Source of the DNA: Labilibaculum manganireducens
Lineage (GTDB): Bacteria > Bacteroidota > Bacteroidia > Bacteroidales > Marinifilaceae
Length of the DNA stretch: 64,000 nt
Direction: 5' to 3'
Assembly (NCBI RefSeq): GCF_002843385.1
Contig: NZ_MVDE01000005.1
Location: forward strand, 1 to 64,000
Shown here in pieces: positions 1 through 64,000 of the stretch (the stretch's first letter is position 1; every line of letters starts with the position of its first letter). The notes beneath the pieces were generated by a model, which did no database searches, was not told the DNA's origin, and worked only from the letters and a program-made list of their open reading frames with translations. The translations under genes and the position numbers were made by a program.

Positions 1-303
1 TTTGTTGTTTTGGACAACAGGTTATGAGATCTCTCGGGATAAGATAACGTACTTTCGTCACGTCCTACTTGATTTACTCTTAGTGGTTACGGTTGACTTT
101 TGGGTTTTCCCAATCCATAGCTCGGTTACCCACACTAATAAGCCTTATATCAAGTTTCTGTTCGTTAGAACGATGACTTTGCTGATGGCTTCCTTCAGAT
201 TTGGGGTCGCCCCCAACACCCTTGCCAATTGCTAGTTCTTCCTGTCAACTCGGCGAACTCAAGAACGTTTCATCTTGATAGCACGTTACCATGCCCGACA
301 TAC
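1..303 (-). mobile_element. Group II intron, class C type, 5' part (domain I), truncated by window edge
   Basis: Read on the minus strand, the sequence from 303 down starts GTATGTCGGGCATGG and carries the hallmark domain I blocks of bacterial class C group II introns: CAAGGGTGTTGGGGGCGACC followed by CAAATCTGAAGGAAGCC and then GCAAA, in the same order as I remember for the Oceanobacillus iheyensis intron. The 5' end begins right after the T-run of the ftcD terminator (305-332), which is the known target preference of class C introns. Domains II-VI and the reverse transcriptase gene would lie left of base 1, so activity cannot be judged. The 77-codon frame on the plus strand (2-235) is the antisense of this structured RNA, not a gene. 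Confidence 0.88.
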
Positions 304-304
304 T

Positions 305-332
305 AAAAAAGGGACACGCCGTAACGTATCCC
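305..332 (-). terminator. Rho-independent terminator of ftcD
   Basis: On the minus strand GGGATACG pairs with CGTGTCCC (plus 325-332 and 311-318, one G-T pair) around a 6-base loop, followed directly by six T. It lies 21 bases after the ftcD stop and is the docking site of the adjacent group II intron. Confidence 0.85.
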
Positions 333-353
333 CCAATATGATGATGTAGTGTA

Positions 354-2045
354 TTAAATTTTAGCGTTTACCATGGCCACAATCTCGTTTTCGAGAGCAA
401 TGGCTTTATCAACAATTGCCTGTCCTTTAGCGATGATATCGGCAGCCCAGGCTTTGTCCTGCAAATCGGCCGCGTTAATTTTCACATTCATGAAAGCACC
501 CAATACACCCGAACGGGCAGCCAATGCACCAACACCTGCATCGGTTACCGAATTAGGATTTCCGATTTCGGCCATAGCTTTGGCAACATCCATCGATCCC
601 AAACACAATTCCATAGTTTGAAAAGGAACCATGGTGGCAAATTTGGTGGCCTCTTCCATAGCTTCGGCGCGAGCAGTTTTCTCTGCATCGGTTCCCTTTG
701 GCAAGCGAATGGCATCCATAATTTTGTTGAAGGCATTGGTATCCTCATCCACCAAATGAACCAGTTTGCTGTGGTAGGATTTTCCTTGCTCGGCCCAATC
801 GGAAAATTCTTCCCAACGATCGTCCCATCCTGGCTTGTGAGCCGACAGGTTGGCAACCATTGAACCCAAAGCAGCACCCATAGCACCCATGTAGGCAGAA
901 ATTGATCCTCCACCCGGAGCCATCGATTCTGAAGCTGTTTCGTCAACAAACTGAGTCAGATTCAGGTCAACCAGTTTCTTCTGATCTTTATCTTCTAGAA
1001 TGTATTCGATAATTTTTTTGTCGGCATCGAAAGGGTACAACTCATCCAAACCTAACGATTTAACAGCAATTTTAATGATTTCGCGATCGGCAATACCGGT
1101 TGAACGTTCCTGTATGCGAAGGTAATGCTTACCAGCATCTAACATTGCTTTTAGAGGCACAACACCTACCAACTCCGATCCGGTAACACGGATACCACGA
1201 TCCTGAGCTTTGGCGCAAACCTCGTCGAAAGCCTTGTGAATTGAGGTTACTGTAAGGTCGGTCATGTTCATGGAAATTTGGGCAACGCCAAATTCTTCAA
1301 TAAACCATCCGATGGCTTTAGTTGCTTTCAAAGTACCCGGAATCATTACTGGCTCCCCCTTTTCATCAGTCACTATTTTGCCCGTTGCCGGATTTCCTTC
1401 TCGAAGAGTACGTCCGCGCTCACGAACATCGAATGCGATGGCATTGGCACGACGGGTTGATGTTGTATTTAAGTTGAAGTTGTAAGCAATTAGGAAATTA
1501 CGTGCTCCAACAGCAGTCACCCCACTTTTTGCAACAGCAGGTGTGAATTCAGCAGGTCCAAAATCTGGTTTCCACTGCTCGGTACCAATTCTGTCTTTAA
1601 CGGCTTCGTACTCGCCGGCACGACAAACCGCCAAATTTCTACGCTCGGGTGTTTGCGCTGCATTTTCGTAGCAATAAACAGGAACGCCTGCCTCTTCGCC
1701 AATTCGTTTCGCCAATTTGTGTGCGTAGGCTACAGTTTCCTCCATAGTAATGTTGGCAACTGGTACCAACGGACAAACATCGGTAGCACCAAAACGTGGA
1801 TGAGCACCAGAATGCTTACTCATGTCGATTAGTTCTGCTGCTTTTTTTACTGCGCGAAAGGCTGCTTCGCAAACCTCATCGGGCGTACCCACCATAGTAA
1901 CTACAGTACGGTTGGTTGCTTTTCCTGGATCAACGTCGATTAAACGTACGCCTTCTACAGATTCAATTTCGTTGGTAATCTGTTTAATAATGTTCATGTC
2001 GTTCCCTTCAGAAAAATTAGGAACACATTCAATTAGTTTTTTCAT
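354..2045 (-). CDS. ftcD: Glutamate formimidoyltransferase / formimidoyl-THF cyclodeaminase
   Basis: Last steps of histidine degradation: transfers the formimino group of formiminoglutamate to tetrahydrofolate and cyclises it, giving glutamate, ammonia and methenyl-THF. The 563-residue protein has the N-terminal transferase half (CVPNFSEGND at the start, HSGAHPRFGATDVCPLVPV with the catalytic-type His near residue 80) and a C-terminal cyclodeaminase half (MAPGGGSISAYMGAMGAAL near 390). The usual fused two-domain length in Bacteroidota is about 560. I start at 2045 (MKKLIECVPNFSEG); the longer frame to 2093 only reads through an interspersed repeat. hutI lies upstream on the same strand but 587 bases away across repeats. 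Confidence 0.95.
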   Translation of the reverse strand: MKKLIECVPNFSEGNDMNIIKQITNEIESVEGVRLIDVDPGKATNRTVVTMVGTPDEVCEAAFRAVKKAAELIDMSKHSGAHPRFGATDVCPLVPVANITMEETVAYAHKLAKRIGEEAGVPVYCYENAAQTPERRNLAVCRAGEYEAVKDRIGTEQWKPDFGPAEFTPAVAKSGVTAVGARNFLIAYNFNLNTTSTRRANAIAFDVRERGRTLREGNPATGKIVTDEKGEPVMIPGTLKATKAIGWFIEEFGVAQISMNMTDLTVTSIHKAFDEVCAKAQDRGIRVTGSELVGVVPLKAMLDAGKHYLRIQERSTGIADREIIKIAVKSLGLDELYPFDADKKIIEYILEDKDQKKLVDLNLTQFVDETASESMAPGGGSISAYMGAMGAALGSMVANLSAHKPGWDDRWEEFSDWAEQGKSYHSKLVHLVDEDTNAFNKIMDAIRLPKGTDAEKTARAEAMEEATKFATMVPFQTMELCLGSMDVAKAMAEIGNPNSVTDAGVGALAARSGVLGAFMNVKINAADLQDKAWAADIIAKGQAIVDKAIALENEIVAMVNAKI

Positions 2046-2055
2046 TGTTGTGATT

Positions 2056-2091
2056 GATATTAGACATGAGATGTGAGAAACGAGAAAACTC
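2056..2091. repeat. GATGTGAGA-type interspersed repeat, copy a
   Basis: ATTAGACATGAGATGTGAGA and neighbouring bases lie 10 bases upstream of the ftcD start. Related copies stand at 3900-3935, 41866-41944 and 56731-56762, all in the same orientation and each just upstream of a minus-strand start codon. Confidence 0.65.
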
Positions 2092-2174
2092 AATTCTTAC
2101 CCAATAAGTTCTTTACTCATAACTCTCTGTCTGGTTGTTACTGTTAGTTGTTTTTATAATTTACGAACGATACA

Positions 2175-2212
2175 CCCCTCTGTCCTTCGGACATCTCCTC
2201 TGCAAAGGGGAG
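2175..2212. repeat. Hairpin intergenic repeat
   Basis: CCCCTCTG pairs imperfectly with CAAAGGGGAG, and GTCCTTCGGAC forms an inner hairpin. The pattern is of the small palindromic kind scattered between Bacteroidota genes. No coding potential is seen in the 2046-2632 gap, which holds this repeat, copy a above and the next element. Confidence 0.55.
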
Positions 2213-2444
2213 AACTTTAAAATGCCACTTATTAATTCTTTACTTCCGCCTAATCAAAGAATCTTTCCTTGCCAGTGAAAGTGCCGACAGGCAAAAGGGT
2301 GAATTATTTTCAAACTAAACACCTAATTCTATTAAGTATTTATTTGTATTTTATTTAACCACAAAGAGCACAAAGTAATTCATAAAGGGCTCAAAGTTTT
2401 CATTCTATTGTTCAGCTCCTGTAAATTTGCAACTCAACTCTCTT

Positions 2445-2552
2445 CACCTCATCCCCTTCTCCTAAAGGAGAAGAGAAGCTCCTCTTCATATTTTACATTA
2501 GAGACGATTTGTTGCTCTTTTCCCTCTCCAGAAGGAGAGGCTTAGGGTGAGG
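2445..2552. repeat. Inverted-repeat intergenic element
   Basis: About 108 bases bounded by CACCTCATCCCC and its imperfect complement GGGTGAGGT, with two inner hairpins, CTTCTCCTAAAGGAGAAG and CTCTCCAGAAGGAGAG. It looks like a small non-coding palindromic element, possibly a MITE relic. No target duplication is obvious. Confidence 0.6.
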
Positions 2553-2632
2553 TATTTATTTTTATTTAAATCTGTTATATGAAATTGAGAGTATTTTTCT
2601 CCTATCTCAAATCTAATATTTTACTTCTATCC

Positions 2633-3886
2633 TTACAACACTTTCCCACGTAAAATCACTACGTCAATCAGGTTGCTTCCGTAGGCATAGGGCATGTACT
2701 CTACCGAAGGTATTTCTTTGGTGATGTACACATTGGCTATTTTCCCTTTGGCGATACTTCCCAATTCATCCTCAACGCCCATTGCGTAAGCCGAATTAAG
2801 GGTAGTTGCATTAATTGCTTCCTGTGGCAGCATTTTATAATTGATACAAGCCAGCGACATAATAAATTTCATATTTCCCGATGGCGACGATCCCGGATTA
2901 AAATCGGATGCCAAAGCAATTGGCAATCCGGCATCCATCATTTTACGAACAGGAGAACACACCATGTTTAGGAAGAAAGCAGCTCCTGGCAATACCGTTG
3001 GCATGGTTTCCGATCCTTTTAAAGCTTCAATTTCGGCATCGCCAACAAACTCCAAATGATCAACCGAAAGTGCATTGTACTTCACGCCTACCTGAATTCC
3101 GCCTGAATAATCCAGCTCATTGGCATGAATTTTAGCCCGCATGCCGTGTTTCATTCCTGCATTTAAAATTCGGTCGGTATCCTCAACAGTAAAGAATCCC
3201 TTGTCGCAAAACACATCAATATAATCTGCTAAATCTTCAGCAGCAACCATGGGTATCATTTCATTGATCACCATATCAACATATTCTCCTTGTCTGCCTA
3301 TGTATTCAGCAGGCACAGCATGTGCTCCCAAAAAGCTGGATTTGATCGTAAGCGGTGTTGATTTTTTTAAACGCTTAATCACACGAAGCATTTTCAATTC
3401 ATCGGCAACCGTTAAGCCATAACCACTTTTAATTTCGACAGCTCCGGTTCCCAAACTAATAATTTCGTGAATGCGCTCCATAGCCGATTCGAACAACTCC
3501 TCTTCCGTTGCTTCGTGCATCAGTTTGGCTGAATTCAATATTCCACCGCCCCGCTTGGCAATCTCTTCATACGATAAACCTTTAATTTTATCGGAATATT
3601 CAATTTCGCGACTTCCGGCATACACCAAATGAGTATGCGAATCGCAGAAACTAGGGAAAACCATTCTTCCCGTAGCGTCATACTCCTCAATGCAATCAAA
3701 ACCTTCCTTATCATCAAAGTCAGGAATGTCTTCCATCTTACCAAAATCAGTAATTTTATCGCCTTCAATCAGCAAGTAGGCATCATCAATGCAATTCAAA
3801 TTGGCCATATCGGTTCCGGCAACCCATTTACGAGCTTCCGTATCAACCTGAACTAATGTCTTTATATTACTTATTAACAACTTCAT
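2633..3886 (-). CDS. hutI: Imidazolonepropionase
   Basis: Hydrolyses imidazolonepropionate to formiminoglutamate, the step before FtcD in histidine breakdown. The 417-residue amidohydrolase shows the metal motif DSHTHLVYAGSREIE near residue 80, HANELDYSGG and SVDHLEF with further metal-binding His, and ALASDFNPGSSPSGNM with the catalytic-type Asp. The start at 3886 (MKLLISNIKTLVQVD) is preferred; the longer frame to 3931 has an N terminus read out of a repeat. hutH and hutU are not in the window. The neighbouring carrier at 4318 is divergent. Confidence 0.95.
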   Translation of the reverse strand: MKLLISNIKTLVQVDTEARKWVAGTDMANLNCIDDAYLLIEGDKITDFGKMEDIPDFDDKEGFDCIEEYDATGRMVFPSFCDSHTHLVYAGSREIEYSDKIKGLSYEEIAKRGGGILNSAKLMHEATEEELFESAMERIHEIISLGTGAVEIKSGYGLTVADELKMLRVIKRLKKSTPLTIKSSFLGAHAVPAEYIGRQGEYVDMVINEMIPMVAAEDLADYIDVFCDKGFFTVEDTDRILNAGMKHGMRAKIHANELDYSGGIQVGVKYNALSVDHLEFVGDAEIEALKGSETMPTVLPGAAFFLNMVCSPVRKMMDAGLPIALASDFNPGSSPSGNMKFIMSLACINYKMLPQEAINATTLNSAYAMGVEDELGSIAKGKIANVYITKEIPSVEYMPYAYGSNLIDVVILRGKVL

Positions 3887-3899
3887 GTTATAGATATTT

Positions 3900-3935
3900 G
3901 ATATTAGATGTGAGACATGAGAAAATCCCATTCTC
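3900..3935. repeat. GATGTGAGA-type interspersed repeat, copy b
   Basis: ATATTAGATGTGAGACATGA and following bases, 14 bases upstream of the hutI start; clearly related to copy a at 2056-2091. Confidence 0.65.
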
Positions 3936-3965
3936 TATATTTTCTTTACTCAATATTTCTTTCCG

Positions 3966-4072
3966 GGCGTTTCCCTCCTTGAGTCGGGTCAGGCTTTCCA
4001 CTTCTACCCCTCGTTCTTCCCCGCAAAATCCAACGCAATCCGGGGTATCCGTTTCAATCCTTAACGCATTGT
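3966..4072. repeat. GGGCGTTTCCCTCC... intergenic repeat
   Basis: GC-richer island in an AT-rich gap: GGGCGTTTCCCTCCTTGAG, then GTCGGGTCAGGCTTTCCAC, and ending in CAATCCTTAACGCATTG. I recognise this arrangement as a repeat element common between genes in Bacteroidota. Only one copy is in the window, so the call rests on recall. The rest of the 3887-4317 gap holds copy b and the AT-rich leader of the next gene. Confidence 0.5.
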
Positions 4073-4280
4073 ATCACTGATCAGTTCCTTAAGTTTTATC
4101 AATTACTTTTCTCGATCTAAAAAGCTGGGATATCACAATGCAAATATTAGGGAAAAAAGAGCAAATTGCAAACCTTTTCGGTATGCTTTTAAAATAAATT
4201 CAAAGCTTCCATTCTCTTCATATTTTTCTAAATTTACGCCTTGTTATTTAGTACAACTAATAAATACGATATCAATACTT

Positions 4281-4310
4281 GATAATTCGTAATTAATAAT
4301 TCATAATTAA
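4281..4310. repeat. AATTCGTAATT/AATTCATAATT simple repeat
   Basis: GATAATTCGTAATTAATAAT followed by TCATAATTAA, 7 bases before the start of the carrier gene at 4318. Similar AATTATGAATTACG strings flank the four-helix-bundle gene at 54059-54418 and lie upstream of maf near 55045. Confidence 0.5.
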
Positions 4311-4317
4311 TTTAAGC

Positions 4318-5913
4318 ATGTTTAAAAAGATACCGCATACTTACGTTATTGTATTCGCCATAGTCGTTCTATCAGCCATTCTCACCTGGCTGATTCCGGG
4401 GGGCGAATTCGAACGAACCACTGTTAATGTAAATGGAACCAACCGCGAGGTTATCGTGCAGGATTCCTATCAGCAAATTGAAAGTCAGGGACAGTCGTGG
4501 GAAGTATTCTCTTCATTCTTTAAAGGTTTTGTTGATAAAGCCGACATTATCATGTTCATTCTGGTAATTGGCGGCGCATTCTGGATCATGAATGCGAGTA
4601 AGTCAATCGATATTGGAATTTACTCCTTTCTCGAATTCACCAAGAAACTGGAGAAGAATAAACTGATCCGAAGAATTGGAGTCAACAACATTATTCTTAC
4701 GCTAATCATGCTCATATTTAGCATTTTCGGCGCCACCTTCGGCATGAGTGAGGAAACCATAGCATTCACGATTATATTTGTACCCATGGCCATTAAAATG
4801 GGATACGATTCAATTGTTGGTGTAGCCATCTGCTTTGTTGCAGCCGGACTTGGTTTTGCCGGAGCACTTTTAAATCCATTCACCATTGGTATAGCACAAG
4901 GCTTATCGAATCTTCCTCTTTTCTCAGGTATTGAGTACCGCCTTTTCTGTTGGGTGGTGATTAATGTAATTGGTTTTGCTTTTATCTTACGATATGCGGC
5001 CAAAGTTCGCAAAAACCCTGCAAAATCTTTGGTTTACACCGATGATGAATACTGGAGAAAGCATCACGATACCGATATGGAGGCAATTGAATATTACACG
5101 CCTAAATCTGCATGGCTGACCTATATCGTTCTGTTGATTTCCATGATTGGATTTTCCTGCTACTATCCTGTCAGCACACTAAAAATCGGAAATTCCGAAA
5201 GTACTTTTATGGTACTGCCAATTATCACAGCTCTTTTTGCCATTTCAGGAATAATGTCTTTGCGTAAATCGGTTCATTTCTATATTCTTAACCTACTTCT
5301 GTTCACAATTATCTTCCTGATTGTCGGCGTAATGGGCTATGGTTGGTACATCATGGAAATTGCCACCCTTTTCTTTGCCATGGGAATCTTCTCAGGAATT
5401 GCTTTCAATAACACAGCCAACGAAATTACCCACCTTTTTTTGGACGGTGCCCGTGATATTCTTTCTGCTGCTATGATTGTAGGATTGGCAGGCGGCATCC
5501 TTATTGTTCTGGAAGAAGGTCACATCATCGATTCCATTCTTTACTACATCTCTCAATCGATGAATGATTTTGGAAAAATGGCTTCGGTAAGCATGATGTA
5601 CTTAATTCAAAACATCATCAACATCATCATTCCATCCGGTTCGGCAAAAGCAGCTCTTACCATGCCAATGATGTCGCAGTTCTCCGATTTAATTGGTGTA
5701 TCGCGTCAGGCAACCGTAATGGCTTTTCAATTTGGTGACGGTTTCACCAATATGATTACACCAACCTCCGGCGTTCTTATCGGTGTATTGGGTGTTGCCA
5801 AAATTCCTTACGACAAATGGGTAAAATGGATCGGCGGTTTTATGGCTATCCTGATTTTATTGGGATTATTATTATTAATCCCGACCGTTACTATGGAGCT
5901 GAATGGATTTTAA
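4318..5913 (+). CDS. YfcC/DcuC-family membrane carrier
   Basis: A 531-residue polytopic membrane protein with about 12 hydrophobic segments. It starts MFKKIPHTYVIVFAIVVLSA, keeps the early WLIPGGEFER motif, and has repeated glycine-rich helices such as FGATFGMSEETIAF and the late IIPSGSAKAALTMPMMSQFS. These fit the DcuC / C4-dicarboxylate-anaerobic-carrier superfamily, YfcC branch. The substrate is unknown; dicarboxylates and basic amino acids have been proposed for relatives. Its place beside hutI and ftcD makes an amino-acid substrate possible, but that is inference. Confidence 0.85.
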   Translation: MFKKIPHTYVIVFAIVVLSAILTWLIPGGEFERTTVNVNGTNREVIVQDSYQQIESQGQSWEVFSSFFKGFVDKADIIMFILVIGGAFWIMNASKSIDIGIYSFLEFTKKLEKNKLIRRIGVNNIILTLIMLIFSIFGATFGMSEETIAFTIIFVPMAIKMGYDSIVGVAICFVAAGLGFAGALLNPFTIGIAQGLSNLPLFSGIEYRLFCWVVINVIGFAFILRYAAKVRKNPAKSLVYTDDEYWRKHHDTDMEAIEYYTPKSAWLTYIVLLISMIGFSCYYPVSTLKIGNSESTFMVLPIITALFAISGIMSLRKSVHFYILNLLLFTIIFLIVGVMGYGWYIMEIATLFFAMGIFSGIAFNNTANEITHLFLDGARDILSAAMIVGLAGGILIVLEEGHIIDSILYYISQSMNDFGKMASVSMMYLIQNIINIIIPSGSAKAALTMPMMSQFSDLIGVSRQATVMAFQFGDGFTNMITPTSGVLIGVLGVAKIPYDKWVKWIGGFMAILILLGLLLLIPTVTMELNGF

Positions 5914-5983
5914 TCAAAGAATAAGCTCCGAAAAAGAACTCCACAACAACACTCTATTTCAGAATTAAACTAATAATCATCAT

Positions 5984-6007
5984 AAAGGGACTCTTTCGAG
6001 TCCCTTT
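5984..6007. terminator. Bidirectional rho-independent terminator
   Basis: Perfect 10-base stem AAAGGGACTC / GAGTCCCTTT around TTTC, followed by T on the plus strand. It sits between the convergent carrier gene and the susD-like gene and can serve both. Confidence 0.9.
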
Positions 6008-6028
6008 TTATTCTATTCAACCAATGAA

Positions 6029-7429
6029 TTAATAACCTTCATTCTGAGTAAGTTTATCGTTAACATCAATTTCCCTCTTAGGGATAGGCATAACCAAAGT
6101 TGGATCATCATAAGCCAGTGTTCCTACAGATTCTTTCCAACGTTTTACATCATGAAGCCTAAATCCTTCGTATGCCAATTCAAGTTTTCTCTCTTTACGA
6201 ATTGCAGCTTGAGTAAGCGCCCCTAACGGATCTAAACCTGCTCTTTCACGAATTTTATTTATGTCATCCAATGGAGTTGCACCTAAAACAGTTGCGGCCT
6301 CAAAGTTACCTTCTGCTCTTGTCAAATACATTTCGGCGAGTCTAACAAACGTTAAATTGGTTTTAAAATCCAACCATTTTGCACAAAAAGTACCACCTCT
6401 TGAATTGGAGCCAAACCCTAAGTAATAAATACTTTTCACATCACCAATTTTAGAACCATTCCCCAAATCAACCTGCACTTCTCCTCTTAAATCACCTGGC
6501 TCATACTTGTCCATCTGAACATTGGTAATTTGAAAGTCTGATCGCCCGGTAGCATCCGTACTGGCATAAAAAGTGGCCATACCTGCATTACTCTCTCCTA
6601 TATTATCATCATTATTTTGTTGAAAGGTAAAAACATCTTCTATACCATTTGATTCGTTATTGTATGCCTTAAAGGGTACTTCTGCCAAATCAAATCCACT
6701 ATTAATAATTACAAAATTAGCCTCAATTGCTGCCTCCTCGTACATTCCCTTTTGCAAATAGATTCTTGACAAAATAGCCGCTGCAGCATACTTATTAGCA
6801 TAAAAACTATCTTCTCCCAACAAACTTTTAGCCAAGGTAAGATCAGTAATTGCTTGATCGTACACTTCATCAACAGTTGCCCGCTCAGGATATTCCACTT
6901 TACTAACGTCAAAATTAGAATGCAACACTAATGGGACTCCTGGCTGATTGTTTGCTTGCCCGGCAACATAAGGTTTCGCATAAAACCGAACCATGTCAAA
7001 ATACAATAAGCCTCGTAAGAACATTGCCTGACCACTTATTTCATCCTGATCACTTTCAGCAAGTACATCTTTGTAATCAAGAACAATATTCGTTCTGTTT
7101 ATAGCATCATATGCCAGATTCCATGCATCATCTGCCCAAGAAAAGTTATCTACTAAATCCTTATTAATTAAATCGCGAGGTTGAGAAAATGTGCCTCTAA
7201 AGTCAAACTCACCATTATCAGCTAACAATTCGCTAAAATGAAACATATTTTGACCATATGCATCTCTCACAATTGGATATGTTCCCACAAGAGTGAGTTC
7301 AATGTTCTCAGCATTTGTCAAAACCTTATTCGTATCAATCGATTGTTGCGGATCCAAGTCCAAAAAACTATCACATCCAGTAAAAATAAGAATGGATAAA
7401 ACGATTAGTAATGATTTTATAAATTTCAT
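6029..7429 (-). CDS. SusD/RagB-family outer-membrane lipoprotein
   Basis: A 466-residue surface lipoprotein with signal peptide and lipobox (LSILIFTGC, Cys near residue 19) followed by DSFLDLDPQQSID, the usual SusD N terminus. The C-terminal half has the typical FVRLAEMYLTRAEG and IRERAGL segments and ends with a short basic tail and NEGY. It pairs with the SusC-like barrel 19 bases upstream as a substrate-binding lid for TonB-dependent uptake. There is no glycosidase, peptidase, anti-sigma or HTCS regulator beside it, so the ligand cannot be inferred. Confidence 0.95.
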   Translation of the reverse strand: MKFIKSLLIVLSILIFTGCDSFLDLDPQQSIDTNKVLTNAENIELTLVGTYPIVRDAYGQNMFHFSELLADNGEFDFRGTFSQPRDLINKDLVDNFSWADDAWNLAYDAINRTNIVLDYKDVLAESDQDEISGQAMFLRGLLYFDMVRFYAKPYVAGQANNQPGVPLVLHSNFDVSKVEYPERATVDEVYDQAITDLTLAKSLLGEDSFYANKYAAAAILSRIYLQKGMYEEAAIEANFVIINSGFDLAEVPFKAYNNESNGIEDVFTFQQNNDDNIGESNAGMATFYASTDATGRSDFQITNVQMDKYEPGDLRGEVQVDLGNGSKIGDVKSIYYLGFGSNSRGGTFCAKWLDFKTNLTFVRLAEMYLTRAEGNFEAATVLGATPLDDINKIRERAGLDPLGALTQAAIRKERKLELAYEGFRLHDVKRWKESVGTLAYDDPTLVMPIPKREIDVNDKLTQNEGY

Positions 7430-7448
7430 ATGCTTTATATTTTTTTGG

Positions 7449-10400
7449 TTAGAAGCTTAAATTAACTCCAAACATATATGTTTTCGCCTGTGGAGTAGAA
7501 TAATAATCAATACCTTGCTGAATATTAGTTGACAACTGAGTACGATTATTTCCGGGAGCACTTACTTCAGGATCCCAACCTTTAAAATTAGTATGTGTCC
7601 ATAAGTTCTGCCCAGTGAAGTAAATTCGTACTTTGTTAACATTCATCTTCTGAGTCAACCTCTTAGGTAAGGTATATCCAAAAGTCACATCTTTTAAACG
7701 AATATAAGACCCATCAGAAATCCACCTTGAAGAAGTTCGAGTTCCATTACTGTCTCCAAATCTTGCCTGAGGAATATCGGTGATATCACCTGGTTGCTGC
7801 CAACGTTTCAACTGATCGCGTGTTTGATTATCTACCCAGTCTCCGTTCGCAGACATAAAACGACCGGCATCATTATAGATATCATTTCCATATACAAACT
7901 GGAAGAAAATTCTGGCATCAAAACCTTCATACGAAAAAGTATTATCCAAACCTCCAAAAAAATCAGGATTTGGATCTCCAACAATTATATCTTTAGCAAG
8001 ACTATAATCATTGGTAGTTTCATCACTTCCGTCCTCAATAAAATATAGAGCATCTCCATTATCAGGATCTACTCCCGCATACTTTTTCATATAAAATACA
8101 CCAATGGGTTCCCCTACCATTACCCTATTCACATTTCGTTGAATAGGATCAATCAATTTTGTCACTTCATTTTTATTAAATGAAATATTAAAGCTGGTAC
8201 TCCAGGTAAAATCACCAATCAAATTATTTGTATTTAAAGTGATCTCGACCCCTTTATTTTCCAACTCTCCAACATTCTCGGCAATGCTGGAATAACCCGA
8301 TGTATATGGTAATAGTCTATCCAACAATAAATCAGTAGTTTTCTTATAATAGTAATCAAACTCCCCATTTATTCGATTATCAAAAAAGCCAAAATCAATT
8401 CCAATGTCAGTTTGAGCTGTTTTCTCCCATTGTAGTTTTGCATTAGCCAGTTGTGTTGGTTCAATAGCCGAATTACCTGCATACCGTGTTCCGCTAAATA
8501 ATCCTCGTGATGGAAAATTTCCTATTTCAGAATTTCCTGTTATTCCATATGATCCACGGACTTTTAGAAAACTAACAAGAGGGTTATCCAATAAAAAATC
8601 TTCCTTGGAAATAATCCAACCAAGCGAACCTGCATAAAATCCACCATACCGATTATCATCCCCAAACTTACTTGAACCATCAACACGATAACTTAATGTT
8701 GCCAGATACTTATCCATAAATTTATAATTCATTCTGGAAAAATAAGAGAGATAAGAAAACTCTGTTCTATCACTATAAAAATCATCATTTTCAGCCGCAG
8801 AAGCAATGGTTTGGAATTCATCAGAAGGGAACCCCTTACCACCCACTCTACTTACAAATCTCTCCGCTTTTTGAATGGACATACCTAAAACAGCTTCCAA
8901 AGAATGATTTTCATTAAAAACCTTGCTGTAGGTAAAATAATTGTCAAATGAATAATTTAGCATATTTACATTTCGCAGATACGATTTACCTGCAGGTTGC
9001 CCATCGTCAGTTTTCCTACTCCAATACTGATCTTCCCGTTGAGTAAGGTTATCAACACCAAATACGGATTTAAAGGATAACTCAGGAAGAATATCACAGG
9101 TCACATATGCATTAGCAAAGGTTCTGTACACTAATGTTTCGTACGAGTTGTATCTGGAAGCCAATAAACCATTAAAATAGAATGTACCGGCAAAAGGCTC
9201 CCCAGAATCATCAAAAGCTGGAAAATAGGGTGCTTGTGCTATCAATTGGGTAGGTGTTGAAAATGCATTATCATGAGAAACACGATCCAAAACACTTCTT
9301 ACTAAATTGAATTTTATTCCAAAATCGACTTTATCACTAATCTGATGATCCAAATTTAATCGAGCACTAATCCTCTTAAAATCATTATCAATTAAAATCC
9401 CTTGCTGATCAGAATATGACAATCCCGAATAGAATCGCGTTTTTTCATTTCCACCTGAGGCACTAATGTTATAATTTGATGAAACGGCTGTTCTAAACAT
9501 CTCATCTTGCCAATCAGTATCTGCAGTTTCCTCAATCGAAGTAAAACCTCCCCAATCAAGAATAGATTCTTCCCCATTCATTCCGTCAGACAAAGCCCAA
9601 CCAGAGTTCTCCATACCTTCACCTAGTAATTCGACATATTCCTGAGTGTTCAGCATGTCAAGCCTATTTGTCTCTTTGGCAATAGAAACCGAGTAGTTGA
9701 CATTGATGACCGTTTTTTTATTTTTCCCGCCAGATTTTGTGGTAATAATCACTACCCCATTCGATGCTCTCGAACCATATATTGAAGCTGCAGATGCATC
9801 TTTAAGTATCTGAATAGAAGCAATATCATCAAAATTCAAATCCGAAATCGGATTGGTTGGCTGATTTCCTGTTCCTCCTTGATCCTGAGAAGTTACAACC
9901 ACCCCATCAATAACATACAATGGTTGATTACTTGCACTTAATGAAGAAGCTCCCCGAACACGAATGTTTATTCCCTCACCAAGTTTTCCTGTACTCTGTT
10001 GAATAAAAACGCCTGAAGTTTTTCCTTGCATAGATGTCTCAAAAGAAGGTGAAGGAACTTTTTGTAATCCTTCCACATTCACTTTAGAAATAGCACCAGT
10101 CATTTCAGATTTTATCTGCTTTCCATACCCAACAACAACAACCTCATCCATTCCTATTGCTTCCGCTTCCATAGAAACATTAATTACAGATTGGTTGCCA
10201 ACCGTTATTTCAAGTGGTGTCATCCCTACAAAACTGAACAACAAAATATCAGAAGATTGAACACTCAAGACATATTTTCCATCAATATCGGTACTCGTTC
10301 CAGAGGAAGTGCCTTTAATCACTACCGAAACTCCTGGCATCCCTATGCCATCATCAGCACTGGTTACAGTACCCGTAATTTGCTTTGTTTGTGCATTAAC

Positions 10401-10451
10401 AATTTGAAAAGTTAATATGAAAACACAAACTAATAAAATCATTTTTTTCAT
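7449..10451 (-). CDS. SusC/RagA-family TonB-linked outer-membrane protein
   Basis: 1000 residues: signal peptide (ends near IVNAQT), a carboxypeptidase-regulatory-like beta-sandwich (GTVTSADDGIGMPGVSVVIKG through residue 105), a TonB-dependent plug (EVVVVGYGKQ TonB-box region, GEGINIRVRGASSL, LKDASAASIYGSRASNGVVI), then a long barrel ending TYMFGVNLSF with the C-terminal aromatic. It forms the pore of a SusCD importer with the downstream lipoprotein. No STN secretin domain is present, so classical sigma/anti-sigma regulation through this protein is unlikely. Confidence 0.96.
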   Translation of the reverse strand: MKKMILLVCVFILTFQIVNAQTKQITGTVTSADDGIGMPGVSVVIKGTSSGTSTDIDGKYVLSVQSSDILLFSFVGMTPLEITVGNQSVINVSMEAEAIGMDEVVVVGYGKQIKSEMTGAISKVNVEGLQKVPSPSFETSMQGKTSGVFIQQSTGKLGEGINIRVRGASSLSASNQPLYVIDGVVVTSQDQGGTGNQPTNPISDLNFDDIASIQILKDASAASIYGSRASNGVVIITTKSGGKNKKTVINVNYSVSIAKETNRLDMLNTQEYVELLGEGMENSGWALSDGMNGEESILDWGGFTSIEETADTDWQDEMFRTAVSSNYNISASGGNEKTRFYSGLSYSDQQGILIDNDFKRISARLNLDHQISDKVDFGIKFNLVRSVLDRVSHDNAFSTPTQLIAQAPYFPAFDDSGEPFAGTFYFNGLLASRYNSYETLVYRTFANAYVTCDILPELSFKSVFGVDNLTQREDQYWSRKTDDGQPAGKSYLRNVNMLNYSFDNYFTYSKVFNENHSLEAVLGMSIQKAERFVSRVGGKGFPSDEFQTIASAAENDDFYSDRTEFSYLSYFSRMNYKFMDKYLATLSYRVDGSSKFGDDNRYGGFYAGSLGWIISKEDFLLDNPLVSFLKVRGSYGITGNSEIGNFPSRGLFSGTRYAGNSAIEPTQLANAKLQWEKTAQTDIGIDFGFFDNRINGEFDYYYKKTTDLLLDRLLPYTSGYSSIAENVGELENKGVEITLNTNNLIGDFTWSTSFNISFNKNEVTKLIDPIQRNVNRVMVGEPIGVFYMKKYAGVDPDNGDALYFIEDGSDETTNDYSLAKDIIVGDPNPDFFGGLDNTFSYEGFDARIFFQFVYGNDIYNDAGRFMSANGDWVDNQTRDQLKRWQQPGDITDIPQARFGDSNGTRTSSRWISDGSYIRLKDVTFGYTLPKRLTQKMNVNKVRIYFTGQNLWTHTNFKGWDPEVSAPGNNRTQLSTNIQQGIDYYSTPQAKTYMFGVNLSF

Positions 10452-11049
10452 AAAATAAATTTTAAATTAGAAATTAAATTGTGATCATAATTGATTCAAG
10501 ACAAATACTATCATGCCTTTTTAGAAACATACATCTACCCAACAAATCAACTCTTAAACAATAATGCCTGGCTTTGTTTTTAATAGAAGAAAGGATTAAC
10601 ATCCTCCTACAACAAACTAATTGCCGAAAAATTAATAATGGTAAATAGCAAAATCACCCTTTGAACAAGGGATGGTTCTCTTTAATGGGGAAAATCGAGA
10701 ATTAAAAACCTGAATACTAAGCTGATTAAAAATAAGCACTCAATTAAAACAAATTTTATATCTCAAGAGGATTAGCCATTGGGCTAGCGGGGCAAATTTT
10801 CCTGGTTATTTTAAAAGGTCAGGATCCTTAAGAAGAAAACAGAACAAATAAATACTTTCATAATTTAAGGTTTTAGGTTAGTAGGGCTATTTAAATATGA
10901 AAATTGACATCCTGAAAATCAGTTGCAAATTCAAAAATTAGATTCATCTCCATCCACTTTATTAAAATCATCAAACTACCACACTTACAAATGATTACAA
11001 AACCACTTACTCATTCAAGTTAAGACTTTTTTTTTTAATAATCCAAACA
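10452..11049. other. Non-coding gap upstream of susC
   Basis: About 600 AT-rich bases with stops in all frames. On the minus strand TAGTATTTG near 10506 is a near-match to the Bacteroidota -7 element and could drive susC, but it has one extra spacer base. Nothing else is recognised. Confidence 0.4.
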
Positions 11050-11081
11050 AAAAAATGGAACCCAGAAAAAGATTCCATTTT
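11050..11081 (-). terminator. Terminator of small ferredoxin gene
   Basis: On the minus strand AAAATGGAA pairs with TTCCATTTT (plus 11073-11081 and 11052-11060), followed by a T-run and TTTG. It lies 21 bases beyond the ferredoxin stop. Confidence 0.8.
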
Positions 11082-11101
11082 ACATTGTAATTTAAACGCA
11101 T

Positions 11102-11272
11102 TTACTCCCCCTCAGAAATTGCTTCAACCGGACATACTTCAGCACAGGCTCCGCAATCAATACAAGTATCCGGATCTATCACATAAATATCTCCTTCCGA
11201 AATTGCATCTACCGGACATTCATTTATACAAGAACCACAAGCAGTACAGTCATCTGAAATAATATAAGCCAT
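11102..11272 (-). CDS. Small 2[4Fe-4S] ferredoxin, clostridial type
   Basis: A 56-residue protein, starting MAYIISDDCTACGSCINEC and ending ACAEVCPVEAISEGE. Two CX2CX2CX3CP motifs (Cys 9, 12, 15, 19 and 37, 40, 43, 47) are spaced as in clostridial ferredoxins. Such proteins are soluble low-potential electron carriers; partners encoded in this window are the 2-oxoacid oxidoreductase and the [FeFe]-hydrogenase. The gene is monocistronic, with a terminator just downstream. Confidence 0.93.
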   Translation of the reverse strand: MAYIISDDCTACGSCINECPVDAISEGDIYVIDPDTCIDCGACAEVCPVEAISEGE

Positions 11273-11447
11273 AATTTTATTATTTAAATTAAAAGTTATT
11301 TAATCAACTCAATCTGATTTAATTAAATTTACCACTTGCCATCTCTTAAAACAAGATGTAAACATCTCAATATGTTATTTAGATACATTCCAAATAATTC
11401 ACTATATTTATTCCACAATACATCAATCAAAAAAAAACAATCTATAT

Positions 11448-12266
11448 ATGGAATTTGAATTTAACAGCGTTGCAATCGCATTTGGAATGACCCTGTTTGC
11501 TGGTCTTGCTACGGGAATAGGCAGTGCAATTGCCTTTTTTGCCAAACGTACAAACACAAAATTCTTGGCACTTTCCTTAGGGTTTTCTGCCGGCGTAATG
11601 ATTTACGTATCACTTGTAGAAATATTTCAAAAAGCAAAAGATGCATTAATCCTTGATCATGGTGAAGTTACCGGTACTTGGTATACTGTTATTTCATTTT
11701 TTGGAGGAATTTTATTTATTGCAATTATCGACAAAATGATACCCTCCTTCGAGAATCCTCATGAGGTGAAAAAGATAGAAGATCTTGAAGGTGAAAAACC
11801 TGTGGACAAGAAATTAATGAGAATGGGAATGTTTTCTGCGCTTGCAATTGGAATTCACAATTTCCCGGAAGGATTAGCAACATTTGCTGCCGCATTAGCA
11901 GACCCTACGATTGCAATACCAATTGCTGTTGCGATAGCGATACACAATATTCCAGAAGGAATAGCAGTGTCGGTACCTATCTATTATGCTACCGGCAGTA
12001 GAAAAAAAGCATTCTTTTACTCTTTCCTTTCCGGATTAGCAGAACCTGTTGGCGCACTAATCGGATTTGTTTTAATCTATTCGTTTTTAGGCTTAAACAA
12101 TACTGTTTTTGGAGTATTATTCGGTGGAGTTGCTGGGATTATGGTTTTCATTTCGTTAGACGAGCTATTACCAACAGCTGAAGAATATGGAGAACACCAT
12201 ATTGCAGTTTACGGCTTAATTGCCGGCATGGCGGTTATGGCATTAAGCTTACTTCTATTCCTATAA
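11448..12266 (+). CDS. ZIP-family divalent metal transporter (ZupT-like)
   Basis: A 272-residue membrane protein with eight predicted helices. The two metal-site helices are plain: [14 protein letters not shown] near residue 145 and [14 protein letters not shown] near residue 170, both with the HNxPEG signature. A hydrophilic loop (residues 100-130, charged) separates the halves as in ZupT. It should import zinc or another divalent cation. Single gene ending in a terminator shared with nth. Confidence 0.92.
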
Positions 12267-12276
12267 TAATATATTT

Positions 12277-12297
12277 AAAGCCTCAACTTGAGGCTTT
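12277..12297. terminator. Bidirectional terminator between the ZIP gene and nth
   Basis: AAAGCCTC / GAGGCTTT stem with an AACTT loop and T-rich sequence on the plus side. It overlaps the last codons of nth, so both convergent genes may end on it. Confidence 0.75.
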
Positions 12298-12945
12298 CTC
12301 ATTTTTCTTTTCTTCCTTCTCAAAATACTTACAATACTCTTTAATTCCGCACGCCTTACACCTTGGTTTTCTTGCTACACATACATACCTTCCGTGTAAT
12401 ATTAACCAGTGATGAGCTGTTGCAATATATTCCTCTGGAATAAACTTCACCAATTGTTTTTCTGTTTCCAAAGGAGTTTTAGAATTTGTTGTTAAACCAA
12501 TTCTTTCTGAAACCCTAAAAACATGTGTATCTACAGCCATAGCCGGCTTATCGTAAACTACCGAAGCAATCACATTTGCCGTTTTTCTGCCAACCCCTGG
12601 TAACTTCTGCAGTTCCTTAATATCATCGGGAACAATTTCTTTATAATCAGCCACCAGCATTTTCGCCATCCCCAGCAAATGTTTCGCTTTGTTATTTGGA
12701 TAAGAGCAAGAACGTATTAAATTGAAAACATCATCTTGAGTTGCGTGAGATAATTCAAAAGCAGTAGGATACTTTTCAAATAAAAAAGGAGTCATCATAT
12801 TAACTCTTTTATCGGTACATTGAGCCGACAAAATAACAGCAACTAATAATTCATATGGATTTGAATAATGCAACTCTGTTTCTGCAACAGGCATATTTTC
12901 TTTAAACCATGATATTATATTCTCAAATCTTTCTTTCTTTCGCAT
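12283..12945 (-). CDS. nth: Endonuclease III (DNA glycosylase/AP lyase)
   Basis: Base-excision repair of oxidised pyrimidines. 220 residues with the helix-hairpin-helix LPGVGRKTANVIASVVY containing the catalytic Lys, followed by AVDTHVFRVSERIGL with the catalytic Asp. The C-terminal [4Fe-4S] cluster loop CVARKPRCKACGIKEYC has the family spacing C-X6-C-X2-C-X5-C. A short charged tail follows. Confident assignment. Confidence 0.97.
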   Translation of the reverse strand: MRKKERFENIISWFKENMPVAETELHYSNPYELLVAVILSAQCTDKRVNMMTPFLFEKYPTAFELSHATQDDVFNLIRSCSYPNNKAKHLLGMAKMLVADYKEIVPDDIKELQKLPGVGRKTANVIASVVYDKPAMAVDTHVFRVSERIGLTTNSKTPLETEKQLVKFIPEEYIATAHHWLILHGRYVCVARKPRCKACGIKEYCKYFEKEEKKNEKASS

Positions 12946-13241
12946 AGCTAATTTATCCTTTCTGATTAATATTCGATCTCTAAATCCATCCTGTCTATTT
13001 TCAAGTTAAGAGTATCAAATATAATGCTCATCTTTATTTCGATCATACGAATTTAATAAAGTCAAAGAATTAAAATCCATTTGTTAATGCAAATTCTGAG
13101 ATTACACAAAATTTAATGAATCTTCCTGCGAAACAAAAGAACAATAAATGAATTCAAATCACCCACCATTACAAGGCCGAACAATACCTTTCCTATGTCC
13201 AAAAAGCACTTCAAATACACAAACATTAAAAAAACTTACAT

Positions 13242-13261
13242 TAATGTGAAATAATTCACAT
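13242..13261. promoter_or_regulatory. Palindromic operator-like site (Rex-like or CRP/FNR-like)
   Basis: AATGTGAAATAATTCACATT is a perfect 8+8 inverted repeat with a 4-base centre. It matches the Rex box core TGTGAA-N4-TTCACA and equally the CRP pattern TGTGA-N6-TCACA. It stands 152 bases before the papain-like gene. The rest of the 12946-13413 gap shows nothing clear. Confidence 0.45.
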
Positions 13262-13413
13262 TCCAACAGTTATAATTAGTTTTACATATAACTATTTTAT
13301 TGTAAATTCATGCCAACTGAAACTATAACAAGGTATTAGACTGATACTCTTGATATTTTTACTGTTTCAATAAAACTACAAAACCATTATTAAAAACTTT
13401 TAACAATTTACTT

Positions 13414-14271
13414 ATGAAAAAGAATTTAATTAGAATTACCTTACTCTCTGTATTCGCATTGAGCTTCCTGTTTTTAACACCTTCCTGTACTAGCAACGAC
13501 GATTCGATTGCAAATCAAGAGCAAATCCAGGATGAAAATATCATCATAAACTCGGGTTATTTGCCACTTCCAATTGAGCAATACAATAAAATTCCCAGTG
13601 CTAAACAAATCAGCACAACTAAATCATACCCACTTTCAGTAAATCTTTCCTGTCCTCCAATTCTTAATCAAGGCGGAGAAGGATCCTGCGTTTCCTGGGG
13701 AGTTGGATACGCTGGAAGAAGTATTAGCTGGCAAGCTTTATATGGTGGTTCATACAACTATAGCGTGAATATTTTCAGCCCCGAATACATTTACAATCAA
13801 ATTAAAGTTACCGACTGTGCCAGTGGCTCCTACGTAACTGATGGTTTAGATTTGGTTGTAGACCAAGGAGTTTGTGTTTGGAATGATATGCCGTACACTG
13901 ATATTTCCTGCGATGTATATCCGGACAATTACCAAGTATTGCAAGCTGCAAATTACAAAGCAGCAAGCTATAACACCGTGCCAAAAACAGTCGATGCATT
14001 TAAAGATCAACTTGCGGCGGGCAAACCAATTGTTGTTGGCGGACCTGTTTATCGTCAGTTTTACTATTTGGGCTATGATCAGATCCAAACCAAAACAGTT
14101 AGAAATTACGGCGGACATTGTTATTGTGTTGTGGGTTACGACGACAGTAAAGGTGCCTTTCTTGTAATGAACTCCTGGGGAACAAACTGGGGAACCAATG
14201 GATTTGGATGGGTTTCCTACAGCATCATGACCAAAGTATGGTCGGAAGCTTATGTATTAAACGAATTATAA
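13414..14271 (+). CDS. Papain-like (C1 family) cysteine peptidase, lipoprotein
   Basis: 285 residues with a lipoprotein signal (FLFLTPSC, Cys near 25). The mature part has the papain triad in order: QGGEGSCVSWG with the nucleophile Cys near residue 92, GGHCYCVVGYDD with His near residue 237, and MNSWGTNWGTNGFGW with the Asn. There is no long inhibitory propeptide, as in many Bacteroidota C1 homologues. Probable extracytoplasmic peptidase; substrate unknown. A strong terminator follows. Confidence 0.88.
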   Translation: MKKNLIRITLLSVFALSFLFLTPSCTSNDDSIANQEQIQDENIIINSGYLPLPIEQYNKIPSAKQISTTKSYPLSVNLSCPPILNQGGEGSCVSWGVGYAGRSISWQALYGGSYNYSVNIFSPEYIYNQIKVTDCASGSYVTDGLDLVVDQGVCVWNDMPYTDISCDVYPDNYQVLQAANYKAASYNTVPKTVDAFKDQLAAGKPIVVGGPVYRQFYYLGYDQIQTKTVRNYGGHCYCVVGYDDSKGAFLVMNSWGTNWGTNGFGWVSYSIMTKVWSEAYVLNEL

Positions 14272-14308
14272 AAATTGAAATTGTAGTCATTGAAACAAAG
14301 TCAGTTAT

Positions 14309-14343
14309 ATCCTGCTATTTATATAATAGCAGGATTTTTTTTT
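14309..14343 (+). terminator. Terminator of papain-like gene
   Basis: 11-base stem ATCCTGCTATT / AATAGCAGGAT with TATAT loop and a run of nine T. Confidence 0.93.
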
Positions 14344-14371
14344 GCCCAATTAAGTTCTCTCTAAGAGTATA

Positions 14372-14403
14372 ATACCAATCTATTTTGAAATTAAATTGGT
14401 ATA
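14372..14403. repeat. ATACCAAT...ATTGGTAT repeat
   Basis: TATTTTGAAATTAAATTGGT plus AT is 21/22 identical to 58351-58372, and its inverted relative occurs at 58210-58231. This copy also carries an inverted ATACCAAT at its left end. Confidence 0.6.
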
Positions 14404-14471
14404 ATTCGCTCCCTCCTGCACAAGTTAATGCTAATTCAAGAACAGATTAGTAATGTATCAGTACTTATTCG

Positions 14472-14479
14472 TAAATTTG
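14472..14479 (+). promoter_or_regulatory. -7 element of the ABC-F gene
   Basis: TAAATTTG matches the Bacteroidota -7 consensus TAnnTTTG and lies 27 bases before the ATG at 14507. A clear -33 element is missing, so the call is tentative. It lies inside the longer frame starting at 14453, which supports the later start. Confidence 0.4.
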
Positions 14480-14506
14480 AGCTTCAAAAATTTAAGAACA
14501 GATTAC

Positions 14507-16369
14507 ATGATATCATATTTACAGGTTGAAAACCTTACCAAAAGTTACGGAGAACTTACACTATTTGAAAACATTAGTTTTGGCGTTGGACAAGGACAAA
14601 AAATTGCATTAATTGCAAAAAATGGTACCGGAAAAACTACACTTTTAAATATTATCTCGGGACTAGACAGTCAGGATAGTGGAGATATCAGCTTTCGCAG
14701 TGATTTAAAAATAGCATATCTGGAACAAAACCCCGACCTCAACAACAGCAATACAATTCTTAATGAAGTCTTTAACTCCACAGATCCTGTTCTTTCAGTA
14801 ATTCGTGACTACGAAAGGATAATCAATGAAAATGATCAGGAAGCAATGACAGATATCATTGAAAAAATGGATCAATTCAAGGCCTGGGATTACGAAAACA
14901 AGGTGAAGCAAATCTTGTCCAAGCTAAAAATCGCCAATTTCGATCAAATTATTGGCGAACTTTCCGGGGGACAGAAAAAACGGGTTGGATTGGCTAAAGT
15001 TTTAATCACTGATGCTGATTTCTTGATTCTTGATGAGCCTACCAACCACTTGGATCTGGAAATGATAGAATGGCTTGAAGAATATCTTAACAAATCGAAA
15101 GGCACATTATTGATGGTTACTCACGACAGATATTTTCTGGATCGGGTTTGTAATGAAATCATCGAAATAGAGTCCAATACCATATTCACCTACAAAGGCA
15201 ATTATTCATACTATTTAGAAAAGAGAGCTGAGAGAATTGAAAATTTAAATGCTGAAGTTGGTAAGGCTCAAAAACTAATGAAAACTGAGCAGGAATGGAT
15301 ACGAAGAATGCCACAAGCCCGAGGAACAAAAGCCAAGTACAGAGTTGATGCCTTTGAGGATATCAAGAAAAAAGCAAGCTCTGGATTTAAAGAAACAAAA
15401 ATGGATTTAGATATTAAATCCGCAAGATTGGGAAATAAAATTCTGGAATTGGATCGTCTGTATAAAAGTTATGGTGATTTAAAAATACTGGAAAATTTCA
15501 GCTATAAATTTCAAAGGGGAGAAAAAATAGGAATTGTAGGTAAAAATGGCACGGGAAAATCAACCTTCTTAAACATGATTACCCGGAATATTGAAGCCGA
15601 TTCAGGTTCAATTGAAATTGGAGAAACTGTAGTTTACGGCTACTACAAGCAAGATGGCATTACAATTAATGAGAATGAAAGAATCATTGACGTAATTAAA
15701 GAAATTGCAGAATCTATTGATTTAGGCAATGGAAAAGTGATGTCGGCCTCTCAATTTCTGGAATACTTTCTTTTTCCAACTAAAACTCAGTACAATCAGG
15801 TTGCTAAATTAAGCGGCGGTGAAAAACGACGATTGTATTTGATGACAGTCTTGATGAAAAACCCGAATTTCTTAATCCTGGATGAGCCAACCAATGATCT
15901 GGACATTATGACTTTGAATGTTCTGGAAGATTATCTGCTTAGTTTTTCTGGATGTCTGATCATTGTATCTCACGACAGATACTTTATGGATAAAGTTGTG
16001 GATCAATTATTTGTATTTGAAGGCAATGGAATTATCAGAAATTTCCCGGGAAATTACACCATTTACCGTGATTCTTTAGATCAGCAGGAAAAGGAAATCA
16101 AAAAAACAGAAAAATTATCAACACCCAAAAAGGAAAAACCAAAATCGGAACTAACAAAAAAATTATCTTTTAATGAAAAAAGAGAGTTTGAGCAACTGGA
16201 AATAGATATTGAAACGTTAACATCAGAAAAAGAAGAAATAGAAATTGCTATGAGTTCAGGCAGCCTGTCGAACGATGAATTGATGGAAAAAGCAAGTCGT
16301 ATTGAAAAAGTTATTGAATTAATTGACGAAAAAGAATTCCGATGGCTGGAATTGAGCGAACGCGCTTAA
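14507..16369 (+). CDS. ABC-F family ATPase (Uup/EttA-like)
   Basis: 620-residue soluble protein with two ABC domains. First: AKNGTGKTT, LSGGQKKR and LILDEPTNHLD. Second: GKNGTGKST, LSGGEKRRLYL and LILDEPTNDLD. A charged inter-domain linker and a C-terminal Lys/Glu-rich coiled coil (from about residue 530) resemble Uup-type proteins. No membrane domain is present; the family acts on ribosomes or on nucleic acid. I start at MISYLQVENLTKSYGE rather than 18 codons upstream. A MATE exporter follows 54 bases later. Confidence 0.93.
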   Translation: MISYLQVENLTKSYGELTLFENISFGVGQGQKIALIAKNGTGKTTLLNIISGLDSQDSGDISFRSDLKIAYLEQNPDLNNSNTILNEVFNSTDPVLSVIRDYERIINENDQEAMTDIIEKMDQFKAWDYENKVKQILSKLKIANFDQIIGELSGGQKKRVGLAKVLITDADFLILDEPTNHLDLEMIEWLEEYLNKSKGTLLMVTHDRYFLDRVCNEIIEIESNTIFTYKGNYSYYLEKRAERIENLNAEVGKAQKLMKTEQEWIRRMPQARGTKAKYRVDAFEDIKKKASSGFKETKMDLDIKSARLGNKILELDRLYKSYGDLKILENFSYKFQRGEKIGIVGKNGTGKSTFLNMITRNIEADSGSIEIGETVVYGYYKQDGITINENERIIDVIKEIAESIDLGNGKVMSASQFLEYFLFPTKTQYNQVAKLSGGEKRRLYLMTVLMKNPNFLILDEPTNDLDIMTLNVLEDYLLSFSGCLIIVSHDRYFMDKVVDQLFVFEGNGIIRNFPGNYTIYRDSLDQQEKEIKKTEKLSTPKKEKPKSELTKKLSFNEKREFEQLEIDIETLTSEKEEIEIAMSSGSLSNDELMEKASRIEKVIELIDEKEFRWLELSERA

Positions 16370-16423
16370 ATTCTCAGAACTACATAAAATCAGCAGAGCT
16401 CTACAGCTCTAACAAGAAACTTA

Positions 16424-17770
16424 ATGAAAGATTTTACCACAGGAAATGTTACCAAACTAATACTGAATTTCACTTTACCGATGTTGTTGGGAAATGTATT
16501 CCAACAACTCTATAACATTGTGGATAGTATTATTGTTGGGAAGGTTTTGGGCAAAGAAGCTTTGGCATCCGTTGGAGCATCATTTCCAATTATTTTCACT
16601 CTAATTGCTTTACTTATTGGAATCGGATCCGGGTTTTCCATTGTAATTTCTCAATTTTACGGTGCAAAAGACATCAATAAAGTAAAAAGAGCAATTGATA
16701 CCATGTACCTGTTTTTATTCGGTGCCGGCATTTTAGTTTCGGTACTCGGTATCTATTTTAGTAAAGATCTTTTTCTTTTACTGCAATTACCGGTAGAACT
16801 AATACCTCAGGCAACAAGCTATTTGAATGTATACATGGCCGGAATGATCATGTTTTTTGGTTTTAGCGGAACAAGTTCGATTCTTAGGGGATTGGGAGAT
16901 TCCAAAACACCCCTTTATTTTTTAATACTGGCTTCTATCTTCAATATCATATTCGATTTGTTATTTGTAATGGTTTTTAAATGGGGAATTGCAGGAGCTG
17001 CATGGGCAACAGTATTGGCTCAAAGCGGTGCATTTATTTCCGGTATTATTTATTTAAACCGAAATCATAACATCATTAAATTTTCACTTTTCAAATTGGT
17101 TTTTGATAAGGAAATATTCATTACAAGTTTAAAGATTGGAATTCCATCTGGGATTCAGCATACTTTTGTTGCTCTTGGAATGATGGCCTTACTTGGAATT
17201 GTAAATACGTTTGGAACCGATGTAATTGCCGCCTATACAGCAGCGGGAAGAATTGACTCCCTGGCCATGATGCCGGCAATGAATTTTTCACAGGCGGTAG
17301 CTGCATTTGTGGGTCAGAATTTAGGAGCCAATAAAATTGACCGGGTTCGGCAAGGATTTAAGGTTACATTCATCATGTCGAATGTATTCTGCCTGATGAT
17401 GACGGCTATAATAATCCTATTTGGCAGTCACTTAATGAAACTATTCACCACAGATGCTAACGTAATTTCTATTGGTGAAAAGTACCTGATTATAGTGAGC
17501 TCATTCTATCTTCTGTTCTCAACAATGTTCACAACCAATGGAGTTTTAAGAGGTGCCGGCGACACATTAATACCAATGTTTATCACGCTCTTTTCCCTAT
17601 GGCTTATTCGTATTCCCTGCGCCTATTTTCTTTCATCACACATTGGGGAAACCGGAATTTGGTGGTCAATACCTATTGGCTGGTCAATGGGAACAATATT
17701 CTCATATCTTTACTACCGCACTGGCCGATGGAAAAAAAAATCAATTGTATCACATCAGGAATACTCATAA
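16424..17770 (+). CDS. MATE-family multidrug/cation efflux transporter
   Basis: 448 residues, 12 predicted helices in two homologous halves. N-terminal FTLPMLLGNVFQQLYNIVDS and GSGFSIVISQFYGA are typical of the bacterial MATE branch near DinF; the second half begins near GIPSGIQHTFVALGMMAL. It exports organic cations or drugs in exchange for Na+ or H+. Likely cotranscribed with the ABC-F gene. Confidence 0.93.
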   Translation: MKDFTTGNVTKLILNFTLPMLLGNVFQQLYNIVDSIIVGKVLGKEALASVGASFPIIFTLIALLIGIGSGFSIVISQFYGAKDINKVKRAIDTMYLFLFGAGILVSVLGIYFSKDLFLLLQLPVELIPQATSYLNVYMAGMIMFFGFSGTSSILRGLGDSKTPLYFLILASIFNIIFDLLFVMVFKWGIAGAAWATVLAQSGAFISGIIYLNRNHNIIKFSLFKLVFDKEIFITSLKIGIPSGIQHTFVALGMMALLGIVNTFGTDVIAAYTAAGRIDSLAMMPAMNFSQAVAAFVGQNLGANKIDRVRQGFKVTFIMSNVFCLMMTAIIILFGSHLMKLFTTDANVISIGEKYLIIVSSFYLLFSTMFTTNGVLRGAGDTLIPMFITLFSLWLIRIPCAYFLSSHIGETGIWWSIPIGWSMGTIFSYLYYRTGRWKKKSIVSHQEYS

Positions 17771-17840
17771 ACAGAATCTTATCTGCGAATAATTAAATAG
17801 AATTAATAATTAATCAACTTCAAGCTTCTAAAGGATTTGA

Positions 17841-17871
17841 TTGGTAAATCCACTTCAAACTCTTACCTTTG
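17841..17871 (+). promoter_or_regulatory. Promoter of yicC
   Basis: TTG (17841-17843), 20-base spacer, then TACCTTTG (17864-17871), a near-perfect Bacteroidota promoter. The ATG at 17892 is 20 bases downstream, which excludes the longer frame starting at 17841. Confidence 0.75.
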
Positions 17872-17891
17872 CCGAAATAAATAACCCATAT

Positions 17892-18770
17892 ATGTTAATA
17901 TCGATGACAGGCTTTGGTAAAGCCATTCTTGAACTGGAAAACAAAAAGGTTTCAATCGAAATCAAATCCCTAAACAGTAAACAACTAGATATCAATACCC
18001 GAATACCAAACCTTTACAAAGAAAAGGATTTGGTGATAAGGAATGAGATTAAAAATAAGCTGGAACGAGGAAAAGTAGAACTTTCCATTTTCATTGAAAG
18101 TGTTGGTACTGACAAAGAAACAAAAATCAACAAACCTATTGTTGAAGCGTACTACAAGCAATTAAATGAGCTGGCTCAGGATCTTGGAATCGCTATAGAC
18201 AAAGAGCCTATTTTGCAAACCATAGTGAAGTTGCCGGATGCTCTTAAAGTAGAATATCAAGAGCTTGACGAAGAAGAATGGAACCTGATTTTTGAAGGAT
18301 TTAAAACTGCCCTTGCAGGAATTATGGATTTCCGTAATCAAGAAGGAAATGCACTTCAGGAAGATATTTTTGCCAGAATAGAAAATATCGAGAATCTTTT
18401 GGCTCAAGTTCCTCAATATGAAAATGACCGAATTGAAACGGTCCGTACCCGAATTAATGATAATCTTAAAGATTTTGTTGAAAAACAGAATGTAGATAAA
18501 AACCGTTTCGAACAGGAAATTATCTACTATCTTGAAAAATTAGATATTACAGAAGAAAAAGTTCGTCTGGCTAACCATTGCAAATATTTTATAGAAACAT
18601 CGAATGCAGGCAACTCTGAGGGCAAAAAACTAGGTTTTATTGCTCAGGAAATTGGTCGTGAAATCAACACACTGGGTTCAAAAGCCAATGATTCCAACAT
18701 CCAAAAAATTGTAATTGATATGAAGGATGAATTGGAGAAAATAAAGGAACAACTTTTAAACGTCTTGTAA
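17892..18770 (+). CDS. yicC: YicC-family endoribonuclease
   Basis: 292 residues starting MLISMTGFGKAILELENKK, with the conserved N-terminal MTGFG and the C-terminal GFIAQEIGREINTLGSKAND block that marks the family. YicC proteins are RNases involved in small-RNA turnover in E. coli. The gene precedes gmk and nadD, a common Bacteroidota order, but an intrinsic terminator separates it from gmk. Confidence 0.93.
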   Translation: MLISMTGFGKAILELENKKVSIEIKSLNSKQLDINTRIPNLYKEKDLVIRNEIKNKLERGKVELSIFIESVGTDKETKINKPIVEAYYKQLNELAQDLGIAIDKEPILQTIVKLPDALKVEYQELDEEEWNLIFEGFKTALAGIMDFRNQEGNALQEDIFARIENIENLLAQVPQYENDRIETVRTRINDNLKDFVEKQNVDKNRFEQEIIYYLEKLDITEEKVRLANHCKYFIETSNAGNSEGKKLGFIAQEIGREINTLGSKANDSNIQKIVIDMKDELEKIKEQLLNVL

Positions 18771-18792
18771 TTATTACAATAAATCATATTTT

Positions 18793-18822
18793 AGCGTAGG
18801 GTTAGTCACTCTGCGCTTTTTT
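18793..18822 (+). terminator. Terminator between yicC and gmk
   Basis: AGCGTAGGG pairs with CTCTGCGCT (two G-T pairs) around TTAGTCA and is followed by six T. The gmk start is 18 bases beyond, so it may be an attenuator. Confidence 0.8.
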
Positions 18823-18840
18823 ATAATACTAATCTCTCTA

Positions 18841-19419
18841 ATGCAATATCAAATGTCTGGTAAATTATTTATATTTTCCGCTCCAAGTGGATCTGGAAAA
18901 ACAACAATAGTTCAACATCTGTTAAAACAGAATTTCAAGTTGGAATTCTCTATATCGGCCACCAGCAGAGCCAAAAGAGCCAATGAAATAGACGGTAAAG
19001 ACTATCACTTTTTATCTGTTGAAGAATTCAAAACAAGAATCGAAAACGATGAATTTCTTGAATGGGAAGAAGTTTATGAAGGTTGCTTTTACGGAACTCT
19101 TAAAAGTGAGGTTGACAAGATTAGAAAAAAAGGTAAAAACGTAATATTTGATGTTGATGTTGTGGGCGGAACAAATATCAAGAAATTTTACAAACAGGAA
19201 GCATTGGCTATTTTTATTCAGCCTCCGTCAATCACCGAATTGGAGAATAGATTGCGAAACAGAAATACTGATTCGGATGAAGTAATTGCCAAACGAGTTG
19301 AAAAGTTTAAATTTGAATTAGCTTTCTCCGATCAGTTTGATAAAATAATTGTTAACGATAAACTGGAAGATGCTTTCGCTGAAGCTGAAACAGCTTTGCA
19401 CGATTTTCTTAGTAAATAA
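18841..19419 (+). CDS. gmk: Guanylate kinase
   Basis: Phosphorylates GMP to GDP. 192 residues with the P-loop FSAPSGSGKTTIV, the GMP-binding segment SATSRAKRANEIDGKDYHF, and GTLKSEV. Two starts are possible, 18841 (MQYQMSG) and 18853 (MSGKLFIFSAPSG); the second fits the usual family N terminus but the first cannot be excluded. nadD follows after 19 bases. Confidence 0.96.
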   Translation: MQYQMSGKLFIFSAPSGSGKTTIVQHLLKQNFKLEFSISATSRAKRANEIDGKDYHFLSVEEFKTRIENDEFLEWEEVYEGCFYGTLKSEVDKIRKKGKNVIFDVDVVGGTNIKKFYKQEALAIFIQPPSITELENRLRNRNTDSDEVIAKRVEKFKFELAFSDQFDKIIVNDKLEDAFAEAETALHDFLSK

Positions 19420-19438
19420 GCGTATTACACAAAAAAGG

Positions 19439-20017
19439 ATGAAGATAGGATTGTTTTTCGGATCATTTAATCCAATACATATTGGACATCTTGCTATTGC
19501 TAATTACATGGCAGAATACACCGATATGGAACAGATTTGGTTTGTGGTTAGTCCTCACAATCCCTTTAAAAGCAAAAACAGTCTTTTAGCCGATTACCAT
19601 CGTCTTGAATTGGTAAATAGAGCCATTGAACGATACCCCAATTTAAGAGCCTCAAATATTGAATTCGGGATGCCTCAGCCTTCTTTTACCATCGACACTC
19701 TTACTTATTTAAAAGAAAAGAATCCGTCTCATCAATTTTGCCTGATTATTGGTTCTGATAATTTGAAAAACTTCACAAAATGGAAAAATCATGAGTTGAT
19801 TCTAAAAAATCATGATTTATTTATTTATCCTCGTCCCAATTTCAAGAGTGAAGACGTTACTTTAAAAGGCAACATTCACACTGTAGATGCCCCCTTAATA
19901 GAAATCTCTTCAAGCTTCATCCGTAAAGCTGTAAAAGAGAAAAAAGAAGTTCCTTATTTTATGCCCGAGAAGGCATACAATTACATGAAGGAGATGCATT
20001 TTTACGAAAAATTATAA
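19439..20017 (+). CDS. nadD: Nicotinate-nucleotide adenylyltransferase
   Basis: Makes deamido-NAD from nicotinate mononucleotide. 192 residues starting MKIGLFFGSFNPIHIGHLAI with the nucleotidyltransferase HIGH motif, and ISSSFIRKA as the C-terminal ISxTxxR-like motif. An A-rich AAAAAAGG stands just before the ATG; the longer frame from 19349 overlaps gmk and is not real. Confidence 0.96.
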   Translation: MKIGLFFGSFNPIHIGHLAIANYMAEYTDMEQIWFVVSPHNPFKSKNSLLADYHRLELVNRAIERYPNLRASNIEFGMPQPSFTIDTLTYLKEKNPSHQFCLIIGSDNLKNFTKWKNHELILKNHDLFIYPRPNFKSEDVTLKGNIHTVDAPLIEISSSFIRKAVKEKKEVPYFMPEKAYNYMKEMHFYEKL

Positions 20018-20022
20018 AAGAA

Positions 20023-20048
20023 AAAAGGCTGGTCCCCACCAGCCTTTT
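20023..20048. terminator. Bidirectional terminator after nadD
   Basis: Perfect 11-base stem AAAAGGCTGGT / ACCAGCCTTTT around CCCC. T-runs exist on both strands, so it can stop nadD from the left and the candidate small RNA from the right. Confidence 0.92.
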
Positions 20049-20157
20049 ATCTAACCCAAAATGATTTCCAATACGAAGTTTTAACCCTAAAACCATATAC
20101 TATTCATAAGGAAATTCCGATACGATCATCATGCCTAACCACTACACTCCCGAATCG
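20025..20157 (-). ncRNA. Candidate small RNA, about 130 nt
   Basis: A strong minus-strand promoter (20163-20192) points into a stretch without a long frame that ends at a perfect intrinsic terminator (20023-20048). The transcript would contain a hairpin GTTTTAGGGTTAAAAC enclosed by ATTTCC / GGAAAT, and a possible 10-codon frame (MMIVSEFPYE). The first bases can also fold as CACTCC / GGAGTG. I do not recognise it as SRP RNA (no GGAAGGAAGCAGC), 6S, tmRNA or a known riboswitch. Convergent to nadD. It is a prediction from signals only. Confidence 0.45.
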
Positions 20158-20162
20158 GAGTG

Positions 20163-20192
20163 CAAAGGTAAACATTAATTTAAAATTACAAA
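20163..20192 (-). promoter_or_regulatory. Promoter of candidate small RNA
   Basis: On the minus strand TTTG (20192-20189), 18-base spacer, TACCTTTG (20170-20163). This is among the best matches to the Bacteroidota promoter consensus in the window, yet no gene lies downstream on that strand before the terminator. Confidence 0.7.
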
Positions 20193-20252
20193 GATATTTC
20201 AAATTAAAGTTTCAGTTATTTTCATGTATCTAAATTTGTTTTTTATTGCCAA

Positions 20253-20340
20253 ATAGCCTGTCCCGAACTTGTTTCGGGAGAACTCGCAACTTAGTCATCC
20301 CCGTATGTGAGAAAAGTCTTCTCATGGCTCGTTTCATCAC
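20253..20340 (+). repeat. 90-base palindromic interspersed repeat, copy A
   Basis: Begins ATAGCCTGTCCCGAACTTG, contains the hairpin TCCCGAACTTGTTTCGGGA, and ends near CTCATGGCTCGTTTCATCAC. Copies B (48103-48190) and C (58116-58206, opposite strand) share both ends and the hairpin. The apparent frame 20246-20449 is repeat-derived. The rest of 20341-20520 shows nothing recognisable. Confidence 0.85.
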
Positions 20341-20520
20341 ATTTTATAAAAAGAAAACAATGACTCCAAACACCTTCTTCATCAACCGGTATTTCAACCA
20401 AAACAAAGCTTTTTATATCTTGAAGAAGGGCTTCAGCAACAAGATATAAATGATCAGCCGTAGGCATCTAAGCAACTATAAACAAGAAAATTAACTCCCC
20501 CATTTACAATTATGAAATAA

Positions 20521-20552
20521 AAAAGGAGAATCCCGTATGGAATTCTCCTTTT
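20521..20552 (-). terminator. Terminator of the kor operon
   Basis: AAAAGGAGAAT / ATTCTCCTTTT stem with an 10-base loop, followed on the minus strand by a T-run; 35 bases after the korC stop. Confidence 0.88.
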
Positions 20553-20586
20553 ACTATCCCTTATGTTAGTATTGTTGTGTTATTTT

Positions 20587-21138
20587 TTAAAGGGTGTGAA
20601 CAGTCTCAACCGAATCACTACCTTTTTGAATTGCTTCAATATTTAAAGGTATTAATTTATGATGACGCTCCGGCAAAGACTTCTCCAAACCTTTTTTCAC
20701 ATTTTCCAATAATACGATTGGCTTCACTTTTAGAAAGCCTCCCATAATAATCATATTAAAAGTTTGAGGATTTCCTAATTCAGCAGCAAGAGCAGCTCCG
20801 GGAATTCTATAGATATTAATATCCTTTCTTTCCGGATGGTGCGTAATACCATTTGGATCATATAATAAAGTACCACCCGGTTTCACCTCATTCACAAACT
20901 TATCCATAGATTGCTGGTTAAGAATGATTGCAGTATCAAACTTTTTCAAAACTGGTGAACTAATTCTATCGTCGCTTAAGATTACAGTTACATTTGCAGT
21001 TCCTCCACGCATTTCCGGTCCGTAAGAAGGCATCCAAGACACTTCCTGATTTTGCATGATTCCGGAATAAGCAAGAATTTTACCCATTGAAAGTACACCT
21101 TGACCACCAAATCCTGCAATTATTATTTCTTCTGTCAT
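20587..21138 (-). CDS. korC: 2-oxoacid:ferredoxin oxidoreductase, gamma subunit
   Basis: 183 residues, the catalytic-gamma domain of pyruvate/ketoisovalerate/2-oxoglutarate oxidoreductases. N-terminal EIIIAGFGGQGVLSMGKIL and SWMPSYGPEMRGGTANVTV are the conserved stretches. Last gene of a four-gene operon, 32 bases after korB. The complex oxidatively decarboxylates a 2-oxoacid to acyl-CoA and CO2 with ferredoxin as acceptor. The substrate (2-oxoglutarate or branched-chain oxoacid) cannot be fixed from sequence alone. Confidence 0.93.
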   Translation of the reverse strand: MTEEIIIAGFGGQGVLSMGKILAYSGIMQNQEVSWMPSYGPEMRGGTANVTVILSDDRISSPVLKKFDTAIILNQQSMDKFVNEVKPGGTLLYDPNGITHHPERKDINIYRIPGAALAAELGNPQTFNMIIMGGFLKVKPIVLLENVKKGLEKSLPERHHKLIPLNIEAIQKGSDSVETVHTL

Positions 21139-21170
21139 TTTTTTACAGTTTAATTGATTAAAAAGGATTT

Positions 21171-21944
21171 TTACTCATCTTTTAATGTACCCAACGGATA
21201 GTAAGGAAACATATTTTCTTTCATCCACTCGTTAGATTTAACTGGTGAAAGTTTCCATCCGGAACTACAGGTACCAACAATTTCGATAAAAGATAATCCC
21301 TTGTTTTCCCGCGTATTTTCAAAAGCTTTCTGAGCTGCTTTCTTTAATTTTCTTACTGCTCCAGGAGTTTCTGCTGATTGTCGGGTCACAAAGCGTGTAC
21401 CTGGCAACATGGCAATCATTTCAGTAATTTTCATTGGAAATCCTGTAACTTTACAATCACGTCCGTAAGGAGTAGTGGCAGTAACCTGACCTTCCAATGT
21501 AGTTGGAGCCATTTGACCACCAGTCATACCATAAATCGCATTATTCACGAAAAATACGACAATATTTTCACCTCGGTTACAAGCGTGAATAATCTCAGCA
21601 CAACCAATGGATGCTAAATCACCGTCACCTTGGTAAGTAAAAACATATTTTTCCGGCATCAAACGGGAAGTTGCTGTTGCCAATGCAGGAGCACGGCCAT
21701 GAGCGGCTTGCTGCCAATCGATATCAATATAGTTGTAGGCTAAAACAGAACATCCAACAGGCGAAACACCAATTGTTTTATCCTGAATCCCCATCTCGTC
21801 AATAACCTCTGCAATTACTTTATGAATTACTCCGTGAGTACATCCAGGACAGTAGTGCATTTCATTATCCAAAAGAACACTGGTTTTATTATAAACCAGA
21901 TTCTCTTTGCTAATTATTTTGTTGATTTCAGTCGTTGCTGTCAT
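21171..21944 (-). CDS. korB: 2-oxoacid:ferredoxin oxidoreductase, beta subunit (TPP-binding)
   Basis: 257 residues with the beta-subunit signature YCPGCTHGVIHKVIAEVID near residue 30 and the thiamine-pyrophosphate/Mg motif GDGDLASIGCAEIIHA followed by VNNAIYGMTGGQMAPTT. It binds TPP and forms the active site with the alpha subunit, whose stop is 3 bases upstream. Operon korD-korA-korB-korC. Confidence 0.94.
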   Translation of the reverse strand: MTATTEINKIISKENLVYNKTSVLLDNEMHYCPGCTHGVIHKVIAEVIDEMGIQDKTIGVSPVGCSVLAYNYIDIDWQQAAHGRAPALATATSRLMPEKYVFTYQGDGDLASIGCAEIIHACNRGENIVVFFVNNAIYGMTGGQMAPTTLEGQVTATTPYGRDCKVTGFPMKITEMIAMLPGTRFVTRQSAETPGAVRKLKKAAQKAFENTRENKGLSFIEIVGTCSSGWKLSPVKSNEWMKENMFPYYPLGTLKDE

Positions 21945-21947
21945 AAC

Positions 21948-23033
21948 TTATTTTCCTAAAATTTTTTGTTCCAATGCTTCAACTACTTCCTCTGGTGTAG
22001 GAATGATTCCACCATAACGTCCAAAATGCTCAACAGGCACTTTACCGTTAACGGCAAGACGAACATCCTCAACCATTTGGCCTGCGCTCATCTCAACGGA
22101 TAAAATTCCTTTCACATCCTTCAACATTTCCTGAATCGCTTTGGTAGGGTATGGGAAGAGGGTAATCGGACGTAACAATCCAACCTTAATTCCTTTTTCG
22201 CGAGCTTGCTCTACTGCTTTTTGGCAGATACGGGCACTAGATCCATAAGCAACAAAAAGATATTCTGCATCATCACATGCAATCTTTTCGAATCTCACTT
22301 CATTCTCTTCCATTGCGCGATATTTCGCCTGCAATTTATGATTGAATATTTCCTGTTTAGCAGAATCCAAGTCAAGAGAAGTAGAGATATTCCGTTCGCG
22401 ATCGGCAGGTTTACCAACAGTAGCCCATGATCCTGAAATTTCTTTTATTTCCTCAGCAGTCCATCGTGGTTTGAAATCTGACAATTCAACTTTTTCCATC
22501 ATCTGACCAATAACACCATCAGATAAAATCATTGCCGGATTTAAATATTTAAAGGCCAATTTAAATGAAAGATCTACAAAATCGTTCATTTCCTGCACAG
22601 ATGCGGGAGCTAATACAATTAATTTATAATCACCATGACCTCCACCTTTAACAGCCTGAAAATAATCTGACTGAGCCGGCTGAATAGTTCCTAAACCTGG
22701 TCCGCCCCGAACGATATTAACAATCAAAGCAGGCAATTCGGCACCTGCTAAATAGGTAATCCCTTCTGCTTTTAAACTAATACCAGGACTTGATGAAGAA
22801 GTCATTACTTTTTTTCCGCATGAAGCTCCACCATAAACCATATTGATGGCTGCAACTTCACTTTCAGCTTGTAGAACCACCATCCCAGTTTCTTCCTGAG
22901 GTCTGCGGATCATTAGGGTTTCCATTATCTCGGATTGAGGAGTAATCGGGTAACCAAAATACCCATCACATCCACAGCGAATGGCTGCTTCAGCAATAAC
23001 CTCATTTCCTTTCATTAAACGAACGTCTCCCAT
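21948..23033 (-). CDS. korA: 2-oxoacid:ferredoxin oxidoreductase, alpha subunit
   Basis: 361 residues of the VorB/KorA type: MKGNEVIAEAAIRCGCDGYF then GYPITPQSEIMETL, and EVAAINMVYGGASCGKKVMTSSSSPG as the active-site region. Domain II ends LFPYPTKAIQEML. The gene is followed at 3 bases by korB. No fused gamma domain is present, in line with the separate korC. Confidence 0.94.
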   Translation of the reverse strand: MGDVRLMKGNEVIAEAAIRCGCDGYFGYPITPQSEIMETLMIRRPQEETGMVVLQAESEVAAINMVYGGASCGKKVMTSSSSPGISLKAEGITYLAGAELPALIVNIVRGGPGLGTIQPAQSDYFQAVKGGGHGDYKLIVLAPASVQEMNDFVDLSFKLAFKYLNPAMILSDGVIGQMMEKVELSDFKPRWTAEEIKEISGSWATVGKPADRERNISTSLDLDSAKQEIFNHKLQAKYRAMEENEVRFEKIACDDAEYLFVAYGSSARICQKAVEQAREKGIKVGLLRPITLFPYPTKAIQEMLKDVKGILSVEMSAGQMVEDVRLAVNGKVPVEHFGRYGGIIPTPEEVVEALEQKILGK

Positions 23034-23081
23034 TACAAATATTTTTATAAATTTTTCAGATTTAGAATAAGGTAGCTTAGT

Positions 23082-23309
23082 CTAGCTTGCTTTTACTCTG
23101 TAAACGGTAATTACAGTGTCCGGACAAACTAAACCACAACTTGAACAACCAATGCATGCATCAGCATTGGCCATATGTGCATAATGATAACCTTTGCCAT
23201 TCACGTCGCGCGCAAGTTCAATAACCTTTGTAGGGCAGGCTACAACACATAAGCCACAACCCTTACATTTTTCGGTATCAACAACAATAGCGCCTTTGAA
23301 TTTTGCCAT
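23082..23309 (-). CDS. korD: 2[4Fe-4S] ferredoxin subunit of 2-oxoacid oxidoreductase
   Basis: 75 residues with two CX2CX2CX3CP motifs, CKGCGLCVVACPTKVI and CIGCSSCGLVCPDTVI. It is the delta/ferredoxin subunit that takes electrons from the TPP site. First gene of the operon. On the minus strand TACCTTTA (23350-23357) is a one-mismatch -7 element, but without a clear -33. The 23358-23558 gap upstream shows only AT-rich sequence. Confidence 0.95.
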   Translation of the reverse strand: MAKFKGAIVVDTEKCKGCGLCVVACPTKVIELARDVNGKGYHYAHMANADACIGCSSCGLVCPDTVITVYRVKAS

Positions 23310-23558
23310 AGCGTATTTAGAATTAAGAATTATATTTTATTTTACCTGATAAAGGTAACAAATCAAAAGCACTTTTCACCATTCTGCTTTCGATTCATTA
23401 GAATTTTGAGAAATTTACAATCAGTCTAAATAAATATCACAACTTAAAGTAACAATTCATTTGTATTATCCAATTGTAGCTTACAAATTGAAACCTGACA
23501 TAAGTAACGTTATTGTTATCAAGATCAATTCTCTTACATATAAATATACATCAAAAAA

Positions 23559-23590
23559 AAAGTTTCATGAATACAAATCCATGAAACTTT
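23559..23590 (-). terminator. Terminator of the aminotransferase gene
   Basis: AAAGTTTCATG / CATGAAACTTT stem, 10-base loop, then a T-run on the minus strand; 97 bases after the stop. Confidence 0.8.
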
Positions 23591-23687
23591 AAGTGCTGTT
23601 ATTTTGAAGTTTTAATCTGTACTTCGCACAAATTACTATCTGTCAAACAAATATATTCTCTTTATCATCATCATTAGCACCAATTTG

Positions 23688-25007
23688 TTAAGCCAATACC
23701 TGATGATGCTTATAAAACTCTTTTAAACGAGACTCCAATACCTTAAACTGTTTTCGGGAAACTTGCGAAACACAAGCCCTAAGTCCTTCTTTTAAACTAC
23801 CGGTTTCATTCAAACAAATTGCTGAAATGCCATAATACAATAGTTTCTTATTTAAATCGGGCCCGGTTAAACCCGGATAAGTAACGGTAAAATAAAATCC
23901 ATCAGCCAAAGGCAAATCAATATCTCCCTCATACACCAACTCAAAGCCATTTTCTAAAAATAACTTTTTCATGATTTTGGCTCTCTCTCCATACTCCTTA
24001 ACCTCTTCAATAAAATTGAATTTGCCCTCGTTAGTCGCTTTTAGCATTGCTCGTAAGGCATATTGTGCAGAATGAGAAGTTCCTGATGATAAAGTATAGA
24101 TAATTCTATAAATAAGAGTATAACCAAATTCATCAGCTCCAAAGCGTGGTTTTAAATTTTCGAAACGCGTGTGAAATAATTTATTTGAAATGCACAGCAA
24201 TCCAATACGCTGACCGGCATAACTAAATGCTTTTGAACTGGAAATCATCAACACATAATTGTCGGTATAGTTAGCAACACTTGGCTGATAAGGAGCAACA
24301 CCAGGCTGACTAAGGTCGGTTCGGAAATCCATAGCGAAGTAGGCCAAATCTTCCATAACAATTGTGTCATATTTGTTTGCCAACTCTCCTATTATTTTCA
24401 ACTCATCCTCATTAAAACAAATCCATGCAGGATTGTTTGGGTTTGAATAGATAATACCCGCGATATTTCCTTTTACCAAAAACTCTTCCAGTTTTGCTTT
24501 CAACTTATCTCCCCGATAATTAAATACATCGAAAGATTCATATTTCTGATTCATTACCTCCAGCTGAGTTTTTTGAACCGGAAATCCTGGATCAATAAAT
24601 AATATAGTGTCTTTTTTAGCATCACAATTACCTATGGCCATAAATGCAGCATAGCCCCCCTGCATTGAACCTACTGTCGGAATAATACCTTCAGGTGCAA
24701 TGTCAACATTCATGAAATTCTTCACAAATTTTGATGCTTCCTCTTTTAATACTCTTACTCCTTCCAACATAGGGTAAGCAGAAGCAACGCCATCTTCCAA
24801 AGCTTGTTTTTCTGCTTCGATTCCAACTTTTGCCGGCTTAAGTCCCGGAACTCCCATCTCCATACGAATGAACTTCTCGCCACTTTCTTCTTCAATCATA
24901 TTAACAACACGAACCACATCACGAATTGTGGCATCCTCCATTTTATGAATCTCACACAAAGCAAGTTTTTGATCAACAATTTGAGAGTTTATTGGGGTTT
25001 TCATCAT
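23688..25007 (-). CDS. PLP-dependent class I/II aminotransferase
   Basis: About 439 residues. SSSKAFSYAGQRIGLL holds the PLP-binding Lys, YSNPNNPAWICFNEDE the substrate/PLP NP(N)NP motif, and VMEDLAYFAMDF the aspartate binding the pyridine nitrogen. It likely converts amino acids to 2-oxoacids for the neighbouring ferredoxin-dependent oxidoreductase (inference from context). Starts at 25007 (MMKTP) and 25004 (MKTP) are both possible; the longer frame to 25058 is unlikely. Confidence 0.9.
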   Translation of the reverse strand: MMKTPINSQIVDQKLALCEIHKMEDATIRDVVRVVNMIEEESGEKFIRMEMGVPGLKPAKVGIEAEKQALEDGVASAYPMLEGVRVLKEEASKFVKNFMNVDIAPEGIIPTVGSMQGGYAAFMAIGNCDAKKDTILFIDPGFPVQKTQLEVMNQKYESFDVFNYRGDKLKAKLEEFLVKGNIAGIIYSNPNNPAWICFNEDELKIIGELANKYDTIVMEDLAYFAMDFRTDLSQPGVAPYQPSVANYTDNYVLMISSSKAFSYAGQRIGLLCISNKLFHTRFENLKPRFGADEFGYTLIYRIIYTLSSGTSHSAQYALRAMLKATNEGKFNFIEEVKEYGERAKIMKKLFLENGFELVYEGDIDLPLADGFYFTVTYPGLTGPDLNKKLLYYGISAICLNETGSLKEGLRACVSQVSRKQFKVLESRLKEFYKHHQVLA

Positions 25008-25160
25008 TTTTGGTTTAAGTATTTTATTAAAAATTGGTGTAATTTTTGACCATTGCAATTTTACGAAAATTCATTACAATTTAAAACTTATAGTCCTAAT
25101 ATAATTACAATACACACAAAGTAATCGTTGTCGAAATGTCGAATCGTCACGGCTAATACA

Positions 25161-25192
25161 AAAAAAAGGCTGATCGGTAAACCGTCAGCCTA
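25161..25192 (-). terminator. Terminator of flavodoxin gene
   Basis: On the minus strand AGGCTGACGGT pairs with ACCGATCAGCCT (one bulge) and is followed by eight T; 20 bases after the stop. Confidence 0.82.
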
Positions 25193-25211
25193 AGTATTTA
25201 AATTCCTCTAA

Positions 25212-25733
25212 TTATTCAAATTCAGGAAGAATTAATTTCACCCAATTCTCTACTCTTTCTTCGGTTAAATCATCTTCAAAATCTTCATCCAAAGGTAAAC
25301 CAACAAATTTGCCCTCTCTAAAAGCTCTTGAATCACCAAATTCATATCCCTCATCGCTTACCTGTCCTATAATTTCAGCTCCAGTTAATTTGATACTGTC
25401 AGCCAAATCGCCCATTGAATCGACGAAAAAATCTGCATAGGCAATGTGATCACCTAAACCAAAAAGAGCCACTTTTTTTCCTTTTAAATTCAGATCATTC
25501 AATTTAGGAAAGAAAATATCCCAATCATTTCCTGAATTATCCGAAGACCAAGTGTGTTTACCTAGAGTCGAAATCCCCATAATAATATTAGAATACTGAG
25601 TTACATCTTTAGCCTCACAATCCTTAACCTTATGAACAACAATTCTATCAGAACCTATTTTTTCAGCAAGCAGTTTAGCTACTCTTTCTACATTTCCACC
25701 TTCCGGGCCATAAAACAATCCAATTTTACTCAT
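25212..25733 (-). CDS. Long-chain flavodoxin
   Basis: 173 residues, FMN electron carrier, starting MSKIGLFYGPEGGNVERVAK. Later motifs fit: MGISTLGKHTWSSDNSGNDW (60s loop with Trp) and FGLGDHIAYADFFVDSMG (90s loop with Tyr-Ala-Asp). The phosphate loop is odd: GPEGGNV replaces the usual (T/S)-x-T-G-x-T. A good promoter at 25785-25814 drives it. Possible partner of the kor enzyme or hydrogenase in place of ferredoxin. Confidence 0.92.
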   Translation of the reverse strand: MSKIGLFYGPEGGNVERVAKLLAEKIGSDRIVVHKVKDCEAKDVTQYSNIIMGISTLGKHTWSSDNSGNDWDIFFPKLNDLNLKGKKVALFGLGDHIAYADFFVDSMGDLADSIKLTGAEIIGQVSDEGYEFGDSRAFREGKFVGLPLDEDFEDDLTEERVENWVKLILPEFE

Positions 25734-25784
25734 AGGATACAGTGTTTAGTGATATCAATTTTGTTTGTGTGTTTAACGTTCCTA

Positions 25785-25814
25785 CAAAGTTAAAATTATT
25801 TGGAACTTTTCAAA
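25785..25814 (-). promoter_or_regulatory. Promoter of flavodoxin gene
   Basis: On the minus strand TTTG (25814-25811), 18-base spacer, TAACTTTG (25792-25785). It lies over the end of the upstream membrane-protein gene and predicts a leader of about 45 bases. Confidence 0.7.
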
Positions 25815-26488
25815 CTTGCAATGGCAAGTAAAACCCCTAAAACAATCCCCAGTAAGGCCGCAAACAAAACCTGAAAATCGGGAGGTAATAAAAAGGTAAT
25901 TGTATGGGCAGGAATCCAGAAAAAAGGAATGGTTTTTTTAAAGACAAAATTCCACTGAACATCCCAATTAAGATTGATGAAAATTTTTGAAATCTGAATT
26001 GGTCTCATAAATCCTGATAATGTACCTCCATTATCAAGAATATGCGTATCGGTAATTTTATGAAGTGTCATCATAACCGGTGCATAGATTAAATTAAGAC
26101 AAGCAGAAGTCGCAAATGCCACCAATAATTTCACCAGAGAAAAATCGCCTTTCATTGCATCAACAGCTCCTTCAACACCCAAATAGGATAAAAAAACTGG
26201 CGTTCCTGCTGCAAAAATCACAAAAGCTAATTTAATGGTCAACCCTAAAAATCCCCAAACTATTGCTCGTGGCAATATTCCAAATCCGGCTTGATAATAA
26301 TTCCCTGTTCTTAGTCGAAGTCCTATAAGTTCACCTAATGTTGCCAAAACTGCAAATTTCACAAAACTGGTCATCATTCCATGCGCCTTATTAAAGTCGA
26401 TATAGAAATCAAAAACGCTTTGAGAAATAAAAAACGGCAAAAACAAAAGAATGAAGCCAAAGGCAAAAATAATATCCTGTCTTTTCAT
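25796..26488 (-). CDS. Mpv17/PMP22-like membrane protein (tentative)
   Basis: 230 residues with about five hydrophobic segments. The C-terminal half (WDVQWNFVFKKTIPFFWIPA then FLLPPDFQVLFAALLGIVLG) resembles the W..P..Q/H..NF..P region of Mpv17/PMP22 proteins, but I am only moderately sure. Function of the bacterial members is unknown. It lies between the 49-residue peptide gene and flavodoxin on the same strand. Confidence 0.6.
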   Translation of the reverse strand: MKRQDIIFAFGFILLFLPFFISQSVFDFYIDFNKAHGMMTSFVKFAVLATLGELIGLRLRTGNYYQAGFGILPRAIVWGFLGLTIKLAFVIFAAGTPVFLSYLGVEGAVDAMKGDFSLVKLLVAFATSACLNLIYAPVMMTLHKITDTHILDNGGTLSGFMRPIQISKIFINLNWDVQWNFVFKKTIPFFWIPAHTITFLLPPDFQVLFAALLGIVLGVLLAIASLKSSK

Positions 26489-26510
26489 GTATCGTTTTAT
26501 TCTAAACGAA

Positions 26511-26533
26511 TAGCATGAGAAATTCTCATGCTA
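26511..26533 (-). terminator. Hairpin after the small membrane peptide gene
   Basis: Perfect 11-base inverted repeat TAGCATGAGAA / TTCTCATGCTA with one central base, 6 bases beyond the small-peptide stop and 22 before the Mpv17-like start. The following T-tract is weak (ATTCGTTT), so it may be a partial terminator or mRNA-stabilising hairpin. Confidence 0.55.
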
Positions 26534-26539
26534 TCCATA

Positions 26540-26689
26540 TTATTTATCTGTTTGTTCTGAGTATTTACTCCATCCTTTGAAAAAACCTTCCTTCACTCCA
26601 TTCCATTTCACAGCAATTCCTAATAACAGGATTATCACAAAACTGATCATCAACTTCTCATTTAAACTTAGATCTTTCAACTTTCTCAT
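26540..26689 (-). CDS. Small single-span membrane peptide, 49 residues
   Basis: Frame MRKLKDLSLNEKLMISFVII and on, with one hydrophobic helix (residues 13-27), then KWNGVKEGFFKGWSKYSEQTDK. A charged N terminus, a clean helix and an amphipathic Trp-containing tail give it a protein-like look. It lies 38 bases after the acyl-CoA synthetase start-distal stop, in the same direction, and before the Mpv17-like gene. Too short for most gene callers. Function unknown. Confidence 0.55.
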   Translation of the reverse strand: MRKLKDLSLNEKLMISFVIILLLGIAVKWNGVKEGFFKGWSKYSEQTDK

Positions 26690-26727
26690 CACAAAATTAT
26701 AAGTTTTTATTCCGAATAAATCCGGGA

Positions 26728-28785
26728 TTATTTTTCAATTCGAATACGTGCATCAACCGCAACTACGGCCTCTTTATTTCCTAAAAGAGGGTTTAAATCC
26801 ATTTCGAAAATCTCAGGAGCAACTTTCATTAAAGCTGCTACCCTTGTAATTGCATCAGCAAATTCATCTTCATTAACGGGTTCCTGTCCTCTTACTCCTT
26901 TAATGATTCCGTAAGATTTTAATCCTTGAATCATATCATGAGCTTCTTGTTTGGCAATTGGTGCCAATGAAGCTTTCACATCCTTTAAAACTTCGATAAA
27001 GATACCTCCTAAACCACACAACACCATGTGTCCGAATTTTTCTTCACGTTTTGCTCCGATAAACACTTCAGTACCCTTTAGCATCTGTGCCAGCATAACG
27101 GCATAAGTATCTTTAATCTGCATCATTCTTCTGAATTCGGAACGAACAGTTTTCTCGTCTTTTACATTCAAAGTTACTCCACCAACATCCGATTTATGAA
27201 CGGGGCCAACAACCTTCATCACTAAAGGGAAACCAATTTCTTTTGCCATGGCTGCAATTTCATCTTCAGTATCGGCAACACCTTCTTTGGCTCTGTTAAT
27301 TCCTGCAGCATCCAATAAATTATGCAACTGTTCGGGACTCAAATAACCATTTTCAGCTTCATCAATAATCCTACGAATAGCAAGCTTATCAATTTCCGGC
27401 ATTTCAATTTCTTCTGCCTGAGGTTTTGGCGTATTATAAACCTTAGCCAATGCATCACCAAATACCACCTCATCTGGGAAATTAATTCGTCCTTTAGCAA
27501 GAAAATGCTCAATTTCATCTTTTACATTAACTATCGAAGGTAGAATTGGATAGATTGGTTTTTTACACTGCTTCATTTTCCCGTGCAAAAGATCGTAAAC
27601 ATCATACACTGGAAATAACCCAGGACTGCCAAATATTACGGCCATTGCATCAACATTATCAAAGTCGTTTTCACAAGCATCAATAATATCTCCTAATTGC
27701 TGCGCGGTTCCTGTTGCCAGGAAATCGATAGGATTAGCCACCGATGATCCAGCATATAATTTTTCAAGCAAAGCATCTGCTTTTGCCCCATCGATATGAG
27801 GAACATCCAATCCATTGTTCGAAAGTGAATCTGTTAACATCACTGCTGGTCCTCCTGCGTGCGTTATTACAGCAATATTTTTCCCTTTTAACTCAGGGTG
27901 CATGAAAATTGAGGCAACCGTTGCCAACTCATCTCTCCCTTTGCAACGAACAATACCTGCTTTTTTAAACAAAGCATTAACCGCAACATCCGGACTGGCC
28001 AATGCACCGGTATGCGAAGAAGCTGCACGACTTCCAGCCTCCGAGCTACCCGATTTGATTGCTGCAATTTTACAGCCTTTACGGATTAAAGAAGAAGCAT
28101 GCTTTAAAAGCATAGCAGGCTTATCGATGTTCTCGATATATAATAATTTAACCTTACTGCTTGTTTCAGGATTGAAATTCTCATCCATGTATTTAAGAAT
28201 CTCTTCAACACCCATTTGTGCTGAGTTTCCTACAGAATATACACTTGAGAAAGACAATCCTTTTGGAACGCCGGATTCCATAATAAACACTGCGGTTGCT
28301 CCCGAACCTGAAATAAAGTCACATCCTTTGGAATCTAAACTTGGAATAGGCGTTGTAAAAACACCATTATAATTAGAATTTAATACGCCAACACAGTTTG
28401 GACCAATTAACGATCCGCCCACAGAATTAACGATTTCCACAATCTCTTTTTCTAGTTCCTCACCTTCTTCATTTTCTTCACTAAATCCGGCAGAAAGAAT
28501 AATAAAAGCTCTCGTATTTTTTTCTTCAGCAAGAAATTTAATGGTTGAAGGACAAAATTTAGCAGCAATAGCTATAATTGCTAAATCAGCCTGTGGCAAA
28601 TCTTTCAGATCTTTGTATGACACAACTCCCTGAACCTCGTTCATTTTAGGATTTGAAACATAAAGATCACCTTTAAAATTACCATCAATTAAATTTTTTA
28701 AGACCTTACCTCCTGGTTTTTGTACATCATCGGAACCTCCAACAACTACAATACTTTTAGGGTTAAGTAACTGTTCGTTTATCAT
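26728..28785 (-). CDS. Acetate/acyl-CoA ligase, ADP-forming (fused alpha-beta)
   Basis: 685 residues converting acyl-CoA plus ADP and Pi to acid plus ATP. Order: CoA-binding Rossmann domain (VVGGSDDVQKPGGKVLKNL), succinyl-CoA-ligase-like domain with SGSGATAVFIMESG and the phospho-His segment AASSHTGALASPDVAVNA near 260, and from about 470 an ATP-grasp domain (LVMKVVGPVHKSDVGGVTL). It can cash in the acyl-CoA made by the upstream-located kor system. On the minus strand TATATTTG (28825-28818) is a good -7 element. Confidence 0.94.
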   Translation of the reverse strand: MINEQLLNPKSIVVVGGSDDVQKPGGKVLKNLIDGNFKGDLYVSNPKMNEVQGVVSYKDLKDLPQADLAIIAIAAKFCPSTIKFLAEEKNTRAFIILSAGFSEENEEGEELEKEIVEIVNSVGGSLIGPNCVGVLNSNYNGVFTTPIPSLDSKGCDFISGSGATAVFIMESGVPKGLSFSSVYSVGNSAQMGVEEILKYMDENFNPETSSKVKLLYIENIDKPAMLLKHASSLIRKGCKIAAIKSGSSEAGSRAASSHTGALASPDVAVNALFKKAGIVRCKGRDELATVASIFMHPELKGKNIAVITHAGGPAVMLTDSLSNNGLDVPHIDGAKADALLEKLYAGSSVANPIDFLATGTAQQLGDIIDACENDFDNVDAMAVIFGSPGLFPVYDVYDLLHGKMKQCKKPIYPILPSIVNVKDEIEHFLAKGRINFPDEVVFGDALAKVYNTPKPQAEEIEMPEIDKLAIRRIIDEAENGYLSPEQLHNLLDAAGINRAKEGVADTEDEIAAMAKEIGFPLVMKVVGPVHKSDVGGVTLNVKDEKTVRSEFRRMMQIKDTYAVMLAQMLKGTEVFIGAKREEKFGHMVLCGLGGIFIEVLKDVKASLAPIAKQEAHDMIQGLKSYGIIKGVRGQEPVNEDEFADAITRVAALMKVAPEIFEMDLNPLLGNKEAVVAVDARIRIEK

Positions 28786-28880
28786 TTTTTGTTGTTTAGT
28801 GTTTTGCTATTTTGCGACAAATATAATAATATTCTATTCCCAAAAGAGCGATTTACCCAACAAACTGTAAGCAAAAACAA

Positions 28881-28890
28881 ACGTTAACGT
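28881..28890. promoter_or_regulatory. ACGTTAACGT palindrome in the acs/hydE divergent gap
   Basis: A 10-base perfect palindrome within AAACGTTAACGTAAA, about 96 bases from the acyl-CoA ligase start and 168 from hydE, which diverge. It could be an operator; such a short palindrome may also be chance. Confidence 0.3.
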
Positions 28891-29057
28891 AAAAAACTGA
28901 CAATTCGCAAATTTGAGATAAGCATTTTTTTATCAATGCATTACAAAACAATTAAATTCGGAGTTTACAATGCAAATATCCATTTTATATCATAGGGTAC
29001 AAAAAGCTAAAATTTTATCTGTAATTTTACTTCCGAATTAAAAGCAACTAATTCCAA

Positions 29058-30146
29058 ATGACTAAAAGTATTGAGCAGATCTTACTGCAAGATCAATTCA
29101 CCAAAGACGATATTATTCGATTATTACAGTCGAAAGATGAAGATGAAAAAGCATTATTTGTGAAATCATCAGATACAAAACTAAAATATGTTGGAAGAAA
29201 TGTGCACTTCCGTGGATTGGTTGAATTCTCAAATATCTGTAAAAAAGATTGCCTTTATTGTGGAATTCGTGCGAGCAACAGCGCCGTAAACAGATACGAT
29301 ATTGCAGATGAAGAAATACTGAAAGCAGCAAAATTTGCTTACAAAAACAAATATGGTTCTTTAGTATTGCAATCGGGTGAAAGATCGGATCAAAAATTTA
29401 TTGATCGGATTGAGAACTTATTAAAAGAGATTAAAAAAATAAGTAATGATGAACTCGGAATTACCATTTCGTTAGGAGAACAAACTAAAGAAACTTATCA
29501 AAAATGGTTTGATGCTGGTGCTCACCGTTATTTATTGCGTATTGAATCGAGCAATAAAGAGCTCTACAATAAAATCCATCCTAACAACGAAGAACATTCG
29601 CACGAAACAAGGTTGAAATGTCTAAAATATCTTCAGGAAATTGGCTATCAAACCGGAACCGGAGTGATGATTGGAATTCCTTTTCAGACTTACGATGATT
29701 TAGCCAACGATCTGCTTTTTATGCAAAAGTTTGATATCGACATGGTTGGCATGGGACCATTTATTGAACACGATCAAACTCCAATGTATCAGTACAAAGA
29801 TCAATTAATGAGCCTGAATGATCGATTCAGACTTACACTAAAAATGATTGCCGTACTTAGAATCATGATGAAGGATATTAATATCGCCTCTGCTACAGCC
29901 CTGCAGGCTATTGATCCATTGGGAAGAGAAAAAGCACTGCGAATTGGAGCCAATATTATTATGCCCAATATTACACCAACCTCCGAAAGAGCAAATTATT
30001 TGCTATACCAAAACAAGCCTTGCATTGATGAAGGGGCAGATGATTGCACCAACTGTATGGAGGCCAGAATTAACATGGCCGATGGAGTAATTGGCTACGG
30101 AGAATGGGGAGATTCTCAACACTATCAAAAACGTAAAAACGAATAA
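29058..30146 (+). CDS. hydE: [FeFe]-hydrogenase H-cluster radical SAM maturase HydE
   Basis: 362 residues. Radical SAM motif CKKDCLYCG (Cys 61, 65, 68), preceded by VGRNVHFRGLVEFSNI, matches HydE/BioB-like enzymes. The optional second cluster triad C-X7-C-X2-C near the C terminus (PCIDEGADDCTNC) is also present, as in Thermotoga maritima HydE. It helps to build the dithiomethylamine-bridged diiron site. hydG is at 34469 on the other strand; hydF is not in the window. Confidence 0.95.
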   Translation: MTKSIEQILLQDQFTKDDIIRLLQSKDEDEKALFVKSSDTKLKYVGRNVHFRGLVEFSNICKKDCLYCGIRASNSAVNRYDIADEEILKAAKFAYKNKYGSLVLQSGERSDQKFIDRIENLLKEIKKISNDELGITISLGEQTKETYQKWFDAGAHRYLLRIESSNKELYNKIHPNNEEHSHETRLKCLKYLQEIGYQTGTGVMIGIPFQTYDDLANDLLFMQKFDIDMVGMGPFIEHDQTPMYQYKDQLMSLNDRFRLTLKMIAVLRIMMKDINIASATALQAIDPLGREKALRIGANIIMPNITPTSERANYLLYQNKPCIDEGADDCTNCMEARINMADGVIGYGEWGDSQHYQKRKNE

Positions 30147-30169
30147 AAGCGACGCAAGTCGCTTTTTTT
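30145..30169 (+). terminator. Terminator of hydE
   Basis: AAAAGCGAC / GTCGCTTTT around GCAA, then eight T; overlaps the stop codon. Confidence 0.93.
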
Positions 30170-30280
30170 TGCTCAAGAAACAACAACAACTTACATACTC
30201 TGTTCCCGATTTTAAGCCTTTACTACCTCAAAAAAAAATTGTATCTTAATTAAGTTTCACCATATCGAAAATAAGGATAC

Positions 30281-33200
30281 ATGAGGTACTCAATTACAAT
30301 TTTAATTTCCTTTTTTCTGACTTTGATTCCTAATAATCCTAGTCAAGCTCAACAATATAGCTTTAAGAATTATTCTCTTGAAGAAGGTCTGCCTCAATCT
30401 GAGGTATTCAGTTTAATTCAGGATAAAAAAGGAAACCTATGGATGGGAACCAACGGAGGAGGAATATCCCGGTTTAATGGCAAAGAATTTTTCTCCTACA
30501 ACAAAACTCATGGTCTTGCCGACAACAATATCAGATCATTACTGCAAGACACAAAAGACAATTTATGGATAGGAACCAGTATTGGCATTTCCAGTTTTAA
30601 TGGTGTCTCGTTCCGTAACTACGATCAAAAAGACAGTCTTCCAAACGCAATCTACTTTCAAATACTTGAAGACAACAAAGGCAGAATATGGGCTCTTGGA
30701 GCCGATCAGAACAACAGGTTTTTAATGCAATACAACAATGGGCATTTCTCTGATTTTGGAAACAAGTACCCGGAATTAAAGAAAAACAATCAGGTTTTAT
30801 CCATTTTCATGGATAATGAAAAAACTTTATTCATCACCACCAGAAATGGGCTTTACACTTACATAGATGGAAAACTTTCCAGATCTGACTATAACAATCT
30901 GCCTGAATTCAATGGTCAATTTATAGTTCCCGTACTTCAGGATGCGAACAATCAAATTTGGTTTCGAAATTTCATTCCCGGATATGGCAATAAAATTTAT
31001 AGAATTATAAATGAAAAACCCGTACAAATTAAATTACTGGATGAAATACCTCCCCTAAACATTGGAAATATGATGCTAGATTCGAATCAAATATTATGGG
31101 TGAGTGTTGGCGGAACCGGTGTTGTTTTGGTTGATGGAGAGAATGTGAAAATAATAGATGGCAGTCGGGGCTTAATTAATCCATTTATCAATACTATCGT
31201 TGAAGATAATTCAGGAAATATTTGGCTTACAACCAATGGAAATGGTCTGGTAAAATATGGCGATAACAAATTTCTTTCACTCAGCTTTGTTAATGATATT
31301 GGAGGAAATATTGTCAGAGCAATTTTTCAAGATTCTAAAAAAGATTACTGGTTTGGCATTGCCGGCAAAGGAGTTGTTCAATTCAAAAAAAATTACAAAA
31401 AAACCTTTACCCCGCAAGACAATCCCGGTCTGCTAAATATTAGGGATTTTTATGAACTTCCCAACGGAAAATTACTAATGGCAGGCTTCAATGGCATATT
31501 TGAGTTTAATGATTCTTCATTTAAAGAGGTTTCAGAACGCTATGGTCTTCCGATTGGTACCGGAGTAATTGACATTTTAAGTGTTGATGATGAATTATGG
31601 TTTACAACACAAGGAATGGGTGTTATTCACATCGATAAAAATAAAAAGAGAACTCAGATTTCGAATCAGAGTCATGGATTAAAGGTCGATTTCATCACCA
31701 GTGTTTATGTAGATTCCAAAAAACGGGCCTGGTTTTGCCATTTTCAGGGCTTATCGATGTATGATGGAGAAAAAATAGTCAATTTTGATGAAACCAATGG
31801 CCTGAATTACAAATGGGTGATGCAGGTAACAGAAGATTCTTTGGGACGAATTTGGGCTGCCACATTTAGTGGTGGCATCAATATTTGGGACGGTACAAAA
31901 TGGAGCTACCTTACTTCTGACGAAGGTCTAAGCTCTAACATAGTTTACTCAATTCTTACTGATAAAGAGGGATCTGTTTGGGCTGGTGTCCAAAATGGTG
32001 TCGATAAAATAAAATACACTACATCAGGAGAAATATCTTCAATAAGAAACTACAATAAATTTGATGGATTTATTGGTATTGAAAATAACGGAGGCTGCAA
32101 TTACATCGATTCAAATAAAAATCTATGGTTTGGAACCATTAACGGAGCAATGATGTTTAATCCGAGTAAAGATCACATCAACCCAACTCCTCCTACCATT
32201 CAACTTACTGATATTAAACTGTTTTTCAAGCAAGTGAATTGGATGGACGAAAAATACGGTAAATACCTGTCTGGTGTAAATCCATGGTTCTCTCTACCTC
32301 AGGATTTAAAACTTACTCACGATATGAACCATCTTAGTTTTAATTTTGAAGCTCTCAGTTACAAAGCTCCTGAAAAAGTAAAATACCAATGGAAATTGGA
32401 AGGTTTGGATCAGCAATGGTCACCAATCAGCTCAAAAAATGAAGCCGTCTACTCTCGAATTCCTCCGGGAGATTACTCTTTTAAAATTAAGGCATCAAAC
32501 AGTGATGGAGTATGGACTCCCAAAGCCTACGAATACAAATTCTCAATAAGTCCGCCATGGTGGAATACCTGGTGGGCAAGAAGTATTGCTCTGCTAATTA
32601 TTGGATTGTCCTTTTATCTGATTGTTAGAGTCAGAATTCAAAACATTCAGCAAAAAAAGAGAGAGCTTGAAAAATTGGTTACAGAAAAAACAAAAGAGAT
32701 CAGCCTTCAAAATTCAGAAATAGAATCAAAAAATAAAGTTTTACAAAAACAGAAAGATGAAATTCTGAAACAAACACAACAGCTTCAAAAATCCTACATG
32801 AATCTGATTCATTTGAACGACATAGGAAAAGCTGTTACCTCAAGTTTATCCGTAGAAAAAATAATCGACACTGTTTACGAATCGGTAAATGAATTAATGG
32901 ATGCTTCAATTTTTGGCATTGGCATTTATCAAAAAGAAAATAATTGTCTTATTTTCCCTAGAATTAAAGAAGCAGGTAAAGATCTTGATTCAATTGAATT
33001 TGCTCTTGAAGATGATACCCGTCTGGCTGTTTATTGCTTTAAAAATGACAAAGAATTATTTATATCTGATCTTGAAAAGGAATACCAAAAATACATTACT
33101 AAAATTATACCTATCGAAAAAACCGGCACTCCTCAATCAGTTATTTATTTGCCTTTAAAAATAAAAAACAAAATTACAGGTGTTATTACAGTTCAAAGTT

Positions 33201-34078
33201 TCGCTAAAAAAGCATTCCAGGAATATCATCTTTCCTTATTACAAAATATTGCAGTCTATGCGAGCATCGCAATTGAGAATGCTCAATCGTATCGAAACAT
33301 TGAAATTCAAAGCCGAAGATTGCAGAAAGCCAACAAGGAGGTTAAAATCAAAAAAGAGGAAATTGAACAAAAAAACAATGAACTAACAGAACTAAATAAT
33401 GAGAAGAATCACTTGATTGGAATCATAGCTCATGACTTAAAAAATCCTTTAACATCGACCATTTCTATTACAGAATATTTAAAATCGCAGATGGAAGAAA
33501 GCAATCATCCGGAAAATTTAGAGAATGTCAATTTTATGCTAAAAGCCCTTCAACGCATGAATAGTATGATTACTAAAATACTTGATATTGGTATGATTGA
33601 ATCGAAAAATATCAATTTACAATTGGAAAAAACTAATCTTAAAAAATTAATAGAAGCTGTAAATTTCAACTTTAAAGATCATCTTAAAAGAAAACAGTTA
33701 ACGCTAAAGCTTGATGTTTATGATGCCTATGCCATGGTAGACCAAAACTACATGACTCAGGTTTATGAAAACTTAATTTCGAATGCGATTAAATTTTCTC
33801 CCTCTAATAAAAATATAAATATTCGAATTTGGGAAGAGGGACAAATGGTAAGATCGGTTATTAGCGATGAAGGACCGGGGATTCCAATAGAAGATCAGAA
33901 AAAACTATTTGGAAAATTCCAGATTTTAAGTGCAAAACCAACTGCAGGAGAGAAATCAACTGGCCTGGGATTATCCATTGTGAAAAAATATATTGAAGCT
34001 ATGAAAGGAAAAGTTTGGTGTGAAAGTGAGACTGGCAAGGGTGCTCATTTCTATATTGATCTGGAGAAAGCGAATTAA
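30281..34078 (+). CDS. Large sensor histidine kinase: two-component beta-propeller, Y_Y_Y, GAF, kinase
   Basis: 1265 residues. Signal peptide (to about 24), then roughly 12-14 propeller repeats of the type GNLWMGTNGGGISRFNG, a Y_Y_Y domain (YQWKLEGLDQQW...GDYSFKIKASN), one membrane helix near 770, a coiled coil, a GAF-like domain (840-1000), a second coiled coil, HisKA with HDLKNPLTS, and HATPase_c with NAIKFSP, DEGPGIP, and GLGLSIVKK. Unlike Bacteroides hybrid two-component systems it has no receiver or AraC domain, so it must signal to a separate regulator. It lies between hydE and hydG, but its ligand is unknown. Confidence 0.92.
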   Translation: MRYSITILISFFLTLIPNNPSQAQQYSFKNYSLEEGLPQSEVFSLIQDKKGNLWMGTNGGGISRFNGKEFFSYNKTHGLADNNIRSLLQDTKDNLWIGTSIGISSFNGVSFRNYDQKDSLPNAIYFQILEDNKGRIWALGADQNNRFLMQYNNGHFSDFGNKYPELKKNNQVLSIFMDNEKTLFITTRNGLYTYIDGKLSRSDYNNLPEFNGQFIVPVLQDANNQIWFRNFIPGYGNKIYRIINEKPVQIKLLDEIPPLNIGNMMLDSNQILWVSVGGTGVVLVDGENVKIIDGSRGLINPFINTIVEDNSGNIWLTTNGNGLVKYGDNKFLSLSFVNDIGGNIVRAIFQDSKKDYWFGIAGKGVVQFKKNYKKTFTPQDNPGLLNIRDFYELPNGKLLMAGFNGIFEFNDSSFKEVSERYGLPIGTGVIDILSVDDELWFTTQGMGVIHIDKNKKRTQISNQSHGLKVDFITSVYVDSKKRAWFCHFQGLSMYDGEKIVNFDETNGLNYKWVMQVTEDSLGRIWAATFSGGINIWDGTKWSYLTSDEGLSSNIVYSILTDKEGSVWAGVQNGVDKIKYTTSGEISSIRNYNKFDGFIGIENNGGCNYIDSNKNLWFGTINGAMMFNPSKDHINPTPPTIQLTDIKLFFKQVNWMDEKYGKYLSGVNPWFSLPQDLKLTHDMNHLSFNFEALSYKAPEKVKYQWKLEGLDQQWSPISSKNEAVYSRIPPGDYSFKIKASNSDGVWTPKAYEYKFSISPPWWNTWWARSIALLIIGLSFYLIVRVRIQNIQQKKRELEKLVTEKTKEISLQNSEIESKNKVLQKQKDEILKQTQQLQKSYMNLIHLNDIGKAVTSSLSVEKIIDTVYESVNELMDASIFGIGIYQKENNCLIFPRIKEAGKDLDSIEFALEDDTRLAVYCFKNDKELFISDLEKEYQKYITKIIPIEKTGTPQSVIYLPLKIKNKITGVITVQSFAKKAFQEYHLSLLQNIAVYASIAIENAQSYRNIEIQSRRLQKANKEVKIKKEEIEQKNNELTELNNEKNHLIGIIAHDLKNPLTSTISITEYLKSQMEESNHPENLENVNFMLKALQRMNSMITKILDIGMIESKNINLQLEKTNLKKLIEAVNFNFKDHLKRKQLTLKLDVYDAYAMVDQNYMTQVYENLISNAIKFSPSNKNINIRIWEEGQMVRSVISDEGPGIPIEDQKKLFGKFQILSAKPTAGEKSTGLGLSIVKKYIEAMKGKVWCESETGKGAHFYIDLEKAN

Positions 34079-34081
34079 AAA

Positions 34082-34112
34082 AAAAGTCCGGCATTACCGA
34101 ACTTTTTTTTTA
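34082..34112. terminator. Bidirectional terminator between kinase and TM1266-type gene
   Basis: AAAAGTCCGG / CCGAACTTTT with one mismatch and ATTA-type loop, A- and T-runs on both sides; serves the convergent genes. Confidence 0.8.
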
Positions 34113-34118
34113 AAATCG

Positions 34119-34382
34119 TCACGACTCAAACATCATATGCTGAATTTCAACTCCTTCAATCATATAAATTTCTTTTTCGAATCGTTCCATTTCTTTTTCT
34201 GATCCAATCACCTGAATCAACAGCAACCCTTGAGGATGACTCTTTCGATGTTCCACATCGAATAAACCCAAGCGGGTTTTAATAGAATCTGCGTATTGAA
34301 CAAGAATTTTCTGTACGCAACCATCTTCTTTTTCCTTGTCGCGGATAAGTATACCAAATATCCAAATAGCTGATGTTTCCAT
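34119..34382 (-). CDS. TM1266-family iron-only hydrogenase system regulator (ACT-like)
   Basis: 87 residues. ETSAIWIFGILIRDKEKEDG, then KTRLGLFDVEHRKSHPQGLL and GVEIQHMMFES match the small ACT/NikR-C-like proteins found beside [FeFe]-hydrogenase maturation genes (Thermotoga TM1266 type). No DNA-binding domain is seen, so regulation would be through a partner or metabolite binding; role unproven. Same strand as hydG, 86 bases after it. Confidence 0.82.
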   Translation of the reverse strand: METSAIWIFGILIRDKEKEDGCVQKILVQYADSIKTRLGLFDVEHRKSHPQGLLLIQVIGSEKEMERFEKEIYMIEGVEIQHMMFES

Positions 34383-34468
34383 AAGAGCAAATTTAGAGTT
34401 ATCAGACGGACTAGTAGCAAGTTACAAAAAACCTCTCATCTCGAAAAATCAAAATTCACTTTACATTG

Positions 34469-35902
34469 CTAATAGTAAAGATCACGCTCTCCCTGCTTTA
34501 CCATCTCCAGGCGTTTGTGTAAATCCTCGGTTTTCTGGAAACCTTTCAATTCATTAATCTTCACTTCGATTAAATCATATCCCTTCTTTTTCATTTCTGG
34601 TGTGGCGTAATCCTCCAAATACTCAGCTAAAGTTAGAATCGCATTTTGAGAACAAAACCGTTTTATAAAGCCTGGAACAGAAAACTCCATAAAATGCTCA
34701 CCCGTTCTACCTTTCCGGTAACAGGCCGTACAGAATGAAGGCAAATACTTTTTCTCCAGAAGCTCATCAATCACTTCCGATAAACTACGGGGATCTCCAA
34801 TTTCGAATTGTTCCTGTTCTAATTTTTGCTCTTTAGCATTATCTTCGGAATATCCTCCTAATTGAATATTAGTGCCCGCATCAATCTGAGAAACCCCCAA
34901 TTTAATTACCTCTTCCCGGATTTCCTTTGACTCTCTGGCCGTTAGAATCATTCCAGTATAAGGAACTGCCAATCTAAGAATCGCAACCAGCCTAATAAAA
35001 TCCTTATCGCTGACTTCAAATTCCGGATCAATATTAGAATCGGAAGCTGCTTTAATTCGTGGGAAAGAGATCGTGTGTGGTCCAACATTATAACAAGCCT
35101 CGAAATGATTCACATGACGAAGCAAACCCAACACTTCATATTTCCAATCATACAAGCCAAACAATGCACCAATACCAACATCATCAATTAATGCCTCCTG
35201 TGCTCTGTCAAGACCGGTTAAGCGCCACTCAAAATCTCTCTTTTTACCACTTAAGTGATATTTAGCATATGCCTCCCTGTGGTAGGTTTCCTGAAAAATC
35301 TGATAGGTTCCAATCCCTGATTCCTTAACTATTTTAAACCCTTCAATATCAAGAGGAGCCGCATTGATGTTTACTCTCCGGATTTCACCATTACCCGATT
35401 TCACATCATAAACTGTTTTAACTGAATCAGCAATAAAATCAGCATCGTACATTGGGTGTTCACCATAAACCAAAATCAGTCTTTTTTGACCAGAATCTTC
35501 TAAGGCCTTTACTTCCGATTTAATTTGCTCGTGGGCAAGTGTTGTTCTTTTTTGTTTGATGTTTGAGGCTCTAAAACCACAGTACGTACAATTATTTACA
35601 CACTTATTCCCAATATACAACGGAGCAAAAATAACGATACGGTCACCATATACCTTTTCTTTAAGCTCTCTTGCTCCGGCTTTAATTTCTTCAATTAATT
35701 TTTCATCTTCAACCTTTAATAAAACCGCAGTCTCCTGCAAGCTTAATCGATTTTTATCCAATGACTTTCGAATAATCCGACGAACATTTTCTTCGGTTGG
35801 CTGGGCTTCTTCCAAAATCTCCCAAATTTCAGATTCATCAATAAAAGGTTTCATCCTTTCATCTTTAATCCGATACTCCTGAGGTTTGTAGATCATTTTC
35901 AT
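34469..35902 (-). CDS. hydG: [FeFe]-hydrogenase H-cluster radical SAM maturase HydG
   Basis: About 477 residues. Radical SAM motif CVNNCTYCGF (Cys near 101, 105, 108) and the C-terminal cluster C-X2-C-X22-C (SFCTACYRKGRTGEH...RFC) that binds the dangler iron. It cleaves tyrosine to supply CO and CN ligands of the H-cluster. I start at 35902 (MKMIYKPQEYRIKDERMKPF), giving the usual family length; 35896 is an alternative, and the frame to 35992 adds 30 atypical residues. Likely operon with the TM1266-type gene. Confidence 0.96.
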   Translation of the reverse strand: MKMIYKPQEYRIKDERMKPFIDESEIWEILEEAQPTEENVRRIIRKSLDKNRLSLQETAVLLKVEDEKLIEEIKAGARELKEKVYGDRIVIFAPLYIGNKCVNNCTYCGFRASNIKQKRTTLAHEQIKSEVKALEDSGQKRLILVYGEHPMYDADFIADSVKTVYDVKSGNGEIRRVNINAAPLDIEGFKIVKESGIGTYQIFQETYHREAYAKYHLSGKKRDFEWRLTGLDRAQEALIDDVGIGALFGLYDWKYEVLGLLRHVNHFEACYNVGPHTISFPRIKAASDSNIDPEFEVSDKDFIRLVAILRLAVPYTGMILTARESKEIREEVIKLGVSQIDAGTNIQLGGYSEDNAKEQKLEQEQFEIGDPRSLSEVIDELLEKKYLPSFCTACYRKGRTGEHFMEFSVPGFIKRFCSQNAILTLAEYLEDYATPEMKKKGYDLIEVKINELKGFQKTEDLHKRLEMVKQGERDLYY

Positions 35903-36053
35903 GTTTTGCGCTGTGTTGTCACGAAAAACGGATAGTATATACGACCCTGTATTTTCATGTATTTTGTTAGTTTCCAGATCAAAATTAAACATTATTATTC
36001 TGATTCAATAATAATTTAGAGTTTAAGATTTATTCTATTCCTTTTCTCAATTC

Positions 36054-36086
36054 ATAAAAAAACCCAAGGTCGTTAATACCTTGGGT
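36054..36086 (-). terminator. Terminator of the outer-membrane protein gene
   Basis: On the minus strand ACCCAAGGT / ACCTTGGGT with a 7-base loop and seven T; 25 bases after the stop. Confidence 0.9.
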
Positions 36087-36111
36087 CATTATAGAATAAC
36101 ACTAAATATTC

Positions 36112-37353
36112 TTATTGATACTTACGCTTTAAGAACCAAGTTTCAAACAAACTCATTTCAATCGTAACCCTACCATAATCTTCTCTTACGTTATTATTAT
36201 CTGCTGTTCCCATTTGTCCAAACTCAAAAGAAAGGTTAATTGCCCCTTTATTTTGTGCCATCGGAATTCCAAGCCCAAAACTCACCCCTTTTGATTTAAT
36301 ACGATTAATATCATTCACAATATATCCTGTATCATAAAATGCCCCAAACCTGTATGTAAGTTTCTTCAAAAATTTGGTAGCATAACCATCATTAGCTATA
36401 TAATTCATTCCTACACTATATCGGTTTCGATCAGCTAATGCACTTGATTTTTCAAATATCTTTGTTTCACTCCATTTTTCGTGCAAATAATCGGCACCAA
36501 GCCACAATTGCTTATTTTTTGTAAATCCCAGACCAAAACCATAAGTCATCGGAACATCAAAAGAACCTTTATTAAGGACATCATTGTCAATTACATTTCC
36601 AGAACTAGAGTTTGAAACGTTCTCTTTCTTCTTTGCTGCAACCTGAATTTTTGGTTGAAACTTTGCTCCAATAGTAATTTCCCAATCCTTATTAAATGCA
36701 TCCTGATACTGCATACCAATATTACCATATACGCCCTTTGATATCAATTTCTCTACAGTAATATTATAAGTACTACCAAGCGTAATTGTTTCATTCGCCG
36801 AATTATTTCCAAATAAGTATATTGCATTTACTCCTAAGGATAATTTATTGGTTAATGCAATACCGTTACTTATAATAAATTGATTTAAACCTCCAGAACC
36901 AGAAAGTATTCTTTGATAATAATCAGAACTGCCATTTACCTTTTCAAGTGATGAAATATTATATCCCATGCTAGTGTAAGGAACCAATGATACTGCTGAT
37001 GCAATCTTAGGTGAAATTCTAAACCCCAAAGAAACATGGCTTAGATTATTATCATAAAGCACATCCGAATTTCCACTTTGATTTAAATTAGATACTTTTG
37101 AGGAAACACCAACATTAAAAATGAACTTCAAACTATCAATAGCAGTAAGTGCCGCTGGGTTGTCAACTGATAAATAACTGCGATTTCTAAATGACAGACT
37201 GGTTCCGCCAAATCCAGAAGCCTGACCAAAACCAACCTGATTCAATTCTCCAAGACCATAATAAGAATATGGGGATGAGGTATTATTTTGAGCAAAACAA
37301 ACATGAACTCCACTAACTAACACCAATAATATAGATAAATATAAGTTTTTCAT
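36112..37353 (-). CDS. Outer-membrane beta-barrel protein, Bacteroidota-specific
   Basis: 413 residues with signal peptide (MKNLYLSILLVLVSGVHVCF then AQ). Mature N terminus NNTSSPYSYYGLGELNQVG recalls the PSPYSRYGIGDL start of a widespread Bacteroidota barrel family related in shape to FadL/PorV-like proteins. Alternating hydrophobic strands and a final FETWFLKRKYQ fit a barrel. Start chosen at 37353; the frame to 37389 overlaps the preceding gene. It follows the DUF4270 gene by 19 bases, so both probably work together at the outer membrane; function unknown. Confidence 0.75.
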   Translation of the reverse strand: MKNLYLSILLVLVSGVHVCFAQNNTSSPYSYYGLGELNQVGFGQASGFGGTSLSFRNRSYLSVDNPAALTAIDSLKFIFNVGVSSKVSNLNQSGNSDVLYDNNLSHVSLGFRISPKIASAVSLVPYTSMGYNISSLEKVNGSSDYYQRILSGSGGLNQFIISNGIALTNKLSLGVNAIYLFGNNSANETITLGSTYNITVEKLISKGVYGNIGMQYQDAFNKDWEITIGAKFQPKIQVAAKKKENVSNSSSGNVIDNDVLNKGSFDVPMTYGFGLGFTKNKQLWLGADYLHEKWSETKIFEKSSALADRNRYSVGMNYIANDGYATKFLKKLTYRFGAFYDTGYIVNDINRIKSKGVSFGLGIPMAQNKGAINLSFEFGQMGTADNNNVREDYGRVTIEMSLFETWFLKRKYQ

Positions 37354-37372
37354 ACTGACACTAAATAGTTTG

Positions 37373-38743
37373 TTATTTTTGCACTGCATAAGTTGTTTTT
37401 AATTTAATTTTAAAACGTGAATTAGGATCATTATTAATCACCATTCTATTAACAAATCCATTATCAAACTGACTTGTCAACTTAATCATGAGTCCTTCAT
37501 CATCTTCCATCCCATTAGCTAATACGTTCCCAACATAATTTGTTAGATCAAAAGACAAGGGAGTATCTTCCGGATTTTCATAATTCACATAGTAAATAGA
37601 TGTCAATTGACTATTTCTTGAATTCAGAATTGCAGTAACTAATCTATTCTTTCTATCAGTTTCATAAACTTCGAAATTCAATCCATTTAAAGGATACAAC
37701 TCTTTTTGATCCGTTCCCTCCAAGGGATATAAAAGTAATTCTGCATTCAGCAACGAAACAGCATCACCTTGCTGACCTAACAATTCTAAATATGGAATTT
37801 TCAACTTGGTATATATCCCTGTTCCCCCTTGAATAAAGGATAAATTATTTGTTTGTTCTGAAGGTATATCAATCTCACTCTCAACCAAACCACTTAGGCC
37901 TGTACCAAGTTGGTTCGTATTTGCTCTATCTGCCTTGTAATTTGTAAAAGATAAAGTTTTACTTATCGTAAAATCCCGATGTCTCTCAACACCTCCTCCG
38001 GTACTACTTCCAACAACCCGATAATACAATCGAATATTCATACTATCCGTCTGGAAATTTAAAACTGAAGCATTATCATCTTCCCCGGGAACCAAAGCAA
38101 TACCCTCAAACCTTTTTTCCCATTTTGTTGCATCCGAAGTAAATCCATCCGATTTAATTGCTTCTCCAAGAATCTCATAACCAATCTCATCATTCAATCG
38201 AATTCTAAAATCATGATAATTTGCTGAACCAACTTCTATTTTCCGCTTAGGACGAGCCTTAAATGTTCGTGTTCCCAAAACTTTCGGATCAATATTTAAA
38301 CTATAAATATTGTAATACGCTGATGTGTCATTATTTATTTCAATATGATTTGTCACTCTATGCACATTAATCGTTTGTGTTTGGGTCGTATCACCCCAAA
38401 AAAGGCCCTTACTGTAAGCTACTAAAACAATTGAATCTAACTTAGCCTTGTCAGTTGTATCCAAACTAAAAACAGTTCCCAATTCAACTTTTGAATAGGC
38501 AGTTGCCTTCATGCTTCCTAAGTATTCATCAACATAACGTCCTACAGAAACACTTCCCAACGAAGAGGTCTGAATTGAATCCATAATAACTGTTGAGCTT
38601 TGTATTGTAAAAGTATCTACCATATTAATTACTGTAGAACTTTCAATTAGATTTCCACCAAGCTCATGTATTTCAAATTCCTCCGAATTACATCCTATAA
38701 TAAGAACCGAAAGAATAATAATTAAGGAAAATAATTTATTCAT
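37373..38743 (-). CDS. DUF4270-family lipoprotein
   Basis: 456 residues with signal and lipobox (SVLIIGC, Cys near 18). IESSTVINMVDTFTIQSSTV and LGSVSVGRYVDEYLGSMKAT are the DUF4270 N-terminal hallmarks. Rich in beta strands; no catalytic motif. Function unknown. The operon with the barrel protein and the divergent kelch/DUF4907 genes suggests a cell-surface role. On the minus strand TAATTTTG (38793-38786) is a -7-like element. Confidence 0.88.
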   Translation of the reverse strand: MNKLFSLIIILSVLIIGCNSEEFEIHELGGNLIESSTVINMVDTFTIQSSTVIMDSIQTSSLGSVSVGRYVDEYLGSMKATAYSKVELGTVFSLDTTDKAKLDSIVLVAYSKGLFWGDTTQTQTINVHRVTNHIEINNDTSAYYNIYSLNIDPKVLGTRTFKARPKRKIEVGSANYHDFRIRLNDEIGYEILGEAIKSDGFTSDATKWEKRFEGIALVPGEDDNASVLNFQTDSMNIRLYYRVVGSSTGGGVERHRDFTISKTLSFTNYKADRANTNQLGTGLSGLVESEIDIPSEQTNNLSFIQGGTGIYTKLKIPYLELLGQQGDAVSLLNAELLLYPLEGTDQKELYPLNGLNFEVYETDRKNRLVTAILNSRNSQLTSIYYVNYENPEDTPLSFDLTNYVGNVLANGMEDDEGLMIKLTSQFDNGFVNRMVINNDPNSRFKIKLKTTYAVQK

Positions 38744-39077
38744 ATTTTTAAAAAATTCTGGTTAAAAAAGTTCCTCAAATTAAAACAAAATTAAGATAGT
38801 AAAGAACTTTTATAGATGTCCTATATTGATTTTCCTGACAAATGTAATTAAAATATCGACAAAGTCGATCCCTGAAAACAATAGTTAAATTTTCTAAATT
38901 ATTTATCAGTTTTTAGTCATACAAAACTAATAATATTGTTTTTTGTTTATATTTGTCCTCTAGTAGAATTTAGAACAAGGATTATTTTACTTTAATTAAT
39001 CCTCTCCAAATTCATATTTTAGAATGGAATTTTTAAATGCCTATTCAAGATATTAACATTGAAAAAATAAATAACAA
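38744..39077. promoter_or_regulatory. Divergent promoter region of DUF4270 and kelch genes
   Basis: No frame. TATATTTG at 38948-38955 is a perfect -7 element toward the kelch gene, about 120 bases before its ATG; the -33 is weak. TAATTTTG at 38793-38786 (minus) points to DUF4270. A long kelch-gene leader is implied. Confidence 0.4.
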
Positions 39078-40103
39078 ATGAGAAAAGTACTATCATTAGG
39101 GATTATTGCTACCCTCTTTCTATTTGCAAGTTGTAGTAGTGGAGATGATCTTATGGGAAACTGGGTTAAGAAAGATGATTTCTCTGGTGTACCTCGAAGT
39201 AACGCTGTTACATTTACTATCGGAAACTATGCATACGTAGGTTGTGGATACGATGGTGAAGACAGATTAAACAGCTTCAAGAAATTTGATTTGACAAATG
39301 AAACCTGGACAAGCGTTGAATCTCCTGGAGATGCATTTTACCTGCGTCAAAATGCTGTTGCTTTTTCTGCTAATGGAAAGGGTTATGTAGGAACCGGATT
39401 TGATGGTGATTACACTCGTTATGATGATTTTTGGGAATATGACCCAGCCACTGAAACATGGTCTCAAGCTCCTACTTTCATAGGTGGTGTTAGAGAAGGT
39501 GCTGTTGCTTTTAGTACTGACACATATGGTGTTGTTGGTGCTGGTTACGGAGATCTTGATGAAGCAGACAAAAAATACCTAAATGATTATTATAAATTTG
39601 ATGGTACCAGTTGGATTTCGATGGGGACCCATGGCAACAAGCTAAAGGAAGCCAGTTCTTTTGTTATTGGAGGCTATGCTTACATTTGTCTGGGGCAGGA
39701 AAATAGTAGTGCCCAACAAGACGAAATTTATAAATTTGATATTGAAGCTGAAGAATGGGCCACAGATGAAGGTCAAATTAAAAAACTTGACGAAGATAAC
39801 GACAATGAAGATGTTATGAGGTCAAGCGCTGTAACCTTTGTAATTAACAACAAAGCATATATTGCAACAGGTAGTTATGGCAGCAGCCTAAAAAGAGATG
39901 TTTGGGAATACGATCCTGCAACTGACAAATGGGATGAAAAAGAAAATTTAGAACTTGAAGTATATTCACGAATAAATGCAGTTGCTTTTTCTAACGCTGA
40001 AGGAACAAAAGGATATATCGCAACAGGTAGTTCTGGAACCAGCTACCTTGATGACACTTGGGAATTTCAACCAACTGTAGAAGAAAACGAAGACGATAAT
40101 TAA
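39078..40103 (+). CDS. Kelch-repeat lipoprotein
   Basis: 341 residues with lipobox LFASC (Cys near 19). Five to six kelch-type blades repeat VTFTIGNYAYVGCGYDG... followed by W.YDP.T..W, for example FWEYDPATETWSQAPTF and VWEYDPATDKWDEKENL. It ends with an acidic tail EENEDDN. Surface beta-propeller, binding partner unknown. The Bacteroidota association of DUF4270, kelch and DUF4907 proteins supports a shared role. Confidence 0.9.
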   Translation: MRKVLSLGIIATLFLFASCSSGDDLMGNWVKKDDFSGVPRSNAVTFTIGNYAYVGCGYDGEDRLNSFKKFDLTNETWTSVESPGDAFYLRQNAVAFSANGKGYVGTGFDGDYTRYDDFWEYDPATETWSQAPTFIGGVREGAVAFSTDTYGVVGAGYGDLDEADKKYLNDYYKFDGTSWISMGTHGNKLKEASSFVIGGYAYICLGQENSSAQQDEIYKFDIEAEEWATDEGQIKKLDEDNDNEDVMRSSAVTFVINNKAYIATGSYGSSLKRDVWEYDPATDKWDEKENLELEVYSRINAVAFSNAEGTKGYIATGSSGTSYLDDTWEFQPTVEENEDDN

Positions 40104-40121
40104 TAGTTATTAATAACTTCG

Positions 40122-40156
40122 AAAAGGCTGATTCGTTATGATTCAGCCTTTTTTAT
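40122..40156 (+). terminator. Terminator after kelch gene
   Basis: AAAAGGCTGA / TCAGCCTTTT with 11-base loop and T-run; only 14 bases before the DUF4907 start, so the two genes are only partly coupled. Confidence 0.88.
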
Positions 40157-40169
40157 TTAGATACCTTTT

Positions 40170-40529
40170 ATGATTAAAAAAAAATACTTTTTTGTAATAT
40201 TCCTACTGATTGGAATTTTATTCATTTCTATTTACCTCTTCAGTGGCAAAACGAAACCGGCATATACCATACAAACCTATCAAATTGAAGAAGGCTGGGG
40301 GTATCGTATTTTAAAGAATAATAAAGCAATCATCAACCAATACAGAATTCCTGCAATTCAAGAAAAACATACTTTCCCTTCTGAAAAATCAGCAAGAATT
40401 GTTGGTGAAAAGGTTCTCGAAAAAATACAACTTAATAAAATGCCATCCATCTCTATTGATGATCTTATGGATTTGATGGTAGTTGACTCCCTGGAGCAAC
40501 CTTTAATTTTGAATGACCTTACACATTAA
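40170..40529 (+). CDS. DUF4907-family protein
   Basis: 119 residues: N-terminal hydrophobic anchor (residues 6-26), then YTIQTYQIEEGWGYRILKNN, NQYRIPAIQEKHTFPSEKSA and KMPSISIDDL, which are the DUF4907 hallmarks. Probably anchored in the inner membrane or exported. Function unknown. Downstream of the kelch gene as in other Bacteroidota. Confidence 0.85.
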   Translation: MIKKKYFFVIFLLIGILFISIYLFSGKTKPAYTIQTYQIEEGWGYRILKNNKAIINQYRIPAIQEKHTFPSEKSARIVGEKVLEKIQLNKMPSISIDDLMDLMVVDSLEQPLILNDLTH

Positions 40530-40560
40530 CACTATTTAACGTATATGGTTAAATAGTGTT
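40528..40560. promoter_or_regulatory. Long perfect hairpin AACACTATTTAAC / GTTAAATAGTGTT
   Basis: 13-base perfect inverted repeat with a 7-base loop, beginning in the DUF4907 stop codon. No T-run follows, so it may be a weak terminator or an operator of the LytTR gene 42 bases downstream. Confidence 0.55.
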
Positions 40561-40602
40561 AAGTTCAGTCCATTCCCGTAAAAAGCTACTATATTAGCAG
40601 CT

Positions 40603-41322
40603 ATGATAATAGAATGTATTATTCTTGACCGTGACTTACCTCATATTGAATCCCTTAAAAAATATGGAGAAAGTATTCCTTATCTAAACATAAAAGCTTG
40701 TTTTGCAGATTTAAATCAAGCTAAAGCTTATATCAACGCGAATAAAACAGATCTAATTTTTATGGATCTGGAATTTGCTCAACAGCAAAAAATTAATTGG
40801 AGTGAATTCGACATCCAAAAACCGGAGATTATTATAAGTATGAGATGTTCCTCATATAAATATAAGGATCATTATCTTAGTGCTTTTGAGTACATTATGA
40901 AACCTGTTTCATTTGAAAAATTCATTCAGATTTTAAACAATATTTACATCCAAAAACAAGGCAAAAAAGCACATCCAAAACCTGAAATTAAGAAGAATGA
41001 TTTTTTCTTTGTCAAGAATAACTCGTTGATAGAGAAAGTGAAATTCAATGAGGTATTATTCTTTAAAGGAATGAAGGACTATATATGGATTCAGACTATT
41101 AACAAGAAAATTATCACTCTGCAGACAATGAAAAATCTGAGTATTTATTTACCTGCAGATAGATTTCTAAGAATTCACAAATCCTATATAGTATCATTGG
41201 AACATATCGACATCATAGATAAAAACAGAGTCGTTATTGGCCAGGAAAGAATTCCTATTGGTGATACTTTCCGTTCTTCCTTCTTCAAAAACTTAAAAGA
41301 GCAGGAACTAATTTGGGATTAA
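40603..41322 (+). CDS. LytTR-family response regulator
   Basis: 239 residues. N-terminal receiver-like domain with phospho-acceptor Asp in LIFMDLEF (near 57) and late Lys in YIMKPVSFEKFIQIL; the acidic start CIILDRD is kept. The C-terminal LytTR domain (FFVKNNSLIEKVKFNEVLFF, then RFLRIHKSYIVSLEHID) binds DNA. No partner LytS-type kinase is adjacent; the receiverless kinase at 30281 is a conceivable but unproven partner. Confidence 0.9.
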   Translation: MIIECIILDRDLPHIESLKKYGESIPYLNIKACFADLNQAKAYINANKTDLIFMDLEFAQQQKINWSEFDIQKPEIIISMRCSSYKYKDHYLSAFEYIMKPVSFEKFIQILNNIYIQKQGKKAHPKPEIKKNDFFFVKNNSLIEKVKFNEVLFFKGMKDYIWIQTINKKIITLQTMKNLSIYLPADRFLRIHKSYIVSLEHIDIIDKNRVVIGQERIPIGDTFRSSFFKNLKEQELIWD

Positions 41323-41330
41323 TAATAAAA

Positions 41331-41357
41331 AAGCCTCCGACCAATGATCGGAGGCTT
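41331..41357. terminator. Bidirectional terminator between LytTR gene and hydrogenase operon
   Basis: Perfect AAGCCTCCGA / TCGGAGGCTT stem; T-run on the minus strand fits the end of the hydrogenase operon. Confidence 0.92.
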
Positions 41358-41374
41358 AAAATTATAATCCGGTT

Positions 41375-41854
41375 CTATTTTTGGTATTCTTTTATAATAT
41401 CAGCTACGTCGCCAGCAGAAACACGTCCGTAAACGCGTTCTCCGATAGTAACAACCGGAGCTAGTCCGCAAGCTCCTACGCAACGCAAACAGCTTATTGA
41501 GAACTTGCCATCTTCGGTAGTTTCTCCAACAGGCACACTCAACTGACGTTTGAATTCTTCCAACACCTTCTCAGCACCTCTAACGTAACAAGCTGTTCCC
41601 ATACAAATAGAAATTGGGAATTCACCTTTGGGTACCATCGAGAAAAATGAATAGAATGTAACTACACCATACACATGAGCAACAGAAACGTTCAATTCGC
41701 GGGCAATGATTTCCTGAACTTCAGCTGGAAGATACCCAAAGGTCTCCTGAGCTTTATGAAGCACATTAATCAACTCGCTTCCTTCATTATCAAATGATTT
41801 GCAAATCTCCACAAGTTTATCCACTTTGGATTTTGCTAATTTAATTTTTGCCAT
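41375..41854 (-). CDS. hndA: NADH-dependent [FeFe]-hydrogenase, NuoE-like subunit
   Basis: 159 residues, thioredoxin-fold [2Fe-2S] protein. Ligands in CMGTACYVRGA and CLRCVGACGLAPV; the N-terminal helical part (LAKSKVDKLVEICKSFDNEG) fits NuoE/HydC. With the NuoF-like and catalytic subunits it makes a trimeric hydrogenase able to use NADH and ferredoxin together. Unusually it is the last gene, 98 bases after the catalytic subunit, with a repeat in between. Confidence 0.94.
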   Translation of the reverse strand: MAKIKLAKSKVDKLVEICKSFDNEGSELINVLHKAQETFGYLPAEVQEIIARELNVSVAHVYGVVTFYSFFSMVPKGEFPISICMGTACYVRGAEKVLEEFKRQLSVPVGETTEDGKFSISCLRCVGACGLAPVVTIGERVYGRVSAGDVADIIKEYQK

Positions 41855-41865
41855 AATATTTTAAA

Positions 41866-41944
41866 GATTTTAGATGTGAGACTTGAGATTTGAGATTCAG
41901 GTTTTTCCTTTTCTCTCATTACTCAAATCTATAATCTCATTTCT
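41866..41944. repeat. GATGTGAGA-type interspersed repeat, copy c
   Basis: ATTTTAGATGTGAGACTTGA with a longer tail, ending TAATCTCATTTCTA. It fills the gap between the catalytic-subunit and NuoE-like genes and stands 12 bases upstream of the latter's start. Confidence 0.65.
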
Positions 41945-41952
41945 ATTTAAAA

Positions 41953-43725
41953 CTATTCAATCTCAACATCTTTACTCTTATCGAAGTAATGAGTATGCAA
42001 TAATTTATGAGATAATTCACCGCATGGCTTACCCAGGAATTCTTCATACAATTTAATAATGTATGGATTCTCGTGAGACTTACGAATAGCTTTTCCTTCA
42101 TCTTCACGATAAAGAGCCGCTGCACGTTTTTTCAAGATAGAAGAATCACCATGGTGCAATGGCTGACCACCACCACCAATACAACCTCCAGGACAAGCCA
42201 TGATCTCAATTGCATGATATTGCGATTTACCATCACGGATATCTTCAAGAAGTTTACGGGCATTCCCCAAACCATGAGCAATACCAATATTAACATCCAG
42301 TCCATTAAAATCTACCGTAGCACTTCTAATACCTTCCATACCACGCAATGCCTCAAAATTCACATTCTCTAATGTTTTTCCGGTATAAACTTCATAAGCT
42401 GTACGGGCAGCAGCCTCAATAACACCACCCGTGGCACCAAAAATTACACCAGCACCAGTTGATTCACCAAGTGGATTATCAAATTCTTCATCAGGAAGAG
42501 TTTTTAAATCCATATTAGCCTGCTTAATCAAGTTCGCCAACTCACGGGTTGATATCGAATAATTAACATCAGGATCGCCGTCAACTTTAAACTCATCACG
42601 CTGACATTCGTATTTCTTAGCTAAACATGGCATAATGGAAACAACAATCATGTCTTCACGTTTAATTCCCATTTCCTTTGCCAAATAATTCTTGGCTATA
42701 GGACCAAACATTTGCTGAGGAGAACGAGCTGTAGAAGGAATATCCTTCATTTCAGGAAAATGGTGCTCAAAGAAATTCACCCATCCCGGACAACAAGAAG
42801 TTAGAATTGGTAATTTAACATCTTTATCACCATCCAAATGTCTTTTTAAGCGATCCAATAATTCGGTTCCTTCTTCCATAATGGTAAGGTCGGCAGCAAA
42901 ATCGGTATCGAAAACGCTGTTAAAACCTAACTGACGCAAAGCAGAAACCATTTTTCCGGTAACCAAAGTTCCCGGTTCCATTCCAAATTCTTCACCAAGA
43001 GCAGCACGCACAGCTGGAGCCGTTTGAACAACAACAGTTTTCTTAGGATCTGCAAGATCTCTGATCAGCTGATTGGTATGGTCTTTCTCGGTAAGAGCTC
43101 CTGTAGGACAAACTGCAACACACTGTCCGCAGTAAGTACAGGTTGATTTCTCTAAATCCATTTCGAATGCCGGAGCAACAACAGATTGGAAACCTCTGTT
43201 TACAGCAGAAAGAGCTCCAACCGTCTGTACATCGTTACACATGGTTTCACATCTGCGACACATAATGCATTTGTCCATATCGCGAATAATCGATGGAGAA
43301 TAATCAACTTTATAGGTTGATTGCTCACCTTTATAATGCAATTCGCGAACACCTAATTGTTGAGCTGTTGACTGCAAATCACAGTTTCCTGATTTTGCAC
43401 ACACCAAACAATCGAATGGATGATCTGAAAGCATCAGCTCCATTACAGTTTTACGTGCATTTAGCACTCTCATGTTATGAGTATGAATTACCATACCCTG
43501 CTCACACTTCGAATTACAAGATGGTGCCAAATTACGACGCCCCTCTACTTCAACAACACAAATTCGACATCCGCCGGGTTTGTGTTCAATTCCCATATCG
43601 CCAAGGTGCATATAGCAAAGAGTTGGGATATCAACACCTATTCCTTTGGCGGCTTCCAAAATAGTAGTTCCCTGAGGTACTTCTACTTGTTTTTTATCAA
43701 TGGTTAATTTGATCATTTTTTCCAT
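41953..43725 (-). CDS. hndD: [FeFe]-hydrogenase catalytic subunit (group A3, trimeric type)
   Basis: 590 residues. N-terminal [2Fe-2S] domain (GGCRICVVEVEG), His-ligated [4Fe-4S] (H102 with CLVCAKSGNC), two [4Fe-4S] (CIMCRRCETMC and CTYCGQCVAVC), then the H-cluster motifs TSCCPGW (310), MPCLAKKYE (367) and MACPGGCIGGGGQP, and a small C-terminal Fe-hydrogenase small-subunit-like tail. All ligands of an active prototypical enzyme are present. The ATG at 43725 is preceded by a full AGGAGG; a TTG two codons upstream is less likely. Confidence 0.97.
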   Translation of the reverse strand: MEKMIKLTIDKKQVEVPQGTTILEAAKGIGVDIPTLCYMHLGDMGIEHKPGGCRICVVEVEGRRNLAPSCNSKCEQGMVIHTHNMRVLNARKTVMELMLSDHPFDCLVCAKSGNCDLQSTAQQLGVRELHYKGEQSTYKVDYSPSIIRDMDKCIMCRRCETMCNDVQTVGALSAVNRGFQSVVAPAFEMDLEKSTCTYCGQCVAVCPTGALTEKDHTNQLIRDLADPKKTVVVQTAPAVRAALGEEFGMEPGTLVTGKMVSALRQLGFNSVFDTDFAADLTIMEEGTELLDRLKRHLDGDKDVKLPILTSCCPGWVNFFEHHFPEMKDIPSTARSPQQMFGPIAKNYLAKEMGIKREDMIVVSIMPCLAKKYECQRDEFKVDGDPDVNYSISTRELANLIKQANMDLKTLPDEEFDNPLGESTGAGVIFGATGGVIEAAARTAYEVYTGKTLENVNFEALRGMEGIRSATVDFNGLDVNIGIAHGLGNARKLLEDIRDGKSQYHAIEIMACPGGCIGGGGQPLHHGDSSILKKRAAALYREDEGKAIRKSHENPYIIKLYEEFLGKPCGELSHKLLHTHYFDKSKDVEIE

Positions 43726-43734
43726 ATTCAAGAT

Positions 43735-43740
43735 CCTCCT
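43735..43740 (-). promoter_or_regulatory. Strong Shine-Dalgarno site before hndD
   Basis: AGGAGG read on the minus strand, 9 bases before the ATG at 43725 and fused to the stop codon of the preceding gene. Such full sites are scarce in this window, so it decides the start and suggests high translation. Confidence 0.7.
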
Positions 43741-45533
43741 TACTGTATGCTTATTGCATTAAACTTACACTTCTCCATACACGCACCACACTTAATACAT
43801 TTCGATGCATCAATGATATGAGCTTCTTTACGTTCACCTGCGATACAATCAACAGGGCAATTACGTGAGCATAGAGTACAACCTACACACAATTCAGGAT
43901 CAATTACATATTGCATTAAAGCCTTACATTGTCCTGCAGCACACTTATGATCTTCTACGTGAGAAATATACTCGTCATAAAAATTCTCAAGTGTTGAAAG
44001 AACCGGATTTGGAGATGTTTGTCCCAATCCGCAAAGAGAAGTATCTTTAATTACAGTACTCAAATTTCTTAACAGATCCAGATCTTCTCTAGTTCCATTC
44101 CCTAGAGTGATTTTATCCAACAATTCGTGAAGACGCTTGTTGCCAACACGACATGGTGTACATTTACCACAAGATTCTTCAACAGTAAATTCCAAATAAA
44201 ATTTAGCCATCGACACCATACAATCATCCTCATCCATAACAATCATACCACCCGATCCCATCATAGAACCTGCAGCAATCAAATTATCAAAATCGATAGG
44301 AGTATCTAAATGCTTTTCTGTTAAACATCCTCCTGAAGGACCACCTGTCTGAACAGCCTTGAATTTTTTACCATCTTTAATACCTCCGCCAATTTCGTAA
44401 ATTACTTCACGAAGAGTGGTTCCCATTGGCACTTCAATTAAACCAACATTGTTGATTTTTCCGGCCAATGCGAATACTTTAGTACCTTTAGATTTCTCGC
44501 TTCCAATTTTATTGAACCAACTTGCTCCTTTGTTAATGATAACAGGAATATTTGCAAAGGTTTCAACATTATTTACGTTCGTTGGCTTTCCGTTGTACCC
44601 AGATTCAGCAGGAAACGGAGGTTTAACGGTAGGTTCACCACGAAGACCTTCCATCGAATGAATCAAAGCCGTTTCTTCACCACAAACAAATGCTCCGGCT
44701 CCGTAACGCATTTCAACATCGAAATTAAATCCGGAACCTAAAATATCGTTGCCTAACAAACCGTATTCACGAGCTTGCTTAATCGCAACTTTTAATCGGG
44801 TAATCGCCAAAGGATACTCAGCACGAATATAAATCACACCTTTATCGGCTCCCATGGTGTATCCACAAATAGCCATAGCCTCCAGAACTGAGTGCGGATC
44901 ACCTTCCAGAATAGAACGATCCATAAATGCTCCGGGGTCTCCCTCGTCAGCATTACAAACTACATATTTTTGATCAGCTTCATTTTTTGCTGCAAATTCC
45001 CATTTTAAACCAGTTGGGAATCCTCCTCCTCCCCGTCCGCGTAATCCTGATTCCTTAATCTCATCGATTACCGTCTGCGGAGTCATTTCAGCCAAACACT
45101 TACCCAAGGCTGCATAACCATCTCTTGCAATGTATTCATCAACATTTTCAGGATTAATAAATCCACAATTTCGAAGCGCAATTCGAATTTGCTTTTTATA
45201 AAATCCCATGTGTTTCGAATCACTAATCGTTTCTTTATTCTCAGGATCAACATAAAGCAATCTCATTACTTTACGACCCTTAATAATATGCTCTTCAATC
45301 AGCTCTTCTGCATCTTCAGGTTTCACTTCCACATAGAAAGTATTATCCGGAAGAATTTTAACAATAGGGCCTTTTTCACAAAATCCGAAGCAACCGGTCA
45401 TTACAACCTGTACTTCATCTTCAAGTCCTTTGGCTTTAATTGCATCTTGCAAATTATTTTGAATAGCCTCACTGGCAGAAGCCCGGCAGCCGGTACCTCC
45501 ACAAATAAGAATATGCATTTTGTACTTTTCCAT
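43740..45533 (-). CDS. hndC: NADH-dependent [FeFe]-hydrogenase, NuoF-like subunit
   Basis: 597 residues. N-terminal thioredoxin-like [2Fe-2S] (CGGTGCRAS), NuoF core with FMN site GRGGGGFPTGLKWEF, NADH site GAGAFVCGEETALIHSMEG, [4Fe-4S] ESCGKCTPCRVG, and a C-terminal 2[4Fe-4S] domain (CVGCTLCSRNC and CIKCGACMEKC). This is the diaphorase subunit of trimeric, electron-bifurcating hydrogenases. An alternative start is MHILICGGTGC five codons on. 14 bases before hndD. Confidence 0.96.
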   Translation of the reverse strand: MEKYKMHILICGGTGCRASASEAIQNNLQDAIKAKGLEDEVQVVMTGCFGFCEKGPIVKILPDNTFYVEVKPEDAEELIEEHIIKGRKVMRLLYVDPENKETISDSKHMGFYKKQIRIALRNCGFINPENVDEYIARDGYAALGKCLAEMTPQTVIDEIKESGLRGRGGGGFPTGLKWEFAAKNEADQKYVVCNADEGDPGAFMDRSILEGDPHSVLEAMAICGYTMGADKGVIYIRAEYPLAITRLKVAIKQAREYGLLGNDILGSGFNFDVEMRYGAGAFVCGEETALIHSMEGLRGEPTVKPPFPAESGYNGKPTNVNNVETFANIPVIINKGASWFNKIGSEKSKGTKVFALAGKINNVGLIEVPMGTTLREVIYEIGGGIKDGKKFKAVQTGGPSGGCLTEKHLDTPIDFDNLIAAGSMMGSGGMIVMDEDDCMVSMAKFYLEFTVEESCGKCTPCRVGNKRLHELLDKITLGNGTREDLDLLRNLSTVIKDTSLCGLGQTSPNPVLSTLENFYDEYISHVEDHKCAAGQCKALMQYVIDPELCVGCTLCSRNCPVDCIAGERKEAHIIDASKCIKCGACMEKCKFNAISIQ

Positions 45534-45553
45534 AATTGTTGTTTCGTTTAGAT

Positions 45554-45946
45554 TTAGTCTAGAGTTTTGTAGTTTACAGGTATTATTCCGTCGACCAATT
45601 CACCATTTTTAATGTATTTTTCAACAATTTGGTCAGCTTTTTTAATATCTACATCGCCAAAAACGATGGGCTCTTTCCCAGGAATCTGAACCTCAATTGT
45701 AGGTTCTGCATAGCAATATCCCATACATCCGGTTTGGGTAACTACAGTCCGAATTCCTCTTTTTGCTGTTTCTTCGATAAGGAATTCCATTACCTCTTTA
45801 GCTCCTGAGGCAATTCCACATGTAGCCATTGCAACTTTAATCTGCACAAGGCCTTCCGGATCGTTGCTTTTCTCCCTAAGATCCATCTTCGACTGAAGCT
45901 CTTCTTTCATTCTCTTCAGATCTGCAAGGGATTTAACTTTTGCCAT
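45554..45946 (-). CDS. hndB: Thioredoxin-like [2Fe-2S] ferredoxin (HndB-like)
   Basis: 130 residues; charged N-terminal helix, then the [2Fe-2S] ligand set in MATCGIASGAKEVM and TGCMGYCYAEPTIEV. These proteins accompany NuoF-like hydrogenase subunits in clostridia, Desulfovibrio and Thermotoga (TM1420 type). Probably an accessory electron-transfer subunit. 20 bases before hndC. Confidence 0.9.
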   Translation of the reverse strand: MAKVKSLADLKRMKEELQSKMDLREKSNDPEGLVQIKVAMATCGIASGAKEVMEFLIEETAKRGIRTVVTQTGCMGYCYAEPTIEVQIPGKEPIVFGDVDIKKADQIVEKYIKNGELVDGIIPVNYKTLD

Positions 45947-45972
45947 AATCTCAAATTATTAAAGGTTAAAAT

Positions 45973-46512
45973 TTATATTATTGTGTTTAGGTTCTCGTTT
46001 ATTAATTCCTTTAAATACTGCATAATATTTGGATCTGTTACCGAAACATCTTCCAGTATTTCTTTTACTTCTTTTGTGTCAAAAATATATTCGCCCTTTA
46101 TTGTATGATGCTTATATATAAAATCCATATTTGGATTTGCACTCACCAACAACACTATAACTCCGGCAATATCCCCGATCACGGGTCTGTCAATATTTTT
46201 ATGAGAAAACAAAACCTGAAGTTCTGTTCCAACTCCCTCTTTAGAATGAATTTCCAACTTACCTCCTGTTTGCTCCGCACTTTGCTTTAACAGCGATAAA
46301 CCCAATCCAACTTTACGTGTGGTTCGGGTAGTGAAAAAAGGATCCAATACTTTGCTCAGAACTTCATCCGACATTCCACATCCATCATCTTTAATGAATA
46401 TTGAATAAATATCTTTCTCCAAATCCTCCCGAATCTCCAATTCAACATTGGAAGCCTCAGCTCTCACCGAATTTTGAATAATATCCATTATATGTAAAGA
46501 CAGATCTTTCAT
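45973..46512 (-). CDS. Histidine-kinase-like ATPase of the hydrogenase cluster
   Basis: 179 residues: HATPase_c fold with N-box DIIQNSVRAEASNVE, G1 DDGCGMSDEVL, and GLGLSLLKQSAEQTGG; a short non-kinase C-terminal part (residues 105-179) follows. There is no dimerisation/phospho-His domain, so it is not a standard sensor kinase. Homologues of this kind sit in [FeFe]-hydrogenase operons (Thermotoga TM1422 region type, from memory). Could be a protein kinase or anti-sigma-like switch. 26 bases before hndB. Confidence 0.85.
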   Translation of the reverse strand: MKDLSLHIMDIIQNSVRAEASNVELEIREDLEKDIYSIFIKDDGCGMSDEVLSKVLDPFFTTRTTRKVGLGLSLLKQSAEQTGGKLEIHSKEGVGTELQVLFSHKNIDRPVIGDIAGVIVLLVSANPNMDFIYKHHTIKGEYIFDTKEVKEILEDVSVTDPNIMQYLKELINENLNTII

Positions 46513-46546
46513 ATTCGCTTTAGGTTAAAGCTATTAGCTAAAAGCA

Positions 46547-46924
46547 TTATTTGCATTTCACTTTATAAATTTCAGATTTAAGTTTATTAATAAACCCACT
46601 AATCATTTTTTCTTCTTCCTAAATAATAGATAACAACAACTTAACGCTCTCCTGATTCGAGTAGTTCAATTCTTGAACTAATAATAATTGTGTCTCCAAT
46701 TCGAATAATGATCCCAATGCTATTTCTAAAAATCTGACAAAATCTTTATCACTTCCTCTGCTGCAACCCTCCGCTATATTTGAAGGAACCGAAACTGCAG
46801 CTCTACACATCTGACTCTTCAGACCGTATTTTTCCTCATTGGGAAACATTGCAGTTAAATCATATGTCTTTGTTACAATCGACATACCTTTCTGCCATAC
46901 AACTAAAGATCTAAAATTTCTCAT
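46547..46924 (-). pseudogene. Four-helix-bundle (S23-type) protein with in-frame TAG
   Basis: The 101-residue frame (MRNFRSLVVWQKGMSIVTKT; AAVSVPSNIAEGCSRGSDKD) is a four-helix-bundle / 23S-IVS-type protein. It stops at TAG (46621-46619), yet the same frame runs on as EEEKMISGFINKLKSEIYKV to a TAA at 46549-46547, which is the normal end of this family. Full length would be 125 residues. The gene interrupts the hydrogenase signalling module and is flanked by repeats, suggesting a decaying insertion. Alternatively the short form works. Confidence 0.65.
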
Positions 46925-46937
46925 CCATCAAATCTTC

Positions 46938-46993
46938 CTCTTTTACCTTTCACCATTTGCCTTTTGCCTTTTGCCTTTCACCTATTACCTTTT
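46938..46993. repeat. TTTGCCTTTTGCC simple repeat
   Basis: CCATTTGCCTTTTGCCTTTT followed by GCCTTTCACCTATTACC. A short-period A/G-rich repeat (AAAGGCA on the other strand) common in Bacteroidota gaps. It overlaps the last codons of the PHP gene. Confidence 0.6.
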
Positions 46994-47730
46994 TCCAACT
47001 CAACTGTTCTTCCATCCTCTCCTTTTAAAGCCATTCTGATCTCAGAAAAACTGGCTTCTTTCATCGTTAACCTGCTGCATACATTACCTATATTATCGAC
47101 ATAATGCGCATCAGAACTTTGGATAAAAGTATAGCCTTTTAGATACTTATTCTTACTTAAAAACTCATCTTTCGTGATATGCATTGAAATTTCCAAAGCA
47201 TCCACTTTTAAATCCGGCGGCAAAAAACCCAGTTGACTAATAATACTATTTTGCGCTTTATTGATATGAGCCGGAATAAACAAACCTTTAAGTTCATGAA
47301 CTTTCTGCTCCACCTCATTGATTCCCTGATTCAAGCCTGATATCAACAAATTATCTATTTCCTGTACAATCTCTTCCTCTTCATTCACCACAACCTGATA
47401 TCCAAAGTATTTTGTATCATTTGGAATCTTAGGCAAATGTTGATCAAGGTAAATTTGAAAATCAGAAAGCAAGTGTTCAGTTTCAAAAAAGCACAAACAA
47501 TGAACTTCTTCTTTGGTGGTAACCTCTGCTCCCATCATCACCATAATTCCTTCTTTTTCTGCCAGCTGCCTGATTAATGCAGCATGCAAGGTTGAATTGT
47601 GATCTGTTATTCCCAAAATGTCAACACCACGTTCTTTTGCGATCCGAACGATATTCACAGGACTCATTTCTAAATCTCCGCAAGGAGACAGAACAGTATG
47701 AGTATGCAAATCAGCTCGAAAAACTTTCAT
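46978..47730 (-). CDS. PHP-domain phosphoesterase
   Basis: 250 residues. Metal-binding PHP motifs in order: DLHTHTVLSPCGD, GITDHNS, GAEVTTKEEVH, IPAHINKAQ and QSSDAHYVDN. Related single-domain proteins hydrolyse phosphate monoesters or act on nucleotides. In hydrogenase clusters of clostridia and Thermotoga a PHP protein is a regular companion, and it may oppose the neighbouring ATPase/kinase (inference). The final residues VELEKGNR are encoded by a simple repeat. 10 bases after the DRTGG gene. Confidence 0.9.
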   Translation of the reverse strand: MKVFRADLHTHTVLSPCGDLEMSPVNIVRIAKERGVDILGITDHNSTLHAALIRQLAEKEGIMVMMGAEVTTKEEVHCLCFFETEHLLSDFQIYLDQHLPKIPNDTKYFGYQVVVNEEEEIVQEIDNLLISGLNQGINEVEQKVHELKGLFIPAHINKAQNSIISQLGFLPPDLKVDALEISMHITKDEFLSKNKYLKGYTFIQSSDAHYVDNIGNVCSRLTMKEASFSEIRMALKGEDGRTVELEKGNR

Positions 47731-47740
47731 TTCAATTCAT

Positions 47741-48076
47741 TTACTTCTTCAACAGATCAAACAATTTCCCAGTTAATTCAAAAGCCTCTTCTTCCGAAGA
47801 TAAAATAGGGATTCCTTCTACATTGCTTTGTTCTGCAGCATCTGCTTCCGGTTCATATCCTTTCACAAGAATTATTGCCGCCAACTCCTTTAAAGAGGCA
47901 ATTGCCATGATGTTTTTATGAGTTTGCAAAGTAATCCAAACCTGATTCTCATCTGCGTTTCCCATCACATCACTTAAAAGATCAGAAGTATATCCTCCTT
48001 CAATTTCGCGATTCAAACCCGCAGATCCACTGCACACTTTTAATCCCAGCTTATCAACTATGTCTTGTACTTTCAT
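47741..48076 (-). CDS. DRTGG-domain protein 2
   Basis: 111 residues: MKVQDIVDKLGLKVCSGSAG, GGYTSDLLSDVMGNADENQV and AAIILVKGYEPE. The domain, found in phosphotransacetylases and CBS proteins, is thought to bind ligands. A homologous 115-residue copy lies at 49986. Together with PHP and ATPase proteins it forms the hydrogenase-linked module. Its upstream flank is repeat copy B. Confidence 0.82.
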   Translation of the reverse strand: MKVQDIVDKLGLKVCSGSAGLNREIEGGYTSDLLSDVMGNADENQVWITLQTHKNIMAIASLKELAAIILVKGYEPEADAAEQSNVEGIPILSSEEEAFELTGKLFDLLKK

Positions 48077-48102
48077 GTGTCTAAATTGTTTTTTTTTGTC
48101 AC

Positions 48103-48190
48103 ATAGCCTGTCCCGAACTTGTTTCGGGAGAACTTACCATTATAATCATTTCCCTGTGTGTAGAAAGCTTTATACATGGACGTTTCATCA
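48103..48190 (+). repeat. 90-base palindromic interspersed repeat, copy B
   Basis: Same ends and hairpin as copy A; similarity extends about 35 bases left (TTCATGTGTCTAAATTG vs TTCATGTATCTAAATTTG). It lies inside the hydrogenase module, between the H-cluster protein gene and DRTGG gene 2, and so could split the transcript. Confidence 0.85.
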
Positions 48191-48191
48191 T

Positions 48192-49559
48192 CTAATGATC
48201 GTTAATATTTTTCTTTTCAAATCTTTTTACGCCCCAGGTATTTTCTGAGATATCAAAAGACTCCTGAGGAGTAATCAGGCCTTCTTTTGTCAGCATCTTC
48301 TGTAAAAAAACACATTGTGTCATCTTGGCTTTTCCTTGTACCACATCCTCTGCTAAAGCCTGACAACGCGGGGCACCACAAGCACCACAATCGATACTTG
48401 GTAAAACTTTTAGAATGCGATTGATCTTCTCCATTTTTTTCATCGCCTCCATCATATCAGTATCCAAACTTAAGATGGAGCGGGGTTCAATACTCTTAAT
48501 GGAAATGTTCTTCAACAAATATGGTCTATACTCTTCAATTTCCTTTGGCTCAAGTATTATCGGTTTATTTCGATGATACCAATCTGCTCTTTTCCGTAAT
48601 CTCTCTATGGCTAAAAATCTATTTTCTGTAGTTAAAACACCACCTGCACAAGAATGGTCGCAAGCACGTAACTCCAAGAAATCAACATCCGTAATTTCCT
48701 CATTCTCTAACTTCTCAAGAACCTCAATTACATTATGAATTTCATCTATAGCCAAGCATCTGCCTGAATATTGTGATGCTTCTCCATTGGTTAATGTCCA
48801 GCCAATGCTTCTTCTGGATATGTGTTTGTTCAATTCATATTTTAGCTCTTTCGATTTGTTTTGCTTAATACTTAGCAATACTTTATTGTATATGAAATCC
48901 ATATTGATAACACCATCAATAAAAGATTTATCTTCGCCAACAGGACTTTTCACTGCCGCAATTTTTGCCGCACATGGAGTCACGTAGAAAATCCCGACTT
49001 CATCATCGCTAAACCCTTCATTTTTTAGTTTTTCACGATAAAATATAGCTGAAATATCAATCACCGGCTTTAAGTGAATAATATGTTCAACCAAGGCAGG
49101 GAACTTAACCTGAATTAAGCGAACGATTGCAGGACAAAAGCTGGAAATAAACGGACGTTCCTGATGATGCTTCTGCATGTAAGTTTTAGTAACTTCCGTA
49201 AGAATATCGGCAGTTTCGTCCACCTCATATACATGAGTAAAACCTAACTCAAGGATAACGGAATAGATTTGTTTTTCGGAAATATCATCCGGAAATTGCC
49301 CTAAAAGAACGGTTGGAAGAAGAGCAACACGTTGTTTATAATGGAAAATTTGAGAAAAGTCATCCTGCTCAACGATAATCGCATTAACCGGACACGAATT
49401 TAAACACTCGCCACAATCAACACAGGCATTTTTATTAATATCAGCAATTCCATTTTTCACACGAATTGCCGAAGTTGGACACACATTCATACAATGTGTA
49501 CAACCAATGCAAACTTCCTCAACCACTTTAAGAGCATGATAAAAATGAGCCTTCTCCAT
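48192..49559 (-). CDS. Divergent [FeFe]-hydrogenase-like H-cluster protein (sensory type)
   Basis: 455 residues. N-terminal 2[4Fe-4S] (CIGCTHCMNVC, CVDCGECLNSC), then an H-cluster domain with modified motifs: SSFCPAIVRL (C142), VTPCAAKI (C196), RACDHSCAGGV (C300, C304). The four cluster cysteines are kept but the proton-relay Cys of TSCCP is Phe. The C-terminal [4Fe-4S] domain CGACGAPRC...C (391-416) is of the Fe-S/PF04060 kind. No PAS or kinase domain. This matches the sensory (group C/D-like) set rather than a bulk catalyst; an H2/redox sensor is inferred. Confidence 0.85.
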   Translation of the reverse strand: MEKAHFYHALKVVEEVCIGCTHCMNVCPTSAIRVKNGIADINKNACVDCGECLNSCPVNAIIVEQDDFSQIFHYKQRVALLPTVLLGQFPDDISEKQIYSVILELGFTHVYEVDETADILTEVTKTYMQKHHQERPFISSFCPAIVRLIQVKFPALVEHIIHLKPVIDISAIFYREKLKNEGFSDDEVGIFYVTPCAAKIAAVKSPVGEDKSFIDGVINMDFIYNKVLLSIKQNKSKELKYELNKHISRRSIGWTLTNGEASQYSGRCLAIDEIHNVIEVLEKLENEEITDVDFLELRACDHSCAGGVLTTENRFLAIERLRKRADWYHRNKPIILEPKEIEEYRPYLLKNISIKSIEPRSILSLDTDMMEAMKKMEKINRILKVLPSIDCGACGAPRCQALAEDVVQGKAKMTQCVFLQKMLTKEGLITPQESFDISENTWGVKRFEKKNINDH

Positions 49560-49566
49560 CTTCTTT

Positions 49567-49980
49567 TTATTTCAGATAGTTAACGATTTCTAGTTTTGTT
49601 CCAACATTAACTTTACTACTAATATTCATTTCATCTGAATTCTTTTTTATATTCGGTAATCCCATACCGGCACCAAAACCCATTTCACGGACTTTAGGAG
49701 TTGCCGTAGAAAATCCTTTTTCCATTGCTTTTTCGATATCAGGAATTCCTGGTCCTTTATCTTCGATTCTCACTGCTATTTTATCCGGAAATATTTCCAC
49801 AATCATATCTCCTTCGAAAGCGTGTGCGACCACGTTCACTTCAGCCTCATACAATGAAACCACAGTTCGTTTAATTATCTTCGAATCAACATTTAATTGC
49901 TTCAATATTTTTTTCACTTCACTGGAAGCTGATCCTGCCTTAGAAAAATTTCCCCCCTCAATAAAAAATGCAAACTCCAT
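49567..49980 (-). CDS. RsbW-like anti-sigma-type ATPase
   Basis: 137 residues, single HATPase_c domain: YEAEVNVVAHAFEGDMIVEI, IEDKGPGIPDIEKAMEKGFS and GFGAGMGLPNIKKNSDEM. The fold is that of SpoIIAB/RsbW serine kinases. Between DRTGG gene 1 (5 bases) and the H-cluster protein (7 bases), so tightly cotranscribed. No anti-anti-sigma (STAS) or sigma gene lies nearby; its target is unknown. Confidence 0.88.
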   Translation of the reverse strand: MEFAFFIEGGNFSKAGSASSEVKKILKQLNVDSKIIKRTVVSLYEAEVNVVAHAFEGDMIVEIFPDKIAVRIEDKGPGIPDIEKAMEKGFSTATPKVREMGFGAGMGLPNIKKNSDEMNISSKVNVGTKLEIVNYLK

Positions 49981-49985
49981 CTCTT

Positions 49986-50333
49986 TTAATATACTGGTTC
50001 TAAACCCATTTCACACAACATAGAACATGCTTTAAACATTGAATAACCGCATTCAATCAGCGTAATATTATTCTCACAAGCCAAGTCTTTCATTTCCTGC
50101 GAGACCTTCTTATCCCGCACAAATAAAATGAAAGAAATGTCAGACATTTCAGATGTCCTAATTGTCTGAAGATTATTTAACCCCGTAATTAGTAACAGGT
50201 TATCTGTATCTAATGTTAGTACATCACTCATCAAGTCTGATGCAAAACCAAAATTTATATCCTGATTCAGATCATCTTTTCCACAAATAACACTTGCATT
50301 AAGTTTATCAACCAGATCAGCCACTTTCACCAT
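49986..50333 (-). CDS. DRTGG-domain protein 1
   Basis: 115 residues: MVKVADLVDKLNASVICGKD, FGFASDLMSDVLTLDTDNL and ITLIECGYSMFKACSMLCEM. Paralogue of the protein at 47741. First gene of the hydrogenase/sensor cluster. Likely a ligand-binding regulatory domain. Confidence 0.82.
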   Translation of the reverse strand: MVKVADLVDKLNASVICGKDDLNQDINFGFASDLMSDVLTLDTDNLLLITGLNNLQTIRTSEMSDISFILFVRDKKVSQEMKDLACENNITLIECGYSMFKACSMLCEMGLEPVY

Positions 50334-50660
50334 ATCGCAGTACTAACTTATGTTTATCATTTATTCTATTCCGATTGCGCTAAGATAAGTATTTGAGCAG
50401 GATTAATAAATGATATATAACGGAATAGATACAAAAAAATAAAATACATATTAAATCTAAATAACTCTATAATGACAAAACAGATCCTGATAAATTACAA
50501 TTTCACACTTCAATACAATTATAAATCAGCAAACATTTTATGTCAATACAATTGTTCTAAATTCTTATAGGTTTAGAATCAAAGTGACAAGTTTTTTTTG
50601 ATTATATTCGCATACAAGTGCTGAACACAAGGACTCCATTACTTATTTTTTTCTTTATTA
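50334..50660. other. Divergent non-coding gap before the hydrogenase cluster
   Basis: AT-rich, no frame. No clear TAnnTTTG toward the cluster; TATATTCG near 50600 is a one-mismatch -7 element toward the stress-protein gene. No Rex box was found by eye. Confidence 0.35.
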
Positions 50661-51476
50661 ATGAGCATTAAGAAACAACACATACTCGTTTTAATTCAAG
50701 ATCCTGAATGCTCTGACGCCGCGATAAAACATGCTTTCACTTTGGCAAAACTTTTTAAAGCGGAAGCTGCCTTTGCTAATTTCCCTTCATTAAAGGGGAA
50801 AACTCGTCCCTCCATAAGTCATTATCAGATTGAAAAATTTAATCTTCAGTCAATCCCCTACAAAATAATAGAACTAAAAAATAACAAACGGGAACCCAAT
50901 CTCAGCATTCAAGAATTGGATGCAGTTTTTATTGTAACACAATTCCCTATAGGATCATTAACTCATTTTCTGAAACGAAATGCCATTTTCAAATGGATAC
51001 TGGAAGCAAAAATTCCCTCTGTACTGGTAACAGAGCAAACGAATCCTGATTGCGAATACAAGAATATAATCGTTCCAATAGATTACAAGAGAGAAAGTAA
51101 AGAGAAAATGATTTGGGCTAGTTATTTTGGAAGATTTAACAATGCAATCATTCATCTGATTGCTCCCAATGAAAAGTCAGAAGGATATCTTCGTACCATA
51201 AAAGCAACCCTTTTATTCACTAAAAAAATGTTTGAACAGTTTAAGTTCGAATACAAAATTGTTAAAACAGAATGCCAAAGCAAAAACATCAACAGAAAAG
51301 CAATTCAATTCTCAAAAAATCTAAATTCAGATTTAATTGTTCTTATGTCGAATCGTAATCCTGGCTGGATTGCTTCCTATTCGGGCCCAAGCCAATTAAA
51401 AAGCATTCTCAAAAAAGAAAAGAATCCAATTCTGTTTATAAATCCATTGAAAGACTACTACCTGCCTTGCAATTAA
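50661..51476 (+). CDS. Universal stress protein family, two tandem domains
   Basis: 271 residues. First half HILVLIQDPECSDAAIKHAF is a weak UspA domain; the second starts KNIIVPIDYKRESKEKMIWA, has DLIVLMSNRNPGW and ends IKKEKNPILFINP-like. The ATP motif G-X2-G-X9-G(S/T) is not preserved. Likely a stress-response binding protein. The gene stands alone between two minus-strand blocks. Confidence 0.78.
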   Translation: MSIKKQHILVLIQDPECSDAAIKHAFTLAKLFKAEAAFANFPSLKGKTRPSISHYQIEKFNLQSIPYKIIELKNNKREPNLSIQELDAVFIVTQFPIGSLTHFLKRNAIFKWILEAKIPSVLVTEQTNPDCEYKNIIVPIDYKRESKEKMIWASYFGRFNNAIIHLIAPNEKSEGYLRTIKATLLFTKKMFEQFKFEYKIVKTECQSKNINRKAIQFSKNLNSDLIVLMSNRNPGWIASYSGPSQLKSILKKEKNPILFINPLKDYYLPCN

Positions 51477-51573
51477 TAAAATACATTGCAAATATGATCC
51501 ATTATTTCATTTCTGAAGTTTGAATTCTCACTAATAAAAAAGAGGCAATTTCTAAAGTACGGTGGCGCAATTA

Positions 51574-51711
51574 TTTTTCCCTTGCATTACGCACAAGATT
51601 TCCCTTGTACTACGCTCAAGATTTCCCTTGTACTACGCTCAAGATTTCCCTTGCACTAGGCTAAAGGTTTCCCTTACACTAGGCTAAAGGTTTCCCTTGC
51701 ACTACGCTCAA
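51574..51711. repeat. Tandem array, 23-base unit, about six copies
   Basis: Unit GATTTCCCTTGTACTACGCTCAA. Units begin at 51597, 51620, 51643, 51666 and 51689, with a degenerate copy before. Two middle units read ACTAGGCTAAAGG instead of ACTACGCTCAAGA. There are no spacers, so it is not a CRISPR array. It fills most of the 51477-51829 gap. Confidence 0.9.
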
Positions 51712-51762
51712 CCTTTTCCCAGCACAAGGGAAAGGGGCTCCCTAATGCTAGGAAACCCCTTT
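51712..51762. repeat. Inverted end of the tandem array
   Basis: CAGCACAAGGGAAAGGGG is the reverse of the array unit (CCCTTGTGCTG), and AAAGGGG pairs with CCCCTTT at 51756-51762. The array can thus fold back on itself at its right end. Confidence 0.6.
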
Positions 51763-51829
51763 GTATTGTACAAGGAAATTCTTATAAATAACTAAAGAAA
51801 TTCATTTTCTTGTATTCCTCAGGAAATAA

Positions 51830-54013
51830 TTACCGTACAATATTCATCTCATCCAACAAATAGCCTGCCCCGGCAAATTTATCGACAAGAAATAATACGT
51901 AGCGAATATCCAGTGATACGTTTCGGCAGATTTCAGGATCGTACATTAAATCAGACATTACGCCTTCCCAGGCGCGGTCGAAATTTAAACCGATTAACTC
52001 ACCATTGGCATTTAAAACCGGACTGCCTGAATTTCCTCCGGTGGTATGATTGGTTGCTGCAAAACAAACCGGCATTTCGCCCTTTGCATTTGCGTAATTT
52101 CCAAAATCTTTTGCATGATAAAGATCTCTTAGCTTTTGAGGAACATCATAATCAAAAATCTCAGGATTGTCTTTCTCAATAATTCCATCCAATGTGGTAT
52201 AATAATCGTAAGTTACAGCGTTTCTGGCTTTGTATCCGGCTACTTTTCCATAATGAACTCTGAATGTAGAGTTAGCATCAGGATAAAAAGTTCTGTCTTT
52301 TTGCATTTCCATTAAAGCTGCCATGTAGGTACGTTGCAGCTTTGTTGTTTTTGTTATGATTTTGCTGTAAACCGGATAAATCTCCGATTCGTAAAAGAAG
52401 TATATGCTGTTTGCTAAAACAAAAATAGGATCTTTAGTCAAACGCTTACCAAATGACAACTTATAATTCCCCAGTAAATTATTCAGTTTATTCTCGTCAG
52501 TAAATACCGATTTAGACATTGCCTTCTCTGCATATGCTTCGAAATCGCCATTGTATTTCTCCCGGATATTTACGATCTCCTTAGGCAGGTACTCATCGGT
52601 CAGATTCCCGCTGTACATTTTCAGCAAAGCAGCCAAAAGCTTTTTATCTGTTGGATTATTATAATTCTTGAAAAACTCTTCACTCGACTTTTTTAATTCA
52701 GCAACAAGACCAGCAAGCTGATCCTGATCTTTTTTGGCCAGACTTGCCAGTTTCTTAAATTTAACAGCAAAAGTTACAGCTTCTGAGCCACGAATACCAG
52801 CCTCAATGGCATAATCGCGGGCCAGACTCATTGGAGTTAACTCTTTGTACAGGGCTCCCATTTCTGCAACAATTCCAGCATATTTTTTCTTCAAACCGTC
52901 ACTGCTGTTTGCCCAGATTTCAAATTTTGCTTCCAATTCCTTTTTCTTTGAAATTGCATTCAATCGCTTTAGACCTGTGATTTCACCCTGCCACCTTTTC
53001 CATGAATTTGCAACACCTGCATATTTTGCAGAATACTGAATCCGAACCATTGGTGAAGCATCCATATCTGCTCTCATCAAATCCAATTTCTTTGTTCTGA
53101 TTTTGATTTTATGTGGATTATCAACCTTTGTCATCAGATCCAATGCTTGAGATGTTAGGTATTCTGTTGTGGTTCCCGGATATCCAAAAACCATCGTAAA
53201 ATCACCTTCATTTACACCTTTCAAAGAAATTTTGAATGACTGCTTTGGCTTCATTGGAACATTCTCCTTTGAATAAGAAGCAGGCTTATTGTCTTTGTCA
53301 GCATAAATCCGAAACATCGAAAAATCTCCTGTATGACGGGGCCACATCCAATTGTCTGTATCACCGCCAAATTTCCCAATTGCTGATGGAGGAGCACCTA
53401 CCAAACGTACATCTTTATAGATTTCATATACCGATAGAAAATATTGATTCCCATTAAAAAAGGCTTTAACACTCGCACGGTAGTCCGAATCCTTTTCTGT
53501 TGCTTCCTGAATTTTCTTAATATGTTTGGCAATCATTTTCTGGCGAACTTCCTCCTTGGTATCATCTGTAATACTATCCAAAACCTGCGCAGTTACGTCT
53601 TCCATCCGAATTAAAAATGAAGCTGTTATTCCTTCATTAACTAATTCTTCTTCTTGACTCATGGCCCAAAAACCATCTTTTAAATAGTCGTGCTCTAAAG
53701 TAGAATGAGCTTGAATGGCTCCGTAACCACAGTGATGATTTGTTACAATCAGACCTTTATCTGAAATTAACTCTCCTGTACAAAAATGATGAAACGGACT
53801 TCCTTCACGTCCCAGACCCACTACTGCATCTTTCAAACATGCCTTATTAATATCATAAATATCAGCTGCAGAAAGCTTAAATCCTGCTTTTTGCATGTCT
53901 TCGATATTGTACTTTTCTAAAAGCATTGGAATCCACATCCCCTCATCTGCTTTTACCTGAGTTCCCATAAACAGTAAAACTGCCATGAGAAGTAGATTTA
54001 ATTTTTTAATCAT
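51830..54013 (-). CDS. S46-family dipeptidyl-peptidase (DPP7/DPP11 type)
   Basis: 727 residues with signal peptide (to about 22). Catalytic His in TNHHCGYGAIQAHS (near 94), Ser in TTGGNSGSPVLNANGELIG (near 660). The S1 pocket segment reads GLNFDRAWEGVMSDLMYD; an Arg after FD suggests the Asp/Glu-specific DPP11 class, where DPP7 has Gly (from memory of the family). Periplasmic release of dipeptides for amino-acid fermentation fits the rest of the window. Confidence 0.92.
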   Translation of the reverse strand: MIKKLNLLLMAVLLFMGTQVKADEGMWIPMLLEKYNIEDMQKAGFKLSAADIYDINKACLKDAVVGLGREGSPFHHFCTGELISDKGLIVTNHHCGYGAIQAHSTLEHDYLKDGFWAMSQEEELVNEGITASFLIRMEDVTAQVLDSITDDTKEEVRQKMIAKHIKKIQEATEKDSDYRASVKAFFNGNQYFLSVYEIYKDVRLVGAPPSAIGKFGGDTDNWMWPRHTGDFSMFRIYADKDNKPASYSKENVPMKPKQSFKISLKGVNEGDFTMVFGYPGTTTEYLTSQALDLMTKVDNPHKIKIRTKKLDLMRADMDASPMVRIQYSAKYAGVANSWKRWQGEITGLKRLNAISKKKELEAKFEIWANSSDGLKKKYAGIVAEMGALYKELTPMSLARDYAIEAGIRGSEAVTFAVKFKKLASLAKKDQDQLAGLVAELKKSSEEFFKNYNNPTDKKLLAALLKMYSGNLTDEYLPKEIVNIREKYNGDFEAYAEKAMSKSVFTDENKLNNLLGNYKLSFGKRLTKDPIFVLANSIYFFYESEIYPVYSKIITKTTKLQRTYMAALMEMQKDRTFYPDANSTFRVHYGKVAGYKARNAVTYDYYTTLDGIIEKDNPEIFDYDVPQKLRDLYHAKDFGNYANAKGEMPVCFAATNHTTGGNSGSPVLNANGELIGLNFDRAWEGVMSDLMYDPEICRNVSLDIRYVLFLVDKFAGAGYLLDEMNIVR

Positions 54014-54058
54014 TATAAATATATTTTGTGTTGTTGTTTATTAATGACGAATTTTCAA

Positions 54059-54418
54059 TTATGAATTACGTACCCTTATCGTTTTCTGGATGCTTCCAAT
54101 TATTCTAAGCAATTCATCAGTATCACTTAGAAGACTTTGACATTCTTCTTTTGTAAGATAACCCGTATCACCAAGCAACCTGATCCAATAATGTGTTTCT
54201 CTTGCTTCTTTATACGATATTGTTAGCTTGGCAAAAAAATCTTTCTCACTTTGTCCTCCAATTGCTTCTTCAATGTTAGCTCCAATTGAAGTTCCGGATC
54301 GTAACAACTGTTTGGATAATATATATTCCTTTTTTTCTTGTTGTAAATACTTACAGGTTTTCACTATTCGAACTGCAAATTGATAACTTTTTTGTTGTAC
54401 GATATTATCTTTTTTCAT
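54059..54418 (-). CDS. Four-helix-bundle (S23-type) protein
   Basis: 119 residues: MKKDNIVQQKSYQFAVRIVK, LRSGTSIGANIEEAIGGQSE and IGSIQKTIRVRNS. Intact relative of the broken gene at 46547. Function of these small helical proteins is unknown. Both flanks are AATTCGTAATT/AATTATGAATTACG strings, and the last codons (RNS, stop) come from this repeat, so the gene may have arrived with it. Confidence 0.85.
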   Translation of the reverse strand: MKKDNIVQQKSYQFAVRIVKTCKYLQQEKKEYILSKQLLRSGTSIGANIEEAIGGQSEKDFFAKLTISYKEARETHYWIRLLGDTGYLTKEECQSLLSDTDELLRIIGSIQKTIRVRNS

Positions 54419-54456
54419 TCGTAATTTAAATTTCGTAATTCGTGATAGTTGTGCTG

Positions 54457-55035
54457 TTAAAAAGTTGACAGTTCCTGATAAAGGCGTTGAACAGGCAAAC
54501 CTACTACGTTAAAATAAGATCCTTCAATACCGTCAATCCCAATAAAACCAATCCATTCCTGAATTCCATATGCTCCCGCTTTATCGAAAGGTTTGTAATT
54601 ATCTATGTAATAATCAATCTCTTCATCCGACAAGGCTTTAAAATGAACATTGGTAGTTGTAGAAAAACTTATTTTCTTGTCTTTACTCATCAGACAAACA
54701 CCACTTATTACCTGATGCGATCTATCAGACAATGCATTAAGCATTTTAACAGCATCATCTCTGTCTTTTGGTTTTCCAAGAATCCAATCATCAACACAAA
54801 CAATTGTGTCTGCAGTTATCACCAACTCATTGGAGATAAGATCCTGCGCGAATGCTTTTGCTTTTAATTCGGCCAGGTAAACCGGAATTTGATCTGGTAG
54901 TAATCCTTCAGGATAAATCTCCTCTACTTCTTTTGTTCTTATTTCAAAAATCAAACCCAATTCCTTCAGCATTTGATGTCTTCGAGGCGATTGAGAGGCT
55001 AATATTAATTGATAATCTTTGAGATTATTCAGCAT
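54457..55035 (-). CDS. maf: Maf-like nucleoside triphosphate pyrophosphatase
   Basis: 192 residues starting MLNNLKDYQLILASQSPRRH with the Maf signature ASQSPRR, then TKEVEEIYPEG, ADTIVCVDDWILGKPKD and FDKAGAYGIQEW. Hydrolyses non-canonical or pyrimidine NTPs. Part of a minus-strand DUF2520-kdsC-ubiA-maf series. The 178-base gap to ubiA shows only AT-rich repeat-like sequence. Confidence 0.95.
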   Translation of the reverse strand: MLNNLKDYQLILASQSPRRHQMLKELGLIFEIRTKEVEEIYPEGLLPDQIPVYLAELKAKAFAQDLISNELVITADTIVCVDDWILGKPKDRDDAVKMLNALSDRSHQVISGVCLMSKDKKISFSTTTNVHFKALSDEEIDYYIDNYKPFDKAGAYGIQEWIGFIGIDGIEGSYFNVVGLPVQRLYQELSTF

Positions 55036-55212
55036 GTGAAATAAATTATGAATTAAGAGTTATGAATTATAAGTTTATCATACCTCAACAATTATTCTTC
55101 TTACTTGTTATAATGATACTGCGAATTATCTTTAACAACACAACTGCATCAGTATGCATTGATTGAAATTCATTCTCCAGCGAAAGGATTTATCTTTGAT
55201 ACTATTATCAAC

Positions 55213-56166
55213 TTATAATTTATGAACGATATAATTGACCACAAAGGCATATGAGATACCTGCTAGAATAGCAAATCGTATTAGAAAAATTCCAGTCTTA
55301 AATTTGTCTCCTTCCGAAAACCGATAAACCCGATAAGCCAATAAAAATAATGGCAAGACGATCAGAACACCAAAATACCAAGGTGTAATTTGATCCATTG
55401 GAGCATTTAAAAATTGATACCAAACGCCAAAAACAGATACGGATAAAAATAGTATGAGCAGTATAATAATAATTTTAGACCACTTCAAACCAACTACAAC
55501 AGGCAGACTTTTGCGGTTAATTTCCCGGTCTCCTTTTATGGAAAGTAAATCTCTTATGAATTGTGCAATTAGAACACCTACAAAGGAGAAAAAAGAAAAG
55601 GCTCCTACCCAATACAACAGATAATTAAAATTGGTTTTTGAGGCAACTAACACTTCCGCATAAGTTTCCATAAGCGGAGGAATCTCGTAAATAACAACCA
55701 AAAAAGGAATAATGGCAACAATAAAAGCAATTAAAAAGCTACCCAATAAAAAGTAATATTTGTAAGATGTTGAATAAAACCAAAGCAAGCCTCCTCCCAT
55801 AAAAAAGATGAACACAAATTGCCAGTGACCAATTTTATACGACACATAGCCCCCAAGTAAAACTGATATTGCAGCAATTATCTGTTGAAGAAACAGAGCC
55901 ACTCTTCGCGTAACTTTTCTACCTACAATAACATCTTTCTTATTGATTCGATCTGCTTTCGTATCAAAATAATCATTAATAACGTAGCCTGCAGCAGCCA
56001 TGCAAACAGTTGCAAAAACCAATATTGCAAAATCCAAATCGGCTAACTGAAGCTTAATTCTATTAATTCCCAAAATAGGTTGAATAATAAAATACCGCAT
56101 CACATATTGGGTCAGTGCAATAATAATCAGATTGGGGAACCGGATCAATTTCAGATAACTGTTCAT
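55213..56166 (-). CDS. UbiA-family prenyltransferase
   Basis: 317 residues, about eight helices. Both Asp-rich motifs are present: NDYFDTKADRINKKD near 73 and RDLLSIKGDREINRKSLPV near 195. In Bacteroidota this locus is usually annotated as geranylgeranylglycerol-phosphate geranylgeranyltransferase-like; the true acceptor is uncertain. I start at 56166 (MNSYLKLIRFPNLIIIALTQ); the longer frame begins at a TTG inside kdsC. Confidence 0.88.
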   Translation of the reverse strand: MNSYLKLIRFPNLIIIALTQYVMRYFIIQPILGINRIKLQLADLDFAILVFATVCMAAAGYVINDYFDTKADRINKKDVIVGRKVTRRVALFLQQIIAAISVLLGGYVSYKIGHWQFVFIFFMGGGLLWFYSTSYKYYFLLGSFLIAFIVAIIPFLVVIYEIPPLMETYAEVLVASKTNFNYLLYWVGAFSFFSFVGVLIAQFIRDLLSIKGDREINRKSLPVVVGLKWSKIIIILLILFLSVSVFGVWYQFLNAPMDQITPWYFGVLIVLPLFLLAYRVYRFSEGDKFKTGIFLIRFAILAGISYAFVVNYIVHKL

Positions 56167-56191
56167 TGGGCTGTTTGGGTTAAGGTTGCTT

Positions 56192-56719
56192 TTATATACT
56201 TTGGATATTCGTATCGGTTTCGAGCCATTTACTATGTGCGCGTAATACTTGTTCAATTACATCACGAACACAACCGTAACCACCCTCTTTATCTGAAATA
56301 TAATTGGAAACAGCCTTTATTTGCTCCACAGCATTGCACGGACAGGTCGGCACTCCGATTCTTTTCATCACCTCATAATCAGGTAAATCATCGCCCATAT
56401 ACATTATATGATCAGGATTCAAATCGTATTTCGCAATAAAATCTTCAAAATCTTTCATCTTATTTTTCGATCCCATATAAATATCTTCAACACCAAGACC
56501 TTTGTAACGTTTTTCGACAGCATCGGAAACACCACCGGTTATAATTGCAACCGGATAGCCTTTTTTTACTGCATACTGAATAGCATATCCATCTTTTGTG
56601 TTTGCTGTGCGCAACATTTCTCCCGATGAATCGATAACAATACACTCATTGGAAAGAACACCATCCACATCAAAAATGAATGCAGAAACTTTCATTAAAT
56701 CTTCCTTAAAAAACGCCAT
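56192..56719 (-). CDS. kdsC: KdsC-like HAD phosphatase (KDO 8-phosphate phosphatase)
   Basis: 175 residues. HAD motif I FIFDVDGVLSNECIVID, motif II VAIITGG, motif III region YMGDDLPDYEVMKRIG. No cap domain, as in KdsC. Needed for lipopolysaccharide KDO. Start at 56719 (MAFFKEDLMKVSAF); the frame to 56764 is repeat copy d. 25 bases before ubiA. Confidence 0.93.
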   Translation of the reverse strand: MAFFKEDLMKVSAFIFDVDGVLSNECIVIDSSGEMLRTANTKDGYAIQYAVKKGYPVAIITGGVSDAVEKRYKGLGVEDIYMGSKNKMKDFEDFIAKYDLNPDHIMYMGDDLPDYEVMKRIGVPTCPCNAVEQIKAVSNYISDKEGGYGCVRDVIEQVLRAHSKWLETDTNIQSI

Positions 56720-56730
56720 TTTATTTAAAA

Positions 56731-56762
56731 TTGAGAAACAAGATATGAGATGTGAGAAAAAC
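56731..56762. repeat. GATGTGAGA-type interspersed repeat, copy d
   Basis: TTGAGAAACAAGATATGAGA then TGTGAGAAAAAC, 12 bases upstream of kdsC. Confidence 0.6.
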
Positions 56763-56805
56763 ATTCGATTCTACTTCCCATTTTCTTCTTCCAAATACAA
56801 CAAAT

Positions 56806-57582
56806 TTATTTCCCTTTGTGCATCTTGTAGATGCTTTCACTCACAAATCTATACAATTTTTGAAACACCGGAGAATCTTTTAGCGCCTTCTCGTGCGAAT
56901 TCATTATCTCCTCATCGAAACGCACTGCGGGACCTGTTTGTGCAGATACAGGATCTAATTGCAAAGCCTTTTGAGCGGTCTCAAGAATTAAAGGTTTTAA
57001 CAATTCATAATCAACATTTTTTTCGGCCAGTAACTTTTGTCCGATGCTATACATATGATTGGTGAAATTACAAGTAAAAACCGCCGCCAAATGAAGTTGT
57101 TTCCGCTGTTCCGAATTAATTAGATGAACACTTTTTGATATCTGTCCGGCAAGTTCAATTAAATCTGTCCGTAATTTAAAATTGTCTGACTCCAAACAAA
57201 CAGGTATGTCTGAAAAATCGACCTTACGCTCCTTCGAGAAAGTTTGCAAAGGATAAAAAACCCCATAATTTTCTGCATAATTCTCAAAAATATCCGCAGG
57301 GATACTGCCGGCAGTATGAACAGAATTTCCGATTGGAACCGACCATTTATCCAGAATTTCCTGCAATGCCCTATCGCTTACAGCAAAAACATACAAGTCA
57401 GCATTCTTTTCTATTTTCCTTACTGATGTAGTGAACGGGCAGTCCAATTTCCCGGCCAACTCTTTCGCTGATTCAGCCGTTCTGCTGTAAACCTGCAAAA
57501 TTTCAATTCCATGTTCATGAAGAGCAAGAGACAGCTGAGTAGCCAAATTTCCTGCACCAATCATTACTATTTTTTGAATCAT
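56806..57582 (-). CDS. Rossmann-like and DUF2520 domain protein
   Basis: 258 residues. N-terminal NAD(P)-binding fold (KIVMIGAGNLATQLSLALHE) and C-terminal DUF2520 helical domain (EQRKQLHLAAVFTCNFTNHM; TGPAVRFDEEIMNSHEKAL). Related to ketopantoate-reductase/P5C-reductase folds; substrate unknown. Regular neighbour of kdsC and maf in Bacteroidota. Confidence 0.9.
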   Translation of the reverse strand: MIQKIVMIGAGNLATQLSLALHEHGIEILQVYSRTAESAKELAGKLDCPFTTSVRKIEKNADLYVFAVSDRALQEILDKWSVPIGNSVHTAGSIPADIFENYAENYGVFYPLQTFSKERKVDFSDIPVCLESDNFKLRTDLIELAGQISKSVHLINSEQRKQLHLAAVFTCNFTNHMYSIGQKLLAEKNVDYELLKPLILETAQKALQLDPVSAQTGPAVRFDEEIMNSHEKALKDSPVFQKLYRFVSESIYKMHKGK

Positions 57583-57592
57583 TTTTCTGATT

Positions 57593-58093
57593 TTATATTA
57601 TGCCCAATTCCTGTGGCGATGCAGCAATACGTTTCAAAGGTACTTTTCCTCTGTCAATCATACCAAACAACTTTTCACAACCTTTCACCAAATCCTCATA
57701 CATATCTTCGGCAACCAAAACCAACCTGCCGTTCAATTGCTCCAGATGTTCGGCTCCTTCGGGCTGATTTTTACGGGAACAAAGCAGTAACGATTTGCTT
57801 GGAACAAAAGAGTGTGTTAACTGATTGCGCAGCTTATCGTAGAGCCAGTGATCATTATTCACAGCACGGTAATTGTTCCCCATTAATATATTCAAAGATT
57901 TTGAAAAACGCTTGGAGGATTGAGCTTTGGCCTTTAAAGGCTTATCATCCAGAAAACATCCCAATGCCTCTATTGCCTGCCCCATCATAATAAATGAGAA
58001 GAAATAGAATCCTTCTTTTTGCAAACGACCAATTTCATCAATAAAAATCTTGCGGATAAATAACTTTTCTTCCTCAGCTTTTTCTTTGTCCAT
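57593..58093 (-). CDS. Conserved hypothetical protein
   Basis: 166 residues starting MDKEKAEEEKLFIRKIFIDE. Helical, soluble, with HWLYDKLRNQLTHSFVPSK, a segment like that of HEPN-type or DUF-style helical proteins (N-x4-H), but I do not recognise the family. The frame to 58216 is an artefact of repeat copy C. A -7-like TATCTTTG (58105-58098) is only 5 bases before the ATG. 10 bases before the DUF2520 gene. Confidence 0.7.
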   Translation of the reverse strand: MDKEKAEEEKLFIRKIFIDEIGRLQKEGFYFFSFIMMGQAIEALGCFLDDKPLKAKAQSSKRFSKSLNILMGNNYRAVNNDHWLYDKLRNQLTHSFVPSKSLLLCSRKNQPEGAEHLEQLNGRLVLVAEDMYEDLVKGCEKLFGMIDRGKVPLKRIAASPQELGII

Positions 58094-58115
58094 ATGGCAA
58101 AGATATATAGATAAT

Positions 58116-58206
58116 ATGAAACGTCCATGACAAGGATATTTTGACATACAAAGAGAGATTATTCCAACATGGTAAGTTCTCCCGAAACAAATTCGGGACA
58201 GGCTAT
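58116..58206 (-). repeat. 90-base palindromic interspersed repeat, copy C
   Basis: Reads on the minus strand ATAGCCTGTCCCGAATTTGT and ends CATGGACGTTTCAT, as in copy B. Adjacent to the inverted ATACCAA repeat at 58210. Confidence 0.85.
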
Positions 58207-58209
58207 ATA

Positions 58210-58372
58210 ATACCAAATTAACATCAAAACATGCCTTATAAAATGTTTCTTTTCAGCTATATTTTCGTTAAAAAAGATGCATCGTAACATACCTATGCTT
58301 TACTTTTTTGCCTCGATACAGCTAAAAATTAATTCATTTTAATTAAAGTCTGTTTTGAAATTAAATTGGTAT
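58210..58372. repeat. MITE-like element with 22-base terminal inverted repeats (candidate)
   Basis: ATACCAAATTAACATCAAAACA (58210-58231) is the imperfect inverse (19/22) of 58351-58372. The 163-base stretch has no frame. No target duplication is visible, so a transposed unit is only a possibility. A related end is at 14372-14403. Confidence 0.4.
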
Positions 58373-58450
58373 GACAACTAGAAAGCAAATAAAAAGCAAA
58401 TAAAAAACATATAAAATCTTACTAAGCTTTAACCGGATGAAGAAACAAAA

Positions 58451-58470
58451 AAACCTGATTGTAAATCAGG
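58451..58470 (-). terminator. Terminator of porin gene 1
   Basis: CCTGATT / AATCAGG with 3-base loop, and a T-run on the minus strand; 38 bases after the stop. Confidence 0.82.
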
Positions 58471-58508
58471 CTTATACTTTTGTTCTTAAGAATTCGAAAT
58501 AATTTTGT

Positions 58509-59732
58509 TTAAAATGAAAACTGCAGGCGAGTTTGAATCATATTAAAATTCTCTTCTCCATTCAATGCATTTTCATCTAAATCAACATTCGTAAAATTCA
58601 ATTTCATCAACACATTGTGATTTACATACCAAGTACACCCCAAAGAAATATCCTTTTGGTTTCCACCTCTTATAAAAGCATGTTCGTCATTTAAATCAGT
58701 CTCATTTACTCTAGCCAGTAATTCCAATGATCCGGGTTCAGGCTTAGCCAAACGGGCAGATTTCATATTGTACTTATAATTACCACCTTTAAGTAAAAAA
58801 CCGAATTGCATATACCAACCTTTGGCTTTGTAATCTTTATCAGATGAATAATCCTTTTTTACATTCACCTTGGAATTAATTAATTCGGACTGAAATGCAA
58901 CAGGACCCGAAGCGGCAATCATTTCGATTCCAAATTTGAATTGAGATTCAGCATTATCCACTGTAACATCAATGAACCGACGGCCTTCAATGTGTGTTGC
59001 AGCTCTTGAACGATACCTTACTGACCTTGTTGTCTCGGTAGATGAATATCCATACCCACTGTTCGTTTCAGCAGTAACAGGATTTACAGATCTATACGTT
59101 CCAGACAAACCAAAATGCATTATATTTTCTTTATGAAAGGGAGAAACAACTAATCTTGACGTGATGCCAAAATCTTCATCTTGATTGCTTACAGTATTAT
59201 TTACATCACTGCCAAACAATCCAAGAGCCCAATAATAATTTTTGCCCCATCTGTCGTAGGAAACTCCTAAATTTCGCCCCGGCCTGAATGCTTCAACAGT
59301 ACTTGAAAAATTCATAAACTTAATTGTTTTGGAACTCTCTGTTTGTTCGATTCCAAATGGTTCCAAAAAATGTCCTGCTCTAAAAAAACTATTCTTGTTG
59401 ACATTGTATTGCAGAAATACATCCTTAAGAGAAGCATTGCCTCCATCGAAACCAATGTTTATTTTTGCATCCCAGTTTTTCCAAACTGTAGCTTTAAAAA
59501 GCAAACGAGCATCCCGAATTTCACTTCCGCTTCCCAAATCTGTTTTATCATCAAAATAAGCTGCAGCATCCATAAATATACGACCTCCTATTCCAAATTT
59601 AAACTGTCCGTCATCAGTGGCCATTTGTATGGATCCTTTTTCGACTCTTAACTTTAAATCATTAACATCCTGCGAAAATAAACGCCCTGAAACAAGCAGC
59701 AGGCAAAAAATTAATAAATAGTGTTTTTTCAT
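58509..59732 (-). CDS. OprO/OprP-like porin
   Basis: 407 residues with signal peptide (ends SGRLFSQ). QFKFGIGGRIFMDAAAYFDD, then RDARLLFKATVWKNWDAKIN and the early FLQYNVNKNSFFRAGHFLEP are the phosphate-selective porin O/P hallmarks, ending MIQTRLQFSF with the C-terminal Phe. Outer-membrane 16-strand barrel; phosphate or other anion uptake is only inferred. Confidence 0.9.
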   Translation of the reverse strand: MKKHYLLIFCLLLVSGRLFSQDVNDLKLRVEKGSIQMATDDGQFKFGIGGRIFMDAAAYFDDKTDLGSGSEIRDARLLFKATVWKNWDAKINIGFDGGNASLKDVFLQYNVNKNSFFRAGHFLEPFGIEQTESSKTIKFMNFSSTVEAFRPGRNLGVSYDRWGKNYYWALGLFGSDVNNTVSNQDEDFGITSRLVVSPFHKENIMHFGLSGTYRSVNPVTAETNSGYGYSSTETTRSVRYRSRAATHIEGRRFIDVTVDNAESQFKFGIEMIAASGPVAFQSELINSKVNVKKDYSSDKDYKAKGWYMQFGFLLKGGNYKYNMKSARLAKPEPGSLELLARVNETDLNDEHAFIRGGNQKDISLGCTWYVNHNVLMKLNFTNVDLDENALNGEENFNMIQTRLQFSF

Positions 59733-59839
59733 TTTGGGTATTGGTAAAGATTAGTACAGTGTTTTTTCAGAATGTAAATTTAACAAATAGATTTATTAGA
59801 CTAATAATAAATAATACCTGATGAGTTTAAATCAAAAAC

Positions 59840-59867
59840 AAAAAAGACCACCCAAAGGCAGTCTTTC
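59840..59867 (-). terminator. Terminator of porin gene 2
   Basis: On the minus strand AAAGACTG / TGGTCTTT (two wobble pairs) and a T-run, 26 bases after the stop. Confidence 0.7.
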
Positions 59868-59892
59868 AATATCATAACATCAATCTCTTCTC

Positions 59893-60927
59893 TTAGAATT
59901 TGAACTCCAGATTTACGTATACCATTGAGTTGTCTTCCGAAGCAGAATCCTTTTTCATAAATCCCTGATAGTTTAGAGCCATTTTAACACCTTTTACCGG
60001 TGCATACTGAACACCTGTTGTTATTGCGTTACCATTATTAGAAAGATTCCATTTTTCAGTTTCTCCCTCCAAAGTATTAGAAGTTAGGTAATCATACCTT
60101 CCAAACACTTCCCATTTCTTATCAAAAGTATAGGTTGAATAAAACGACAAGCCTTCTAAATTATGATTATCTGAAACCTTTGAATACTTAGTTCCATTGG
60201 TCAACAAGTTATATTCTGCAGCTAATCTAAATTTATCTGAAAATTTATATCCAATAAATGTTGCTAAAGCCGAAGCAGTAACATCTTTTTCTGTTCCTCC
60301 GGCAACTGTTGTTTTGGCTGAATTTACATCACCATATACTTTTGCAATCAAACCCTTATTTTGATAAATCAGACTTGCTCCCACTCTTTGTTTTCCATCA
60401 TCGTCCTGCACTTTCTTATAGCCTTCACCATTAATAACAAATGCATTTGCAGAAAAAGAATCACTTAATTTAAAATTTGCTTTAATCCCCAGGTCAGCGC
60501 TCGATCCAAAACCATATTCATCGTTAAATGATTTCATGATGTAACGATATCCCCAAAAACTTTCCTGATCTGAAAACTGAACGGTACCAATCATACCTAA
60601 AGAAACTTTTACTGCTGAAGAAGCTTTCCACTCCAATTGAGCTTTCTTAAGAAATACGGTATAATCACTACCGCCGTCATTTTTATCAACATCAAGTGTA
60701 ATACTTGCCTTCAATTCTTTTGCAATATTGTAATCGTATCCAAAGTAAGCTCTTTTAATTTCGAAGCTGCTTTCTTTTTCTGTTCCTTTAGTCATATCGT
60801 AATGATAGTTAAAGAACACTTTACCATTCACTTCTCCTGATGGCGTAAACTCTGCCTTATCCTGTGCTGCAGCAGTAAATCCTAAGAATAATGCTATAGC
60901 ACCAATTAATAATTTTTTCCTTTTCAT
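59893..60927 (-). CDS. Outer-membrane porin-like beta-barrel protein
   Basis: 344 residues with signal peptide (ends TAAAQ). Mature start DKAEFTPSGEVNGKVFFNYH, then FEIKRAYFGYDYNIAKELKA and LEWKASSAVKVSLGMIGTVQ, as in OprO/P-type or related Bacteroidota porins; C-terminal VYVNLEFKF ends in Phe. Substrate unknown. -7-like TAGTTTTG at 61002-60995 on the minus strand. Confidence 0.82.
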   Translation of the reverse strand: MKRKKLLIGAIALFLGFTAAAQDKAEFTPSGEVNGKVFFNYHYDMTKGTEKESSFEIKRAYFGYDYNIAKELKASITLDVDKNDGGSDYTVFLKKAQLEWKASSAVKVSLGMIGTVQFSDQESFWGYRYIMKSFNDEYGFGSSADLGIKANFKLSDSFSANAFVINGEGYKKVQDDDGKQRVGASLIYQNKGLIAKVYGDVNSAKTTVAGGTEKDVTASALATFIGYKFSDKFRLAAEYNLLTNGTKYSKVSDNHNLEGLSFYSTYTFDKKWEVFGRYDYLTSNTLEGETEKWNLSNNGNAITTGVQYAPVKGVKMALNYQGFMKKDSASEDNSMVYVNLEFKF

Positions 60928-61129
60928 TTGGTTTGTTTTAGTAGTATGTAATTTTTTTGCAATTAAGTCGACACATTTTCTTAATAACTGACGGCAAAAC
61001 TAATTCCTTTCTTAGAAGTCGCACTCTTAAATGTTTTAAATAAACGTTAATTCGGCTTAACGAAAAATTAACACGGTTGAAACACCTTTGTACATACGGG
61101 TAATTCTTTTACTTCGCGTAGATAAACAA

Positions 61130-61165
61130 AAAAAAACGGAAGCTCCCACTTAAGGAACTTCCGTT
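61130..61165 (-). terminator. Terminator of acyl-CoA dehydrogenase gene
   Basis: AACGGAAG / CTTCCGTT stem with a long loop and a run of nine T on the minus strand; 20 bases after the stop. Confidence 0.88.
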
Positions 61166-61185
61166 ATCTATAATTTGTTTAGGTT

Positions 61186-62901
61186 TTATTTTTTGAAAAT
61201 ACCTAAGTCTTTCAAATCTGAGTTTAAAATGTAATCAAGGTGACCAGCACAAACCGACTTACCCATTTTCACATAAACTTCACATGACTCATGGTATTTA
61301 TCGTCACGGGTTGTATCCAATAAAGTAAGATATCCCATTATAATATAACCAGCCATTTCAACCAAACGACGAGCATGGAAATCCATAAAATCGTTATGAT
61401 CTGCTGATGCATTAATCTCACTAACCTTGGCTGCTGCCTTTTCGTACTGCTCAGTCATTCCTTTAAGCATAGTTCTGATATACTCCAATTGTGGGTTTAA
61501 ATCAGAAGCTTCGTAATCTTTGATCTGAGCCAGATACTGACCAGTTGTAACCCCTCGAACAGCTGCAACAACCTGTAACTGAGATGTTCCTTCATAAATA
61601 TTCGTAATACGGGCATCACGCACCAAACGCTCAATCGGGTAATCTTTCATGTAACCCGAACCAGCATGAATCTGCAATGAATCGTAAGCAATTTGATTAC
61701 AATACTCCGATGCAAATAATTTCAACATTGGAGTCAGTACATCAGCAATTTTTTGGTACTTCTTCATCTCATTTCTCTCATCCTTATCCAAAGAACGATC
61801 CTGGGAGATATGGTAGTAACACTTGTAAACATCAACCATACGACATGTTTCATACAACATGGAACGGGAAGCATTCAACTTCGCCTCCATATTGGTCAAC
61901 ATTTCGTAAACAGCTGGAAATTTAATAATTGCCTTACCAAACTGACGACGTTCCTTAGCATATGCCAAACCTTCACGATATGCAGCTTCTGCAATACCTA
62001 CCGATTGAGCACCAACACCTAAACGCGCACCATTCATTAATGACATTACGTATTTGATCAATCCCATCTTGCGGTCTCCCACCAATTCGGCAGGAGCATG
62101 AGTAAATACCAACTCACAAGTAGGAGATCCGATAATACCCATTTTGTGCTCGATACGACGAACTTTAACAGCCATGTGCTTTTTGTCGTAAATAAACATA
62201 GACAAGCCACGACCATCATTGGTTCCCTCTTCAGAACGAGCCAAAACCAATGCAACCTCACCATCACCATTGGTAATGAATCGTTTCACACCATCTAAAT
62301 ACCACTGATCTTCTTTGGCATTATAAGTAGCTTTTAATTGAACAGCCTGCAAATCGGAACCTGCATCCGGCTCAGTTAAATCCATAGCTGCAGTTGCTCC
62401 TTTGGCAAAACGCGGCAAGTAATTCATTTTTTGCTCTTTTGAAGCAAATTCATGAATTGTTTCAGCACAATCCTGAAGACCCCAGATATTAGCAAAACCA
62501 GCATCTGCACGAGATACCAATTCCGCAGCCATTACGTAAGGTACCAACGGGAAATTCAACCCATCATACTCACGAGGCAAGCTCATTCCGATCAAACCAG
62601 CTTTTGTTAAAGCATCATGATTCTCTTGTGTTCCTCTTGCATAAATTACACGATCGTTTTCAACTCTTGGTCCTTCCTGATCAACACTTTCAGCATTTGG
62701 ATCGATAATATCTCCACAAATCTCACCTACAATTTCCAGTGTTCGATCGTAAGAATCCATTGCATCCTCAAAATCAAGAGGAGCATAATCATATGTTTCT
62801 TTATCTTCGAAGTTGCGCTCTTTAAGGGCAACAATTTTTTTCATTAAAGGATGATCCAAGTGGAACTTCAAATCATCATTATCGTTATAGAAATTAGCCA
62901 T
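61186..62901 (-). CDS. Acyl-CoA dehydrogenase
   Basis: 571 residues. FAD-binding and catalytic segments: AAMDLTEPDAGSDLQAVQLK, RFITNGDGEVALVLARSEEG, FTHAPAELVGDRKMGLIKYV, and DARITNIYEGTSQLQVV with the catalytic Glu. About 170 residues longer than short-chain enzymes, with N-terminal and C-terminal extensions as in the long Bacteroidota form. Passes electrons to EtfAB; etfA is directly upstream on the strand (65 bases). Confidence 0.94.
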   Translation of the reverse strand: MANFYNDNDDLKFHLDHPLMKKIVALKERNFEDKETYDYAPLDFEDAMDSYDRTLEIVGEICGDIIDPNAESVDQEGPRVENDRVIYARGTQENHDALTKAGLIGMSLPREYDGLNFPLVPYVMAAELVSRADAGFANIWGLQDCAETIHEFASKEQKMNYLPRFAKGATAAMDLTEPDAGSDLQAVQLKATYNAKEDQWYLDGVKRFITNGDGEVALVLARSEEGTNDGRGLSMFIYDKKHMAVKVRRIEHKMGIIGSPTCELVFTHAPAELVGDRKMGLIKYVMSLMNGARLGVGAQSVGIAEAAYREGLAYAKERRQFGKAIIKFPAVYEMLTNMEAKLNASRSMLYETCRMVDVYKCYYHISQDRSLDKDERNEMKKYQKIADVLTPMLKLFASEYCNQIAYDSLQIHAGSGYMKDYPIERLVRDARITNIYEGTSQLQVVAAVRGVTTGQYLAQIKDYEASDLNPQLEYIRTMLKGMTEQYEKAAAKVSEINASADHNDFMDFHARRLVEMAGYIIMGYLTLLDTTRDDKYHESCEVYVKMGKSVCAGHLDYILNSDLKDLGIFKK

Positions 62902-62966
62902 TTCTTTGGATGTTTTTTGTTAAAAATTAAAGCGATTAGCGAACACCATTACCTTAAACAGGTTTC

Positions 62967-63986
62967 TTACTTAGTGTTTTCTTTGTACTGCTTAATCATT
63001 TTTGGAATCACATCAGCAATATCACCGGTAATAATATAGTCAGCAAAATTGTTTATTGGTGCATTCTTATCAGTATTAATTGCAATAACCATTGAGGATT
63101 CCTCCATACCTGCAGTATGCTGAATCTGCCCCGAAATACCGCAGGCAATATATAGTTTAGGACGAACAGTAACACCTGTTTGTCCAATTTGACGCTCATG
63201 AGATGCATAACCAGCATCAACAGCAGCACGGGAAGCACCAACTTCTGCACCAATAACATCAGCTAATTCATACAATTTATCGAAGTTATCTTTGGAACCT
63301 ACACCGTAACCACCTGCGATAATAATACCTGCATTTTTGATGTTTACTTTTGAAGCCTCCATATGACGCTCAATAACTTTCACTATAAAATCTTCAGCAT
63401 TTACATACTTCTCAACATCGAGCTGTTTCACTTTTCCTTTGTAAGCATCCGAAAGAATCTCTTTCTTCATTACTCCTTCACGAACAGTAGCCATCTGAGG
63501 ACGACAGTCAGGATTGACAATTGTAGCTACAATATTTCCTCCAAAAGCAGGACGAATCTGATACAATAAATCCTTATATACTTTGTTGTTCTTCTTGTCT
63601 TCATGATCACCAATAATCAAACTGGTACAATCAGCAGTTAAACCTGAATGAAGAGCTGAAGATACACGAGGACCTAAATCACGGCCAATGCTGGTAGCAC
63701 CCATCAAGGCAATCTGCGGTTTTTCTTCCCCGAATAATTTCACAATAATTGATGTGTGAGGCAATGTAGTGTAAGGATACAAACGCTTATCACTGGCAAT
63801 CCAAACGGTATCCACACCATAAGGCATAATCTGCTTCTCAACACCTTTAAGATCGGCTCCAATTACGATAGCTTCCAACTCACATTTTAAATCGTCAGCT
63901 AGTTTTCGACCTTTGGTTAAAAGTTCAAGGCTTACATCAGCAACCTGTCCCTCTTCTATTTCACAATATACAAATACGTTGTTCAC
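62967..63986 (-). CDS. etfA: Electron transfer flavoprotein, alpha subunit
   Basis: 339 residues. N-terminal AANH-like domain (EEGQVADVSLELLTKGRKLA), C-terminal FAD domain: GASRAAVDAGYASHERQIGQ, TGVTVRPKLYIACGISGQIQ and AINTDKNAPINNFADYIITG. The start is GTG at 63986 (MNNVFVYCEIEEG), matching usual family length. etfB is expected just beyond the right edge. Works with the acyl-CoA dehydrogenase downstream. Confidence 0.95.
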   Translation of the reverse strand: MNNVFVYCEIEEGQVADVSLELLTKGRKLADDLKCELEAIVIGADLKGVEKQIMPYGVDTVWIASDKRLYPYTTLPHTSIIVKLFGEEKPQIALMGATSIGRDLGPRVSSALHSGLTADCTSLIIGDHEDKKNNKVYKDLLYQIRPAFGGNIVATIVNPDCRPQMATVREGVMKKEILSDAYKGKVKQLDVEKYVNAEDFIVKVIERHMEASKVNIKNAGIIIAGGYGVGSKDNFDKLYELADVIGAEVGASRAAVDAGYASHERQIGQTGVTVRPKLYIACGISGQIQHTAGMEESSMVIAINTDKNAPINNFADYIITGDIADVIPKMIKQYKENTK

Positions 63987-64000
63987 GGTTTCAAATTTTT

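Follow-up and report, generated by a model that had tools for sequence, protein, structure and literature searches.

That genes of the kind studied here are linked to hydrogenases is already in print, and the available parts of two papers suggest a regulatory role for them (PMC3561251, PMC8163306). In Acetobacterium woodii, the operon of the bifurcating hydrogenase encodes HydE (Awo_c27000), which the accessible text describes as a stand-alone protein resembling the ATP-binding domain of histidine kinases and lying outside the enzyme (PMC3315566). The single operon Halsa_1862-1871 of Halanaerobium hydrogeniformans holds genes for a hydrogenase, an NADH dehydrogenase, a ferredoxin-like protein, a histidine kinase, NuoE and PHP, together with two Fe-S/hydrogenase-like proteins, an anti-sigma/Ser-Thr kinase and one more ORF; in the available portion of that paper the genes are listed, and a module, its function and other targets lie outside the discussion (PMC4237134). 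The closest described counterpart of the sensor-like protein HydS is TamHydS of Thermoanaerobacter mathranii. As described in the accessible parts of two papers, it shares with HydS an N-terminal Fer4 region, an H-domain, a C-terminal [4Fe-4S] domain, the lack of PAS and a replaced proton-path Cys, and its gene likewise adjoins one for a histidine-kinase-like ATPase (PMC8163306, PMC13104023).

The stretch analysed here, hereafter the window, comprises positions 1-64,000 (forward strand) of contig NZ_MVDE01000005.1 from Labilibaculum manganireducens (Bacteroidales; GCF_002843385.1). On its minus strand the genes for DRTGG-1, GHKL-1, HydS, DRTGG-2, PHP and GHKL-2 stand in this order and are followed directly by hndB-C-D-A. 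The original prediction had named this series of genes on one strand, with gaps of 5-10 bases in places, and every gene that it listed is present where it had been placed.

49986..50333, minus strand: DRTGG-1, 115 aa, first gene (PF07085 28.3 bits, cut-off 25.2)
49567..49980, minus strand: GHKL-1, SpoIIAB/RsbW-like predicted serine kinase, 137 aa (PF13581 E 9.6e-10; PF02518)
48192..49559, minus strand: HydS, group D (M2e)-type [FeFe]-hydrogenase-like putative sensor, 455 aa (PF02906, PF04060, two Fer4)
47741..48076, minus strand: DRTGG-2, 111 aa (PF07085 24.3 bits, slightly below cut-off; family alignment fits)
46978..47730, minus strand: predicted PHP phosphoesterase, 250 aa (PF02811)
46619..46924, minus strand: 23S_rRNA_IVP/four-helix-bundle ORF, 101 aa (PF05635 E 1.9e-36)
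45973..46512, minus strand: GHKL-2, stand-alone histidine-kinase-like ATPase domain with C-terminal extension, 179 aa (PF02518)
45554..45946, minus strand: hndB, thioredoxin-like [2Fe-2S] subunit (PF01257 21.8 bits, below cut-off 24.8; alignment with 56 relatives)
43740..45533, minus strand: hydB/hndC, NuoF-type FMN/NADH subunit, Complex1_51K (PF01512 E 1e-46)
41953..43731, minus strand: hydA/hndD, catalytic [FeFe]-hydrogenase, group A6 (NF040763 903 bits, cut-off 765)
41375..41854, minus strand: hndA/hydC, NuoE-type subunit (HoxE and NuoE models, every one below its cut-off)
41357-41331, after hndA: terminator-like stem (terminator-like scan)
34469..35992, minus strand: hydG maturase, outside the operon (TIGR03955 508 bits, cut-off 312)
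29058..30146, plus strand: hydE maturase, outside the operon (TIGR03956 354 bits, cut-off 254.6)

The predicted tight spacing is borne out by gaps of 5 bases between DRTGG-1 and GHKL-1, 7 between GHKL-1 and HydS, 10 between DRTGG-2 and PHP and 8 between hndC and hndD; the remaining gaps measure 115 (HydS/DRTGG-2), 26 (GHKL-2/hndB), 20 (hndB/hndC) and 98 bases (hndD/hndA). The four-helix-bundle ORF, which the original prediction overlooked, is separated by 53 bases on its PHP side and 106 on its GHKL-2 side. Among 78 relative loci an insert-related piece occurs at this place only in L143. In L132, which comes from the same genus, the ORF is lacking and PHP nearly touches GHKL-2, and for this reason we take it as a passenger outside the module. 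The motif TTTG-N-TAnnTTTG, which we take to be the Bacteroidetes-type promoter, was found neither in the gap upstream of the operon nor in the HydS-DRTGG-2 gap, and a window scan for Rex boxes gave 10 matches, the expected number being 9.95, with none in front of DRTGG-1. Within the family a footprint upstream stands out clearly; compared with shuffles across the relative set, it recurs at 0-1 mismatch in 12 of 76 cases where about 3.5 were expected, a small excess.

The six genes form one module, a result that is new here. Eighty loci gave the 78 relative loci with a HydS ORF above threshold, and in 63 of these all six genes keep the same order and strand, more than chance; the set also recurs in loci of many phyla, and the conserved gene set of the original prediction is upheld. 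Co-retention shows in the order as well: of 392 further genomes, 109 carry both HydS and PHP, 273 neither, 3 only HydS and 7 only PHP (G383, G440, G443 and G628 were read, G365 and G594 end at a contig edge, and G327 was left out). Half A stands alone in five relative loci (L070, L094, L103, L111, L128), with PHP kept elsewhere in the genome. The catalytic residues of GHKL-1, GHKL-2 and PHP are invariant in every group counted, the counts covering proteins above a score threshold in grouped loci, exclusive of diverged copies such as L242 and inclusive of L174 (L149, L150 and L174 repeat L107, L087 and L146).

What follows the module differs among lineages. Of the 70 relative loci in which the sequence extends 7.5 kb or more beyond the module, 55 have HydB there, and in the other 15 it was not found; of 22 genomes examined for an absent downstream HydB, 21 carry a group A HydA somewhere, G296 being the exception. 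In the Clostridia-type order Tissierellales, rnfCDGEAB comes after the module in 38 of the 40 loci fetched, which represent 39 of 48 HydS-positive genomes (one genome twice; seven left out; G737 and G738 already known as L219 and L212). NuoEF with an HdrA-like subunit is the partner in 12 distinct loci, 13 having been reduced to 12 owing to repeats, and formate dehydrogenase is the partner in one genome (G383), where HydS is missing. PF01512 is common to HydB and RnfC. The module is not tied to hydrogenase, which is also new here, and the view of the original prediction that the bifurcating hydrogenase is its essence is not supported. Since the module stands beside ferredoxin/NADH enzymes in many bacterial groups, it looks like a shared redox switch and not a hydrogenase-only part. 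We abandoned the notion that only a non-hydrogenase target goes with loss of HydS: L240 and L241 lack HydS though a hydrogenase with HydA follows, and the formate dehydrogenase case is therefore not the only one.

We propose, with confidence a little short of even, that this six-gene module specifies a phosphorylation switch, gated by redox state, which serves ferredoxin:NAD(H)-coupling enzymes containing a NuoF/RnfC-type flavin domain and in which H2 sensing is optional. In this hypothesis HydS would sense by its Fe-S clusters how reduced the low-potential pool is and, wherever a full H-cluster is assembled, would also sense H2, and it would gate GHKL-1, a SpoIIAB-type kinase. We infer the signal, the kinase substrate, the direction of control and an action on the enzyme, not on transcription, the last because Pfam found no DNA-binding domain in the six module proteins. 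The loci without a downstream HydB and the hydrogenase-linked loci without HydS weigh against such a switch, as does the absence of half B from short-form loci. The original idea of kinase/phosphatase regulation survives as a plausible regulatory link, stripped of its dedication to the bifurcating hydrogenase; the kinase, phosphatase and DRTGG ligand roles in it are putative.

The window HydS has two N-terminal Fer4 [4Fe-4S] sites, an H-domain and a C-terminal [4Fe-4S] domain, and no PAS by Pfam. Its AF2 model (pLDDT 89.5) has only [FeFe]-hydrogenase or HydA-type chains among its best 50 Foldseek matches. The four H-cluster cysteines C142, C196, C300 and C304 are present in 79 of 79 aligned proteins and invariant in 160 grouped relatives (ORFs of at least 330 bits, out of 196 aligned). 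Judged by its sequence, HydS is probably of the group D (M2e) type, TamHydS being compared by described features only, and the prediction of an H-cluster-type protein upstream of the bifurcating hydrogenase stands. The L242 (G628) protein, considered as a loser of H-cluster cysteines, keeps all sixteen checked cysteines in the alignment; the motifs around them are changed. At a constant offset of 12, mapped without the TamHydS sequence, residues D378, C379, E392, D393 and C404 in the accessible description of TamHydS correspond to D390, C391, E404, D405 and C416 of the window protein, where D390 (78/79), D405 (77/79) and E404 are nearly invariant; by the same mapping S384 and D403 find no correspondence in A396 and Q415. 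Where CpI has M497, the window protein and 71 of 74 Bacteroidales HydS have Arg and TamHydS, as far as described, Leu; where it has M353, the window protein has Thr and TamHydS Ser; and where it has C299 (HydS 141, equivalence by motif), Phe stands both in the window protein and in 67 of the 74 from Bacteroidales.

The substitutions at the M497 and C299 positions speak against the reading of the original prediction, in which HydS, with a complete H-cluster, senses H2 for the bifurcating hydrogenase alone; we now find this reading decidedly improbable. It draws support from the presence of HydE, HydG and HydF, and of two HydS-C/SpoIIE pairs, in the window genome, from the frequency of HydB after the module and from the reaction of TamHydS with H2, reported in the available text of PMC13104023. 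The Rnf, HdrA-type and formate dehydrogenase partners argue against it, as does a further new finding, 11 genomes (G172, G743, G863-G869, G874, G877) where HydS keeps all four H-cluster cysteines, with neither HydG nor a catalytic HydA among the matches listed. HydF was tested in G172 and G743 and not found; a completeness, 99%, is given for G172 only; and the HydA matches listed reach down to about 65 bits, where divergent H-domains such as HydS would be missed. G876 is the reverse case, with HydG and no catalytic HydA match listed. Genomes with full-length HydA matches are likewise negative for HydF and/or HydG, and maturase absence is therefore to be read with care. Canonical HydA motifs occur in L290, L291 and L294, and HydG was not found in their genomes (G758, G789, G773), nor HydF in the two tested (G758, G789); absence of HydF/HydG was therefore dropped as proof of no hydrogenase, and the claim of an H2-free HydS is limited to the 11 genomes. 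No maturase was found among the neighbouring ORFs checked, which were three adjoining HydA and one upstream of the operon in L290, two adjoining HydA in L293 and one in its vicinity in L292. Because of the non-hydrogenase partners and these 11 genomes, H2 as the signal is optional. Against the redox switch itself, the available part of PMC13104023 reports that H2 did not reduce the C-terminal cluster of TamHydS and calls redox signalling by way of this cluster unlikely.

GHKL-1 finds its best PDB match in SpoIIAB (1til, E 2.6e-10), and E45 and N49, invariant in 158 grouped relatives, align to the SpoIIAB motif SEAVTN at positions that we take to be the catalytic Glu and the Mg-binding Asn of SpoIIAB/RsbW kinases. 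It scores below the curated cut-offs (TIGR01925, 54.1 vs 135 bits; RsbW models, 27 vs 145 and 22.7 vs 155 bits), and the original label of an RsbW-like ATPase agrees with a protein of the RsbW/SpoIIAB type. A classical two-component system was rejected: by Pfam, GHKL-1 and GHKL-2 have HATPase domains only and no HisKA/DHp domain. The same similarity favours partner-switching control of transcription, with GHKL-1 as anti-sigma factor and DRTGG as its antagonist, as does a SpoIIE-like phosphatase in 8 of 78 relative loci (a HydS paralogue adjoins it in six) and in L239; in the order, 85 genomes have both HydS and SpoIIE, 27 only HydS, 43 only SpoIIE and 237 neither. We find this scarcely credible, given that Pfam, run on ten proteins of the window operon, recognised neither a sigma factor nor a STAS antagonist nor a protein that binds DNA, and that a single set would then be controlling widely different operons in widely different phyla.

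Under the switch hypothesis, GHKL-1 would most likely phosphorylate the DRTGG proteins, the candidate site being the Ser conserved in SDL(M/L)S. DRTGG-1 carries a conserved SDLMSDV, with S36 in 152 of 154 grouped upstream proteins, and DRTGG-2 a conserved SDLLSDV, with S35 in 144 of 144 grouped downstream proteins. DRTGG-1 is assigned by a profile score above the Pfam cut-off and a fold match (AF2 pLDDT 96.8; DRTGG structure 2ioj, TM 0.81) and DRTGG-2 by alignment only; a single DRTGG-2 search gave one chance match, and profile matches to designed Pizza proteins were spurious. Natural DRTGG-GHKL-1 fusions, also new here, occur in seven loci, three of them confirmed by Pfam, and a HydS-GHKL-1 fusion, sought in nine suspicious loci, was not found. 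PHP would reverse the phosphorylation; as the original prediction had it, the protein belongs to the PHP family (PF02811), and its metal site is complete, with all nine tested positions (H9, H11, D43, H44, E69, H77, H155, D207, H209) invariant in 142 grouped relatives. Alternatively, DRTGG might bind a nucleotide signal that PHP hydrolyses and the GHKL ATPases read, since the regulatory part of a CBS-DRTGG pyrophosphatase has the DRTGG fold too and the relatives of PHP include several that work on nucleic acids or nucleotides. However, no synthetase was recognised in the module and GHKL-1 resembles SpoIIAB, not a nucleotide enzyme, which makes this very improbable.

The second, enzyme-proximal half of the switch would consist of GHKL-2 and DRTGG-2, acting on the shared NuoF/RnfC-type flavin complex. 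GHKL-2 lies closest in PDB sequence to the KinB CA domain (3d36), its acidic N-box residue D10 aligning to the kinase Asn; D10 and N14 are invariant in 139 grouped relatives, and in many Bacillota loci the gene stands between hndA and hndB. An acidic residue there fits an ATPase, a chaperone or a kinase equally well, which counts against the switch. It suits the view that the GHKL ATPases, PHP and DRTGG help to assemble NuoF/RnfC-type flavin-Fe-S complexes or to insert their cofactors, HydS being an Fe-S scaffold and not a sensor, as does the fact that the module accompanies the flavin core and not one catalytic subunit. The available text on A. woodii HydE, which lies outside the active enzyme, also proposes 'assembly or signalling' (PMC3315566). 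However, Syntrophus HydAB, although dimeric and non-bifurcating, is active when made in E. coli, according to the accessible part of PMC7311640, and SpoIIAB is the closest solved structure to GHKL-1; we consider an assembly role unlikely.

Group D [FeFe]-hydrogenases are putative H2 sensors, and the module gives HydS fixed partners and candidate phospho-sites, so that the question of its signalling partner becomes directly testable. The same kit precedes Rnf and other ferredoxin:NAD(H) enzymes; if the proposed switch is real, anaerobes have a common post-translational control of ferredoxin/NADH balance, with consequences for their ATP yield and for the proportions in which they form H2, formate and reduced products. 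A broader version, somewhat unlikely in our judgement, is that an [FeFe]-hydrogenase fold was turned into a general Fe-S redox sensor, partly without the diiron site, driving a non-transcriptional kinase/phosphatase switch where DRTGG replaces the STAS substrate of SpoIIAB kinases and which sets the activity of each lineage's ferredoxin:NAD(H) machine (HydABC, Rnf, NuoEF-HdrA or formate dehydrogenase).

Compared with the known systems, TamHydS is additionally flanked by an AraC-type regulator, according to the accessible description, and A. woodii HydE is the same kind of gene as GHKL-2 by description and position only. The window genome also holds two HydS-C/SpoIIE pairs, without PAS by Pfam at 1e-5 and labelled group C by resemblance. 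Group C-type HydS with its SpoIIE-like phosphatase likewise pairs an H-cluster-type protein with a phosphorylation enzyme, but it is a separate family and has a SpoIIE-type phosphatase where the module has PHP. The SpoIIAB/RsbW kinases share with GHKL-1 the fold family and the N-box Glu/Asn positions; the module differs from them in being without a STAS partner or sigma factor, DRTGG taking the neighbouring place and sometimes being fused.

As the original prediction had it, one strand carries a six-gene stack ahead of hndB-C-D-A. Between 50333 and 41375, on the minus strand, the genes run DRTGG-1, GHKL-1 (a SpoIIAB/RsbW-like ATPase), HydS (a group D-type [FeFe]-hydrogenase-like protein), DRTGG-2, PHP, GHKL-2 (a stand-alone histidine-kinase-like ATPase domain), hndB, hydB, hydA and hndA, with some gaps of 5-10 bases (5, 7, 115 and 10 in the first half of the operon). 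A terminator-like stem lies downstream of hndA (41357-41331). At the other end, TTATTTAGA-T-AATAT and TTCTTATCTTAG form a strong, partly palindromic footprint at 50400-50470, 5' of DRTGG-1, in eight family genomes. There is also a perfect TTGACA-17-TATAAT at 50546-50518, in a region with 26 promoter-like matches against 33.2 in shuffles and with a consensus that may not be this group's. A match to RF02001 (group II intron D1-D4) sits at the window edge, 44-216. Two small ORFs are also present:

46619-46924, four-helix-bundle (23S rRNA IVP-like) ORF of 101 aa between PHP and GHKL-2, with short repeats adjoining
54059-54418, second four-helix-bundle (23S rRNA IVP-like) ORF in the window

The first is absent from the PHP/GHKL-2 junction of L132, a locus of the same genus in which the two genes nearly touch, and a related piece occupies the same position in L143, from another genus. 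We treat this ORF as a passenger.

The predicted co-occurrence is conserved. Among 78 relative loci, each fetched from a different genus (76 in the order and family and 2 in other parts of the phylum), 63 carry the complete six-gene set, in all cases on a single strand and in identical order. Where flanking sequence was sufficient, the upstream DRTGG and GHKL-1 genes were found in 75/76 loci, the downstream DRTGG in 65/74, PHP in 66/74, GHKL-2 in 65/74, and HydB downstream of the module in 55/70. Counting the window's own genome each time, HydS is present in 46/56 genomes of the family, 113/393 of the order sample and 3/296 of the phylum sample. In the 392 other order-sample genomes HydS and PHP occur together in 109, HydS only in 3, PHP only in 7 and neither in 273; of the three with HydS only, two belong to a short type lacking the PHP half of the module, and the third (G470) has only a partial HydS match.

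The module has two halves: A consists of DRTGG-1, GHKL-1 and HydS, and B of DRTGG-2, PHP and GHKL-2. In the genomes of all five relative loci where half A stands alone, whole or in part (L070, L094, L103, L111, L128), PHP is located elsewhere. Half B accompanies hndB-hydB-hydA-hndA in L230, L236 and L238 and has no adjoining hydrogenase in L231, L232, L234, L235 and L237; the half-B set was only incompletely recognised in L231, L232 and L238 (the contig of the last stops shortly after PHP), and half-B loci L229 and L233 are truncated at contig ends. Together these loci argue for a shared function of the halves and not mere hitch-hiking. Several loci, including two from Bacteroidales, have the short form, which lacks half B. 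DRTGG and GHKL-1 are fused in seven distinct loci (L087/L150, L107/L149, L151, L165, L166, L169, L173), both short-form and complete; Of the three fusions scanned with Pfam, L173 has DRTGG over cut-off and L107 and L151 slightly below it, in agreement.

The module's target is not always a hydrogenase. The bifurcating hydrogenase fails as sole target, as Rnf, NuoF plus an HdrA-like protein, and formate dehydrogenase also follow the module. From public species genomes we took the best 80 of 576 loci, 78 of them with HydS above threshold. In 12 distinct loci the module precedes NuoF and an HdrA-like third subunit in place of a hydrogenase; hosts include Ignavibacteria, Aminicenantes, Chlorobiaceae and Sumerlaeota, and L145 and L146 of this type come from the relative-locus fetch, not from the best 80. 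The HdrA-like assignment rests on NCBIfam and Pfam for L158 (HdrA2, 462 bits, below the cut-off of 1100), on Pfam for L174 and on similarity to L158 for the remainder. In Caloranaerobacter azorensis and Clostridiaceae M8S5, rnf genes lie directly 3' of the module. Within Tissierellales (NCBI taxonomy), the order of C. azorensis, HydS is present in 48/120 genomes searched, and rnfC follows the module in 38/40 loci fetched from 39 HydS-positive genomes, with one extra ORF between them in L277; it does not in L258 or in L256, the latter being a second HydS copy. Short-form loci with a visible partner have NuoG-like or GltD/NuoG-like proteins downstream. In L194, L209 and L222 the module is followed by HndA, GHKL-2, HndB, HydB and then rnf genes, and no hydA was recognised between.

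The Bacteroidales genome G383 has DRTGG-1, GHKL-1, DRTGG-2, PHP, GHKL-2, hndB, hydB and then formate dehydrogenase in place of hydA (TIGR01591, 901 bits, cut-off 666), and HydS is missing. L240 and L241 also lack HydS despite a hydrogenase downstream, and the HydS of L242 is strongly diverged, with its cysteines retained and its motifs altered. HydS can therefore disappear from a locus that keeps the remaining genes. The NADH/FMN domain PF01512 is common to HydB and RnfC. Our tentatively preferred reading, plausible but short of an even chance, is a phosphorylation switch that is gated by redox state and acts on the flavin complex; we infer the order of its steps, which residue is phosphorylated and which subunit is the target. 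Among the rival readings, an assembly role for the module is possible but not likely, nucleotide signalling is distinctly unlikely and control of a sigma factor is highly improbable.

A sensor of H2 serving the hydrogenase only is unlikely. HydE and HydG are inside the window, and its genome also has HydF. HydF is over cut-off in 34/43 genomes tested (G628 is slightly below); HydG is over cut-off in 9/41, and in 0/12 HdrA-linked genomes. As a control for the maturase search, HydA was searched in 39 genomes. Eleven genomes (G172, G743, G863-G869, G874, G877) have HydS with all four cysteines, and neither HydG nor a catalytic HydA domain among the matches listed. Many members of the Rnf-linked order whose HydA matches are full-length likewise gave no HydG, and some of them gave no HydF (G758, G782, G789, G797, G837). 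L290, L291 and L294 encode a canonical HydABC with canonical HydA motifs; HydG was not found in their three genomes, nor HydF in the two tested. Either the search misses the maturases or these genomes retain HydA in their absence; a formate dehydrogenase complex that has hydrogenase-like subunits, with no H-cluster listed, is described as HylABC-FdhF2 in the accessible text of PMC5861303. No HydG was found in L283 and L285 (genomes G796 and G777) beside a radical-SAM ORF that weakly matches the HydG model; this ORF is HydE by guess, HydF adjoins it in G796, and its neighbour in G777 is HydF-like by size only.

Over part of its range HydS can probably function with no diiron site. In Bacteroidales HydS the position of M497 in the reference hydrogenase CpI is Arg in 71/74 and that of C299 is Phe in 67/74; judged by these residues, the site looks different from a standard H2 site. 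According to the available part of PMC13104023, H2 did not reduce the C-terminal cluster of TamHydS, the group D enzyme of Thermoanaerobacter mathranii, which disfavours a simple Fe-S relay. L226 (8890-10737) encodes a HydS with a CxxC-rich C-terminal extension that has no Pfam name.

Residues were compared in 74 Bacteroidales, 23 Bacillota with hydrogenase, 13 HdrA-linked, 40 Rnf-linked and 10 short-form or similar loci, fewer where a gene is missing. Invariant throughout are the four H-cluster cysteines of HydS, E45 and N49 of GHKL-1, D10 and N14 of GHKL-2 and nine metal-ligand positions of PHP. One serine of the DRTGG proteins is kept, as S36 in 152/154 upstream copies and as S35 in 144/144 downstream copies. 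The predicted DRTGG-1 model matches the 2ioj DRTGG fold and, more weakly, HPr kinase/phosphatase, with S36 within a short helix (35-39). The nearest solved structure to GHKL-1 is SpoIIAB. GHKL-2 is nearest to the ATP-binding domain of sporulation kinase B, with Asp at the kinase Asn position, and Pfam found no HisKA domain in either ATPase. In L167 (1904-3964, a KSB1 bacterium) a single ORF upstream of a group D module joins H-cluster, HisKA and HATPase domains.

On contig C1 of the window's own genome (L147, 4010-10364), a second, group C-like HydS type is twice paired with a SpoIIE-like phosphatase; the two pairs are in tandem, and a small [2Fe-2S] thioredoxin-like ORF lies in between. In the order sample this SpoIIE type and HydS occur together in 85 genomes, HydS only in 27, SpoIIE only in 43 and neither in 237; the phosphatase lies inside the fetched stretch in 8/78 relative loci and in L239. 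In Bacillus, SpoIIE is the phosphatase and SpoIIAB the kinase of one common substrate.

In the accessible open-licence literature that we searched, we found no mention of the Rnf, HdrA and formate dehydrogenase links, of the division into halves or of the fused DRTGG proteins, which only weakly indicates that they are unreported. Available portions of PMC3561251 and PMC3608648 describe group D enzymes encoded upstream of bifurcating hydrogenases and close to a kinase, and the former suggests a regulatory link. TamHydS is a characterised enzyme (PMC8163306 and PMC13104023, in part), and the A. woodii HydE is noted in the accessible text of PMC3315566 as ATP-binding and outside the enzyme itself. 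The published gene list for Halanaerobium, as far as the available part of PMC4237134 gives it, matches the module.
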